Shown here: positions 1 to 64,000 of the stretch, in pieces
Position numbering within the stretch: position 1 is the first letter of the stretch
Layout: every line of letters begins with the position of its first letter
Assembly (NCBI RefSeq): GCF_026151205.1
Contig: NC_087073.1
Span: 8,719,411-8,783,410 of the forward strand
DNA length: 64,000 nt
Source of the DNA: Bolinopsis microptera
Lineage: Eukaryota > Ctenophora > Tentaculata > Lobata > Bolinopsidae
Reading direction: 5' to 3'
Made by a program: the position numbers and the translations under genes
The notes under the pieces: generated by a model
Seen by the model: the letters and a program-made list of their open reading frames with translations, nothing else
Told to the model about the DNA's origin: nothing
Database searches by the model: none

Positions 1-3000
1 ACGAGTGTAAGCGGGTCTTCGCTGATCGTTTGGTGAATGATCAGGACAGAACCTGGTTCGATGAACTTCTGAAAGAGCGCCTGGTCAAAGACTTTGACAC
101 GTCCTACGATGCAATTGCATCCGAAGACATGCTGGTTTACGGAGACTTCATGGTTCCCAACGCAGACCCAAGAATGTACGAACATATCGACAACGTCGAG
201 AAGATGGTGCTCATTCTCCAGGAGTACCTGGAAGATTACAACGCTCTGAGTACTGCCCAGATGAAACTGGTGCTGTTCCTGGACGCTGTGAGTCACGTGA
301 CTCGTATTAGTAGAGTTATCAGGCAGCCTCTTGGCAACGCTCTCCTTCTTGGAGTTGGAGGTTCCGGAAGACAATCTCTGACTCGACTTGCTGCGCATAT
401 GGCAGAATACGACCTCTTCCAGGTAACATAAGTGCTCATTATGTTGTTTTATCGTCAAATCTAGATTCTAGAATATTCTTAAATTTGGATTATTCTAACA
501 TTTTATTTAACGTAAATCAGTTATTATGTTCCTGATTGCATTGTCTTTCAGATTGAGTTGAGTAAGAATTACGGAGTGTCCGAGTGGAGGGAGGATTTGA
601 AAAACATGCTTCTCAAGGCTGGTCTTCAGAATAAGAGTATTGTTTTCCTCTTCTCTGATACACAGGTAATAATATATTTTAATATTGTTAGCTAAGTTAA
701 AATCAAACAATTTCGTGTGGATCACAATCAATTTATTTAAACATTATCTATACTACTACTACAATCATAGAATAGGTTATCATCAATCTATCTCGTGGAA
801 TTGCTAATGTAATTACTGACCTAATAAAAATTCAAATTGATACATCCCTCATCTTCTCTTACTATTCTGAAGCATTGTCAATCGGCATGGTTGCAATCTG
901 CCATAACTTCTTCATATGTTGCATCTTTTGTTTCTTTCGACCACAAAATGCCTCCAATCATTGAGAGTAGGGAGGCAATTACAAAACCAATGATAACATA
1001 GAGAGGGCTAAATGAGTAAAGGAAATAAACCAGAAAAGTACTGATCGCTCCAGCAGTTTTACCCCAGAAATTGATAACTCCCGTTGCTGTGTTTCTAATA
1101 ACAGTTGGATAGATCTCGGGAATTATTATCCAGATTATGATGTTGAATGCGGAGGCGAAAAATTTAATAAAGAAGAACGATGCTTTGGTAAAATTTAGGT
1201 TAATGCACACGAGCAGACTCGCTGTAAAAAGGAAGCCTATGATACCAAATGCCTTTATCGGCCAGACCCGCCCTAGTTTCTTTGCTACAAGCAAGCCCAA
1301 GGTCACGGCAAATAGTCCTGCGGCGGAAATGAAAGTAAGATCAAGCAGTTCCCTTCGTGTTAGAGTTTTACAAGTCCGCTCGATGGACCCTGACCCAACA
1401 CCACCACAGATATCTCTGGACACAGCGAATGGTAGATAAACTATGAGCCCAAATATCAGGAATATGTTTCCAGCATACATTATGGAGAGCAGTATTGTTT
1501 CTTTTCTGAACTGAGGTTTAAGGACGTCTGTTAAGGTACCACGTTCGTCGTTGAAAGTTTTTATCCTGAGGTTTTCTGGAAAGGGTTTGTTGTTCCAGTC
1601 AAAGTATATCCTGAGAGCATTTTTAGCTTTTTCCTCTTGTCCGCTGGCAACCAAATAACGAGGTGATTCAGGGACCATTGCTAGAATTACTATTGCAATC
1701 AAGATGGGCAAGTTGGCTACAATAATGAACACTCGCCAACCAAAAGTGTTCAGAAAAAGCACAGCCTCTATAGAAATGACTAGTAAAGATATGTTACCGA
1801 TCAAAAGCAGCGAAAATACACCATATTCTTTGTATTTTGCGCAGGTGATTTCTGAGCTGAACACCAAAGCTGTTGGAAAGTTTGCACCAATGCAAAGGCC
1901 GACAGAGATTCTTGTAAATAAAAACATCCATTTGTTTATCGATGCGGCAGACAGGAAACTGCTGACCGCTAAAATGAAACCTGCTATCAGAATAGTTTTT
2001 CGTCTACCGATTTTATCCGACAGACTACCGAAGAGAACTCCTCCGATCGCGTAGAAAAAGAACACCGAGCAACCTATAGCGACCTCAAAAACTAAACTCA
2101 AATTCCATTCGCACCTCAAATACGGGATCAGAACTGCCAGTATAACGAGCTCAGATACATCAGAAAATGAAACAAACATAAGTGCAGTCCAGGTGTAGTA
2201 CTGAGCTTTACCGAGTCCCAATTCCTCGTACACTTCTTCCAGATTCTTCTCCTCGCTTCTCTCTGCCTCATCATTTCCGTGTGTTGCCCCATAATTCACC
2301 ACCTCATTTTCTGTTCCCTCATCCATCTTTTGTTTTCTACCGAGTAGATGATTAGTGAGTTAGTGGGTCAATTTTTGTCATTATGTGAAGGCTGGAGCGA
2401 TTGCAATGTATCATTAAAAATGAAAACGGCAGTATTGGTCAACGGCTCGATGTTAAAGTTGTAAAATTTGAGAAACAAACTGTCTAGAAAAACAGAAATA
2501 CATGTGCCATCGGTATAGTCAGTTTCAATTACAAACTAAGACAAAATATAAAATTATCAAACAATTTACACATAATATCAGCAATGGTCACTGCAGTTCA
2601 GCTACACCACAAACTACGTGTATTATTATGATCCCGATCCTATGTGGAAAGTTTGCTCCCTCAACAAAATAAAACAACGAACTCCATTATAAAGTATTGA
2701 CTAGCCGACTAAAGCTGTAGTTACACCTCTACTCTGTTCCCACATGAAAAGTCTCCGTGGACGCGTACAATGTACATTGCACATAATGTAGAATATTATT
2801 ACATTATGTGCAATGTACAATGTACAATGTACAATGTACATTGCACATAATGTAGAATATTGTTAAATCGGTTTATATATTATATTAGTGATTATGAGGA
2901 ATACATAATATATAACTTTTTTTGCTGTTTATTATAATTAGAGCCCGAATAATATGATAATTTTTCTATTTCAGATAAAAGCAGAGTCCTTCCTCGAGGA

Positions 3001-6000
3001 CATCAACAATATCCTTAACTCTGGAGATGTTCCCAACATATACGCCTTCGAAGATCTGGATAACATCTACACCGCCATGAAGCCTGTCGTGCTGGATTTA
3101 GGACAGCAGCCGACCAAAACAAACCTGTTCGGAGCGTACACAAAGCGAGTAAAGAACAACACTCACACTGTTATCTGTATGAGTCCTATTGGTGAAGTGT
3201 TCAGAGCCAGACTTCGTATGTTCCCAGCTCTCATTAACTGCTGTACTATAGATTGGTTCAGCGAGTGGCCTGACGAGGCTTTGCAGTCCGTCGCCAAAAC
3301 ATTCCTCAGCGAGATTCCTGGTTTGGAGGATGGACAAGTGGAAGGGATTATTGATGGGTTGGTAAATACCTGTGTGGTAATCCATCAGACTGTCACTAAT
3401 GCGAGTAAACAGTACTTAATAGAGCAAGCAAGATACTCCTACGTCACACCCACCAGTTATCTAGAACTACTGGGTATCTTCTCCAAACTGATTAACTTGA
3501 AAAAGGAAGAGCTGGAAGCAGCAAGAAAAAGAACAAAAACTGGTTTGACAAAACTCCTCAACACTCAAGATGATGTGGCAAAAATGCAAGCTGAGTTGGA
3601 GACTATGAAGCCCATGCTGGAAGAAGCGACAAAGGACACGGAGGCAACAATGATACAGATAGACAAGGACAGTGTGGTAGCCGAACAAACAAGGGAGATG
3701 GTCCAGAAGGAGGAGTCTTCTGCAAGTATTATGGCAGAAGAATGTAAATCAATCGCTGATGATGCTCAGAGAGACCTCAACGAGGCACTCCCTGCCTTAG
3801 ATGCGGCTCTAAAGAGTTTGAAGAGTCTCAACAAGAACGACGTGGTTGAGGTGAGAGCATTGCAGAGACCTCCAAACGGTGTCCGGATGGTAATTGAAGC
3901 TGTGTGTATCATGAAAGCTATCAAACCAAAGAAAGTGCCTCATCCTGACAAGGCTGGTGTAAAGATTGACGACTACTGGGAGCCTGGCAAAGCCATTCTC
4001 CAGGACCCGACCAAGTTCTTGGACAGTCTCTTCAAGTTTGACAAGGATAATATCTCTGATGACGTCATCAAGAAGATTCAGCCTTATATCGATTCCGAGG
4101 ACTTCACTCCTCAAGCTATTCAGCGAGTGTCTAAAGCGTGTACCTCCATCTGTCAGTGGGCCAGAGCGATGCACAAGTACCACTTTGTGTCCAGGTCTGT
4201 GGCTCCTAAACGAGCTAGACTGAAGGAAGCACAAACACAACTCGATACCACCATGCAGATCTTAAGCGACGCAAAAGAAAGGCTGCAGGAAGTTGAGGAC
4301 AGAGTCGCAACACTCCAAGCAAAGTACGATGAGTGCCTCAACAAGAAAGAGGAGCTAGAAAACAAGACGGATCTCTGCCAGGCGCGTTTGGGACGAGCTG
4401 GTCGACTTATCGGAGGGTTAGCTGACGAGAAGATCAGATGGGAGGAAACTATCGAAACTCTGACAAAACGTATTGGTAACGTTGTTGGAGATCTGATGCT
4501 CTCCGCTGGTTGCATTGCTTATCTTGGTATTTACTCTGGTGAATACAGGCAGTCCTTGCAGGACAAGTGGGAAGATTATCTTATTGAGATGGGAGTCCCA
4601 CTAACTCCTCAGGTTAGTCTGGTGACTACCCTTGGAGACCCGGTCAAGATACGAGAATGGAATATTTACGGTCTCCCTCGTGACAACTTGTCTACTGAGA
4701 ATGGTGTTATCGTGCAGTACTCCCAGAGGTGGCCTCTATTTATCGACCCACAAGGACAAGCTAACAAGTGGGTCAAGGTCATGGAACGTGATAATGGTAT
4801 TGACGTCATAAAACTCACAAACAGGGACTTCTTGAGATCACTTGAAAATGCGGTCCGGTTTGGTAAGCCTTGCCTACTTGAGAATGTTGGCGAAGAGCTG
4901 GATCCTGCTTTAGAACCAATTTTACTGCAGCAAACATTCAAACAACAAGGTGGTATAGTGATCAAGTTGGGAGACACCATAATTCCTTACCATCCTGATT
5001 TCAAGCTGTACATCACCTCAAAATTGCCCAATCCTCATTACACACCCGAGGTTTCGACTAAAGTAACGATTGTCAACTTTACTTTATCACCGAGCGGTCT
5101 TGAAGACCAGCTGTTGGGTATCGTCGTGGCGGAGGAGAGGCCTGACTTGGAGGAAGCAAAGAACCAACTTATCGTGAGCAACGCCAAAATGAAGCAAGAG
5201 ATCAAGGAGATTGAAGATAAGATATTGCACAGACTTTCTGCTTCAGAAGGCTCCCCTGTTGACGACATCAGTCTCATTGACACATTGGAGATATCGAAGG
5301 TGAAAGCAGAAGAGATTAAAGCGAAGGTGCTTATTGCCGAGCAAACAGAGAGAGATATTGACGAAACAAGATCGAGATATCTACCTGTTGCGGTCAGGAC
5401 CCAGATCCTCTTCTTCTGTGTGGTCGATCTTGCTAAGGTCGACCCTATGTACCAGTATTCACTCGAATGGTACATCAAGATCTTCTTGAATGGTATTGCC
5501 AACGCTGAGACGTCTGACGATTTGAACGAACGAATCGTTAACATCAACGAATTCTTCACCTTCTCATTGTACGTTAACGTGTGCAGATCTGTATTCGAGA
5601 AAGACAAGCTTCTTTTCTCCTTCCTTCTGTGTGTTCGTATCCTCATGCACGAGAAAGACATCAATATGGACGACTGGAGATTCCTTATTGCTGGTGGAAT
5701 GTTGCCTGAAAAGCTGATTGCTAACGCTGGCGAGGGATGGTTGTCTGACAGAAGTTGGACAGAGTTACAGGCTTTGAATTTGCTTGGTGCTTTTGTGGGA
5801 ATCGCTGATACTTTTAAAGAGTATGAGGTTGCCTTTAGGGCCTACTTTGATAGCCCTGAGCCTGAAAGGTTAGTCTAAAATGTAACTTAAAACGTTTCTT
5901 GATTGATTATAATTTCATCTTCTTGATGTATCATAAAAAGGAATCGGATACGGAATAAAACTAGAGCTGGCGTACTGATCATAAATAAATATTTTCAGAG

Positions 6001-9000
6001 CTCCACTACCAGGAAAATGGGAACAGCTCACAAATTTCCAGAAACTTCTTATTCTGAAGTGCATACGTCCTGACAAGTTCACCAACGCCATGCAAGACTT
6101 TATCGCGAATAGCCTTGGTGAGCAGTTCATCGAGCCCCAGACCACTGATCTATCCCTGGTCTACAAGGATTCCTCCCCAACTACACCCCTCATTTTCGTG
6201 CTGTCCACTGGAACTGACCCTGCTGCTGATCTATACGCCTTCGCAGAGGTAAAATTCCGCGAGAACTATTCTAGTGTTAAACTTTTGTGGCTAAGAAAAA
6301 GTATAATTTTTTGTGACTCGAAGTCAAAATGTAAATTGCACTGCTGTTTAAAGTTATATTTCATGTACGTAAAAATGCCTTAATCTCTTCAGGAGATGAA
6401 GTTCTCTAAGAAGCTGACTGCTATCTCGCTGGGTCAAGGCCAGGGACCTCGAGCTGAGGCCATGATGAGATCTGCAATGGAGCGTGGAAGATGGGTATTC
6501 TTCCAGAACTGCCATCTTGCCCCATCCTGGATGTCCTCGCTGGAGCAGCTCACTGAGAATATTGACGCTGACAAGGTTCACAGAGATTTCAGGCTGTGGC
6601 TGACCAGTATGCCCACACCTAAGTTCCCTGTTGCGATCCTGCAGAACGGCAGCAAGATGACGGTGGAGCCCCCCAGAGGTGTGAAGGCTAATCTGCTGAA
6701 GAGTTACCAGCAGCACAATGATGAATTCCTCACTTCTTGCACTGGCAGAGTATGTCATAACGGATTTTTAATTATCTGGTTGTTGTTTTTTTGCTGTATA
6801 TCGTAAATTGATAATTTGATACCACTTCAGTTACAATAGGAAAGTTTAATTTTTGATAGGTCACGAAAACTCCCATCTGAGCCAAGTTTACTTCATAATT
6901 GAAGCCAAATGTACAATTAATACAATTTTCCAGATATTCTAGAAATCAACCATCAGTATTTCATGTTTAACTATTTAACAGGACGTGGAATTCAAAGCTC
7001 TGCTCTTTTCGCTCTTCATGTTCAATGCTGTTATCTGTGAACGAAGGAAGTTTGGCTCGCTTGGTTTCAACATCCCATACGATTTCACCGCTGGAGACTG
7101 TAACATCTGCGTGTCTCAGCTCAACATGTTCCTCCAAGAATACGCCCCCCAAGTCCCTCTCAAGGTAACACATAAATCTTATAAACCTGAGGACATAAGT
7201 TATATAATTTATGATTTATCACCATCACGATCCATACTCTCCCGACTCCCATGAAATATGGATGCTATTTTGATTTACGAATTGCATAACAATCCAGCAA
7301 GCTTACAATTGTTTCCTCTACTTTAGGTGCTGCACTACACTGCTGGTGACATCAACTTCGGAGGCCGAGTTACTGATGACTGGGACAGGAGATGTATCAA
7401 CACCATATTGTACGGGTTCTACAACAAGGAAGTTCTCACTGAGGGTCATAAGTTCTCCGAGTCTGGAACTTACAAACAAATTTCTCATGGTAAACTATTT
7501 TATACCTGCCAAATATAAAATATTTTATTAACAATGACCGTTGGATTACACTTGCGTTTCTCTGACTCCAGGAAATTCCAAACATACACAGTTGGAGTAT
7601 TACGATTCAGAGAATTACATTCGGTATACAACCTAGGCCTAAACTCACTTATTTCAGAGGCCGTGTTCAAGGATTACATCAAGTCCATCAAGGCACTCCC
7701 TCTGAACGACAGTCCGGAACTGTTCGGGCTCCACGAGAACGCTAACATGACTTACGCTCAGAACGAAACATTTGCAATCCTCGACAAGTTCCTCCTTATG
7801 CAGGCCAAGACTGGCGGTGGAGGAGGAAAGTCTCAGGAAGAGGTGACTTTTTTGTTCAGATCGAAATTGTGGCAAAATGTTGATTTTATAGTTACTTCGA
7901 TACACTTTATAGTTTAACGTCTAAGATGGCATATTTATCCTTTTGATGAAGAGAGATAAGATAATTATTATCTAAATGTTTCTATTCTGATTATGTTTGT
8001 AATTAACGATCCGATTTGTTTAACAGGTGATCGACGAGACGTCAAAACAGATTTTATCTAAGGTCCCTAAGCCGTTTGATATTGTAGATTTGATGGAGAG
8101 ACACCCTGTAATGTATGAAGAGAGTATGAACACAGTCCTCCAACAAGAGGTTTGTTTGCTGATATTATTCAATATTCAGTCTCTGGATAATTCCAGTGAA
8201 AATATACAGTTTCAAAGACTTTTCTAATTTAAGGACTAAAATTGATACGGTTCTAAATTTCCCTGTGAATTAATGTTATCTCTAATCTGCTAGGTGATCC
8301 TGTACAACACTCTGCTGAGCCTGATACACCGCTCACTAGGCGACCTGCTTAAAGCCCTCAAGGGTTTAGTCGTCATGTCAGACCAGCTGGAGAGGATGTC
8401 GACCTCTGTCTTCAACAACTCCGTACCTGATATGTGGGCCAACAAAGCTTACCCCTCTCTCAAACCTTTGGGTTCATGGGTTGCTGATCTTCTTACGGTT
8501 TGTTAGCATGTCTTTATTCTTTATTTCTTATTTAAATGTACCGAATCCTTAATTTCTTACACTTGGTTACCATAGCTATACTAGCTATAGGTTTGTTTGT
8601 TTTTTTTTTTAAGAAACGGGCCCTTTCGCACTTTACAGGAGCAGTACATGCGCAATTACACTCACGTGTTACTCATTAGCAGTCTGTAGTAATAGTATGC
8701 ATATTGTGCAATATGCTATCTCTGACTCTATATTATGTACTGCAATGTACTGGTTCTTAATTCTTTGTCTCTTTGTCTGTTTGAAGAGGGCCAAAACTAC
8801 TTTACGGGTGTGACTACCTATTTATATATGTATATGCTTAAAAGGTATAGGTAGATGGTACTTGATACCGATGGAAACAACTAGTTAATTAATCCTGTCA
8901 TCAGCAACTCGTTAAGTCTCAATTCTAGATTTGGGAATCATCGCCATTCTAATTCACGGAATTGTCGCCACGAAATAATTGTGAAAGGAATTGTGACATG

Positions 9001-9924
9001 TTTAATTTATAAGTAGATGTCAAAAGTGGCGATGATCATTTATTTTCTAGATTATCACGTCGTCTATAGTAGTCGGAACTATAAACTTACACATATATCT
9101 TCACCTTCAGAGGCTAGAATTCATCAAGGGTTGGAACAAGGACGGGATCCCAAATGTGTTCTGGATCTCAGGTTTCTTCTTCCCTCAAGCCTTCATCACC
9201 GGTGCTCTGCAGAACTACGCGCGGCTCACCAGTATCTCGATCGATACTATCGGATTTGAGTACAGGGTGGTACCTGTAACGGAGGAGATAAAGGAGAAAC
9301 CCAAGACTGGGTGCTATGTGTCTGGGTTCTTTGTTGAGGGTGCAAGGTGGTGTAGTGAGACACATGTTCTTGCTGAGTCTAGACCAAAAGAGCTTTTCAC
9401 TGGTTTGTATTTTTACTTGTAGCTTAATTTTATTAAAACTATGAACATAAAACAAAATATTACTCTACCAATAACCACGTTAAACTAGTGGATTGATGGC
9501 GTCTAGTATCCACAAAATAAATTACTAAGGCTAGCTATATACCGTTTGTTAACTTTACCCTGTGAAATTTTTACTTACAATTTACTATAATCGAGCATGA
9601 AAACATTTTAAGTTAGTAGACTACTAGTAGTCCTCCCTAGTTATAGTCCCTATAGCTATCAGTTTCATTTCCTCAAACAAAAAGATAAACTATCCCCACT
9701 CCTCAGATATGCCGACGATCCAACTGATCCCAGCAGCGGACAGAGAGCAACCCAGCAGCGGTATCTACATCTGCCCCGTCTACAAGACCCTGACTCGAGC
9801 AGGAACACTCTCCACTACTGGACACAGTACCAACTTTGTCATGCCCCTCGAGCTTCCATCTGATAAGCCTCCAGAGCACTGGATTAAGCGAGCTGTCGCT
9901 CTTATCTGTGCTCTAGACTATTAA
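1..9924 (+). CDS. DNAH1: Axonemal inner-arm dynein heavy chain 1, C-terminal 1,800 residues (12 exons, 5' end outside window)
   Basis: Motor subunit of an axonemal inner-arm dynein, driving ciliary beating by ATP-dependent microtubule sliding. Exons read from splice sites and phase: 1-422, 552-665, 2975-5868, 5999-6248, 6393-6749, 6982-7164, 7327-7489, 7658-7842, 8027-8149, 8294-8497, 9111-9402, 9707-9924. All phases join, giving about 1,800 residues of a family usually near 4,250. The AAA4 P-loop GVGGSGRQSL is encoded near nt 351. Stalk helices lie at about nt 3490-3850 and 4200-4470 with the microtubule-binding tip between; AAA5, AAA6 and the C-terminal domain follow. The ending RAVALICALDY and the motif TRAGTLSTTGHSTNFV match DNAH1 as I remember it, rather than DNAH3/7/12. 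Intron 2 is 2.3 kb and houses an antisense gene. The family is certain; the DNAH1 assignment is very likely. Confidence 0.92.
878..2326 (-). CDS. SVOP/SV2-like major facilitator transporter, intronless, nested in a DNAH1 intron
   Basis: A single uninterrupted reading frame of 482 residues, antisense inside DNAH1 intron 666-2974. It is a 12-TM MFS protein of the SVOP/organic-ion transporter group. The family hallmarks are visible: the TM2-TM3 loop GSLSDKIGRRKT (residues about 99-110), the R-x-x-x-G-x-x-x-G stretch of TM4 (RISVGLCIGAN), PESPRYLVASG after TM6, and WIIIPEIYPTVIRNTATG near TM10-11. An acidic, hydrophilic N-terminus ends in EELGLGKAQYYTW, resembling SVOP. The substrate is unknown. 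A possible AATAAA polyadenylation signal on the minus strand lies at 737-732, about 140 nt past the stop. No introns in a family that is usually multi-exonic hints at a retrocopy, but no poly-A tract or target duplication was seen. Confidence 0.85.
   Translation of the reverse strand: MDEGTENEVVNYGATHGNDEAERSEEKNLEEVYEELGLGKAQYYTWTALMFVSFSDVSELVILAVLIPYLRCEWNLSLVFEVAIGCSVFFFYAIGGVLFGSLSDKIGRRKTILIAGFILAVSSFLSAASINKWMFLFTRISVGLCIGANFPTALVFSSEITCAKYKEYGVFSLLLIGNISLLVISIEAVLFLNTFGWRVFIIVANLPILIAIVILAMVPESPRYLVASGQEEKAKNALRIYFDWNNKPFPENLRIKTFNDERGTLTDVLKPQFRKETILLSIMYAGNIFLIFGLIVYLPFAVSRDICGGVGSGSIERTCKTLTRRELLDLTFISAAGLFAVTLGLLVAKKLGRVWPIKAFGIIGFLFTASLLVCINLNFTKASFFFIKFFASAFNIIIWIIIPEIYPTVIRNTATGVINFWGKTAGAISTFLVYFLYSFSPLYVIIGFVIASLLSMIGGILWSKETKDATYEEVMADCNHAD
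2765..2861. repeat. Perfect inverted repeat plus short tandem repeat in DNAH1 intron
   Basis: 20-bp arms at 2771-2790 and 2800-2819 (TGTACATTGCACATAATGTA and its reverse complement) are separated by 9 nt. They are followed by a short run of TGTACAA units and a second direct copy of the left arm ending near 2855. It can fold into a long hairpin in the pre-mRNA. No coding content. Confidence 0.85.
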
Positions 9925-12427
9925 AGTCTCGCATTTACGACTTTATTCGTTTGAGAAAAGACTTTGTAATACAGAGTTATAGAGACTTTACTATGATTTA
10001 TATTATTTTTAATCCGTGTAAATATCACGCTGTAAATTATTGTAGATTCAGATAAAATGTACAATATTAGAAACAAAGTCATGTTCGTAGGTTAGCTACG
10101 TTTTAGATTTTTAACTGTGAAGAAATTAATATGGGTTGTAAACTTGTATATAATGATTTTATTCTGAGGTAGTAGGGATCTCGATTAGATAATTCCTACC
10201 ACCCTCGGTATTATCACCCCGTTACAATCAGATTCAATCAAACTCTTGTCAGTATTCATCACAAACATTTCTCTCTATATACCAAGTTTCATTACAATTG
10301 TGAACGATATCTAGCTTTTCATTTCAAGATGTAGATAGATTTCTATGTACTTGTAGTAACAGTTTTGTAAAATTTTTAGAATAATTCATTTAAACTCCAA
10401 ATTCTATGCGTATTACTTCTCCACGTCATCACGACCAACCCTCCTGTTGTCAGACGAAGAAAGTGCCTAAACGTAAATATTTACAATTTTGAAACGAAAT
10501 TACTAAGATCCATCTTAACTCCAAAAACAAAGACATTATATTTAATGGAGAAAGCACTCCCTTCACTTGAAATGGCGCACAATTAATGTACCAGATGCCT
10601 TCTAGAGAAATAATCGCAATTTATTAACTTTTACATCTCATTGTTGGTGCCCAAGTTGCTCTGTAAGTGTAATAACACACTATCCTCGGTTCTTTTATGT
10701 TTTAACTAATTGGTTAAGCTCACATTTACAGGTTAGCAATAGCTGGGTGAAAAAATTTACTATACTCCATCGTAGCCAAATTATATCTGCGTACTATAAA
10801 TTACGTACCGTAGAATGGGGGAACTTCGCCATGTTTTACAGCTATTTCATGTTATTTAGAAAATACGACACGAGTACTAATCTTCCCTGACAATACGAAT
10901 GATCTGGTTATATTTACATGTCCGTAGTATAACTCCGTGTTACTGGGCGGCGCTCAGCCTGTCATTATGAACATTATAGCCTGGGGTCCCCAGATTAAAC
11001 TCCGTGCCGGCTTCGAAATCATCATCCCTAAATTTCTTCGGAAATTTTTGGTCATATCAGTTAGATTTAAGCATTAAAGAGAAGTCACTGTGCTGCAGTA
11101 GATGCTAGCAAAGTGGGTACACTAATATTATAATGATCTTTGTATTATTTTATTATGCTATTCAGTTCATATCGGGAGGAAAATCAAAAACAGCGAGTGC
11201 TTTTCACAAAATTCGTACGCCCATTACATTTAATTTCATATTTTTGATGGCTGATAATTTGAAATTGAGTTTAATAGGCCTTTCCGCTTTTCCGAACAAT
11301 AACCTTCGTACCTGCCGATGTGGCAGCTCTAAGTCTAATATACTTTTCTAGATTACAATATTTTTACCATTTAGAATTTTGAGCGCTTTCCGGCAAGAGA
11401 CAATGCAGATGACTCATTAGACTCATCTGGAGAGCACAAAAACCCCCGGGAGCCCATAAAAACTCACCAGACTCTTTGAGTAGTCTACTAGTACTCCTAT
11501 ATCGGTATGTAATGTTGACAGGAAGGGAGAATGGTAAATATTGTACGCCGCATCTAAATTTCTAACTTATAAAAGTTTGCAGAATGAACAATGAAAGGAC
11601 TGATCATTTTGCTTACCCTTCTATTGTCTAATTAATGTTACAACATAGCATAGTAATCGCGAATTTTTAAAATATTTCCGGTTATCGCTGCTCGTATGTC
11701 GTAAAACAATACCAAAAAGCATAATACCATACAGTGGTTATAAATGAGCTACAGGTACAACTCCTGCAATAACCTTGCTGATCCAATAACCTTGATGAAC
11801 ATTTTCAATATGAACCGTTGCAGTTTGTCGACCACACTATTACGACTGTATGGCCCCCTTCCATTTTGCACTACTTTAGTTGTGGCATATGGCCAATTTT
11901 TGCGTCCGCGGCGGCTTTTTCGTGCAACTCTACGTTTTCTGGTAACGAACTTTGAGGGGGAAATAAAACATTTTGCCGTCGATTCGGACAGTTTGTCTTC
12001 ACGAAAAGTGAAAATTTGTCTGCCACAATTACGTAATTAGTAAAACGGTTCAAACTTCGCAACATAATTTCAATTTTCATAACATGTTTGTCAAATTATG
12101 GATTCTCAGTTTACACTGAAGACAATACAGAGTAAAGACCTGGTGATGGTTCTCGCTAATCTCCTACAAGCGCGGTTACAGTTTTAAATTCGATGTTGCT
12201 AGAAACTATTATGTTATAGATTGGGAGGAGGATCTTTGTATCGTAATAATGTAAATAAATCCGTTGAACTTACACTGTACTACAAACCTTATGTTGAGTA
12301 AGTCTAGATACGCGACCCGATGCTCTATAACCTTACCTCATGACGGACACGGAAGTCTGGGATTGGTGCAATTCAAACCCAGCAAAATGATTTGATTGGA
12401 TGACATGTAGGCGGCGTATAGATAAAT
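9925..12427. other. DNAH1 3' flank and intergenic DNA
   Basis: I see no supportable exon, RNA gene or long ORF here on either strand. It contains one copy of the short 9-bp-TSD element (10,940-10,997) and otherwise low-complexity AT-rich sequence. No clear AATAAA signal was found just after the DNAH1 stop. Confidence 0.6.
10940..10997 (+). mobile_element. 58-bp mini-element, copy 1, with 9-bp target duplication
   Basis: It begins TTACTGGGCGGCGCTCAGCC and ends with GCCTGGGGTCCCCAGATTAA. The 9-mer AACTCCGTG flanks it at 10,931-10,939 and 10,998-11,006. Related copies lie at 19,720-19,808 (inverted) and 21,431-21,517, each also with a 9-bp duplication. No coding capacity, so it must be non-autonomous. 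A 9-bp duplication is typical of Mutator-like elements, but family assignment is inference. Confidence 0.75.
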
Positions 12428-13032
12428 CACGTGACCGATGTGAGTCAGTAAAAAAGCTGCACGTGTCGTTTCCGTAGCAACATGATCGGTCGCTATGGAG
12501 ACACGTGCTGAGGTGATGAGATGTCACGTGACACACGGAGCTAACCTCTGATAAATCGAAATGGCAAAGATGTGCGCGTTCTCGCAGCTCTGAGGTCACG
12601 TGACAGCGTTGTACTCGGTCACGTGACTCACGCTGGTCCAATAAGACGTGGGGAAGCGCATAAAGGAAGGAAAGATCGGAGCAGGCCCAGTCGCATCAGT
12701 GCTGTACTGCGAGCACGGCTTGATGATCTATTGTTCCTCTTTGCCATGGCTGGTGATGTCAAGCCTCCCCATTAACTCGATTATAAACTTTACACATCTT
12801 GACTCTTTGCTCTCACTGTACCTCCGCATTTGCATAATTCAAGGTCCTTTCAGCGTATGGCAGAACATTCTCGATGTATACTTTTAGTACATTGCACGCA
12901 CATCTTTTGTTACACCTCCGCATTGCTCTGGGTCATTATTCAGATGTTATGAAATGTCACAGACTGAATTTGATATCCTATACGCTTATTCTCTGTGGAC
13001 AACACCACGTGTCCAATACCTGGTGTCACGTG
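12428..13032. promoter_or_regulatory. Cluster of eight CACGTG E-boxes upstream of alpha-tubulin
   Basis: CACGTG occurs at 12428, 12460, 12502, 12525, 12597, 12620, 13006 and 13027. Several sites are the full 10-bp palindrome GTCACGTGAC, the preferred site of MITF/TFE- and USF-type bHLH-ZIP factors. About 0.15 hits would be expected by chance in 605 bp. The interval also has a CCAAT-like motif (about 12,637) and a TATA-like CATAAA (about 12,660). Further sites lie at 13,704 and inside tubulin introns. A regulatory role is inferred. Confidence 0.5.
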
Positions 13033-14199
13033 ATGACTTCTAACCTTCCGTGTTAGTTTAACTACCCCAAACCACCAGGCATTGTCGTGTCAAACTCCCT
13101 CTCTCTCGCAAATTATACGTCACCTATATTATCTCACCACATTTCAAGTACCCATTTTGATGCATTAACTAGATAAGTTATACTTATAGCCGCGTATTCG
13201 AGATAATGTTTCAACTTTGCCAGTGTAGCCCCTTATATATTTATAATTAAGTCAAAATTAGAGATAACGAAAATGGTGTGACGCGCTACTATTTCATTTC
13301 ATTAAAAGTAAGCTGCTTACTGGCTTTAAAAACTTGGGTACTTTGCATCCGTGTCACTGTTATCAGAAACCGCACAATTATGATTTAATAAGTAATCAAA
13401 TAAGGTCATGATTTAAGTAAACCTGTTTGTCTAGATTGTGAAATGCTTTATGGCCCCCTGTCTTGATTGCTCAAGATGAGCTTACACAATACTCAGTGCC
13501 ATTTTTAACACAAGTCAATTGCATTTCTCAAGTCTCCAAATTCATTGCTCGCTATAAGCATTCTACAGCGGTGACGTAACGTCCAGCGCTAATACATTTT
13601 AAAGTGCCATCCAATTTAGTGAACTTATCACAGGACATCGAATTGTTGACAGGAGTTGTCAGAATTGCTAAGAATTTGCTGGAATTTCTCTAGTCGTGTG
13701 ACCCACGTGACCGCAGCTCCGGACTCACGTTGCCCTGTCACGCGACCTGTCTTCTGTTGCTAGCGTCCGGCTCTGTACGGCCTCCTGTCATTCTTCTACA
13801 TAGCTCTCTAGAGGGCGTTGCTCGTCAGATTTTGCTAGGTTTTTCCTTCAGGCCGCTTTTCTTGGGTGAGGTCATAAAGCCAGCTTAAGTCATCCATCTG
13901 CCTGCCTACTTTTCAGTTCTCATTTGAGCATCATCATCAATCAGTTTTGTTCATAAAAGCCTTGTATACATGAGTTATTGAGTTGGACGGTTATTAGTTA
14001 TTTGTTCTTGAGACCTGTCCGCGTATTATTTGCACCTGTCACTGCACAAGCAGTTGATTTCTTGAAAACAAGCCACCTAATTTTCCCAACTTTGAGATTC
14101 AAGTGTTATCTTACACCCGATAATACTTAATTTGTTTTATTAACAAATTTACATTTTTAGAAGTAACGTTACTCTCCTCTTCTCTTGTTACGAAACAAT
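13033..14199. other. Presumed alpha-tubulin 5' region
   Basis: Non-coding. It holds one more E-box (13,704) and GTCATAAAG (about 13,870), which could be a weak TATA element. The sequence from about 13,890 to 14,199 would be 5' UTR if the short ATG exon at 14,200 is right. No independent gene seen. Confidence 0.4.
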
Positions 14200-18346
<4,147 letters not shown>

Positions 18347-18983
18347 ACAGAAAACATGATGACACGAGATCCTGTCACGTGCCGCACGTGATGGTTGAAC
18401 TCCGTTTATGGACCTCCGTTTGTGGACCTTCATAATGAACAATTCCAATGACTCTTATTCTTCTGAAGACTGCGCCGATCTAGCTATCTGCTATCACCTT
18501 GTCTTGCCCCTGCTAAAATGATCAATGAGTTTTTGTCTAGTAAATTTTATGTTGCAATATCTTTCTTAGAAAATTACATGAAATCGAAGTATAAGTAGTT
18601 TTATTTTTCCTAATTCCGTAAACCGGGAGACATTTTTTAAAGAAATAAGATTATCAAAAGGGCAAAATATTCTAGAAATTTAAATTTTTTATAATTCACG
18701 GTACGTGCGATAAAATCAAGTTTGCGTCAGATATTTATGATGCTTATATCATATATTGATGCTTGTTAGTCTTACTCTTACCGAAACCAACACGACGGTA
18801 ACTTCTAATATAACAGTCTAAGTTGTGGAAATCTTCCAAGGCGGGGAAAACAATTCCAGCAGTTTCCACGGGATCCCGTTCAGCCCCTGCCCCTGCCCCT
18901 ATTCGATCTCATCATGTCTAAAATTGACGCTCTGCATGTCGACACGTTGCATTTTCTTTTCGGGCCAGCTCATTAAAGATATA
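18347..18983. other. Alpha-tubulin 3' flank
   Basis: No exon seen. It starts with two overlapping-style E-boxes (18,376 and 18,385) just past the stop codon and later has a short CCCCTG repeat (about 18,885-18,900). A clear AATAAA signal was not found. Confidence 0.5.
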
Positions 18984-19078
18984 TTTGTATCACGTCGTGA
19001 CCCCCATTACTATTAGCGTTTCTACGATACAGAGGTAGCCGCGCACTCGTGCGCGGCGGGTCATACAACGTATGACAA
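18984..19078 (+). repeat. Double-hairpin repeat, copy 1
   Basis: A unit with GTGACCCCCA, then the palindrome GCCGCGCACTCGTGCGCGGC and the palindrome GTCATACAACGTATGAC. The same order recurs at 20,644-20,742, inverted at 20,781-20,880, and in part near 23,283. It is followed at 19,135-19,225 by degenerate GGGTTAG-like repeats. Non-coding. Confidence 0.7.
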
Positions 19079-19719
19079 ATGACAAAGATATATGCAACGT
19101 TCGAGAAACACTAAAATTGGTCCATCCAAGTCTAATTTTAAGTTAGGGTTAATATAGGATTTAGGGTTAGAGTTAAGGTTAGGTTAATATATGAAGGGTT
19201 CCGGTTATGGGTTAGGCAATCAAAGCTTATAAACGGGTGTTATTTGAAGTGGGATAGATCAACATGGGATGGGCTCGCTATAGTGGGATGCACCCGCAAT
19301 GTTCACGTTAACTAGACTTAATGCTTAAAGAGTTGTAATTGTAGCGCGATGCACTATACTGGGCCGGGCCGCGCATCCAATATAAATGCTTCTCGCAACC
19401 GATTCGGTAGATCGACGAGATGCACCACTAGCTGGGCCTCGCCGAGCTGCGAATGATATTGATTGACAATGTGAATCAACTTAAAGTTATTAAAGAGATA
19501 TGCAAATTTAAGCAAGAAGCTCCCCTAATACCTAAAAAAACATTTTTTGCGCTCATATACCACTCAATCTGGGGACTTTGGTTTTTACTAATTCGCTCGC
19601 CCAAAAATTTCACATGTTTTTGTTATTTATGGTTTTAAGCATCTGTACAAAACGGTTTGAGTTTTACATAAACCTTACCTCAACCTGGGGCCGGGACCTC
19701 AGGCTATCAGATCATAATT

Positions 19720-19808
19720 TACCTGAGGACCCCAGGCTATTATGTTCATTAACATTAATATACCAAATATAGATTTGGCGGAATGACAGGCTGAGCGCGG
19801 CCCAGTAA
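19720..19808 (-). mobile_element. 89-bp mini-element, copy 2 (inverted), with 9-bp target duplication
   Basis: Reverse-orientation member of the family at 10,940 and 21,431. It ends GAGCGCGGCCCAGTAA and is flanked by ATCATAATT at 19,711-19,719 and 19,809-19,817. A truncated relative (GACAGGCTGAGCGCGGCCCA) is at about 20,449-20,469. Confidence 0.75.
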
Positions 19809-20655
19809 ATCATAATTAGGGGGTGCACCATAAAAATAAACTTGCTCGGATTTTAAAAATTTTTGTACCATTGTTTTCTAGAGACTGTGAGAATTTTCAC
19901 AATACCAAATTTGTCATACCTTTTTGGAAAGATCAGAGAGTTTCGCCTAGGTGCCATATTTGATGGTGCGCGGCTTTTGGAGCAAAATTAGCTGTAAAAG
20001 TCGCGTAATTTGACCAAATTTGACCAAATTCGTTGATTTTTGTCGTATTATTTGGATATATCTTCAGTTCCTTGAATGAGATCATTCTGAAAATTGGCGA
20101 CGACCTTCCAATAGGACTTTTACAACTGTCCGAAAAATGTGGTGGATATCGGAGTTGACGTAGTGATCAAAATGGGGCAAAATACGCTGCTTTTAGCTAT
20201 AACATAATGTCTGATCACTGATGGTTGGATATGCTTTAAACTTTTCGGACACTTTCCTTGTAAGTCTATGAGTAAGCTTACCAATTTTTGTTGCAATCGG
20301 AGGTCGGGAAGGATACCTAATATCTATTTGTTTGAAGAAAATTGTGCTGGCCGAAATTAGCGCTAAAAAACCATCCTACAGTCGGCACGCGCGGCTCACT
20401 GTTGATGGCGCACTACCTATCATAATCATAAACATATGAGAGAAATGACAGGCTGAGCGCGGCCCAGTGATAACATAAACCTTGACCATTGTTTTCACAT
20501 AGCCATGTGCCTACGCGTACTGCAAGCGAGAGGGCTCTGGTTAGAGCAAACCATTGTTAACGATCTGGCCCGGCGCGCGCTAATTCGTAGCTCGTGCCGT
20601 CGGGCACGAGAAGAAAGCGGCGCGCGCTACTTCGAAGAAATTTGTATCACGTGGT

Positions 20656-20868
20656 GACCCCCACGGTCGCTTCACTATAGTCTTCGACTATACAGGGGGA
20701 GCCGCGCACTTCGTGCGCGGCGGGTCATACAACGTATGACAAGAAGACATTTAGACCAGTAACATCCGTCAACATAAACCTTGTCATACGTTGTATGACC
20801 CGCCGCGCACGAGTGCGCGGCTCCCCCTGTATCGTAGAAACTCTATAGTGAAGCGACAGTGGGGGTCC
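20656..20868. repeat. Long inverted repeat made of two opposed double-hairpin units
   Basis: Arms of about 87 bp (20,656-20,742 and 20,781-20,868) are near-perfect inverse copies around a 38-nt spacer. Each arm carries the GCCGCGCAC hairpin and the GTCATAC palindrome. Such a structure can extrude as a cruciform. Non-coding. Confidence 0.8.
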
Positions 20869-20879
20869 AGGGAAGCATT

Positions 20880-21022
20880 TAATTACCCTACGTCAAGGGG
20901 GGTAAATGTAATTCGGAATCAGCGTCCAAAAATACACCGATTTAGATCAATCTCATACCCAAAGGGCCTTTTCACAAGAATTTTCTTAAAATTTGGGCGA
21001 GCGATTTAGTAGGAGCGGGGGA
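20880..21022 (+). repeat. Dispersed repeat, first copy (second at 23,850-23,988)
   Basis: Both copies share ATTCGGAATCAGCGTCCAAA, then GGCCTTTTCACAAGA and ATTTGGGCGAGCGA, in the same order and orientation about 2.97 kb apart. Related ends (CTAATTCGCTCG) occur near 19,590 and 23,443. This is probably an old non-autonomous transposon; its boundaries are uncertain. Confidence 0.65.
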
Positions 21023-21151
21023 CCCCAGCTATTGAATCGTATGACGCCCAAATTTTTTCATGGAAAGATAATAATGATCTGAGTTTCGTCTTAATGCATA
21101 TTTAATGACTTGTCCGTTGTGCGCGGCGCTTTTTTAAAGCTTCCTGAGCTG

Positions 21152-23045
21152 GGTAACGTAGTCGTAACACCACTATAGGTTTATCCAGATCTGCCAAATT
21201 CCTAGGAGTGACCCTCGACAGCAAGCTCAATTTCAATGAACATATCACCAATACCACCAAAAAAGCTACGGCATCCCTTATGCATCCCTTGGGGTATGAG
21301 CCCCATAACATGCAAATGGATGTACACCGCTGTCATCAGTTCTATTCTATCATACTGCTGTAGTATATGGATTAGGGCTACCCAAACAGACACCAACGCG
21401 AGGAAGTCCAAACGAGTTCAGGCATTGGCATTACTGGGCCGCGCTCAGCCTGTCATTCCGCCAAATCTATATATATATATATGTTAATGAACATAATAGC
21501 CTGGGGTCCTCAGGTAAGCATTGGCATTGAGAATGATGTCTGGTGCCATGCCTAGTACTCCCTTCATCGCACTGAACCACCTCACTAACATTTCAGATAT
21601 CATACTTTTCTTGAGAGGTGAAGCAGCAAAGGGCACTGCCAGGCTTCAAGCCTATGGTAGCTTAACCCTCGAAACTATCGCCCCCAGAAAAGGTACCATC
21701 ACAACTCACACCACTATCAACAAACAATTCATGGTAGACCTCAACATACCACCCAAAGCAGAGAGACCTATTTATACCAACCATGATGCTTGAACGACGC
21801 TTCACGGTCACCACTCCTGGAGCTGACAACATTGAATATAGAGGCTCACTCTAAAACACCATCGACAACATCCCCGGTGAAACCATCACCTGCTACACAG
21901 ACGGGTCACGCACAGACTCAGGTAGCGGGGCTGGTTATATTATCACCACTGACAACAACAACACTACACTATAGGAAAGATCATTCAAGCTTCCCGATTA
22001 TTGTACCGTTTATCAAACAGAACTCACTGCCATCATCGAAGCTTGTAAATATCTCTCAACTTATACCAACACACACATCATCATATGGTCAGACAGTCTC
22101 TCCTCTATTCAAGCTATATCATCACCCTCAACGAGGAGTAGAACTACTATATAGACTGTTACGACACCCTCAATACACTCGGATCCACTAACACCTTAGA
22201 GATCAGATGGATAGCTGCACACATCAGATTGTGGGGTAATGAAAAAGCAGACGAGCTGGCCAAAAATGGCACAGCCAGTGAATCCACTTTGAATTGCCCA
22301 ATTCCACAATCTTACATCAAACGCCTGCAGCCTGATCGACGACAAAGCCACCAAACTTAATCAAGAATCATGGATTACTGATGGTCCTAGACACACTAAA
22401 CTGACACTTGGACACAAAAACATCAACATCATCAAAAATCTCAACACTACATTCAGTATTAGTAACAACAGACAAAATTACAGAACTGCAGTGCACCTCA
22501 TCACGGGACATTGTGGCCTCAACAAATACCTACACACCATTCGCAAATCAGACACAAGTGCAAGTGCTTGTCCTAAATGCGGCGACGAAGAGGAGACTGT
22601 CTTACACTTTCTCGGACAGTGCCCGGCTATTGCTCAAATAAGAGGTGAATATTTTCGGGACTACTACCTCTCTGTCAATGACATATTCGACAACCAACAC
22701 ATCTCCACCATCGTCAACTTTGCAAACCACATTAAACGCTTAATGGTGCCAGAGGAGTTGGACCAGACCGGTGTAACAATAACATAGCGACTACTCAAAC
22801 GCCGTCTTATGTCTTAGTTCGCGTCTCTCTTCCACACTCAACCACCATTTAAGCGTTCATCTATGACACACCCCACAACACTTACCAATACCATCATCCT
22901 TGATTACACATCATCATTCCACCGGCATCCTCCCACAGGACTGCCATACCCCAGAGGTAGGCAAAGCATCCATATGCTATCATGTATCAGTATCCTCTCG
23001 TAGGCCAACCAGGCCCAGCCTCTCTTAAAAAAATTGTTTTTAAAA
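21152..23045 (+). pseudogene. Decayed non-LTR retrotransposon (I/Jockey-like, with RNase H), 5'-truncated
   Basis: Only the 3' half of a LINE polyprotein remains, split by frameshifts. In order: RT thumb remnant KFLGVTLDSKLNFNEHI (about 21,190), RALALRMMSGA-type helix interrupted by an inserted mini-element, RNase H start TCYTDGSRTDSGSGAG (about 21,890), RNase H end WIAAHIRLWGNEKADELA (about 22,210), and a zinc-knuckle region ending CPKCGDEEETVLHFLGQCP (about 22,570-22,625). The 16-mer AAAGCTTCCTGAGCTG flanks the insertion (21,136-21,151 and 23,046-23,061), with an A/T-rich tail before the second copy, fitting target-primed integration. Not functional. Confidence 0.8.
21431..21517 (+). mobile_element. 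87-bp mini-element, copy 3, inserted in the dead LINE
   Basis: It starts TTACTGGGCCGCGCTCAGCC and ends TCCTCAGGTAA, and is flanked by GCATTGGCA at 21,422-21,430 and 21,518-21,526. Removing the element and one 9-mer joins the LINE frame as RVQALALRMMSGAMPS, a normal LINE motif. This fixes both borders to the base and shows that it inserted after the LINE. Confidence 0.88.
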
Positions 23046-23569
23046 AAAGCTTCCTGAGCTGAACTTGAGAGAAGCGAGCAATAGACTAGCAAGCTAGGTA
23101 AAACTAAAAGCAAGTTGAAGTACAAAGTAGTTATACTTATACACTTATAGTGTATTTAGGAGGTGCATGCGATTAAATTAAACTTTCTCGGATTGCCAAA
23201 ATGTTTGTACCACTACCATCGTTTTCTAGACGATGGTAGTACTAGTAGTCTTTTCTGTGAGCTTTTTTGTCTCACGTTGTACTTCAACTTGTAGACCCGC
23301 CGCGCACGAATGCACGGCTGTATTATATGGTATGTATTATATGGTGTATCGTGACTTTTGCCCCGATACTACTACTAGTGAAACTGAAACGACAATGGAA
23401 GTCACAACGTGCAATATTAATACAAGTGTATTGCGCTTTTACTAATTCGCTCGACTTAAAATTATCACGTGACTTTGGTTTTCATGGTTTTGCGGCCAAA
23501 CGGAACGGTTTTAGTTTTACACAAACCCTAAATCTAATCGGCTAATCCTGCAACCCTAACCCCCAAGCT

Positions 23570-23612
23570 ATCCATTATATATAATCCATTATATATAATC
23601 CATTATATATTA
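23570..23612. repeat. Tandem repeat of CCATTATATATAAT
   Basis: Three units of a 14-bp AT-rich sequence set between CCCTAACC-like stretches (about 23,553 and 23,614). Confidence 0.8.
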
Positions 23613-23849
23613 ACCCTAACCACAACTTGACACACGAAGCGCGCGGCGGCCTTTATCTCCGGTCAGCCGACGGGGGCGACCTAACCGGAGTGCACGCTTC
23701 GCGTGCACGAGAGGTGTACAATTACAACGTGTAGCAAACCACAACCCTAGGCCTAACCCTAACCAGAGCACTAGACAACATAATTCGTGTTTAACTAGCC
23801 TGTCACGTGACCAAAACAATTTTTGCCCATAACTCTCCATGGAAGCATT

Positions 23850-23988
23850 TTTACCCCACGTCATGGGGGTGATTCGGAATCAGCGTCCAAAAATACATTA
23901 ATTTAGCTTAATTACCCTCAGGTAAAGGCCTTTTCACAAGATTTTTTTTAATTTGGGCGAGCGAATTAGTGGGAGCGCTAAAAGTGGC
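23850..23988 (+). repeat. Dispersed repeat, second copy
   Basis: Second copy of the repeat at 20,880-21,022, in the same orientation, including the GCGTCCAAAAATACA block and the ending GGGCGAGCGAATTAGTGGGA. Between 23,062 and this copy I see no gene, only hairpins such as GTGCACGCTTCGCGTGCAC (about 23,692-23,710). Confidence 0.65.
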
Positions 23989-24053
23989 CCTACAAATTCA
24001 TATGTCGCATGATTAAATGTACAGCAATTTATATTGTATTGTGCGATATAAAA

Positions 24054-24209
24054 GGGACCTTCACATATTATGTACCCACTAATTGGCCATTTTTAGACCC
24101 CATTAACATATAACATTATAACTGTAATGAAAAAAATGATATAAAACGTAATCGTTTCGGAGACCCCTCCCTTTTCTTCAGTGACGAAAGAAATATGTGA
24201 ATGGCCCCT
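24054..24209. mobile_element. MITE-like element, TTCACATATTA family, divergent copy
   Basis: Outer inverted repeats GGGACCTTCACATATTA and AATATGTGAATGGCCCC. Ends and length (about 156 bp) resemble the copies at 26,514 and 27,961. Non-coding. Confidence 0.55.
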
Positions 24210-25371
24210 ATACCATATACCAACATTCACTGTGAGAGGTAAACATTAATAATAAAACTGTGTTGAATTGGTAACATTTTATAATGAGATACAGCATTGT
24301 CGGGTAAAAATTTTAAAAACGGAAACAACCCCAACACTACTAGAGTATTCCTGAAGTTAACAGAACAGTATAAAAGTAAAACAGCGAGATCGTATATTCA
24401 ACTAGTTACAGCGAGACTTGCTCAGATAACGACTGAAGCAGGCACACAACGTCTGAAAACGTAGGGTTCTTTTCAAAATTCAAATTCGATAAAGAGGATT
24501 AATTTATTAGGAAACCCTCCAATTAGGATTCGACTCACTTAGAGATGGACTTTGGATATTATCCACAATGTTAATTAATGAATAAAGAAAATGTGGTTGT
24601 TACGCCCGTTACATAAAAACATTTCGATTTTAGAGTTACCATGATTGAATGAAAGGACGTGCTGAGAATATCGATTAATAACAATTATAAAATAATCAAA
24701 TGTTCATAATTTATTCAAGTTATCCATCAATTCATGCGGTCAAGAATTTGAAGGTAGTCAGTCAGCAAAAGATATTGCAATCAATTCCTAAAAGCTTTTT
24801 TAAGAGTGAAAAATATTAAGATTGTATAGGGCTAATGTGTGCCTATCGGTTGAAGCTGAGATAGTAGAACAAGAAGAAGCGGTAAAAGGAACATGATTGG
24901 TAAGCATTCAAGTTTGGGCTCTTTGGCTTATTCCAAAACAAATTGACTTCTGTCAACTTTGCATATTACGGATCATGGCCCCATTTATCTCTACAGTTCT
25001 TAATTAACAGATATATATTTTAATTTGTAATAATTTCCTAACTTTCTACTATTCGTTAACTACCGATGAACACACATACAGGTAATACACATATCAACAT
25101 ACGTCAAAGCAAGATAGTGTTTCTTAAAAACATGTCTTAATTGATTGCCCTTAATAACCGAAAATAATTACAATCAAACTGAGATTTATACAAAACTTGA
25201 AATAAATTAATTAAGAATTATAATATCTGAAATATCCTCTATTCCTGCACATTTTATTATTGCTATCGAGCCACGATAGATTAAATCGTCTGACACGACC
25301 ATTTAGCCAACATCTTTTAAACTTGAAACAATATTTTACAGTCCGATTTGAGGTCCCTGAAATAGTGGTGC
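24210..25371. other. 3' flank of the Bcl-2 family gene
   Basis: AT-rich, with no exon seen. On the minus strand it holds a likely polyadenylation signal AATAAA at 25,258-25,253, about 170 nt past the stop codon of the gene at 25,428. Confidence 0.5.
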
Positions 25372-25379
25372 CAACATAC

Positions 25380-25410
25380 GGCGGTATCTAGATACTATCT
25401 AGATACCGCC
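25380..25410. repeat. 31-bp perfect palindrome flanked by an 8-bp direct repeat
   Basis: Arms GGCGGTATCTAGATA and TATCTAGATACCGCC are perfect reverse complements around one C. CAACATAC lies immediately on both sides (25,372-25,379 and 25,411-25,418). It sits in the predicted 3' UTR, 18 nt past the stop codon of the Bcl-2 family gene. Eight-base duplications are typical of hAT insertions, so this may be a minimal element or a footprint. Confidence 0.85.
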
Positions 25411-25427
25411 CAACATACACCCGCGTG

Positions 25428-28400
25428 CTACTTGTACCTCCAAACAACAGCACCAACATTCACCGCTGTAACCACCACAACAAACCCGACTAACAGGTGT
25501 AACCGGTTCACGTTCCACTGGCGAGCCTGCTCCGTGTACTGTTTCACTTCGTCCAGGAAACCGTTCTGGGAATATGTCAAGTTATTTCATGACAAAACGG
25601 TGACGTTAGTAAAATATAATATTATAATTTGTTTGACGAGAATGATACAGGGAGAAAAGTAATGCTTTGTGTAACCGTGCAGCCGAGAAAATATCAGCAG
25701 TAATCTAAAATCTGAATTCCGGGCTTATAATTCGTATTCAGAATAGTTTAGAGATCAAACCGAAAGAATGCCAGCAGTAGTCTGATCTCTGAATTGTGGT
25801 CTTTATGATTTTATATGAAAAAATCTAGAGATCATAACGAATAATGATCCCATGCCATGCTAACAGGACACTGTGAACGTCAGTAGTTTCTACTGATTTC
25901 TATCATTTAAATTTCGGCCATTAACAGGAAACTTACATTAATTTCTTTTGCAACTTTGAACCCTGCCTAACCAAGTTATAGCACGATTTGAAAACTCATT
26001 CTGAAATTGCGGTCTCGATCTAGGCCTCAGAATATTCAGGCATATTAGCCACTAATCCCGCACAGTACAGTAATAAACATAATTTTAAAGCAGTTATGTT
26101 GTTAGTAATACAACCAGCGTGAATAGCAGATTCAGACCATATTCCAACCATCTCGTAGCTTATAAAAGCGGGGAGTCATAGATATCAACCGAATTAACTA
26201 ACACACAGTGCAGTAAAAATATCTATTTTACTCCGTTCCGGTAAGGCTCACCGAGGCTTATAAAATGCTGATACCTGTTCAGTTAGCAGATAAATGCTCA
26301 CAGGAGAGGATCAGGAGATAAACTCAAATAATTAGCAAGCAGAGAAAATTGTTGGTAAGACTTACCCATCCTCCAATAGATTTAATCCAGGCGACCACGT
26401 AATCTTTAATGTACTTAATGATACTGGACATTATCTGTCGACATATGTCTTCTGCGTTTTCAATTCCGTTGTTGACGAGATGGCTTATGTACCTGAAAGA
26501 TTAAGTTCAATATGGGGTAGTTAGCATATTACGTAATCACTGAGGGAGAGGGAGGGGTTTCTAAATGACTCCGCTAGTGTAATTTTATACACTAGTGTAA
26601 AATCGATTACGGAGGGAGAGGCCAATTTTTTAAATTCGCCGAAAAGCGATTACGTAATATATGAACCGTGACCGACCCCTATATCGGATAGATTGAGCAC
26701 TGTCTCGTATTAAGAAAACGATAATTTCGTTCACTGCCTTAAATTTTCCTCGATTTTCTACTTTAGTAGAAGAGTTGTCTGAAGGGGAGTTCAGCTAATC
26801 AGCTAATCACATGAGCATGTTCGGATGTGAATTTGCAATTTAGAGGATCTAATTAGAGATGTTTGATGTGCGTTTCAATTTCATTGTCTTCGAATTATCG
26901 CTCGATACAATAATTTCACTGGCAAAGCGTCCTGATTCGATCTAACTAGAAGTTGGTAAAGTATACTGGTATGGCTGGCTGAGTATGTGAGCTGAGTGTA
27001 TAAAATCTGATCGAATCACACAATCCGAAGCCATAATAAAATAAACGTACGTGAAATCGCAATAATCGCGTTGCGCGCCACGTTTTCGACTTGGCAAACT
27101 GTGCCAAAACGAAGGCCAAACAGTCAAATTTTAGTACAAACGATTATCGATGCTGTACTTGTCCAGGCATGCTACGAGACAAGCGTCACGATATCTCAAT
27201 GACACAGACTTGTCGCTCTTACCATGGACCATGTATGCTCACTGATCAAGTCAGAGAGCTCGGGGCTCAGTGCTCTAACAAACGAGCTTGTAATGGAGTG
27301 GATGATGTCAGGGCTATATTGGTGGAGGTCTGCTAATTACGTGGCGTCTTTTAGACAAGTTCCAGTTACACGTGTGTACCTGGACGTTGTATTTAAACAA
27401 GGTGTATGATCTAAGTATATGTTGCATCCAGTGAACAGGGAGGAGCTGGTAAACTACTCAAATACGCAGACAAGAAGGGTGTCTGTGAGTTGCACTGCGA
27501 TGTTTTAACACCCAATATCAGCTTGCGGGAGAACCGGTAGTAGTACTTCCCGTGCTCGTCACTCTGGCCTTGTTGTGGTGTTGCCTGGGTATTTAACACG
27601 ACCTGACACGGGGTTTACTTTTGTTTTGAAACATGAGACAACTCGTGATAATGATGTTTGATGTCGAGTTCACAATCATATGATCAAACATAGATGCGTG
27701 CCAAAAACTCAGACTATGGTATGAATTGTTTTACCAAGGAACATTTTAAAGTACAGTTTTGGAGTTTACGTTTGGCCAAAACAATGTTTTAACACTTGAC
27801 AGAACAGCTAGTTGTAAACAAGTTGGTAAAAGTTAACACGAGATATCAGCCAGAATGCATTCGAATGGCCTTGTTACTCGCACTAGAGTTTGCAATTACT
27901 CCTGAAAAATGTGATCACCATTCCTGTAGCTGTGCCAAAAATGTGTATGTATACAGTATAAGGGGTTCACACTTCACATATAACGTAATCAGCCGAAGGG
28001 GGAGGGGGGTTTTCAAATGATTACGCTAGTGTAATTTTGACACAATAGCTAACTGATTACGGAGGGGGGAGGGGGGGTTAAAAATTGTCCAAAAAGTGAT
28101 TACGTAATAATATGTGAACGACCCCTAACAGTATAAAGAGTAATTATCTTGTAGGACCTATTTGCATATATATCTAGTATACGTTATTCTTCATAGTGGA
28201 GAGCGAGATTGTAATTGATGTAAAGTGTAGGCACAGTACTATAGTAGACCAGTAGATGTAACATATATGTAAAGTATATTTAAATTAGATGTTAAGTAGA
28301 TGTAAAGTAGATTTAAAGTGTAGGGGCATGTAACTGAACAATTCCTTGCTCATACCAACACCTGACCTATAATTATCATCCATCAAATAACCACCCCATT

Positions 28401-30705
28401 TTTGCTCCCCCTATTGAATATATTAATTGAATATATTAATATTTAATATTTAATTGAATATATTAATTAACCTGAATCCAAATATGAGGAGAGACATAAC
28501 GTGGCCAGCAGTAATGCCGTGTTGGAATACTCCCTGAATTATTCTGCGGAGATTGTCCATTCTACTAGCTGGCCTTCTTTCCAGGATCTCAATGTGATTA
28601 TCTGAGGGAAATGTTTATCAAGTTCTTTTTACTGGTCCTTGTCAGTTTTATTATTTTGGTAAGCTGAACGTCATTTGTTATTTAAAAGTTTTTCAAATAT
28701 ATGTGAGGTAATCCAAAATCACAAAAACACCGGAAGATAGATAAAACGCTAAAATGTCCACCAAAAACAGATAAGACAATACAAAATGAGACACGTGACA
28801 TATATAAAGTCACGTGACAGATATAAAGTCACGTGACAGATATAAAGTCACGTGACAGATATAAAGCCACGTGACAGCTATAAAGTCACGTGACATTACC
28901 GACCTGTTTCCTCTTGGTAGAAGTGCTGGTCCAGTTGTCGGGATATTTCAGCCAGCTGTCGGCCCACATCCGAGTTTGGGGGACTGCTACTGTCTTGTAG
29001 TTGCTGGTTTGGTGAGCGGGCCGTTAGATCCTGGGGGTCTTACACGATACAGTCTTACTTTATTTATATAAATATATACTGGCTTTAGTTACTGTTACTT
29101 ATTACCTCTTACCGTCTAGAAAATCTTGTATAATTACGAGTAATAATTAGTAAGAATATTAGTAACGAGTAATAATTAGTAACGATATTTATAGGTATTG
29201 CTCTTTCTGAGGTCTTTTATAATGAGTTATGTTCCATTTTTTGTAAAGGTCAAAAAGAATCTATAAGATCTAGCATTGTTATTTTTTAACAACATGAAAT
29301 CAAGTTTCATGATACACAAACTTAGAGATTATTTGTCTTCATTTCAGATTCGACCTATCCGTTCATACGAGCAAACAAATTAATAAGGGGCACACTCACA
29401 TTGTCAAAGAATTTCCAAAAATTAGTAAGGGTTTCGACTTTCGATAAACACTACATTTGTGCTCTCCATCGTTAAATAAGAATCAACTTAACTAGCAGTC
29501 AGAGATTCGACAAACTAAACCAGGTTAAAATATTACCAGCTAATTACACACATTAACGCAATTATTATATAATTATGTGTGACTGTGAATTAGATTAGAT
29601 TAACAACAAACCAACATGTATTGTAGCTCACCTGGCCCTGTCCTCTGAAGATCTGATCAACGACTGAGTTCCGCCTGCCCCTCTGCTGCGATCCTCTTAT
29701 TCGCCTAAATAGAAACATTGTAATACAGGGAGGATATTATAATGGTGATTGGTGATGAGTGTAAAAGTGCAAACGAACAATTCTAATACATATTCGAATA
29801 CAGTGGACGACAGAAAACTTCCTAAAATTACATTGTAAAGGGTTTATTTATTCCCTTGGCTCGGAACATTGCTGCTTAAAAACTTACAGCACAACCATTA
29901 TTATCTTAACTATGGTTTGTAAGGTTCAGAATGATGATAACTCACTCTACGCTCATCTCACTACATTGTCACCTGACTAACTTTGATAAACACGTTTTAC
30001 AAGAGGCTCTGACAAAGGTAAGGTAAGAATGGTTCTGCAGTAATTTTTTAGCAACACTGTTTTGAAACAAAGAAATTTACTTTATAGGATGGTACAAACT
30101 GATGAAAACAGTTAAAAATAAATTTGCTGACAGGACAGGACAGGACAGGACAGGACAGGACAGGACCTCCATTAAATTAACCTTTAGCTAGGAATAATTA
30201 CTCAACGACTGCACTGGAAAGGTTGGTATTGCTTAAAAAAGATAAAACTTAGGTCATCAGTATAAGTACACTGTAATCGTTTTCTAATAACATTTTTTCA
30301 TACTAGGAAAATTCGATAAACAGATAAATGATGACCTTTGGGGACTTTTATTGCCAAGCTTATCCTAAATGTAGAGTAGGTATTTGGGTCACAAGACCCG
30401 TGACCCAAATACCTACAGTACGGGTGCACGCTACATGGCTATCATAAAAATATCTCTTACACCGTCTCACCAGCATTTTTAAACCTGCCACCTGCCGTTA
30501 GACAGATACCTTCAAATGTTGGCGAGTATTCAGGTATTCAACAAACTATATTTGTTTACTACCTGAATACTATATTATTATAAATTTTCAGATTGGAAAC
30601 TTACTCTTGTTCGATCATGAAGGTCCTGATGATGTTGTCCACTCCCCCGTCATCACCGGTACTACTCGATTGTTCAGTTTCCGTCATCACAGGCGGCGAT
30701 GCCAT
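25428..30705 (-). CDS. BAK/BAX-type Bcl-2 family apoptosis regulator, six exons, 231 residues
   Basis: Predicted multi-domain Bcl-2 protein acting on the mitochondrial outer membrane. Exons in transcript order: 30705-30605, 29704-29632, 29030-28904, 28601-28472, 26492-26366, 25565-25428; every phase joins. Exons 1-2 carry a BH4-like segment (NSVVDQIF). Exon 3 carries BH3 (VGRQLAEISRQLDQHF), very close to BAK VGRQLA but with Ser-Arg in place of the core Gly-Asp. Exon 4 carries BH1 (VFQHGITAGHVMSLLIFGF; the usual NWGR is TAGH). Exon 5 ends in BH2 (WIKSIGGW), and the intron after GGW matches a conserved Bcl-2 family intron position. Exon 6 encodes a hydrophobic C-terminal anchor ending WRYK. Exon 3's donor is GTCGGT, slightly weak. 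Introns hold MITEs, E-box repeats and a hairpin. Pro- versus anti-apoptotic role cannot be told from sequence; the overall pattern favours BAK-like. Confidence 0.87.
26514..26681. mobile_element. MITE-like element in Bcl-2 gene intron 5' of nothing else, TACGTAATC family
   Basis: Lies in intron 4 of the Bcl-2 gene. Inverted ends CATATTACGTAATCACT and GCGATTACGTAATATATG, with outer GGGGTAG/GACCCCT parts. Its interior has GAGGGAGAGGC and CTAGTGTAA motifs shared with the copy at 27,961. Confidence 0.7.
27961..28127. mobile_element. MITE-like element, TACGTAATC family, second intronic copy
   Basis: Same family as 26,514, also in intron 4 of the Bcl-2 gene. Left end AGGGGTTCACACTTCACATA, right end GTGATTACGTAATAATATGT followed by GAACGACCCCT. 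The middle contains GATTACGCTAGTGTAATTTT as in the other copy. Confidence 0.7.
28792..28891. repeat. Five tandem copies of a 19-bp unit each carrying CACGTGAC
   Basis: Unit CACGTGACAGATATAAAGT, five copies with one or two changes each and a trailing half unit. Adjacent copies create the 10-mer GTCACGTGAC. It lies in intron 3 of the Bcl-2 gene, starting about 10 nt past the exon 3 donor. It could be an intronic enhancer of bHLH-ZIP sites or a simple minisatellite. Confidence 0.92.
30129..30167. repeat. (GGACA)n microsatellite
   Basis: Seven perfect ACAGG/GGACA pentamers in intron 1 of the Bcl-2 family gene. Confidence 0.95.
30376..30416. repeat. 17-bp perfect inverted repeat, 7-nt loop
   Basis: GTAGGTATTTGGGTCAC at 30,376-30,392 pairs with 30,400-30,416 around AAGACCC. 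It lies in intron 1 of the Bcl-2 family gene. No coding content. Confidence 0.9.
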
Positions 30706-31681
30706 ATTTAGTTCTAATGTGGACGGTGAACATTTAGTTCAACATTAATTTACAATTAGTATGAAATATCTTTAATTTTTACAAAGGTTACCCCTAGTAA
30801 GGAATGCTATCTTATTCTAGCCCATATGTTACAATATCATAGTCAATTATATCAATTATGTACTAGTAAAATTACGTATTTTCAACATCTAAGGAGTTTC
30901 AATTTTAAACATTAAATGGCAGGTCGCCAATATTTCAACATTGCCCGGAATCCGGATAGGGCAGGTATCCAATAAAAACTTGTATGCCTAAGTTTAACTG
31001 TTAATTAAGATATATCATTAGAACAGCACATTTGATCATGTGGCATGCAAAAAATCCAACTTCCTGTAGTCACATATTATTAAAAAATAACATAAACTTA
31101 AAGATTAAAATGTTTTTAAAAAGTTTTAGAACTCGAAATTACACAGAACTTGGCCAAGTTATAAACCAAAAGATGCTAACAAAATTAACATACCAGTGTT
31201 AAAGTATCCTTCGCATTATCACAAGGCAAACTTATAGATTCGTTGCTGGCGATTAGATGATCAATAAATTCGATATAAAAACTGAACTAAAATGAGCATT
31301 TACCCAATTTAGTTCAAAAGTCTATTGAAATATTTCCCTTGCTGCTTGCGACCCCTTTTGAAATCTTTACGGCCTTCCAATCTGAACTCTAGTGCGAAAA
31401 TATGGATCACCTCATCAATATCTGTATTCAAATCAATTATTACAATTATCTAACGTCAGTAATAATGCTAAACAATACAATTTAATAAACAATTAGCGGG
31501 AAGTTGAGTACCAAGGAGCAGGAGAAATATAAAACTTTTCTGAATACTCATTCAACACAGTCATGCAATGTTAAATCCTCCAAGGAGGGACAACAGTGAA
31601 TAACATGTCAGATACCAACATGATACTTATTAAATTTAAATTATACAAGTTAAAATAACTTAATTATTGAAGGGCATAGTT
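30706..31681. other. Intergenic DNA between two minus-strand genes
   Basis: Lies between the Bcl-2 gene start codon and the stop codon of the coiled-coil gene. It would hold the Bcl-2 promoter and 5' UTR and the neighbour's 3' UTR. No exon, RNA gene or clear motif was recognised. Confidence 0.5.
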
Positions 31682-34600
31682 TTAGGACGGGAATGCAACC
31701 AGTCCCATTTGCATGGTAATATGAGCTTCAAGAGTCTGAATGTTGTCTACAGGCAAGTCGTACCTACTAACGAATAGTTGACAGGCTTTCTTGATGCATT
31801 CGCTCTGAAATTATAATGCGTGCGTGTTACTTTTGGCCCCAAAGGTTTTGCTCTATTACGGGTAAACCTAGGATGCTGCAGATTCAACTCTGTACATTCA
31901 GACCGTCTGTGCGTGGTGAAGAGCCACATCCTGCTCGAGGTGGGGCTGCATGCAACTTCAGTGATGGAGTTGTAACTGAACACAGCGGATCTAGGGGTGC
32001 ACCCCCGAAAAAAAGCCGGGCATCCTCAGAACAAGCTCGTGATGATGGTGATTTGGGTTAATGAAGATGTAACAGATTCCGGAACTATGGGAGCACCATC
32101 TGTCATCTTTCCGTTTTATTTACTGTATGTGGGAACATCTACTGATGAAGTAGCTATCAAGAGAGCCATTCCAGTGGCGCAGGTGGCTCACGTGTCACAT
32201 AGCCAACAGAAAAGAAACATGATGAATAGTTCTTACAGCACTAGGGTATCAGCCCCTACTTTTGTTTCTGGACGTGAAGGTGGTAATGATTTCACCAACT
32301 TAAATCCGAATGGAAGGTTGGTGAATGATGAGCCTAATCAACCTGAAACACCCAACATAAACGAAAACAACAAAAAAAGTTTATTTTCATGTACCGACAT
32401 TACCTGGGTAGGCACTCTTAACACTAGAACGATAAGAACTGCTCAGAGGAAACTGGAGATGGTACATCTTTTCGAGAAGAGTGGAGCAGAGATTGTAGGT
32501 ATCCAAGAGCACAGGATAGTCCATGAAGAGCCTGTCAAAGTAGAGAGAGTTGGCAAGAGCAGCTATCTAATTACTTCATCAGCTACTAGGAATCGGGCCC
32601 AGGCAGCAGTGGGCGGAGTGGGATTCATCCTAACTAGCAAGGCATTTGACGCAACTACGGAGATAGCACCAGTAACGGAGAGAATCCTTAAGATATCTCT
32701 AAATGGTAATCCTAAACCAACCTTCGTCTGTGTCTACGGACCTACGGAGGCAGATAGTGTAGAAGCAGCAGAGAAGTTTCATACCGATCTAAGGTGTGCA
32801 GTCTCACAGATCCCTGCTCACAACTTCTTGGAGGTGATCGGGGATTTTAACGCTCACCTATCAAAGAGGGACGAGAATGACTTTGGTTGGTATTTCCATG
32901 AGAGAACCAACAGAAATGGGGAGCTGCTTCGGGATACTGCCCTGGAATGTAATCTGGAGATTACAAACACCAGGTTCAGAAAGAAGCGGGGTAAGATGTG
33001 GACTCACCTATCGGATGGAACCCTGAATAAGTCTCAGTTAGACTTTATTCTAGTGAGGAAGAAGTGGAGGAACAGTGTCAAAAATACTGAAGTCTACAGC
33101 TTCTTTAGTACACTGGGTACTGATCATAGACTTGTTTTGTCTAAGATCAAGCTATCTCTTCGACGAGCAAAAAAGCAACCCAAGAAAACCTGGTATAATT
33201 GGGGAGCACTTAAATCGGATGAAGACCTACAGAAGAGATATGCAGTAGAAGTCAAGAATCGGTACTCTGCTTTATGCGAGCAAACCGATGAAAGTGAGGT
33301 TACGGAACTGTATGGGCATTTTGTTGATGCGATTGCTGATACCAACAAAGCCATACTGCCTAAGAGAGAAAAGAAGAGACGTGACGATTTCGCGGGTGAT
33401 CAGCGAGTTCAAAGCGTGCGTACAGCCTTGCAGCAAGCAGAGACTGTCTATCACCGGGATCCTAGTGAAGACAGTCGACTGTCTGTTAAGCTACTAAAAA
33501 CTGAACTGGATCAGGTGTACCAGGACATCTTTGAAGAAGATCTAGTTGCCAAGGTTAGAAGGGTCGAAATGGCTGCAGACAGATGCAAAAACAAAGAAAG
33601 TTGGAATGTCATAAATGAGATAACTGGCAGGAAGGCCAAGGGGGCAACTCAAATAAGGGGCAACGGAGCCGAAGAAAGGAAGAAAAATTGGCTTGGGCAT
33701 TTCACGAATCTGTTAGGGAGTATACCGGATGTGGAAAACGAGCATCCTAGGATCGAGACTCAGTTTGAAGGACTCAACATCAGTACAGAACCTTTTACTG
33801 TGGATGAGCTTAAAGCTGCTAAACACAGGATAAAAGAAGGTAAAGCACCAGGTGATGACGGCATACCACCTGAAGTCCTCAAAAGATGCGACCTGGATGA
33901 AATCGTGCTGTCCTTCTGCAACAAAGCCCTGACAGATGGTATTGCGCCAGATCAGTGGAGGATAAGTAACATCATCCCGGTTCCCAAAAAGGGAGACTTG
34001 ACCAACCCTGGAAACTGGAGGGGGATATCTTTGACTTCTCTCGTAGCTAAGACTCTCAATAGAATGGTGCTTAATAGGATCCAGCCGGCTATAGAGGGGG
34101 TACTTAGGGACACTCAGAATGGTTTTCGGGAAGGACGGTCCACTACTAGTCACATCTTGGCACTCAGAAGGATTCTAGAGGGGGCTAGACAGAGAAATTT
34201 ACCGGTAGCTATGGTGTTTGTTGATTTTAAGAAGGCCTTTGATTCACTTCACCGGGGAATTTTGATGCAAATACTAAAGGCCTATGGAATACCGGACAGT
34301 ATTGTAGATATCATTAATCTTCTCTATGTCAACACGAAGGGCAAAGTTATAACACCAGATGGGGATACCGAGCTATTTGATATCCTGGCAGGAGTTCTTC
34401 AAGGGGATACATTAGCACCATACTTGTTCATTATAGCCCTTGACTATTGCATGAGACAAGCCTTAAGCAAGCATCCTGAAATAGGATTTACCATTAAGCC
34501 TTATCGGAGTAGGAGAGTCAAGGCGGAGAAGATAACAGACACTGGTTTTGCAGATGACATTGCTCTGATAGCAGATACTGTAAAGGAGGCAGAGATGCTG

Positions 34601-36814
34601 ATGCTAGAGGTAGAAAGAGTTGCTGCTACAGTGGGACTTAAAATGAATGAAGGGAAAACCAAATTCATTTCTCAGAACATCGAGAACCCTGATACCATCA
34701 AGTCCCTGGGTAACAACACAATAGAGCACGTGGAAGACTTTACCTATCTTGGTTCTAGAATCAGAGACAGTGAGAGTGATATCAGGGTTAGGAAAGGAAG
34801 AGCATGGGGAGCATGCCACACTCTCAAAAAACTTTGGAAATCTAACCTTAGAAAGTCTATCAAGACCAGAGTGTTCACAGCACTAGTCGAGTCGGTGCTT
34901 CTATACGGTTCTGAGACTTGGACTATGACGAAAAGGCTGGAGAAGATGGTTGATGGTTGCTATACACGAATGTTAAGAATGGCCCTTAACATCAATCAAT
35001 ATCGAGACCATGTCAGCAACCACAGTCTGTACGGTGATCTTCCTAAAGTCAGCTCCAAGATAACCCAACGAAGGCTCAGACTTGCAGGTCATGCTCATCG
35101 ACATCCGGAGCTGACACTGAACAAACTGATCCTCTGGAAGCCGAGTCATGGGCATACTAACAGGGGGCGACCTTACCTAACACTACTAGATAACCTAAAA
35201 GCAGATACTGGGCTGAAATCAGTAGATGAGATAGCTAGACTGATGGAGGACAGAAAGCTGTGGAGAACTGTTGTCAATGGATCTCGGGAATACTACCCGC
35301 CTTAAGTCAAGTAAGTCAAGCGTGTTACTCACAGATTATTCATTTGTGAGCAGTAAATAAATATCTTACATACTTTTGGGCGGTTTTATATATTTTCAGA
35401 GAAAAAACAGTATAAAGCATTACACGTTGCTCTGTTTGTGAACAGAGCATTGCTTGCACCCGTCTAAGGAACATATGGATTATGGGACGGACTTGTAAAT
35501 ATCCAGGAAAGAGGGCAGGGGCCGAAGTTTTAGGAGAAAAAGTTTTACCTGCAGTAGGGTTGTTGGATAATGGATATTCATACCAAGACACTGCCGCAAA
35601 TTTGAATTATGGAATTAAGATAATTGAAATATTGTTGGATTCAATTAATTATCATCATTTAATCGAATAAGTTGATTGGTCGTGCAATGTGGTCATTTAC
35701 AAATTGTTTCCAAAATTTATATAAAATTCGTTTCTTTTGATCCATTTTGCCATGATTATTGATTATCAATCATAATATTGATTAGCTATTATCTATGATA
35801 AATATCTAAGTGAATATTGAATCAGCAATGTACAAATTCAAAATGACAAGAGTCGCAACAATTACTATGAGTATATAAGTTTATTATTCGAGAATTTATT
35901 ATAATGAGGAATTATGGGGATTCAGAGAAATCCAAGAGGGAGGGGGCTGGATTAAGGTGAATGTGCAGAATGATAAATAAGGGAAATCTCACACCAGGTA
36001 TGGTGCGAATTCAATGAATAGTTTACCAAGTACAGACAATATTGCTAAAACACATTTTTACACTTGCATGGATGTACTTTAAACATTTTATACAATACTC
36101 ACTTCTCTAATTTTAATTGGAGCATATTTGTTGGGCCCGTACTCTACCTCCATCTTGAACACTGTTTTACCCAAGTAGCGAGGGGGGGTAATCTGAACCT
36201 TATTATAATAATATTAATTAGACATTAACGAATATGAGCTATACTAAAATTGAATTCAAGTAAGGAGCCAATAAAGGTTTAAAATCGTTGTGTAAATCAA
36301 TTGCAATCTAAAAGTCCAGGATAGTATGAACATTTAAATATTATATTATTTACAATTTACAATCCAATGAGGATTTGAAAAACAAAATTCAATATACCTT
36401 TCTTTGTGATGGTGGAATGTAATTTTGTTGAGTGGGCACCTTTTCTCGCTTTTTCCGACGTTCTTCTCTCTTTTTTTTCTCCTCAATCCTTAATTTGTCT
36501 TCATATTCTTCCACTTTTTTCTCCCGTACAGCCTAAGAAAAGTATTTGTGCAACTGATAGTGATACTGTTTTCTCACTTGTTGTCATACATTACATGGGA
36601 GGCAATGATATCTCTTGATAACAACAAAGTAAGTAAGCAATACTATTTTTATGATTTCAGAAAATGTTGGTTAGGTCATACCTTCAGATCTTCAACCTCC
36701 AGTTGATAACTTTTTCTGTCAAATTGATTGTTGATTATTTCCTGCATGAATCCATGGGACTGATCAATGCCAATTTTAGTCGTCATCGAGGCTTCTACAG
36801 TGCGATATTTATAA
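31682..36814 (-). CDS. Unidentified coiled-coil protein, last four exons (about 150 residues), 5' end not found
   Basis: Exons in transcript order: 36814-36682 (in-frame Met at 36,786, but an acceptor-like TTTCAATTAG just upstream suggests the exon continues an earlier one), 36532-36398, 36192-36103, 31804-31682; donors and acceptors are canonical and phase 0 after the first. The product reads MTTKIGIDQSHGFMQEII, then a strongly charged helix (EEKKKREERRKKRE), then YIPPSQRKITPPRYLGKTVF, a short predicted beta-rich stretch (KMEVEYGPNKYAPIKI), and an ending LPVDNIQTLEAHI. I do not recognise the family. The shape, a charged coiled coil plus a small C-terminal fold, resembles several cilium and centrosome proteins, which is only a guess. 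The last intron (4.3 kb) contains an intact antisense LINE. Confidence 0.65.
31832..35319 (+). mobile_element. Apparently full-length LINE with 10-bp target duplication
   Basis: GCGTGTTACT flanks the element at 31,822-31,831 and 35,320-35,329. It has a 210-bp 5' leader, one long ORF (32,042-35,305) and a short 3' end with a TAAGTCAAG microsatellite-like tail, typical of RTE/CR1-like non-LTR elements without poly-A. It lies antisense in the last intron of the coiled-coil gene, 26 nt from that intron's acceptor. Confidence 0.85.
32042..35305 (+). CDS. LINE polyprotein: AP-like endonuclease plus reverse transcriptase, intact
   Basis: An open frame of 1,087 codons from the first in-frame ATG (the frame is open upstream to 31,997). 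The N-terminal third is an apurinic-type endonuclease: LNTRTIRTAQRK start, GIQEHRI, VIGDFNAHL, and the terminal Asp-His pair in GTDHRLVLS. The reverse transcriptase follows with GFREGRSTTSHI, FVDFKKAFDSLHR, GVLQGDTLAPYLF and the catalytic FADDIALI, then a thumb (YLGSRIRDSESDIRVRKG) and a C-terminal RRLRLAGHAHRHPE block. These parts nick the target and copy the RNA at the nick. No stop or frameshift was seen, so it may still be active. The exact clade is uncertain; the LAGVLQGDTLAPYLF form suggests an RTE- or L2-like group. Confidence 0.93.
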   Translation: MMVIWVNEDVTDSGTMGAPSVIFPFYLLYVGTSTDEVAIKRAIPVAQVAHVSHSQQKRNMMNSSYSTRVSAPTFVSGREGGNDFTNLNPNGRLVNDEPNQPETPNINENNKKSLFSCTDITWVGTLNTRTIRTAQRKLEMVHLFEKSGAEIVGIQEHRIVHEEPVKVERVGKSSYLITSSATRNRAQAAVGGVGFILTSKAFDATTEIAPVTERILKISLNGNPKPTFVCVYGPTEADSVEAAEKFHTDLRCAVSQIPAHNFLEVIGDFNAHLSKRDENDFGWYFHERTNRNGELLRDTALECNLEITNTRFRKKRGKMWTHLSDGTLNKSQLDFILVRKKWRNSVKNTEVYSFFSTLGTDHRLVLSKIKLSLRRAKKQPKKTWYNWGALKSDEDLQKRYAVEVKNRYSALCEQTDESEVTELYGHFVDAIADTNKAILPKREKKRRDDFAGDQRVQSVRTALQQAETVYHRDPSEDSRLSVKLLKTELDQVYQDIFEEDLVAKVRRVEMAADRCKNKESWNVINEITGRKAKGATQIRGNGAEERKKNWLGHFTNLLGSIPDVENEHPRIETQFEGLNISTEPFTVDELKAAKHRIKEGKAPGDDGIPPEVLKRCDLDEIVLSFCNKALTDGIAPDQWRISNIIPVPKKGDLTNPGNWRGISLTSLVAKTLNRMVLNRIQPAIEGVLRDTQNGFREGRSTTSHILALRRILEGARQRNLPVAMVFVDFKKAFDSLHRGILMQILKAYGIPDSIVDIINLLYVNTKGKVITPDGDTELFDILAGVLQGDTLAPYLFIIALDYCMRQALSKHPEIGFTIKPYRSRRVKAEKITDTGFADDIALIADTVKEAEMLMLEVERVAATVGLKMNEGKTKFISQNIENPDTIKSLGNNTIEHVEDFTYLGSRIRDSESDIRVRKGRAWGACHTLKKLWKSNLRKSIKTRVFTALVESVLLYGSETWTMTKRLEKMVDGCYTRMLRMALNINQYRDHVSNHSLYGDLPKVSSKITQRRLRLAGHAHRHPELTLNKLILWKPSHGHTNRGRPYLTLLDNLKADTGLKSVDEIARLMEDRKLWRTVVNGSREYYPP

Positions 36815-39800
36815 CTAATTGAAATTAAGTTAAATACTAAACATTATTAATAATAATAATAAAAATGAAAATGTGACATCATCAACATTTCATGAAAAGC
36901 AAATTGTTTTAGAGCCTGAAATAAGAGGGGGGGGGGGGGGGGGGGACAACTGCCCCCGTAAATTATATTGAAGCAGGGCAGCATTTTCCCAAATTTAGGA
37001 TTTTTCAAACAAAAAATATCTGTTTTGTACACTATCCCTTCCAATTGAACGTTTGATCAGCACACAAAATATTTGGGGGTATAAAAAGCTGTAGGCAGTA
37101 TTCAAGAATTGAAGCCCGGTCCATGCACCACTCCACACACCAGTCTGCGAACTACTTTTGACATAATAGTATGAATGGTACGCAATTAGTTATGACTAGT
37201 ATTAATTGTAACATGATAAGATGCTGAATGGAACTAACAATTAGAATTGATATGTGCTGCGGTCTTTAAGTCATTCGATTTCTGTGGAGTGTTATCAATT
37301 ACCATTATCATTAACAACAACAACAACTATTCCAATTACTGACAATTGACATGGGACTGTCTGCTAGACAAAATCCATGGACCCACAGCCTAGGTAGAGA
37401 CTTCTTAATTCTTTTTAATGTGCTAAAATTAAATTTTTTGTTTCATTGAGAAAAACCTTCTAATGTGCATGATGTGAACCGATCTGGTAAGATGATTTGA
37501 TAGACTAACAAGCTTGTCACTTGAAATTTGAGTGCGATGATGTGGACCCTGTCAAGGCTGGTCGTAGTCCACGGACTGGGTGGTCTTCTTGGATATTGAC
37601 ATTTTAAAAAGAGTCCTGGGGCATTTAAAAACTTAACAGTGGGAGGGACGTAAGTAAGTCACACCACTGCTTAAAATAAGCATTTCATCAAAAGAAAAAC
37701 GAAGAAGGGACTCAGACCTCAGTCCACGGGTTATAACACATCTATTCAGGCTTAGTGATTCAGTCTCAACGAGAAATTACCCAATATAGTCAGTAAATTT
37801 GTCAATGATATCGAAGTGTTTTGTTGTAAATAATAATAATAATTCTATACAGTTACATAATTGAAACAATTATGGCCCCTTATTGTGGGCAGAGTATGTG
37901 CCTTTATTGAATTGTCCTGATATAAACTTATCTGAGTGACTGCATTAAAATAATTTAAGGTGAGTTCTCTTAAAACTTTAAGACAATAGGAATAAATACT
38001 AAGACCTAATAAAATCAAAACAAAATGCAGCCATCTAATTTGTTGTTGAGCTTTCTCTTCTCCTACGGTTGACTAAAGGAACCATCTTTTGTTGTAAAAC
38101 CTATCTGGGTGACTGCATAAAAATTATTTAAGAAAATGGAATCATAATAGAACAGTATATAATATACAATAAATTGTTAAGTCAAGTGATGCAATAGGCA
38201 GAGTACAATATACAGAGGTAACAGAAATTGTCCAGGCACTTGGGTCCTTATCCTTGTCACTAGTCCCAATTGGATTCACTTTACACAAAACATGAACGTT
38301 TACAATTTAGACGTACACATTGGCACGATATTTATTAGAAAGCAAACAGTATAAAATAATACGTGCGTGCGCGGCTTGAGCCGCGCCGCATAACAATTTA
38401 TGCGTTTAGGGGCTGGAGTACGCGTGTTTACAGATTAATGAATTGTTGCATTGTAAATATTTAAAGTTGACGATATATTATGATTTAATAGTAAATTTTT
38501 CAAAGCTGGCTTTGGACTTAGGTAAAATTATAATTTATTTATTTAAAAGAAAAAACCACGGATAGTTTTAAATTTACATAGTCGTATAACTATAATCAAG
38601 TTAATCCTGTTTTCAAGAATGCGCGGCTTTGGCGGCCAGTTATTGACTTTTACATAAAATTGAATTTTATATAGAAATGTGAATGTATTAAAATTTAAAA
38701 CTTTCAAAACGGAGGCTTATAAATATTATTATATTATGATTGTAAAATAAAGGATAAAATTTTAAATTTGTTTCACTAAATTTGTTTCACTGTCCACTGC
38801 TACCAATATTATAGGAAATGTCAACAATCAATTAATATTATATACATATCTAGTCCATCATAGGGGCGGGGTGAGGTTGTAGGAGACTTCTGACAAAGAT
38901 GTCTCGTATTTTTTGTCCATGGCGAAGGATTTAAGAAAATTACTAGCAAAACAAAAATTATAGAAAAAATTAAAACAATCTTGAAACTTTATTATTAAGG
39001 CGATAGAGATAAATAAAATATACCAGTCATAAGAACAGAACATGCCAACTAATAATATAAATAAATAATAATATAAATAAATATAAATATTGCCTGTTGT
39101 CGAGTTCATGTAATATGTTTGTCCAGACATATATAATATGTGTTCATTTATCTTTTAAAAAAACTGTTTTTGGCGATTCAAGATTGCAGATTCCAGATTC
39201 CATATTGCTATCATGTATGAAAAAGTGCTTATGATGAGTTGTGAAGTGACAAAACCTAGTTCTATTCAGCAGTGGCAAGCAATGTATTTCAATAATAATA
39301 AAAATCCGGCAAACAAAATAAATTTTGAAATTGTAAATAAGTTAGTTTTTGTAGGTTTACAACCTACCAGGACGCGCGCCGATTTGGACTCGTCGACGGT
39401 CAAATACATGGAACAGATATTTTACGAGTATCACCCGTTAAGTTCGTTTCAGTTTTGAGTTTAAAAATTGTTATTGAATTTTATTATACAAAATTTTTAC
39501 ATAGGGTTATTGTTATACAATTGTTTCATTTAATAACTTCAGTTTGCGTTCCATTTTTATGCGCGCGGCGCTACCAAAATCTCAAAAATCGGAAACTCTT
39601 TTATAAACATATTTTGTAGCTAAAATTGTAGCCGATCTTTTTGCTTTGACATTTAACCCAAGCCATGCCATCGCGCGCTTGCAGTATCACGCGCTCGGTA
39701 GCAAAGGAAACAAGCGCGTGCGCGTTAACAGTTATGTAATAGGAAAAGGCTCGTGGTTAAATGAATTAGTCTTGCACTAAATTTAAATCAAATTAAGTAC

Positions 39801-41030
39801 ATTTAAATTTTGGATGGTCCACTATGCTTGATACACATTTTTACGGAAATCGTCTGTAAAAAGAATTGAAATAAAAATTTTTCTAATTTGTGCAATAAAA
39901 CATTGCAGCATTTCATTTTGAAAACAATGTATACAATATTGGCTTATAACTATTGTGTAAAACTTGTAAACATAAACCTATAAGGTCAAGCAAATTAGAA
40001 AAGCAAAAAATAGAGAAACATGAGGAAATTGAATTTGAGATATTTTAAAAGTATCAATAAGGGAACTTTTTAATTTTATTTTACTATGTGATTGTAAATA
40101 AAGTGCAAAGCATAGGACTGAATTTACTTTTTCTAAAATAAAATTGTTCTATAATACAACCATTTGTAGTATAAAGGTTACCCTTCCAAAATTTTGGCAG
40201 GGTCCTCAATTTAATTACTTAAATTCTTGTTTCATAAAAAAATAAAAATAAACTTATCACGGTTTTTATGATTTTATACCTGTATCGATACTCCTAAACC
40301 CTAAAAGGTCATGGAGTGCTTGTTGGATGGGGTCTAAACTGCTTTTTGTTGTGATGTGAATTTGTTATATATTTTATATATATTAATTATTGCAAAGGGT
40401 TTTTATTTTTACCTCAGTTTTTAAAATTTGTACCATTTTTAAAGAATTTGTATATAGGGTCATTGCTATATTATGTGTATATTGTTTGAATAATTATCCT
40501 GTATCGATATCATACCTTTCAAAAGCCTAATGAAGTCCCAGCTTACTTATGGTATTCATTGTATGTGCAAGACTTGAACAAGTAACCATCTTTTTGCAAA
40601 TGATTGAAGACACCATCAGGCTACATCATTTTTATGTGAAATAGATCTCAATTTATTGTTTTGTGCAAGTGTACTGTAATTGAATGTATCATCTGCAAAC
40701 GTTTAAGATACGTGCCCCTTAGATCCTGGTTGTACTAGATTGTATGATTACAAACCATTTAGTTTGTACAAGAAGATGTTCTTTCATGGCACATTTTAAT
40801 TAGTTCTTGTATCCTTTTAGGTTCAACCTTCTTAAATATCGGGGGTTATAACATCACCCAATTTGTTGACTTTTATCAAATGGTTGATTTTATTGGATCT
40901 ATTTATTAAGAAGCAGTGAAACTAGCGGCATGCAATGAATGGGGACTGGCCATGCCCTTGCAACATTAAAATGTATTGACTGTTACATAATATATGACTA
41001 ATAGTTATACTTACATCAGCTCAATAACAA
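36815..41030. other. AT-rich non-coding interval
   Basis: I see no supportable gene. Further 5' exons of the minus-strand coiled-coil gene may be hidden here. A degenerate direct repeat (TATCTGAGTGACTGCAT) occurs at about 37,928 and 38,102, and GC-rich hairpins occur near 38,370 (GCGCGGCTTGAGCCGCGC). An 81-codon ORF at 39,213-39,458 is unrecognised and not called. Confidence 0.5.
36927..36945. repeat. 19-nt poly-G run
   Basis: Uninterrupted G19 in non-coding DNA just upstream of the first recovered exon of the coiled-coil gene. It may be G-quadruplex-forming, and its length is prone to sequencing error. Confidence 0.95.
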
Positions 41031-41354
41031 ATGGATGTCGATGAAGAACCTTCCTCTTCTACTGCAGTTGCGAAATCTGACAAAAAACGATTTGATGTGA
41101 AGAAATGGAATGCTGTTGCTCTCTGGGCTTGGGACATAGTAGTGGATAATTGTGCTATTTGCCGTAACCACATCATGGATTTGTGCATTGAATGCCAGGC
41201 AAATCAAGCAAGTCACACCAGTGATGAATGTACAGTTGCCTGGGGAGTTTGCAACCATGCCTTTCATTTCCATTGTATCTCACGTTGGTTGAAGACACGA
41301 CAGGTCTGCCCCCTTGATAACAGAGAATGGGAGTTCCAGAAGTATGGCCGTTAA
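41031..41354 (+). CDS. RBX1: RING-box protein 1 (cullin-RING ubiquitin ligase subunit), intronless CDS, 107 residues
   Basis: RING-H2 subunit that binds cullins and recruits the ubiquitin E2 in SCF-type E3 ligases. From [20 protein letters not shown] onward it is almost identical to animal RBX1. It has the beta-strand that inserts into the cullin, the zinc ligands in [16 protein letters not shown], the extra Cys in [21 protein letters not shown] and [14 protein letters not shown] at the end. Only the N-terminal 15-18 residues differ, as is usual. The start is the first Met in frame, MDVDEE. The coding region has no intron, unlike vertebrate RBX1. AATAAA lies at 41,693-41,698. Confidence 0.97.
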
Positions 41355-41692
41355 TTCATTCTATGTGGATGGCTTCTTTCAAGATCACCAAACTTTTATA
41401 GCAAGGTTTAATGCCTATACAGTCAAGTTTTACTTACGTTTAAGATGATTTGGATCATGTTTGTGGTAGTTTGTCAGGATGGAATTGACTGCTTTAATCG
41501 TTGTGAAATTACCTCAAATAGATAGCTTTTGCTGAGGAAATGTGTCTTTGAGTTGTAATTCGTATATCATTACATGTATTTATCGACTATTTAAATGGAA
41601 TATTTTCCATCTAGCATTTACCAATAACTATTATTATGTCCATATGATATACATATATATATATATATTGTTTCATTATTTATAAATTTTCG

Positions 41693-41698
41693 AATAAA
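41693..41698 (+). terminator. Polyadenylation signal AATAAA of RBX1
   Basis: Canonical hexamer about 340 nt past the RBX1 stop codon, following an (AT)n stretch. No other gene on this strand ends nearby. Confidence 0.6.
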
Positions 41699-42101
41699 TC
41701 TTTAATCCTGGTTTTCTGAAAAGACTGGGTTGTTACTTTGCTTTACTGTACAAAAGTGTTTAACTGGATTACCTCTCCAATTAAAGATTAATTTCAAATT
41801 TTATAATGTGGCTGGCATCAAGATTGATAATTTGTTTATGTTTGATTTGAAAATTAATGATAACTAGGGAGTAGCTAAGGATCCATTGGATCTATGCGAT
41901 CTCCTCGTCTCAGCCGAATGATAGGAAAATTAATTGAGGGTTAAAAGTTAATCTGGAAAAAATGCGCATCTTATCTTAATTTTGTTAACAATTTAATCAG
42001 CACTAGATTGAAATCATCAAAGAAGGACCACCTATCCTAATCTTACCAATCTAACAAATATTTTCCAACAAAACTAGCATGTAAGCTCCTGCTGACTGTA
42101 T

Positions 42102-43767
42102 ATGAAAATACAATCTGAGAGTACATCATGGTCTCCCACTAGTCGAACTACCAATCGTGAGCCTACGAGTGTTTATGTGACTGGAACAGAAACATCTCTT
42201 GAGCAACGTTCTGTTGCCACCAGTCGCAATGTTCTCTTACAAGAGGTTATATATTTGAATGAATTCTTAATGATTTATTTATTTCTTTGGGTAATTCCTG
42301 CTATTTGCAATTTAAATAACTATTTCTTTCTCAAATCAGTTACCGCCTTTAGCTTCCTCAATATACATTACATACATATTATATAGGTTTAGCAACTTGA
42401 CACACTACTTTCAACAAATAACAATACATTTTAAATTGAATCTTTATCCAGAGTAAGGGTTGTTGCTCATTAGACAGTGTACTGAAATGTTTGTACAATA
42501 AAGCAACAATCAGCAACTTCATCACCCTTCTGATCATGGTCACTGGAATTGTCCTTCATCAAATCTACCAAGATGGTTAGCTAAAATCCATTTTTAGCTT
42601 TAATCTTAATTAACAATTAAATGTGTAGTACTAATTGATTGATTGAATATTGCGATTCCAACTATGAAACTATTTGCAGATACAGAAATTGACAACAAAT
42701 GGGTTGACGCATTCAAATTGATCAGAGCTTTTGGTCTCTTCGGATTTGCAGGTTGGTTGTTATAGTAAAAATAATGTTGGCTAGAATAATTAGAGTGATA
42801 GTGGTAGAGTCAAATTTCCAAATGATCGGTTGTGCATACCAAATTATAATAAAAGGCTTGGATTGAAAAAAGTGATCAACTCAATCTTACTTCTAGCCCA
42901 GTTTCCGTGATTGCAAACTTAATGATTTAAATCCTTATTCGGTAGATCCCTTGATAGTTAAAATCCAATTAATGTAAATTTATTTATTTTAAAATTCCAG
43001 ATAATTATGTTTCACAGTAATACAAATGTTTTCATTTCTCAGGGGGAATGACAAACTGGTTGGCAATCAGGATGATGTTCGAAAAAATCCCATTCTTAAT
43101 CGGCAGGTAAAGTTAATTTGAGGTTGGTTAAGTTGAAATAACTTAAATGACCAATACAACCATTTTTAAGCGAAGCTTTTTCCTCAAACTTGTGTTTTTG
43201 AATCACATATAAGTAAAGTCCAGTTGGAAACACATAAAATTGATTCCTGTTATTTGTCAGCAGTTTTCTAACTCAGTTTTCTATTAGCGGTATTTTACTG
43301 AATAACTTCGTGGAGATACGAGACAACGTGAAAAAGACGACAATGGCAACGTACTTTGACGCGGGACATCTCAGTCACTACGTTACTCAAAAAACTGAGA
43401 TCATCCTAAATTCTCTTCAACTTGGTACGTTACGTTTTAACACTTAAAACTGCAGTATGCAACTCATAAGATTTTGATTCCGTCCGTTAACAAAACCGTT
43501 ATACAATTAAAATTTGGTGAAATATCTGACCTAATTGAAACCTGACTTGACTTTCTGCCAGATGAAAGTATTAGAGAAGTTATTCGGTCCCCTGCAGTAC
43601 AAGCTCTTATCTCCGATAAAATAGAGGAAGTGTTCTCAACACCTGAGGGCTTGGTTCTAGGCTTGGTTGTAAACAAAGAAAAGGTCAAACTGAACATTAT
43701 GCCCAGTTTCGAGAATGCAGGAAAAGACATCGTCCCACTTGTTTCTCAGCTCATCAGAAACAGCGAG
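42102..43767 (+). CDS. DUF445-like membrane protein, first six exons (249 residues), 3' end missing
   Basis: Exons 42102-42245, 42452-42575, 42680-42751, 43043-43106, 43288-43424, 43562-43767 join in phase with canonical splice sites; a donor at 43,768 implies at least one more exon. The product has a hydrophilic N-terminus, a hydrophobic helix (ISNFITLLIMVTGIVLH), then the hallmark GGMTNWLAIRMMFEKIPFLI followed by GILLNNFVEIRDNV. The GxxTNWLAxxMxF block and the following helix resemble bacterial YheB/DUF445 proteins, which have animal relatives of unknown function. Just past the last donor the sequence becomes the flank of the MFS tandem array (from about 43,790), so the gene is either truncated or continues beyond the array. 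The start Met is the first in frame. Confidence 0.68.
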
Positions 43768-44156
43768 GTGAATTATCGATTCTAATTCTGTAAATTTATT
43801 GATCGAGTTTATACAGTAACTGTCAAACATAGTCTATCACAGCATTAATTAAATTTTATGGTAACAGGCATTAGTATCCGCCAGTAATTTTTAAATTGCA
43901 GATTATGAAACAGTTAAACCAGGGATTAAATAGAGATAAAATTTGAAAGGTACAGTATCGTCAAAATATAGAATAAAAATACATCTTCCGTTGCTCAACA
44001 AGAAAATTAAGAGAAAACCAACAAAATCAAAACCAACTGTCAATATAGAAAGTCGGAAAATAACATATTTAATACTACCCAACATACTTTGCATTTGAAA
44101 TAGAATTTTCTCTTGGTAACTTTTACGTTTTTGGAGCGGGGACAAGTTTGTGACTA

Positions 44157-45946
44157 TCATTTGACCAGCATGCAAAAGATAAAGCCGACAGTGTTCACCA
44201 GACAAGCTGCAACTGCTACTCCAATAGCAGGAATTTCACTTGCTCTAGTGAGAGTAAAGCCACTGAGAACAACGCCAACAACCTGAGACATGCAAAAGAA
44301 AAGGTTGAAAACTGCTGTAGATCGCTCAGCCAAACCATCTGTTTTCACTCCCCACTTTTCGAACAAACTGAATTTGCTCATAACTGCTATGTTTAAAACT
44401 GCCGCATCTCCAAACCCCAGAAGCACAGAGCCTATTTCAAAGGAAGCCGGGAACACCAGAAAATCTGTCGTTGACCCAAAAGCTAGAACGGCTCCCAAGT
44501 AAAATGCTATATTACCTATAAGCATGACAGTATTTGCCCTTATTTTCCTGTCTGCTATAAATCCAAGGGCTGTACTCGAAAGAAATGCAACAACGATCAT
44601 CAATGAGCTGAGTAAGACAGCTGTACTCAGTGACTTACCATTGAACTCTTTTATTCTTGGTGGAATAGAATACAGGAGGATAATGTAAACACTGTTATTC
44701 AGGAAGACGGCGACATCAGGAACAAAGAAAACCAGTTGTTGACTTCTGCTTGGTTTGTCTTTTAAAATGCGTCCATTTCCGTTCGCTTCATGTTCAGTCG
44801 TTGTCGAGAATACTCGATTTGTAGCCGCCCCAGTCTCCACCATTCGTTGTATTCTTCCGATGAATGGGAGGAGTAGGATGGGAATGATATCAAAGATAGC
44901 GATAAGAAATCCTGTTAGCATCCATCCTCCCGATATGTATAGTTCGGCGCCAACAATTACTGCTATGATAATCCCTACATGCATCGATCCACTTATGAAA
45001 ACCATCAATGTCTTCTTATCTGCCAAATACAGATCCACGATCTCTCCCTAAAGTAAATATTATGAAATATCAACATTTTTGTTATAAATTTGCAGTCAGA
45101 CCTGAAATCCTAATTGAGATGGATCCTTCATTTAATCTGCAACTACATACAATATAGGAATTGGTAATCAAACTCGCCTGTACAGTCACAAAGAAGAGTC
45201 CAGCACAGAAACCCTGTAAAGCTCTGCTAACTCCAATAACAGTGAATACAAGCGCTCCTCTTGGGTCCAATTTTACCATTACATCTACTGCAGCCATTAC
45301 GAAGTAGCACAAAATGTTGCCCGTAATGAGGATTAAACATCTTTTTGTAAGTGGAATCTTTCTGAAGCCAGGGAGGATAGTGGAAATGTAGGGGCTGATA
45401 GCTTGGGTGATGACCATTACTACTATAGCTATAGTACCTGTCAGGAGAAAGTAACGGTCAAAACATTTTATATTTTTTCACTGAAACTTTTACAGTATGA
45501 CTTTGTGTTTAGAGGTCGATTACGAAAATGTTTACGATGCTTACCAAACGTTTTATTCAGGCTATTCTCTGTTAGAAAATCTATGTAAAACCCAGCCGTG
45601 TAATTTCTTGCTATGAAAACAGTTCCATTTCCAAAACAGGCAAATATGACAATCAAAGCTAGTTGATGATTTGTTATCTTTTTAGCATCTCCTGGGGGAT
45701 AATTATCTCATTAAATTCAGTTTACAGCTTAAACCTTACTTTTTAAACAGGAAACGAGTTATATCTACCATATGCACAAATAGAAGCTGAAGTAAAGTTG
45801 ACAAATTGCATTACTTTAAAAGGTTTACCTTTAGCATCTCCTGCACTTATTCTGTCCGAAGGTTTACTGTTATTAGGTTCCAACTCCAGAGCTCCAACTG
45901 CAGCGTTGTTTGCTACTACATAATCATTATTGTCTCCATCCATCAT
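44157..45946 (-). CDS. MFS-like 12-TM transporter, tandem copy A, four exons, 471 residues
   Basis: Exons in transcript order: 45946-45829, 45691-45545, 45437-45178, 45047-44157; all phases fit. The product starts with a short acidic N-terminus (ELEPNNSKPSD), then TM1 (LALIVIFACFGNGTVFIARN), and continues with about 12 hydrophobic segments. A central cytosolic loop follows PFIGRIQRM, and a motif A-like loop LGFIADRKIRANT sits between TM8 and TM9. Substrate and exact MFS family are unknown. The donor after VTVQ is GC (GCGAGT), and no in-phase GT alternative was found. Intron 1 (45,692-45,828) is bounded by the 12-mer GGAGATGCTAAA on both sides. It is nearly identical to copy D throughout, including introns, so the duplication or gene conversion is recent. 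Confidence 0.85.
45692..45828 (-). other. Short intron bounded by 12-bp direct repeats, copy A
   Basis: A 137-nt intron of MFS copy A. GGAGATGCTAAA (minus strand) occurs at 45,841-45,830 and 45,692-45,681, so the coding sequence reads GDAKGDAK across the junction. Copies C and E have a single GDAK and no intron here. Equivalent introns are at 50,605-50,742 (B) and 56,420-56,548 (D). Confidence 0.85.
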
Positions 45947-46304
45947 TTCCAGTTATCAACGAAAAAGTAGGTACAGACCACTGCTTTTAAAATCGAAATC
46001 ACAAAGAAATTTTCGCTGATTGAAGATTAAAAGTGGGCAGATGAAGACACAACAATAAAATCAAGATCAGTGTTTCTCAGTGCCGGCAGTAAAATAGTAA
46101 AATAGACTCGGATTCCATGTTCGTAAATTAATTATGTCGCGTGAAATGGATACGTAAAGATCCAGACACTGCAATATAAACAGTGTTAAAATTCACTCAT
46201 CTAGGAAAATGTACGGGGTGCAAAGATCACAGCATACCGCCAAAGTCATCATTCCTGCGAATTTTGCACTTACAATCATATAGTAAAGATTTTTAATCAA
46301 ATTA
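45947..46304. other. 5' flank of MFS copy A
   Basis: Duplicated non-coding unit shared with 53,590-54,230, 51,120-51,310 and 62,298-62,562 (for example AAGATTAAAAGTGGG, then TGTTTCTCAGTGCCGGCAG, TTATGTCGCGTGAAATGGAT). It is presumed to contain the promoter. Confidence 0.7.
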
Positions 46305-46928
46305 ATTACTTACTTTGTTACTTTGTAGGGCTTCATAGAATCCTCTATCGGGCCATCGAAAAAGTCGACCCCCCGGACAGTGTAGAAACTGTTTTATCAC
46401 CACTCCAATCAAGCAAGGAGTTTCCATTCCGACGGTTGTATCCTGGAGCTGGAGGCTCGTCCGGAAATGACTTCACAAAGTTCGTTAAAGCTACTTTGAA
46501 TTGCATAGGATCCTCGATGGTGTGCATATGTGTTGGGATTACATTCCATAATCGAGGTCCAGTGACTGCAAATGAGTTGTCATGTAGTGCTTGATTACGT
46601 TGACTGCTGGACTTACCTATACTGGGCACAACTGCTTTTTGACCATGTCTGAGAGTCACCGAGAACTGGATACCAATATCATTAGGGCACTTGCAATGCA
46701 GAACTTTCCACATGTTGATGATTAAATACCGTTCTCTTCTTCTTTGCAATGACATCAGATCTAGGGCCTTTAATCTCTGCCAGTAGTTGAGGTGCTGGTG
46801 CCATCTATTTTCGATGTAAACGTACGCTGAATCCCTTCTAGCTGTTGGATGTCCTTGTTCTTAGAGCAATTCCACAGAGGACAGCAATACTCCAGATGAC
46901 TTCTAACGAGAGACTTGTACATTGTAAT
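46305..46928 (-). pseudogene. 3' fragment of a CR1/L2-like LINE
   Basis: Minus-strand remnant of a reverse transcriptase C-terminus: TMYKSLVRSHLEYCCPLWNCS, then after a frameshift near 46,800 HLNYWQRLKALDLMSLQRRRERY, NSFAVTGPRLWNVIPTH and a GTAA-rich tail. It is inserted in the flank between MFS copies A and B; the uninterrupted flank is seen at 54,225-54,260. Non-functional. Confidence 0.85.
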
Positions 46929-47572
46929 TGATTTCGTATTTTTTGCTTAGTTTCATATACAGCAAAATATGTTTATCATCAGTTCCAAAAGAGATGAGAC
47001 CCGTATGGCGTATATCTTGATCCATCTGTGTTAGGAAAATCTGAACCACTGGTTCTCGGTATGAAAAAAGGTCTCAATTATTGCTGAATTCCGCCTAGTC
47101 GTTGCGGCAAATCGTTCTGTGTGGTATCGGTAAATAGCGAATAGTTCAATTCCCTCAGTTTTAAATAACTTTCAAATTAAAATAGTTTATACATTAACTG
47201 TCGACTGTCAAGTATAGTTTATCATAGTACATAATATCATAGGGCCCTTGGCCAAACTGTATAATATATTGTGATTAATTGATGTTTGCATTTTTATGGT
47301 ATTGACATTACTATCCCCCAGTAATTTTGAAATTCGAGATCATGAAACAGTTAAACCAGTGATCAAATTGAGATAAACTTTGAAAATTACAGTATCATCA
47401 AAATATAGAATAAAGAATAAAGATGAACCTTCTGTTGCTTAAAAATAGTAAAACGAAAACCAACAAATCTGTCGTTCAATAGAAAGTCGGGAAATACTAC
47501 ACAACATACATTCGTAATGAGATTTTTGTTAGTCATTCTTACGTTTTTGGAGCGGGGACAAGTTTGTGACTA
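46929..47572. other. Spacer between MFS copies A and B
   Basis: Non-coding duplicated spacer, nearly identical to 54,235-54,883 before copy D (shared: GAGACCCGTATGGCGTATAT and TCTGAACCACTGGTTCTCGG). No gene seen. Confidence 0.75.
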
Positions 47573-50500
47573 TCATTTGACCAGCATGCACAATATAAAG
47601 CCGACAGTATTCACCAGACACGCTGCAACTGCTACTCCAATAGCAGGAATTTCACTTGCTCTAGTGACAGTAAAGCCACTGAGAACAGCGCCAAAAGCCT
47701 GAGAAATGCAAAAGAAGAAGTTAAAAACTGCTGTAGATCGCTCAGCCAAACCGTCTGTTTTGATTCCCCACTTTTCGTACATACCAAATTTACTCATAAT
47801 CGCTATGTTGATAACGGCTGCATCACCGATTCCAACAAGGACAGAACCTATTTCAAAAGAAGCCGGGAAGGCCAAAAACTCTGTCGTAGATCCAAAAGCT
47901 AGAATGGCTCCCAAGTAAAATGCTATATTACTAGAAAAAAAATTTGCTATTTTTGTCTGTTATAAAACAGAGTTATTGAAGGAATACAACGACAAAAAAT
48001 GAGAACGGTGTACCAGGATATTAATCTAACGTTGTTCAGGAAGACTGCGATATCAGGAACAAAGAAAGCCAGTCGTTGAATTGTGCTTAGATTATCTTTT
48101 AGATCCCGTCCATTAGCGATTACTTCCACTCTTGTCGACTGTATGTTTTTTAACCCTGCTCCACTCCCCTTCTTTCTTTGTATTCTACCGATGAAAGGAA
48201 GCAGCAAGATGAGGAGGACATCAAAAACAGCGATTAGGAATCCAGTCAGCATCCATCCCCCTGCTATGTAAAGTTGTGCCCCGACATTAGTTGATATAAT
48301 TAACGCTACATGCATCGATCCACTTATGATAACCATCAATATCTTCTTATCTGCCAAATACAGATCACAATCTCCCCCTGGAAGTACTTTGGTAAATATA
48401 AAATATAGCACAATTCTTTGCATTGATATTTGAGCAGAGAATTCAATGCATGGTTTTAACATTTAAAAATTATGATGATTTTGATGTTATTACTGACATG
48501 TATGTTTAATGTTTATCGAAACTGCACACGATTTGGCGTACATATCATAAACTATTAATATTATGCCATTCATAATTTTGGTGCATAAGTTGTGAATCTC
48601 AAAATAAATCCTGGAATGTATGGACATTGTCAGTGAGATACTAGAGAAGGACGGGTCAGCTGATATACTGTATCTCGATTTTCAGAAGGCTTTCGATTCT
48701 GTACCACACAAACGATTGCTGAGAAAATTGCAATCCTTTGGAATATCTGGCAACACCCTTGCAGTCGTGGAAGACTTTCTAACAGGAAGAACATTTCGCG
48801 TCAGGGTTGGATCATCATTTTCTAGAGTCTTTGCTGTAACATCTGGGGTCCCTCAAGGAACCGTGCTGGGCCCCCTGCTCTTCCTGCTCTTCATAAATGA
48901 TCTCCCTGATGGAATTGAGAGCTTCGTATCACTCTTTGCTGACGATCTTAAGCTAGTAACGAGCACAGCTAAGCACAGTGTTGCACAAGATGATATACTG
49001 AAACTCAATGCGTGGGAGAAGGAATGGCTCCTAAGATTCAATGTGAAGGATGGCAAGTGTAAGGTACTACATATTGGGCGTAACAATCCAATGCATGAGT
49101 ACTTCATGAATGGGGAATGCCTCCCCCAAGTGAAGTCAGAAAAGGATCTTGGAGTTCTAACTACCAGAAACCTGGACTGGAGTGACCATATAGATAAGTC
49201 CGTGAAAAAAGCAAAGTCTGTTATAGGCTGGATCAAACGAAGCTTGATCTGCCGTAACAAATTTGTTATGCTAAATGTCTACCGAACTCTAGTTCGACCT
49301 CACATCGAATACGCTGTGCAAGTGTGGAATCTACCAGCAGAGCACGGAAACTGGAGGACTATTAAGAAGATAGAAGATGTTCAGAGAGAATTTACACGAA
49401 TAATCGACGGGATTGGTATCCTACCATACGATGAGAGACTGAGAATCCTCCAGTTAACAACACTACTGGAGCGCCGTATGAGGGGTGATCTTATTGAAAC
49501 CTTTAAAATAACGACGGGTAAAGTGGACTATGGACAAGATCTTTTCAGGATATCACGTAGTGGTACCAAGATCCTAAAAGATAAAAGAGGAAATCAGGTC
49601 CTCAGTAACCGGGTTGCCAATTACTGGAACAAAGTACCAAGTTCGGTTAAAGAAGCCAGTTCAGTAGACGCATTCAAAGCTCGACTTCAATGTTATAAAA
49701 ATGAACTGATAGCGAGTGGAGCATCGTCAAAGGGTCACTTCTGGGATCTCAGCGAAACCTTAATGTCAAAAATAAATACATGTGAGCATGATTCATATGC
49801 ATATTTCATGTCTAATAACCCATTGATTGCTAAATACCGAGGAATCAATGTATCTTGATTGTTAAATTCAGAACTACATGTTAACGTCCTTAAAATAATT
49901 AATCATTACATGTTCCGGATAGGAACATTTTTCTTTTTGAAAATATTGTGCGAACTGCAATAGCGTAGAGTGCAGTTGGGTTTCAAGTTTTGTCGAGATG
50001 GCTATGTGGCCATAATCCTATTATTATTATTATTATGTAATGATATAACTCACCTGGACGATCACAAAGAAAAGGCCAGCAAAAACGCCCTGTAAAGCTC
50101 TGGTAATTCCAATAACAGTAAACACAAGCGCTCCTTCCGGATTCTTCTCCACCATTACATCTACTGCAGCCATTACGAAGTAGCACAAAATGTTGCCCGT
50201 AATGAGCATCAAACATCTTTTTGTAAGTTGAATCTTTCTGAAGCCAGGGAGGATAGTTGAAATGTAAGGGCTGATAGCTTGGGTGATAACCATTGTTGAT
50301 ATGGCTAAAGTACCTGTTCAGAGAAATGTACTGTCAAAACATTTTAACTTTGTGGGAATACTTTCTTGATAATTTGTAATGGAACTGAAAGTGTGGTTGA
50401 CTGAAATTTTAAAGATTATATAATATCGTTGGTATGTGTATTGTTAATAGTACTCACCAAAAATTGTATCGAGGCCATTCTCTGTTAGAAAATCTATGTA

Positions 50501-50860
50501 AAACCCAGCCGTGAAACTCCTTGCTATAAATATAGTTCCATTTCCAAAACAGGCAAATATGACAATCAAAGCTAGTTGACAGCTTGTTATCTTTTTAGCA
50601 TCTCCTGGGGGATAATTATCTCATTAAAGTCAGTTTACGGCTTAAACCTTACTTTTGTACATGAAACGAGTTATGTCTCTACATTGTGCACAAATAGAAG
50701 CTGAAGTAAAGTTGACAAATTGCATTACTTTAAAAGGTTAACCTTTAGCATCTCCTTCATCTATATTGTCCGAAGGTTTACTGTTATTAGGTTCCAACTC
50801 CAGAGCTCCAACTGCAGCGTTGTTTGCTACTAAAACATCATCAATCATCATTGTCTCCAT
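47573..50860 (-). pseudogene. MFS-like transporter, tandem copy B, broken
   Basis: Exons 1-3 (50860-50743, 50604-50458, 50313-50054) are intact in phase, but exon 4 is wrecked. A base is lost just after its acceptor (GGGGAGATTGTGATC where other copies read GGAGAGATTGTGGATC). Its middle, about 47,915-48,030, is deleted and scrambled so that two separate frames remain (48,462-47,947 and 47,914-47,573). Intron 3 holds a 1.4-kb LINE insertion. A 7-bp length change after ATGGATGGAGACAAT means that only a shifted ATG at 50,860 stays in frame. A fragment matching the lost middle of exon 4 lies at 51,321-51,520. Intron 1 carries the same 12-bp bordering repeat as copies A and D. Confidence 0.85.
48606..50035 (+). 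mobile_element. 5'-truncated CR1/L2-like LINE inserted in intron 3 of MFS copy B
   Basis: Encodes the C-terminal 412 residues of a reverse transcriptase (48,620-49,858): YLDFQKAFDSVPHKRLL, SGVPQGTVLGPLLFLLFIND, catalytic FADDLKL, and the C-terminal block RVANYWNKVPSSVKEASSVD. The frame is open to the last codon, so it is young or conserved, but the N-terminal half and any endonuclease are missing. The element ends in an (ATT)n tail at about 50,018-50,035. Borders are placed by comparison with the empty introns of copies C and E. Confidence 0.88.
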
Positions 50861-51320
50861 CCATAACTTCCAGTTATCAACGGAAAAGCAGTTACAGACC
50901 ACTGCTTTAATCGAAACGTTACCGTAAGGAAATGATAAGAATGAACAAAAAATGAAAATGCAAAGAATCAGCAACCAGTTTCACCAGAGTTACACAATCT
51001 TATCACTGTTAAGTAATTATATTATTATTTATCCGTTCAAAATTTGGACCACGCCAGCAACATATGATACATTTTATATTATGTTGTAAATTATAAATAT
51101 CTAATTGGTCCTACAAATTAATAAGAATAAAAACCAATGCTCTTCGTTTTTGAACACAGTGAGCTGGACGCCCAATTCACAAAACTATGTTCGCTAATTG
51201 AAGATTAAAAGTGGGTCGCTGCACAACAATAAAATCAAGATCAGTGTTTCTCAGTGCCGGCAGTAAAATAGTGAAATAGGCTCGGAATTTCCATGTTCGT
51301 AAATTAATTATGTCGCGTGA
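50861..51320. other. 5' flank of MFS copy B
   Basis: Non-coding duplicated flank shared with 53,590-54,060 and 60,270-60,520. It breaks off inside ATGTCGCGTGAAA at about 51,320, where a displaced exon 4 fragment begins. Confidence 0.7.
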
Positions 51321-51520
51321 AAAACTCTGTCGTAGATCCAAAAGCTAGAATGGCTCCCAAGTAAAATGCTATATTACCTATAAATAAGAATGACAAAATT
51401 TGATGCTATTTTCCTGTCCACTATAAAACCTAGAGCCATACTTGAAAGAAATCCTACAACGATCATCAATGAGTTGAGCAACACGGCCGTACTGAGCGAC
51501 TTTCCATTAAAATCTTTAAT
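51321..51520 (-). pseudogene. Displaced internal fragment of MFS exon 4
   Basis: Minus strand encodes IKDFNGKSLSTAVLLNSLMI, GFLSSMALGFIVDRKI and, after a small change, the NIAFYLGAILAFGSTTEF region. This is the part of exon 4 that copy B lacks. It has no splice sites or start of its own, and sits 3.3 kb upstream of its expected place. Confidence 0.8.
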
Positions 51521-51786
51521 TGAAAGATTAAAGATTAAAACAATAAAATCAAGATCAGTATTTAGCATATAACGAATATTCTGTTAGTCAATAACTACAC
51601 TGTGGTTATTGTAGAGAAAGAAGCATAAAAGAAGCTATTATGGTCGATGCAGATTCGGACCCATGACATACCATACGTATAAATCGTCACCCATTAGCCA
51701 TTACAAAAAGCAATTTAATTAAATCCACAAGTTTATAACGGTCATATCGAAACACTGTCCTTACAACTTTTAGAAAAACAGGATTC

Positions 51787-53589
51787 CTATGAATATTTCA
51801 CCATCGAACTCCAGATAAAGCCGACAGTATTCACCAGACACGCTGCAAGTGCTGTTGCAATCAGAGGAATTTCGCTTGCCCTAGAAACAGTCAATCCGCT
51901 GAGCACAGTTCCCACTGCTTGAGAAATACAGAAGCAGAAGTTGAAAACTGCTGTAGATTGCTCTGCTAAACCGCCCGTCTTCACGCCCCACTTTTCGTAC
52001 ATACCAAATTTACTCATAACGGCTATGTTTAAAACTGCTGCATCCCCAAACCCGACAAGCGCTGAACCTATTTCGAAAGAAGCTGGGAAGGCTAGAAACT
52101 CTGTCGTAGATCCAAAAGCTAGAATAGCTCCCACATAGAATGCTATATTACCTATAAGCATAACAGAATTTGACTTCATTTTCCTGTCTGCTACGAAACC
52201 AAGAGTTATGCTTGAAAGAAATCCAACAACAGTCATCAATGAGCTGAGCAACACGGCCGTACTCAGTGATTTTCCAGTGAACTTTTTTATCCTTTGTGGG
52301 ATAGCATACAAGAGAAGAATGTAAGTAACGTTGTTCAGGAAAACTGCGACATCAGGAACACAAAAAGCCAGTCGTTGAGTCCTACTAGGTTTGTCTTTTA
52401 GACTCTTCCCATTTGTGCTAGGATCTGTACTAGTCGTCGATACTTTGTTTGAAGCCAACACCTCCTTAATCTCCACATTTCTCTGTAATCTGCCAATAAA
52501 TGGGAGGAATAAGATGGGGATAATACCGAAGATAGCGATAAGAAATCCAGTGAGTATCCATCCCCCTGCTATGTAGAGTTGTGTCCCAACAATTACTGCT
52601 ACGATTGTTCCTACATGCATCGATCCACTTATGATAACCATCAATGTCTTCTTATCTGCCAAATACAGATCCACAATCTCTCCCTGGAAGTACTTTGGTA
52701 AATATAAAATATAGCACGGTCGTACCATTTTGGTATATAATCAATTCTTTGCATTGATATTTGAGCCGAGAATTCAATGCATGGTGTTAAAACTGACATG
52801 TATGTTTAATGTTTATCCAAGCCGCACACGCATGCGTATAGGCGTACATAATTTAAACCATTTATTTTATGCCGTTCATAATTTTGGTACATTAGTTGTG
52901 AATCTCAATATATAAATATAATGATTAAATAACTCACCTGGACGATCACAAAGAAAAGTCCAGCAAAAACGCCCTGTAAAGCTCTGGTAACTCCAATAAC
53001 AGTAAACACAAGCGTTCCTTCCGGATTCTTCTCCACCATTGCATCTACTGCAGCCATTACGAAGTAGCACAAAATGTTGCCCGAAATAAGGATTAAACAT
53101 CTTTTTGTAAGTTGAATCTTTCTGAAGCCAGGGAGGATAGTGGAAATGTAAGGGCTGATAGCTTGGGTGATAACCATTGTTGATATGACTAAAGTACCTG
53201 TTCAGAGAAATGTGCTGTCAAAACATTTTAACATTGTGGGAATACTTTCTTGATCATTTGTAATGAAACTGTTGCAAGTGTGATTGAGTGAAATTTTAAC
53301 ATATCGCTGATATGTTAGTGTTTTAGATGGTACTCACCAAACGTTTTATTCAGGCCATTCTCTGTTAGAAAATCTATGTAAAATCCAGCCGTGTAATTTC
53401 TTGCTATGAAAACAGTTCCACTTCCAAAACAGGCAAATAGGACAATCAAAGCTAGTTGACAGCTTGTTATTTTTTAGCATCTCCTGCAGGACTTATTCTG
53501 TCCGAAGGTTTACTGTTATTAGATTCCAACTCCAGAATTCCAACTGCAGCGTTGTTTGCTACAACATAATCATTATTGTCTCCATCCAT
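51787..53589 (-). pseudogene. MFS-like transporter, tandem copy C, one-base frameshift in exon 1
   Basis: Exons 53589-53338 (no intron 1), 53197-52938, 52683-51787. Exons 2-3 are fully open, and exon 3 encodes the same 12-TM protein as copy E (GEIVDLYLADKKTLMVIISG onward, ending SSMVKYS). Exon 1 has lost one base near 53,472: the copies with AAAAAGATAACA here read AAAAAATAACA, giving an immediate stop after GDAKK. Everything else, including the canonical GT donors, is intact, so it is a very recent pseudogene or a sequencing error in a homopolymer. Confidence 0.75.
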
Positions 53590-54883
53590 CACTTCCAGTT
53601 ATCAACGAAAAAGTAGTAACTACAGACCACTGCTTTAATCGAAACGTTCCCGTAAGGAAATGATAAGAAAGTAAGAACGAACGAAAAAATGAAATTGCAA
53701 AGAATCAGCAACCAGTTTGCTGATAAGATTTGAGTTACACAATCTTATCACTGTTTAATTAATTACATTATTATTTATCCGTTCAAAATTCGACACCGAA
53801 AGGACCACGCCAACATATAATACATATTATATTATGTTGTAAATTATAAATATCTAATTGGTCCTACAAATTAATAAGAATAAAACCAATGTTCTTCGTT
53901 TTTGAACACAGTGAGCTGGACGCCCAATTCACAAAACAATGTTCGCTAATTGAAGATTAAAAGTGGGTCGCTGCACAACAATAAAATCAAGATCAGTGTT
54001 TCTCAGTGCCGGCAGTAAAATAGTGAAATAGGCTCGGAATTTCGATGTTCGTAAATTAATTATGTCGCGTGAAATGGATATGTAAAGATCCAGACACTGC
54101 AATATAAACAGTGTTAAATTCACTCATCTGGGAAAATGTACGGGGTGCAAAGATCACGGCATACCGCCAAAGTCATCATTCCTGCGAATTTTTCACTTAC
54201 AATCATATAATAAAGATTTTTAATCAAATCAGTTGATTTCATATTTTTTGCCAGCTTAGATTCACATACAGCAAAATATTTTCATCATCAGTTCCAAAAG
54301 AGATGAGACCCGTATGGCGTATATCTTGATCCATCTGTGTTAGGAAAATCTGAACCACTGGTTCTCGGTATGAAAGGTCTCAATTATTGCTGAATTACGC
54401 CTCTAGTCGTTGCGGCAAATCGTTCTGTGTGGTATCGGGAAATAGCGAATAGTTCAATTCCCTCAGTTTTAAATAACTTTCAAATTAACATAGTTTATGA
54501 AGTAACTGTCGACTGTCAAGTATAGTTTATCATAGTACATATTAATATCATAGGGCCCTTGGCCAAACTGTATAATAATTAATATTGTGATTAATTGATA
54601 TTTACATTTTTATGGTATTGACATTACTATCCGCCAGTAATTTTTAAATTCGAGATCATGAAACAGTTAAACCAGTGATCAAATTGAGATAAACTTTGAA
54701 AATAACAGTATCATCAAAATATAGAATAAATATTAAATATGAACCTTCTGTTGCTTAAAAATAGTAAAACAAAAACCAACAAATCTGTCGTTCAATAGAA
54801 AGTCGGGAAATACTACACAACATCATAATGAGATTATTGTTAGTCATTCTTACGTTTTTGGAGCGGGGGCAAGTTTGTGACTA
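53590..54883. other. 5' flank of copy C and spacer before copy D
   Basis: Non-coding. It is the uninterrupted version of the array spacer and serves as the empty-site reference for the LINE fragment at 46,305-46,928. No separate gene seen. Confidence 0.7.
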
Positions 54884-56666
54884 TCATTTGACCAGCATGC
54901 AAAAGATAAAGCCCACAGTATTCACCAGACAAGCTGCAACTGCTACTCCAATAGCAGGAATTTCACTTGCTCTAGTGAGAGTAAGGCCACTGAGAACAAC
55001 GCCAACAACCTGAGACATGCAAAAGAAAAGGTTGAAAACTGCTGTAGATCGCTCAGCCAAACCATTTGTTTTCACTCCCCACTTTTCGAACAAACTGAAT
55101 TTGCTCATAACAGCTATGTTTAAAACTGCCGCATCTCCAAATCCCAGAAGCACAGAGCCTATTTCAAAGGAAGCCGGGAACACCAGAAAATCTGTCGTTG
55201 ACCCAAAAGCTAGAACGGCTCCCAAGTAAAATGCTATATTACCTATAAGCATGACAGTATTTGCCCTTATTTTCCTGTCTGCTATAAATCCAAGGGCTGT
55301 ACTCGAAAGAAATGCAACAACGATCATCAATGAGCTGAGTAAGACAGCTGTACTCAGTGACTTACCATTGAACTCTTTTAATCTTGGTGGAATAGAATAC
55401 AGGAGGATAATGTAAACACTGTTATTCAGGAAGACGGCGACATCAGGAACAAAGAAAACCAGTTGTTGACTTCTGCTTGGTTTGTCTTTTAAAATGCGTC
55501 CATTTCCGTTCCCTTCATGTTCAGTCGTTGTCGACAATACTCGATTTGTAGCCGCCCCAGTCTCCACCATTCGTTGTATTCTTCCGATGAATGGGAGGAG
55601 TAGGATGGGAATGATATCAAAGATAGCGATAAGAAATCCTGTTAGCATCCATCCTCCCGATATGTATAGTTCGGCGCCAACAATTACTGCTATGATAATC
55701 CCTACATGCATCGATCCACTTATGAAAACCATCAATGTCTTCTTATCTGCCAAATACAAATCCACGATCTCTCCCTGAAGTAAATATTATGAAATTATCA
55801 ACATTTTTGTTATAAATTTGCATTCAGACCTAAAATCCTGATTGAGATGGATCCTTCATTTAATCTGCAACTACATACAATATAGGAGTTAGTAATCAAA
55901 CTCGCCTGTACAGTCACAAAGAAGAGTCCAGCACAGAAACCTTGTAAAGCTCTGCTAACTCCAATAACAGTGAATACAAGCGCTCCTCTTGGTTCCAATT
56001 TTACCATTACATCTACTGCAGCCATTACGAAGTAGCACAAAATGTTGCCCGTAATGAGCATCAAACATCTTTTTGTAAGTGGAATCTTTCTGAAGCCAGG
56101 GAAGATAGTGGAAATGTAGGGGCTGATAGCTTGGGTGATGACCATTACTACTATAGCTATAGTACCTGTCAGGAGAAAGTAACGGTCAAAACATTTTATA
56201 TTTTTTCACTGAAACTTTTACAGTATGACTTTGTGTTTAGAGGTCGATTACGAAAATGTTTACGATGCTTACCAAACGTTTTATTCAGGCTATTCTCTGT
56301 TAGAAAATCTATGTAAAACCCAGCCGTGTAATTTCTTGCTATGAAAACAGTTCCATTTCCAAAACAGGCAAATATGACAATCAAAGCTAGTTGATAATTT
56401 GTTATCTTTTTAGCATCTCCTGGGGGATAATTATCTCATTAAAGTCAGCTTACGGCTTAAACCTTACTTTGTAAACATGAAATGAGTTATATCTAAATAG
56501 AAGCTGAAGTAAAGTTGACAAATTGCATTACTTAATAAAAAGGTTAACCTTTAGTATCTCCTGGAGGACTTATTCTGTCCGAGGGTTTACTGTTATTAGG
56601 TTCCAACTCCAGAACTCCAACTGCAGCGTTGTTTGCTACTACAACATCATTATTGTCTCCATCCAT
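54884..56666 (-). CDS. MFS-like 12-TM transporter, tandem copy D, four exons, 471 residues
   Basis: Exons 56666-56549, 56419-56273, 56165-55906, 55774-54884; all phases fit and no disruption was seen. The protein differs from copy A at only a handful of positions (for example LKEF for IKEF and GLTL for GFTL), and introns 2 and 3 are almost the same base for base. It shares copy A's GC donor after VTVQ (GCGAGT) and the bordered intron 1 (here GGAGATACTAAA on the upstream side). Features otherwise as in copy A: short acidic N-terminus, about 12 membrane segments, motif A-like GFIADRK. Substrate unknown. Confidence 0.85.
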
Positions 56667-56896
56667 CACTTCCAGTTATCAACGGAAAAGTAGTTACAGA
56701 CCACTGCTTTAATCGAAATCACAAAGAAATTTTCGCTGATTGAAGATTAAAAGTGGGCAGCTGAAGACACAGCAATAAAATCAAGATCAGTGTAGCATAT
56801 AACAATTACTTCACTGTGCTTGATCACTGATGCTTGCGAAGTTGCTGTGATTTGTTTCTGATTGAAATCCGTTTGTTTAACAGTATATAACAGTAG
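56667..56896. other. 5' flank of MFS copy D
   Basis: Duplicated upstream flank, cut short at about 56,800 relative to other copies. No gene. Confidence 0.6.
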
Positions 56897-58056
56897 ACCC
56901 GGGTATGCCTATGGCGACAATTAAGGCCACAGGGGGGGGGGGGTTCCGAGGTCGAAAAAACGTTTTTTGCCAGTTGGCAGACCACGTACTATCTGACGCT
57001 TGCACACCACCCTTAGCCCCCCAGAGCGCCTAGTTTGTCGTAAAATTGAGGTTAACTATTGCCTTTTTAATCAGTTAACCTCACAAATAACTACTAGTTC
57101 TTAACATTTTGTTGCTCTCATCACAAGTTAAACTTATCAATGGGCATCAATTGGCCATCCAATGTGAACAGAACTATTATATGTCCTTTATTTGTTGGAA
57201 AATAGAGGTTAACATATTTTCTCAGAATCAGTCTTTTGACTCTCCTGAACAATTTATTTATCACCTCAAAAACCTATCTTCTCCTAGAGCTTTTATACAT
57301 TTCACCTCAAATTTGGAACTTATGTTCCTGACATAAATTTAAAAGTTTGTTATGTAACGATTGTTGTAATTTTGCTCCTAACTCTTTATAGGAGGTTAAC
57401 CATTTTAAATTTTGTAACCCGCACTCATGGTTAACCTCATATCTCAGCTTTGGAGCAAGATATCATAAATCGTTACATAACAAAAACTCAAAATACCTTG
57501 AAGAACATTGTTGCCAAGTTACAAGGTTCTAAGTCATAAACTGAAAAATAAGATAGATTTTGAACACAATTTCATTTAAAGTTTTCATTAAACAATAGAA
57601 TTACAGGTAAACCTCAAAATTCAACGCGCGATATCTTCAAATAGGAAACTTTGTTTTCGGTAAGGACAAAAGCATTTGAAAATTTAGATCAAGCTCTACA
57701 ACATATCTCAAAATCTCAAAATTGACCTCAGACCCATCCCCCCCCCCCTGTGGCCTTAACCCCCCAACATTTGACCCCCGACAATGGACCCCCGACAATT
57801 GACCACAGTGTAATTACATATGGGGTCAATTGTCGGGGGATCAATTGTCGGGGGGTCAATGGTTGTACTAAGCCCTAGATTTCGCGACAATTGACCCCAG
57901 TGTAATTACATAGGGGTCAATTGTCGAATGTCGTGGGATCAATTGTTGGGGGGTCAATTGTCGTACTAAACCCTAGATTTCGCGACAATTGACCACAGTG
58001 TAATTACATACTCATAGGGGGTCAATTGTCGGGGGGTCAATTGTCGCGGTACCGGT
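56897..58056. mobile_element. Candidate non-autonomous element with nested inverted repeats
   Basis: Outer ends resemble each other as inverted repeats (CCGGGTATGCC...GCGACAATT at the left, AATTGTCGCGGTACCGG at the right). Inside lies a second pair, TTAAGGCCACAGGGGGGGGG at 56,921-56,943 and its complement at 57,736-57,759. The right end (57,757-58,050) is built from about three units, each an inverted pair CGACAATTGACC and GGTCAATTGTCG around CAGTGTAATTACATA. The 800-bp core has no convincing ORF. It is absent from the other array spacers. Confidence 0.55.
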
Positions 58057-58464
58057 CTAAAAACTGCGTACAGCTCTTTCATTGCCCCCTTTTGTTTGGC
58101 TTCCACCTTCGATCTTTTTTCTTAGGTTGCTCAGCTTGTGATTTTTATAATTAAATGTTACATTCTCTATCATTTGTAAGAATTACTGTTGTTTTTAACC
58201 ATGTTCCTTTTTTGTTGGCTAGAGATGTAATTTTATTTACGAAGATATCACCTACTTAATGCCGTTTCATTGCTTATCCAATTTAACAACTAAATGAAAC
58301 TACTATTCAGGAGAAAACAGTCGATCGGGATTGGGACCCATGACATTCCATAAGTATAAATCGTCACTCATAAGCCATTACAAAAAGCAATTTAAATTTT
58401 AAATCCACAAGTTTATAACGGTCATATCGATAACACTGTCCTTAGAAAAACAGGATTCCAATGA
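58057..58464. other. 3' flank of MFS copy E
   Basis: Non-coding. Its last part matches the spacer before copy C (51,650-51,786). Confidence 0.6.
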
Positions 58465-60265
58465 CTATTTCACCATAGAACTCCAGATAAAGCCGACAGT
58501 ATTCACCAGACACGCTGCAAGTGCTGTTGCAATCAGAGGAATTTCGCTTGCCCTAGAAACAGTCAATCCGCTGAGCACAGTTCCAACTGCTTGAGAAATA
58601 CAGAAGCAGAAGTTGAAAACTGCTGTAGATTGCTCTGCTAAACCGTCCGTCTTCACGCCCCACTTTTCGTACATACCAAATTTACTCATAACGGCTATGT
58701 TTGAAACTGCTGCAGCACCGAACCCGACAAGCGCTGAACCTATTTCGAAAGAAGCCGGGAAGGCTAGAAACTCTGTCGTAGATCCAAAAGCTAAAATGGC
58801 TCCCACATAGAATGCTATATTACCTATAAGCATAACAGAATTTGACTTCATTTTCCTGTCTGCTACGAAACCAAGAGTTATGTTTGTAAGAAATCCAACA
58901 ACAATCGTCAATGAGCTGATCAGCACGGCTGTGCTCAGTGATTTTCCAGTGAACTTTTTTATTCTTTGTGGGATAGCGTACAAGAGAAGAATGTAAGAAA
59001 CGTTGTTCAGGAAAACTGCGACATCAGGAACACAGAAAGCCAGTCGTTGACTCCTACTAGGTTTGTCTTTTAGACTCTCTCCATTTGTGCTAGGATCTGT
59101 ACTAGTCGTCGATACTTTGTTTGAAGCCAACACCTCCTCATTCTCCATATTTTTCTGTATTCTGCCAATAAATGGGAGGAATAAGATGGGGATGATACCG
59201 AAGATAGCGATAAGGAATCCAGTGAGCATCCATCCCCCTGCTATGTAGAGTTGTGTCCCAACAATGAATGCTACGATTGTTCCTACATGCATCGATCCAC
59301 TTATGATAACCATCAATGTCTTCTTATCTGCCAAATACAGATCCACAATCTCTCCCTGGAAGTACTTTGGTAAATATAAAATATAGCACGGTCGTACCAT
59401 TTTGGTAGATCAATTGTTTGCATTGATATTTGAGCCGAGAATTCAATGCATGATGTTAAAACTGACATGTATGTTTAATGTTTATCCAAGCTGCACGCGC
59501 ATGCTTATTATAGGCGTACGTAACATAAACCATTAATTTGATGCCGTTCATAATTTTGGTGCATAAGTTGTAAATCTCAATATATAAATATAATGATTAA
59601 GTAACTCACCTGGACGATCACAAAGAAAAGTCCAGCAAAAACGCCCTGTAAAGCTCTGCTAACTCCAATAACAGTAAACACAAGCGCTCCTTCCGGATTC
59701 TTCTCTACCATTACATCAACTGCAGCCATTACGAAGTAACACAAAATGTTGCCCGTAATGAGCATCAAACATCTTTTTGTAAGTTGAATCTTTCTGAAGC
59801 CAGGTAGGATAGTAGAAATGTAAGGGCTGAAAGCTTGGGTGATAACCATTGTTGATATGGCTAAGGTACCTGTTCAAAGAAATGAACTATCAAAACATTT
59901 TAACTTTGTGGGAGTACTTTCTTGATAATTTGTAATGGAACTGAAAGTGTGATTGAGTGACATTTTAAAGATCACATATTGCTGATATGTTAGTGTTTTA
60001 ATTGATACTCACCAAACGTTTTATTGAGGCTATTATCTGTTAAAAAATCTATGTAAAATCCAGCCGTGTAATTTCTTGCTATGAAAACAGTTGTACTTCC
60101 AAAACAGGCAAATAGGACAATCAAAGCTAGTTGACAGCTTGTTATCTTTTTAGCATCTCCTGGAGGACTTATTCTGTCCGAGGGTTTACTGTTATTAGGT
60201 TCCAGCTCCAGAACTCCAACTGCAGCGTTGTTTGCTACTACATAATCATTATTGTCTCCATCCAT
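58465..60265 (-). CDS. MFS-like 12-TM transporter, tandem copy E, three exons, 467 residues
   Basis: Exons 60265-60013, 59869-59610, 59355-58465; phases fit and the frame is open. Exon 1 is the fusion of exons 1 and 2 of copies A, B and D: it reads SPPGDAKKITSCQL without interruption, so intron 1 is absent. The donor after VIVQ is canonical GTGAGT. The protein is closest to copy C (shared LASNKVSTTSTDPSTNG in the central loop and SSMVK at the end). About 12 hydrophobic segments and the loop GFVADRKMKSN are present. Substrate unknown. Start Met is taken by homology with copies A and D. Confidence 0.85.
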
Positions 60266-60520
60266 CACTACCAGTTATATACGGAAAAGTTGTTACAGAT
60301 CACTGCTTTAATCGAAACGTTACCGTAAGGAAATGATAAGAACGAATAAAAAAATTAAATTGCAAAGAATCAGCAACCAGTTTTTGAGTTACACAATCTT
60401 ATTCTTATCACTGTTTAATTAATAAAATTGTTATTTATCCGTTCAAAATTCGACACCGAAAGGACCACGCCAACAACATATAATACATATTATATTATTT
60501 GTAAATTATAAATATCTAAT

Positions 60521-62296
60521 CACAATGCTGGCAAGCATGACCGTGCCTCTTATATTCACAATACTATTTACCCCCTTTACTATTTACCCCCCTTTACTAT
60601 TTACCCCCTTTATTATTTACCCCCTTTACTATTTACCCCCTTTACTTTTATAGCCCCTTTACTATTATACCCCCTTTACTGTTATACCCCGTTATTGTTT
60701 TTCAGGCATTAAGACTCGTCGAAAGTAGTTGAGCAGGTATATTTAAGTTCAAATCATTCTAATTCAATGTTAAAGATGACAGGAATAATAAATAGTTGTG
60801 TGGAGGTTTTTAAGAAATTTGCGCAAAATACGCGCCAGCATGTTATACGAAATTCGGTAAAAAACCCAAAATCGCAGTATTCAGGTGCCTTAAAAACCAT
60901 GTTAAAATTGAGTTAGAGATTTGAAACTTTGCAGGGCGTCTAGACGTTGACCAAATCGACTGTTAAAAAAATTTCGTGTTTCAGGAGTATCGGGAAGTGG
61001 GAACCCCTGTTTCTGGAACCCCTGTTTTACGACAGATTGTCGGGACATATATTATGTACATACATACATATATTCATTATTCAGGGATAGACGCTTTGCC
61101 AGTCAATTATAGGTTATATTCAGATGTCCGTAGATTCAGAATATTTAAAGATACAGCCATCTCGGACCACAGGTCTTGAAGATAATTGTTTAGACTTTAG
61201 TTTACATTATGTTAAAAAGTAATTCAACGTCATTATCACCACTTGATGACGTCATCAAGTTAACCATTTTTAAAACTTGATTTTTCACAAAGTAATCACT
61301 TTTAAAATCGATTTTACGCCATTAAGGAGTAATTTTATTCAAAATTTGGGGGCATATTGAAGTTAGATAATTGTTTTTAAGCATTCTGAAAATCTACCGG
61401 AAAGTTTTTCTAGCTTGCTCCTTCATTTCGATATTCGCTATTGAAGTTAGTATTTTTTTAAAGAATAATGTTATAAAAACGCTAATTTTACGTTCTAGTA
61501 TTCTCTGGTGTTGCACCATCCCTTGGGTTGTGGAGCTCAATTTTGCTTCTTAAAGGTTTAAATTGTGTCATAGGCTAGTTTTAAAGTTAAAAGTCGAAAA
61601 GTTGCACACGTGGGGCCACGCCCAAATTGATAGAAAATTGCTAAAATCACTGAAAATTGCTGTTTTCACCAATTTCTGTCAACTTTGGAGTGCCGTTGTG
61701 ATTACAGTTCTTCTTGAAATACTTTGAAACTTTTCATAATTTCATGCTTATCAAACTATATATAAAACACCAACATGCAAAAATTCACGGTAATTCAATA
61801 TTGGATGCGCACGCAACTTCCGCTCAAGGTTTGCACGTGCGAAAGGTGAACATTTTGCTCATTCGTGATTTTGAACAAATTCTGCTTTGCCACGACAGTT
61901 CAATGTCATTATATATGAATTTAATGCCAACTTGAATGAGTATAAAGTGGCATATTCAGTCAGTGATCGACCGATATGCTTACCTAAACACAAGGAAATG
62001 TTTTTAAAGGAAAAAGTTCGAAATCGTTGAAACTTCCTCCTTATTAATGAAGATATCAGTTTATATTTCGACTTTATAAAGTACCCTGACATTATAATCA
62101 AAAAGAGATGATATTTGACCAAAACCCATAATCATGGGTAGAGTGGACCGCTGCCAGTGTCTCTCTGCTCTCTTTCCCAAACAAAAGGAAATGATATTAA
62201 TTTGATTGACCGTTCTCAAATGCAAAATGATACCGCGAGAATGAAATCGGTCGCTCGCTTTTCCCATGAAATTTATTATGGGAAAGTTTATTGTCA
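60521..62296. mobile_element. 1.78-kb insertion of unknown class in the flank of MFS copy E
   Basis: The array flank reads TAAATATCTAATTGGTCCTAC without a break at 51,090 and 53,850. Here CTAAT and TTGGTCC are separated by 1.78 kb, with AAT at both edges. The insert starts with the minisatellite at 60,561, has a short patch (about 61,085-61,180) that reads SDVRRFRIFKDTAISDHRS, reminiscent of the end of a LINE endonuclease, and no long ORF. No inverted ends seen. Class unknown. Confidence 0.5.
60561..60690. repeat. Minisatellite of ACTATTTACCCCCTTT
   Basis: About eight imperfect 16-17 bp units; the last ones drift to ACTATTATACCCCCTTT. Inside the 1.78-kb insertion. Confidence 0.9.
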
Positions 62297-62562
62297 AATT
62301 GGTCCTACAAATTAATAAGAATTAAAACCAATGTTCTTCGTTTTTGAACACAGTGAGCTGGACGCCCAATTCACAAAACTATGTTCGCTAATTGAAGATT
62401 AAAAGTGGGCCGATGCACAACAATAAAATCAAGATCAGTGTTTCTGAGAAACACTGACCTTCATTTTATTGTTGAAACTTTTTTACTGAGAAACTTTCTC
62501 AGTGCTGGCATTAATTATGTCGCGTGAAATGGATACGTAAAGATCCAGACACTGCAATACAA
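62297..62562. repeat. Orphan piece of the MFS array 5' flank
   Basis: Matches 51,110-51,320 and 53,865-54,100 (GAACACAGTGAGCTGGACGC and onward). Near 62,430-62,475 it contains an inverted duplication: TCAGTGTTTCT is followed by AGAAACACTGA and then ATTTTATTGTTG, the complement of upstream CAACAATAAAAT. It ends abruptly at GACACTGCAATAC. Confidence 0.8.
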
Positions 62563-64000
62563 CTCAGGGGGAAATCTAAAATAGATATAAAAGCAATGCT
62601 TTTAAAGCATCATTCTTAATTGATGGTAGAATTGTAACAGAACGCCGTGAGATTGCTAACGGATTTAACATCTACTTCTCGTCTATTGCTCGTAATCTTA
62701 ATTCAAAAGTTCAATCTTCTGTACCATCTCGTACGGTAACTGATGGCAATTTCAATAATACAAAGTTTAAACAATACCTCAAGGGCAGAGAAAGAATAGT
62801 GAACTCTTTTTTTCTCAGCCCCTGTGACGAGGAAGAGATAAGTATAATTATTGGTAGCCTTGAAAATGGGAAGGCAAGTGATATCTCTGTTAAAGTCCTG
62901 AAAAATAGTGTAAATTATCTGTCTGGTCATATCTCTATGTTCTTTAATTGGTTCTTGGACAATGGGGTCTTTCCAAACAAGCTTAAAACGGGCTTTATTA
63001 CACCAATTTATAAAAAAGGAGACTCACGATGTCTTGATAACTGTCGACCTGTTTCTACATTACCGATTTTTGGCAAAATACTTTTTTTTTTGAAAAAATA
63101 ATTTATAATAGGTTATATAATTACCTAAGTGCTATGAACGTGATTTATGATCGACAATTTGGTTTTATAAACAACACTTTACATCTCATGCCGTAAACTA
63201 TTCTGTCAATAAAGTACTTAATGAGATTGAACAGAAAAATCATGTAATTGGCATATTTATTGATCTAAGTAAAGCATTTGACACAATTGAGCACGAAAAA
63301 CTCCTGCATAAACTTGAATACTATGGAGTAAGAGGTATTGCACTAAAAACTCTTGCTAGCTATCTAACAAACCGTAGCCAAGTAACTTCTTTTCAAACTG
63401 AAAAATCGGACGAGTGTTCAGTTGAATATGGTGTACCCCAGGGGTCAGTGTTAGGACCTCTACTATTTCTGATTTATATAAATGATATTGTGAGCTCCTC
63501 AAGCTTGGCTGAATTCGTCCTGTTTGCTGATGATACAAATATTTGTGTGATAGGTCGTTCAACACAGGAAGCTTTTGGAAAAGCTAATAATGTAATGAAA
63601 CAAGTCAGTAACTATATGGAGTCTAACAAGTTACATTATATATTAATGCAGGGAAAAGTTGTTATATGCATTTTCAGCCAGGTTTGTCAATAGCAACACA
63701 GACATGTGCCAGAACACGGCCCTTTAACAGAAATCTGAACATTTCAATAGATGGCAAAAAGCTAGAAAAAGTTTAATGTACAAAGTTTCTTGGGGTGATA
63801 AATGATAATAGACGAACAGCTAAGTTGGGAACCACATCTTAACCATCTATCTTTAAAGCTGAACTCCAGTATTGTATCAATTAAGAGAATTTACAAATTC
63901 ATTCCCAAATCTGAACATTTGAAACTATACAATGCTCTTTTTATGTCACATCTTAGCTATTGTATAAGTTGCTGGGGTGGGATCCCTAAACATGAAGGGA
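62563..64000 (+). pseudogene. Decayed CR1/L2-like LINE reverse transcriptase, runs off the window
   Basis: Open from about 62,617 (IDGRIVTERREIANGFNIYF) through GKASDISVKVLK and ITPIYKKGDSRCLDNCRPVS to about 63,085, where a poly-T length change breaks the frame. A second frameshift lies near 63,165. RT continues with IFIDLSKAFDTIEHEKLLHK, GVPQGSVLGPLLFLIYINDI and the catalytic FADDTN, then a third break near 63,640. With three or more frameshifts it is inactive. The 3' end lies beyond the window. Confidence 0.87.

Follow-up and report, generated by a model that had tools for sequence, protein, structure and literature searches.

An intron lying just before the first transmembrane segment in a tandem family of MFS transporter genes of the ctenophore Bolinopsis microptera is present in the copies A, B and D and absent in C and E. 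This intron 1 is with high probability ancestral and was lost in the lineage of C and E, whichever came first, the loss or the direct repeat that borders the intron. As for the course of events, we favor with moderate confidence a deletion of the old phase-1 intron in the common ancestor of C and E between repeats that were already in place, with A, B and D keeping the intron. The loss is indicated by an intron at the same site in outgroup copies, by the nesting of C and E among intron-bearing genes, by the retention of introns 2 and 3 in both copies and by the in-frame junction of E. A recent intron gain, on which the original prediction for this DNA had laid the stress, is contradicted by the intron-bearing outgroups and by the nested position of C and E.

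Intron 1 and its bordering repeat in copies A to E

The analyzed window is the whole stretch of 64,000 nucleotides from contig NC_087073.1, and all coordinates are positions within it. The features considered are the following:

45829-45943, minus strand: copy A, coding part of exon 1, 38 codons plus 1 nt, ending with the upstream 12-mer plus G
45692-45828, minus strand: copy A, intron 1, 137 nt, GTAAAC...CCCCCAG, phase 1
45830-45841, minus strand: copy A, upstream 12-mer, where exon 1 of the outgroups ends
45681-45692, minus strand: copy A, downstream 12-mer, start of exon 2; the intron ends with the first G of this 12-mer
50743-50860, minus strand: copy B, coding part of exon 1, 39 codons plus 1 nt
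50605-50742, minus strand: copy B, intron 1, 138 nt, GTTAAC...CAG
53338-53589, minus strand: copy C, fused exon 1+2, no intron; frameshift with TAA at 53467-53469
53473-53484, minus strand: copy C, single 12-mer
56549-56666, minus strand: copy D, coding part of exon 1; CCT codon and one substitution in common with C and E
56420-56548, minus strand: copy D, intron 1, 129 nt, GTTAAC...CAG
60013-60265, minus strand: copy E, fused exon 1+2, no intron, frame open
60149-60160, minus strand: copy E, single 12-mer

Exact copies of the 12-mer GGAGATGCTAAA are found on the minus strand at 45681-45692, 45830-45841, 50594-50605, 50744-50755, 53473-53484, 56409-56420 and 60149-60160. These positions correspond to the predicted ones at all sites but that of C, where the 12-mer starts at 53,473 and not at 53,470. 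The claim that it stands on both sides of the intron holds exactly for A and B; in D, the upstream copy (56550-56561, minus strand) has one mismatch and reads GGAGATACTAAA, so that D would read GDTKGDAK. Allowing for at most one mismatch, eight matches were counted against 0.26 expected, and none of 100 shuffles reached eight. In A, the identical core of the repeat comprises 14 nt (CAGGAGATGCTAAA). Intron 1 measures 137 nt in A, 138 nt in B and 129 nt in D, in agreement with the predicted 129-138 nt; it is of the GT..AG type in all three genes and lies between the two 12-mers. Likewise as predicted, C and E contain a single 12-mer and no intron 1.

If intron 1 were read through unspliced, translation would stop at the second codon past the 12-mer in B and D and 28 codons past it in A. 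Since these early stops mean that splicing is needed for coding to continue, intron 1 of A, B and D is presumably spliced in RNA. The junction in E is in frame and the frame is open. Copy C carries a 1-nt deletion directly after the 12-mer, which leads to the TAA at 53467-53469, about 40 codons into the gene, and possibly reflects a pseudogene, a downstream start or an assembly error; exons 3 and 4 of C are open despite this stop. Introns 2 and 3 are present in both C and E. By eye, intron 3 of A and D seemingly starts with GC (CAG/GCGAGT, the slash marking the splice site) and thus seems to be a GC-AG intron, with GT found at this place in B, C and E.

The conceptual protein of E matched the Pfam family MFS_1 (E-value 6.2e-13; 48.8 bits at a cut-off of 33.4); a sequence comparison of this protein with solved structures yielded no match at an E-value of 0.01. 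In copy B (47570-50860), about 56 residues of exon 4 are missing. On the same strand and 5′ of B, a fragment at about 51374-51565 corresponds to residues 287-351 of the E protein, the stretch that B is missing. Intron 1 was also considered as a dispersed element, and this was rejected: in a search of the whole genome with the 161-nt intron region, in which very common words were skipped and some stretches read N, only A, B and D were matched. The occurrences at other loci that the original prediction had proposed to look for were thus not found in this search.

Outgroup copies and the direction of change

A protein search of the same genome revealed two further tandem copies, F and G, 5-12 kb past the end of the window, and distant relatives on other contigs. 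The paralogue set consisted of 23 fetched loci (L001 to L023, with L001 being F). F, G and L003 contain an intron at the same position and in the same phase 1 as A, B and D. At the end of exon 1, F reads GAAACAGAAG/GTAAATC, and at the start of exon 2 it reads CCTTCAG/GAGATGCTAAAAAG; in G, the corresponding borders are GACCAAG/GTAAATC and CCTCCAG/GAGATGCTAAAAAG, with an earlier AG (CATTTAG) likewise being in phase. Donor and acceptor of F and G have the common form AAG/GTAAATC and CAG/GAGATGCTAAA, respectively. L003 has the donor GCTCAAG/GTAAAAC and the acceptor CTGACAG/GAAATGTT, its exon 2 starting with GAAATG. By eye, a candidate exon 1 with phase-1 donor and phase-1 acceptor was also recognized in L005, L007, L008 and L009, with the donor of L005 being weak and L009 being a near copy of L008.

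Exon 2 was located in 21 of the 23 loci (none in L021 and L023), and a phase-1 AG stands just before it in all 21, which is common by chance and for itself weak evidence. In 13 of these 21 loci, the frame is stopped upstream of exon 2 with no Met, so that an earlier exon is needed. The other eight have an in-frame Met, located after the AG in L001 (F), L004, L011, L012 and L013; in L007 and L016, both with a candidate exon 1, the Met precedes the AG. In L015 (G000:C9:12810700-12812700), the last of these eight, the reading frame runs open through the intron site for about 100 codons, and ATATTCTTGCAG directly precedes exon 2 in the same frame; exon 1 of this locus matches the relatives weakly (E-value about 14). 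This locus looks intronless at the same site and possibly represents an independent loss of the same intron with the intron tail kept.

The tree with outgroups that the original prediction had proposed was computed from the proteins encoded by exons 2-4 (12 rows; B was dropped, its exon 4 being incomplete). C and E form one clade (support 99/97; 98% of bootstrap trees) inside the intron-bearing genes, and the sister of this clade is the intron-bearing F (support 87/94). A label test, which speaks for clustering only, gave 34 of 500 shuffles as low. As C and E are nested among intron-bearing genes and the outgroups have an intron at the same site, the intron is ancestral and its absence in C and E a loss; the loss named as an option in the original prediction hence stands, with its repeat-first course being one of two possible orders. 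Given the intron-bearing outgroups, the most economical explanation is a single loss in the lineage of C and E. Gene conversion among the copies blurs any tree.

In local alignments of the intron bodies of A, B and D with those of F and G, no score rose above shuffle level, 99-390 of 400 shuffles being as high; global scores of the same pairs, which include the intron ends, were better in some cases (4-77 of 400). Between A and L003, the match of intron 1 weakly exceeds chance (3 of 400 shuffles locally, 13 of 400 trimmed). As the match of the intron bodies is mostly at shuffle level, the orthology of the introns is judged from their position, their phase and the exon context. Given this poor match, the old intron may also have been lost and a new one gained at the same site; parallel gains at one site are reported for Daphnia in the excerpted text of PMC4202315.

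The upstream repeat and the probable course of the loss

The repeat at both intron ends is found in A, B and D, and the upstream 12-mer is absent in F, G and L003. The original prediction had regarded outgroup orthologues with the intron and both 12-mers as the mark of a loss in C and E; in essence, this came true, the outgroups proving to have the intron, except that F, G and L003 lack the upstream 12-mer. Exon 1 comprises 38 codons in A and 39 in B and D, compared to 35 in F, 38 in G and 40 in L003, meaning that the 12-mer added no length. It stands where exon 1 of the outgroups ends and is therefore probably no target-site duplication. Of the 18 nt at the end of exon 1, 13 are the same in A as in G and 11 the same in B as in G, with none of 97 other offsets as good in either case. 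The agreement is weak with F (A 9/18, 6 of 88 offsets as good; B 10/18, 3 of 88) and L003 (A 9/18, 6 of 103 offsets; B 11/18, 4 of 103), and for L003 at 31 nt 35 of 90 offsets were as good. In our view, the upstream 12-mer represents the original end of exon 1, apparently changed toward the start of exon 2. It differs from G by five substitutions, all of them toward identity with the start of exon 2. As five convergent substitutions are much for chance, the 12-mer was likely made by copying; the source would be the gene itself if this preceded the loss, and an intronless copy if it followed.

The copies also show signs of exchange. From exon 2 on, A and D are 97-100% alike, whereas no variable column of the 5′ UTR and exon 1 unites these two alone; there, D is united with C and E by the CCT codon and one substitution, and with E by one more. 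Between A and E, identity amounts to 88-96% in the 5′ UTR and exon 1 and 66-87% in exon 4, and for F and E the relation is reversed (46-67% and 89-100%, respectively). Judging by these identities, a block comprising the 5′ end of the gene has been exchanged between copies, D being composed of a C/E-like exon 1 and an A-like remainder. C, D and E, but not A and B, have the CCT codon, which may have been inserted into exon 1 or have remained from the tail of the intron (TCCTCC); the TCCTGCAG of C and the TCCTCCAG of E agree with either origin. The intergenic blocks 46189-47507 (upstream of A) and 54116-54823 (downstream of D) are 95-97% alike, apparently a trace of the duplication of the array.

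According to the favored reading, exon 1 of the ancestral A-E exon block would have acquired an end identical to the start of exon 2, with CAGGAGATGCTAAA bordering the intron on either side. In the ancestor of C and E, the intron would then have been deleted in frame from one repeat to the other, one of the two repeats being lost with it. We infer that the repeat predated the loss and guided the deletion, and that the break was repaired by microhomology-mediated end joining or single-strand annealing. The retention of introns 2 and 3 in C and E, their lack of one GDAK and the absence of a retrocopy (no match in the genome to the spliced junction GGAGATGCTAAAGGAGATGCTAAA at up to two mismatches) fit such a genomic deletion and do not fit recombination with a reverse-transcribed mRNA. 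That route is widely supported for intron loss in general, according to the part of PMC4683709 dealing with it; here it would leave GDAKGDAK, as the original prediction correctly argued, or AEDQGDAK if it started from a G-like ancestor, and C and E have one GDAK. We consider it extremely unlikely for C and E.

The order of events could also have been the opposite one. A G-like ancestor would have lost the intron by deletion at a short CAG, common to exon 1 (GTGCAG) and the 3′ splice site (CCAG), and the intronless copy would subsequently have converted its intron-bearing neighbors; with the conversion tract running 12 nt beyond true homology, the start of exon 2 would have been written onto the end of the neighbors' exon 1, making the repeat of A, B and D a scar and not the cause of the loss. 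In line with this, the flanks of G joined at CAG give GGTGCAGGAGATGCTAAAAAG, in frame and with the TGCAGGAGATGCTAAA of C and of A's upstream end, the join at the common CAG being TGCAGGAGATGCTAAAAAG, in frame as in C. The upstream 12-mer would then equal the start of exon 2 without five convergent substitutions, and the likeness of A and E in the 5′ UTR and exon 1 but not in exon 4 as well as the mosaic structure of D would be accounted for. However, the intron would have to stay in, or return to, genes with C/E-like exons 1 and 2 (A and E are about 91% identical in exon 2), the missing CCT codon in A and B would require a donor exon older than the CCT insertion, and a single loss is simpler. 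This order therefore appears possible but rather unlikely. A recent gain in A, B and D, be it by insertion with target-site duplication, by double-strand-break repair or by tandem duplication, would match the direct repeat of 12-14 nt at the intron borders, which resembles the repeats flanking many new Daphnia introns in the excerpt of PMC4202315, and would also match the missing clear sequence similarity to the introns of F and G and the restriction of the genome-wide intron matches to A, B and D. Nevertheless, it has to be judged very unlikely, given that F, G and L003 have an intron that agrees in phase and, to the nucleotide, in position, that C and E are nested among intron-bearing genes and that exon 1 is not lengthened by the upstream 12-mer.

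Comparison with known intron losses and gains

Microhomology-mediated intron loss in metazoa was reportedly described by van Schendel and Tijsterman in 2013. As proposed for the copies studied here, single introns are lost in such cases by end joining, with short repeats near the splice sites. The repeat of 12-14 nt found here is longer than the range of 3-8 bp surveyed in the relevant section of PMC9169325. Intron deletion at flanking direct repeats has been presented for Drosophila (PMC3296678) and is discussed in PMC9169325 and PMC4683709, as far as the excerpts of these papers go. The Drosophila case is the imprecise intron loss in GH15541 of Drosophila grimshawi (Yenerall et al., 2011; PMC3296678), for which the excerpt likewise describes a genomic deletion of the intron, probably with flanking direct repeats, and proposes end joining. 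It rests on a comparison of orthologues and left intron-derived bases in the exon, whereas tandem paralogues are compared here; the TCCTCC in E could be leftover intron bases as well. The new introns of Daphnia, in the portion of PMC4202315 devoted to them, are similar in having short direct repeats, flanking or internal, and in occurring in some copies only, but there the intron is derived, whereas here the outgroups have it. Transfer of an intron between paralogues by gene conversion (PMC3443670, in excerpt) is comparable in that paralogues differing in an intron exchange sequence; for the genes studied here, what is supported is exchange at exon 1 rather than transfer of the intron itself.

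The case is thus a further example of the known loss of introns by deletion, found here in tandem paralogues. Tentatively, the direct repeat bordering the intron could instead be the scar of gene conversion from an intronless paralogue that mimics a target-site duplication. An intron present in some copies and absent in others, with a clean flanking repeat, can mimic a fresh gain until the outgroup copies are read. If conversion is indeed the origin of the repeat, "new introns" published for gene families with repeats at their borders could in some cases be old ones, and a repeat at the end of an intron would not be safe evidence of gain in such families. Otherwise, the MFS genes of B. microptera would represent an ordinary intron loss, unusually clear with both states side by side in tandem copies.
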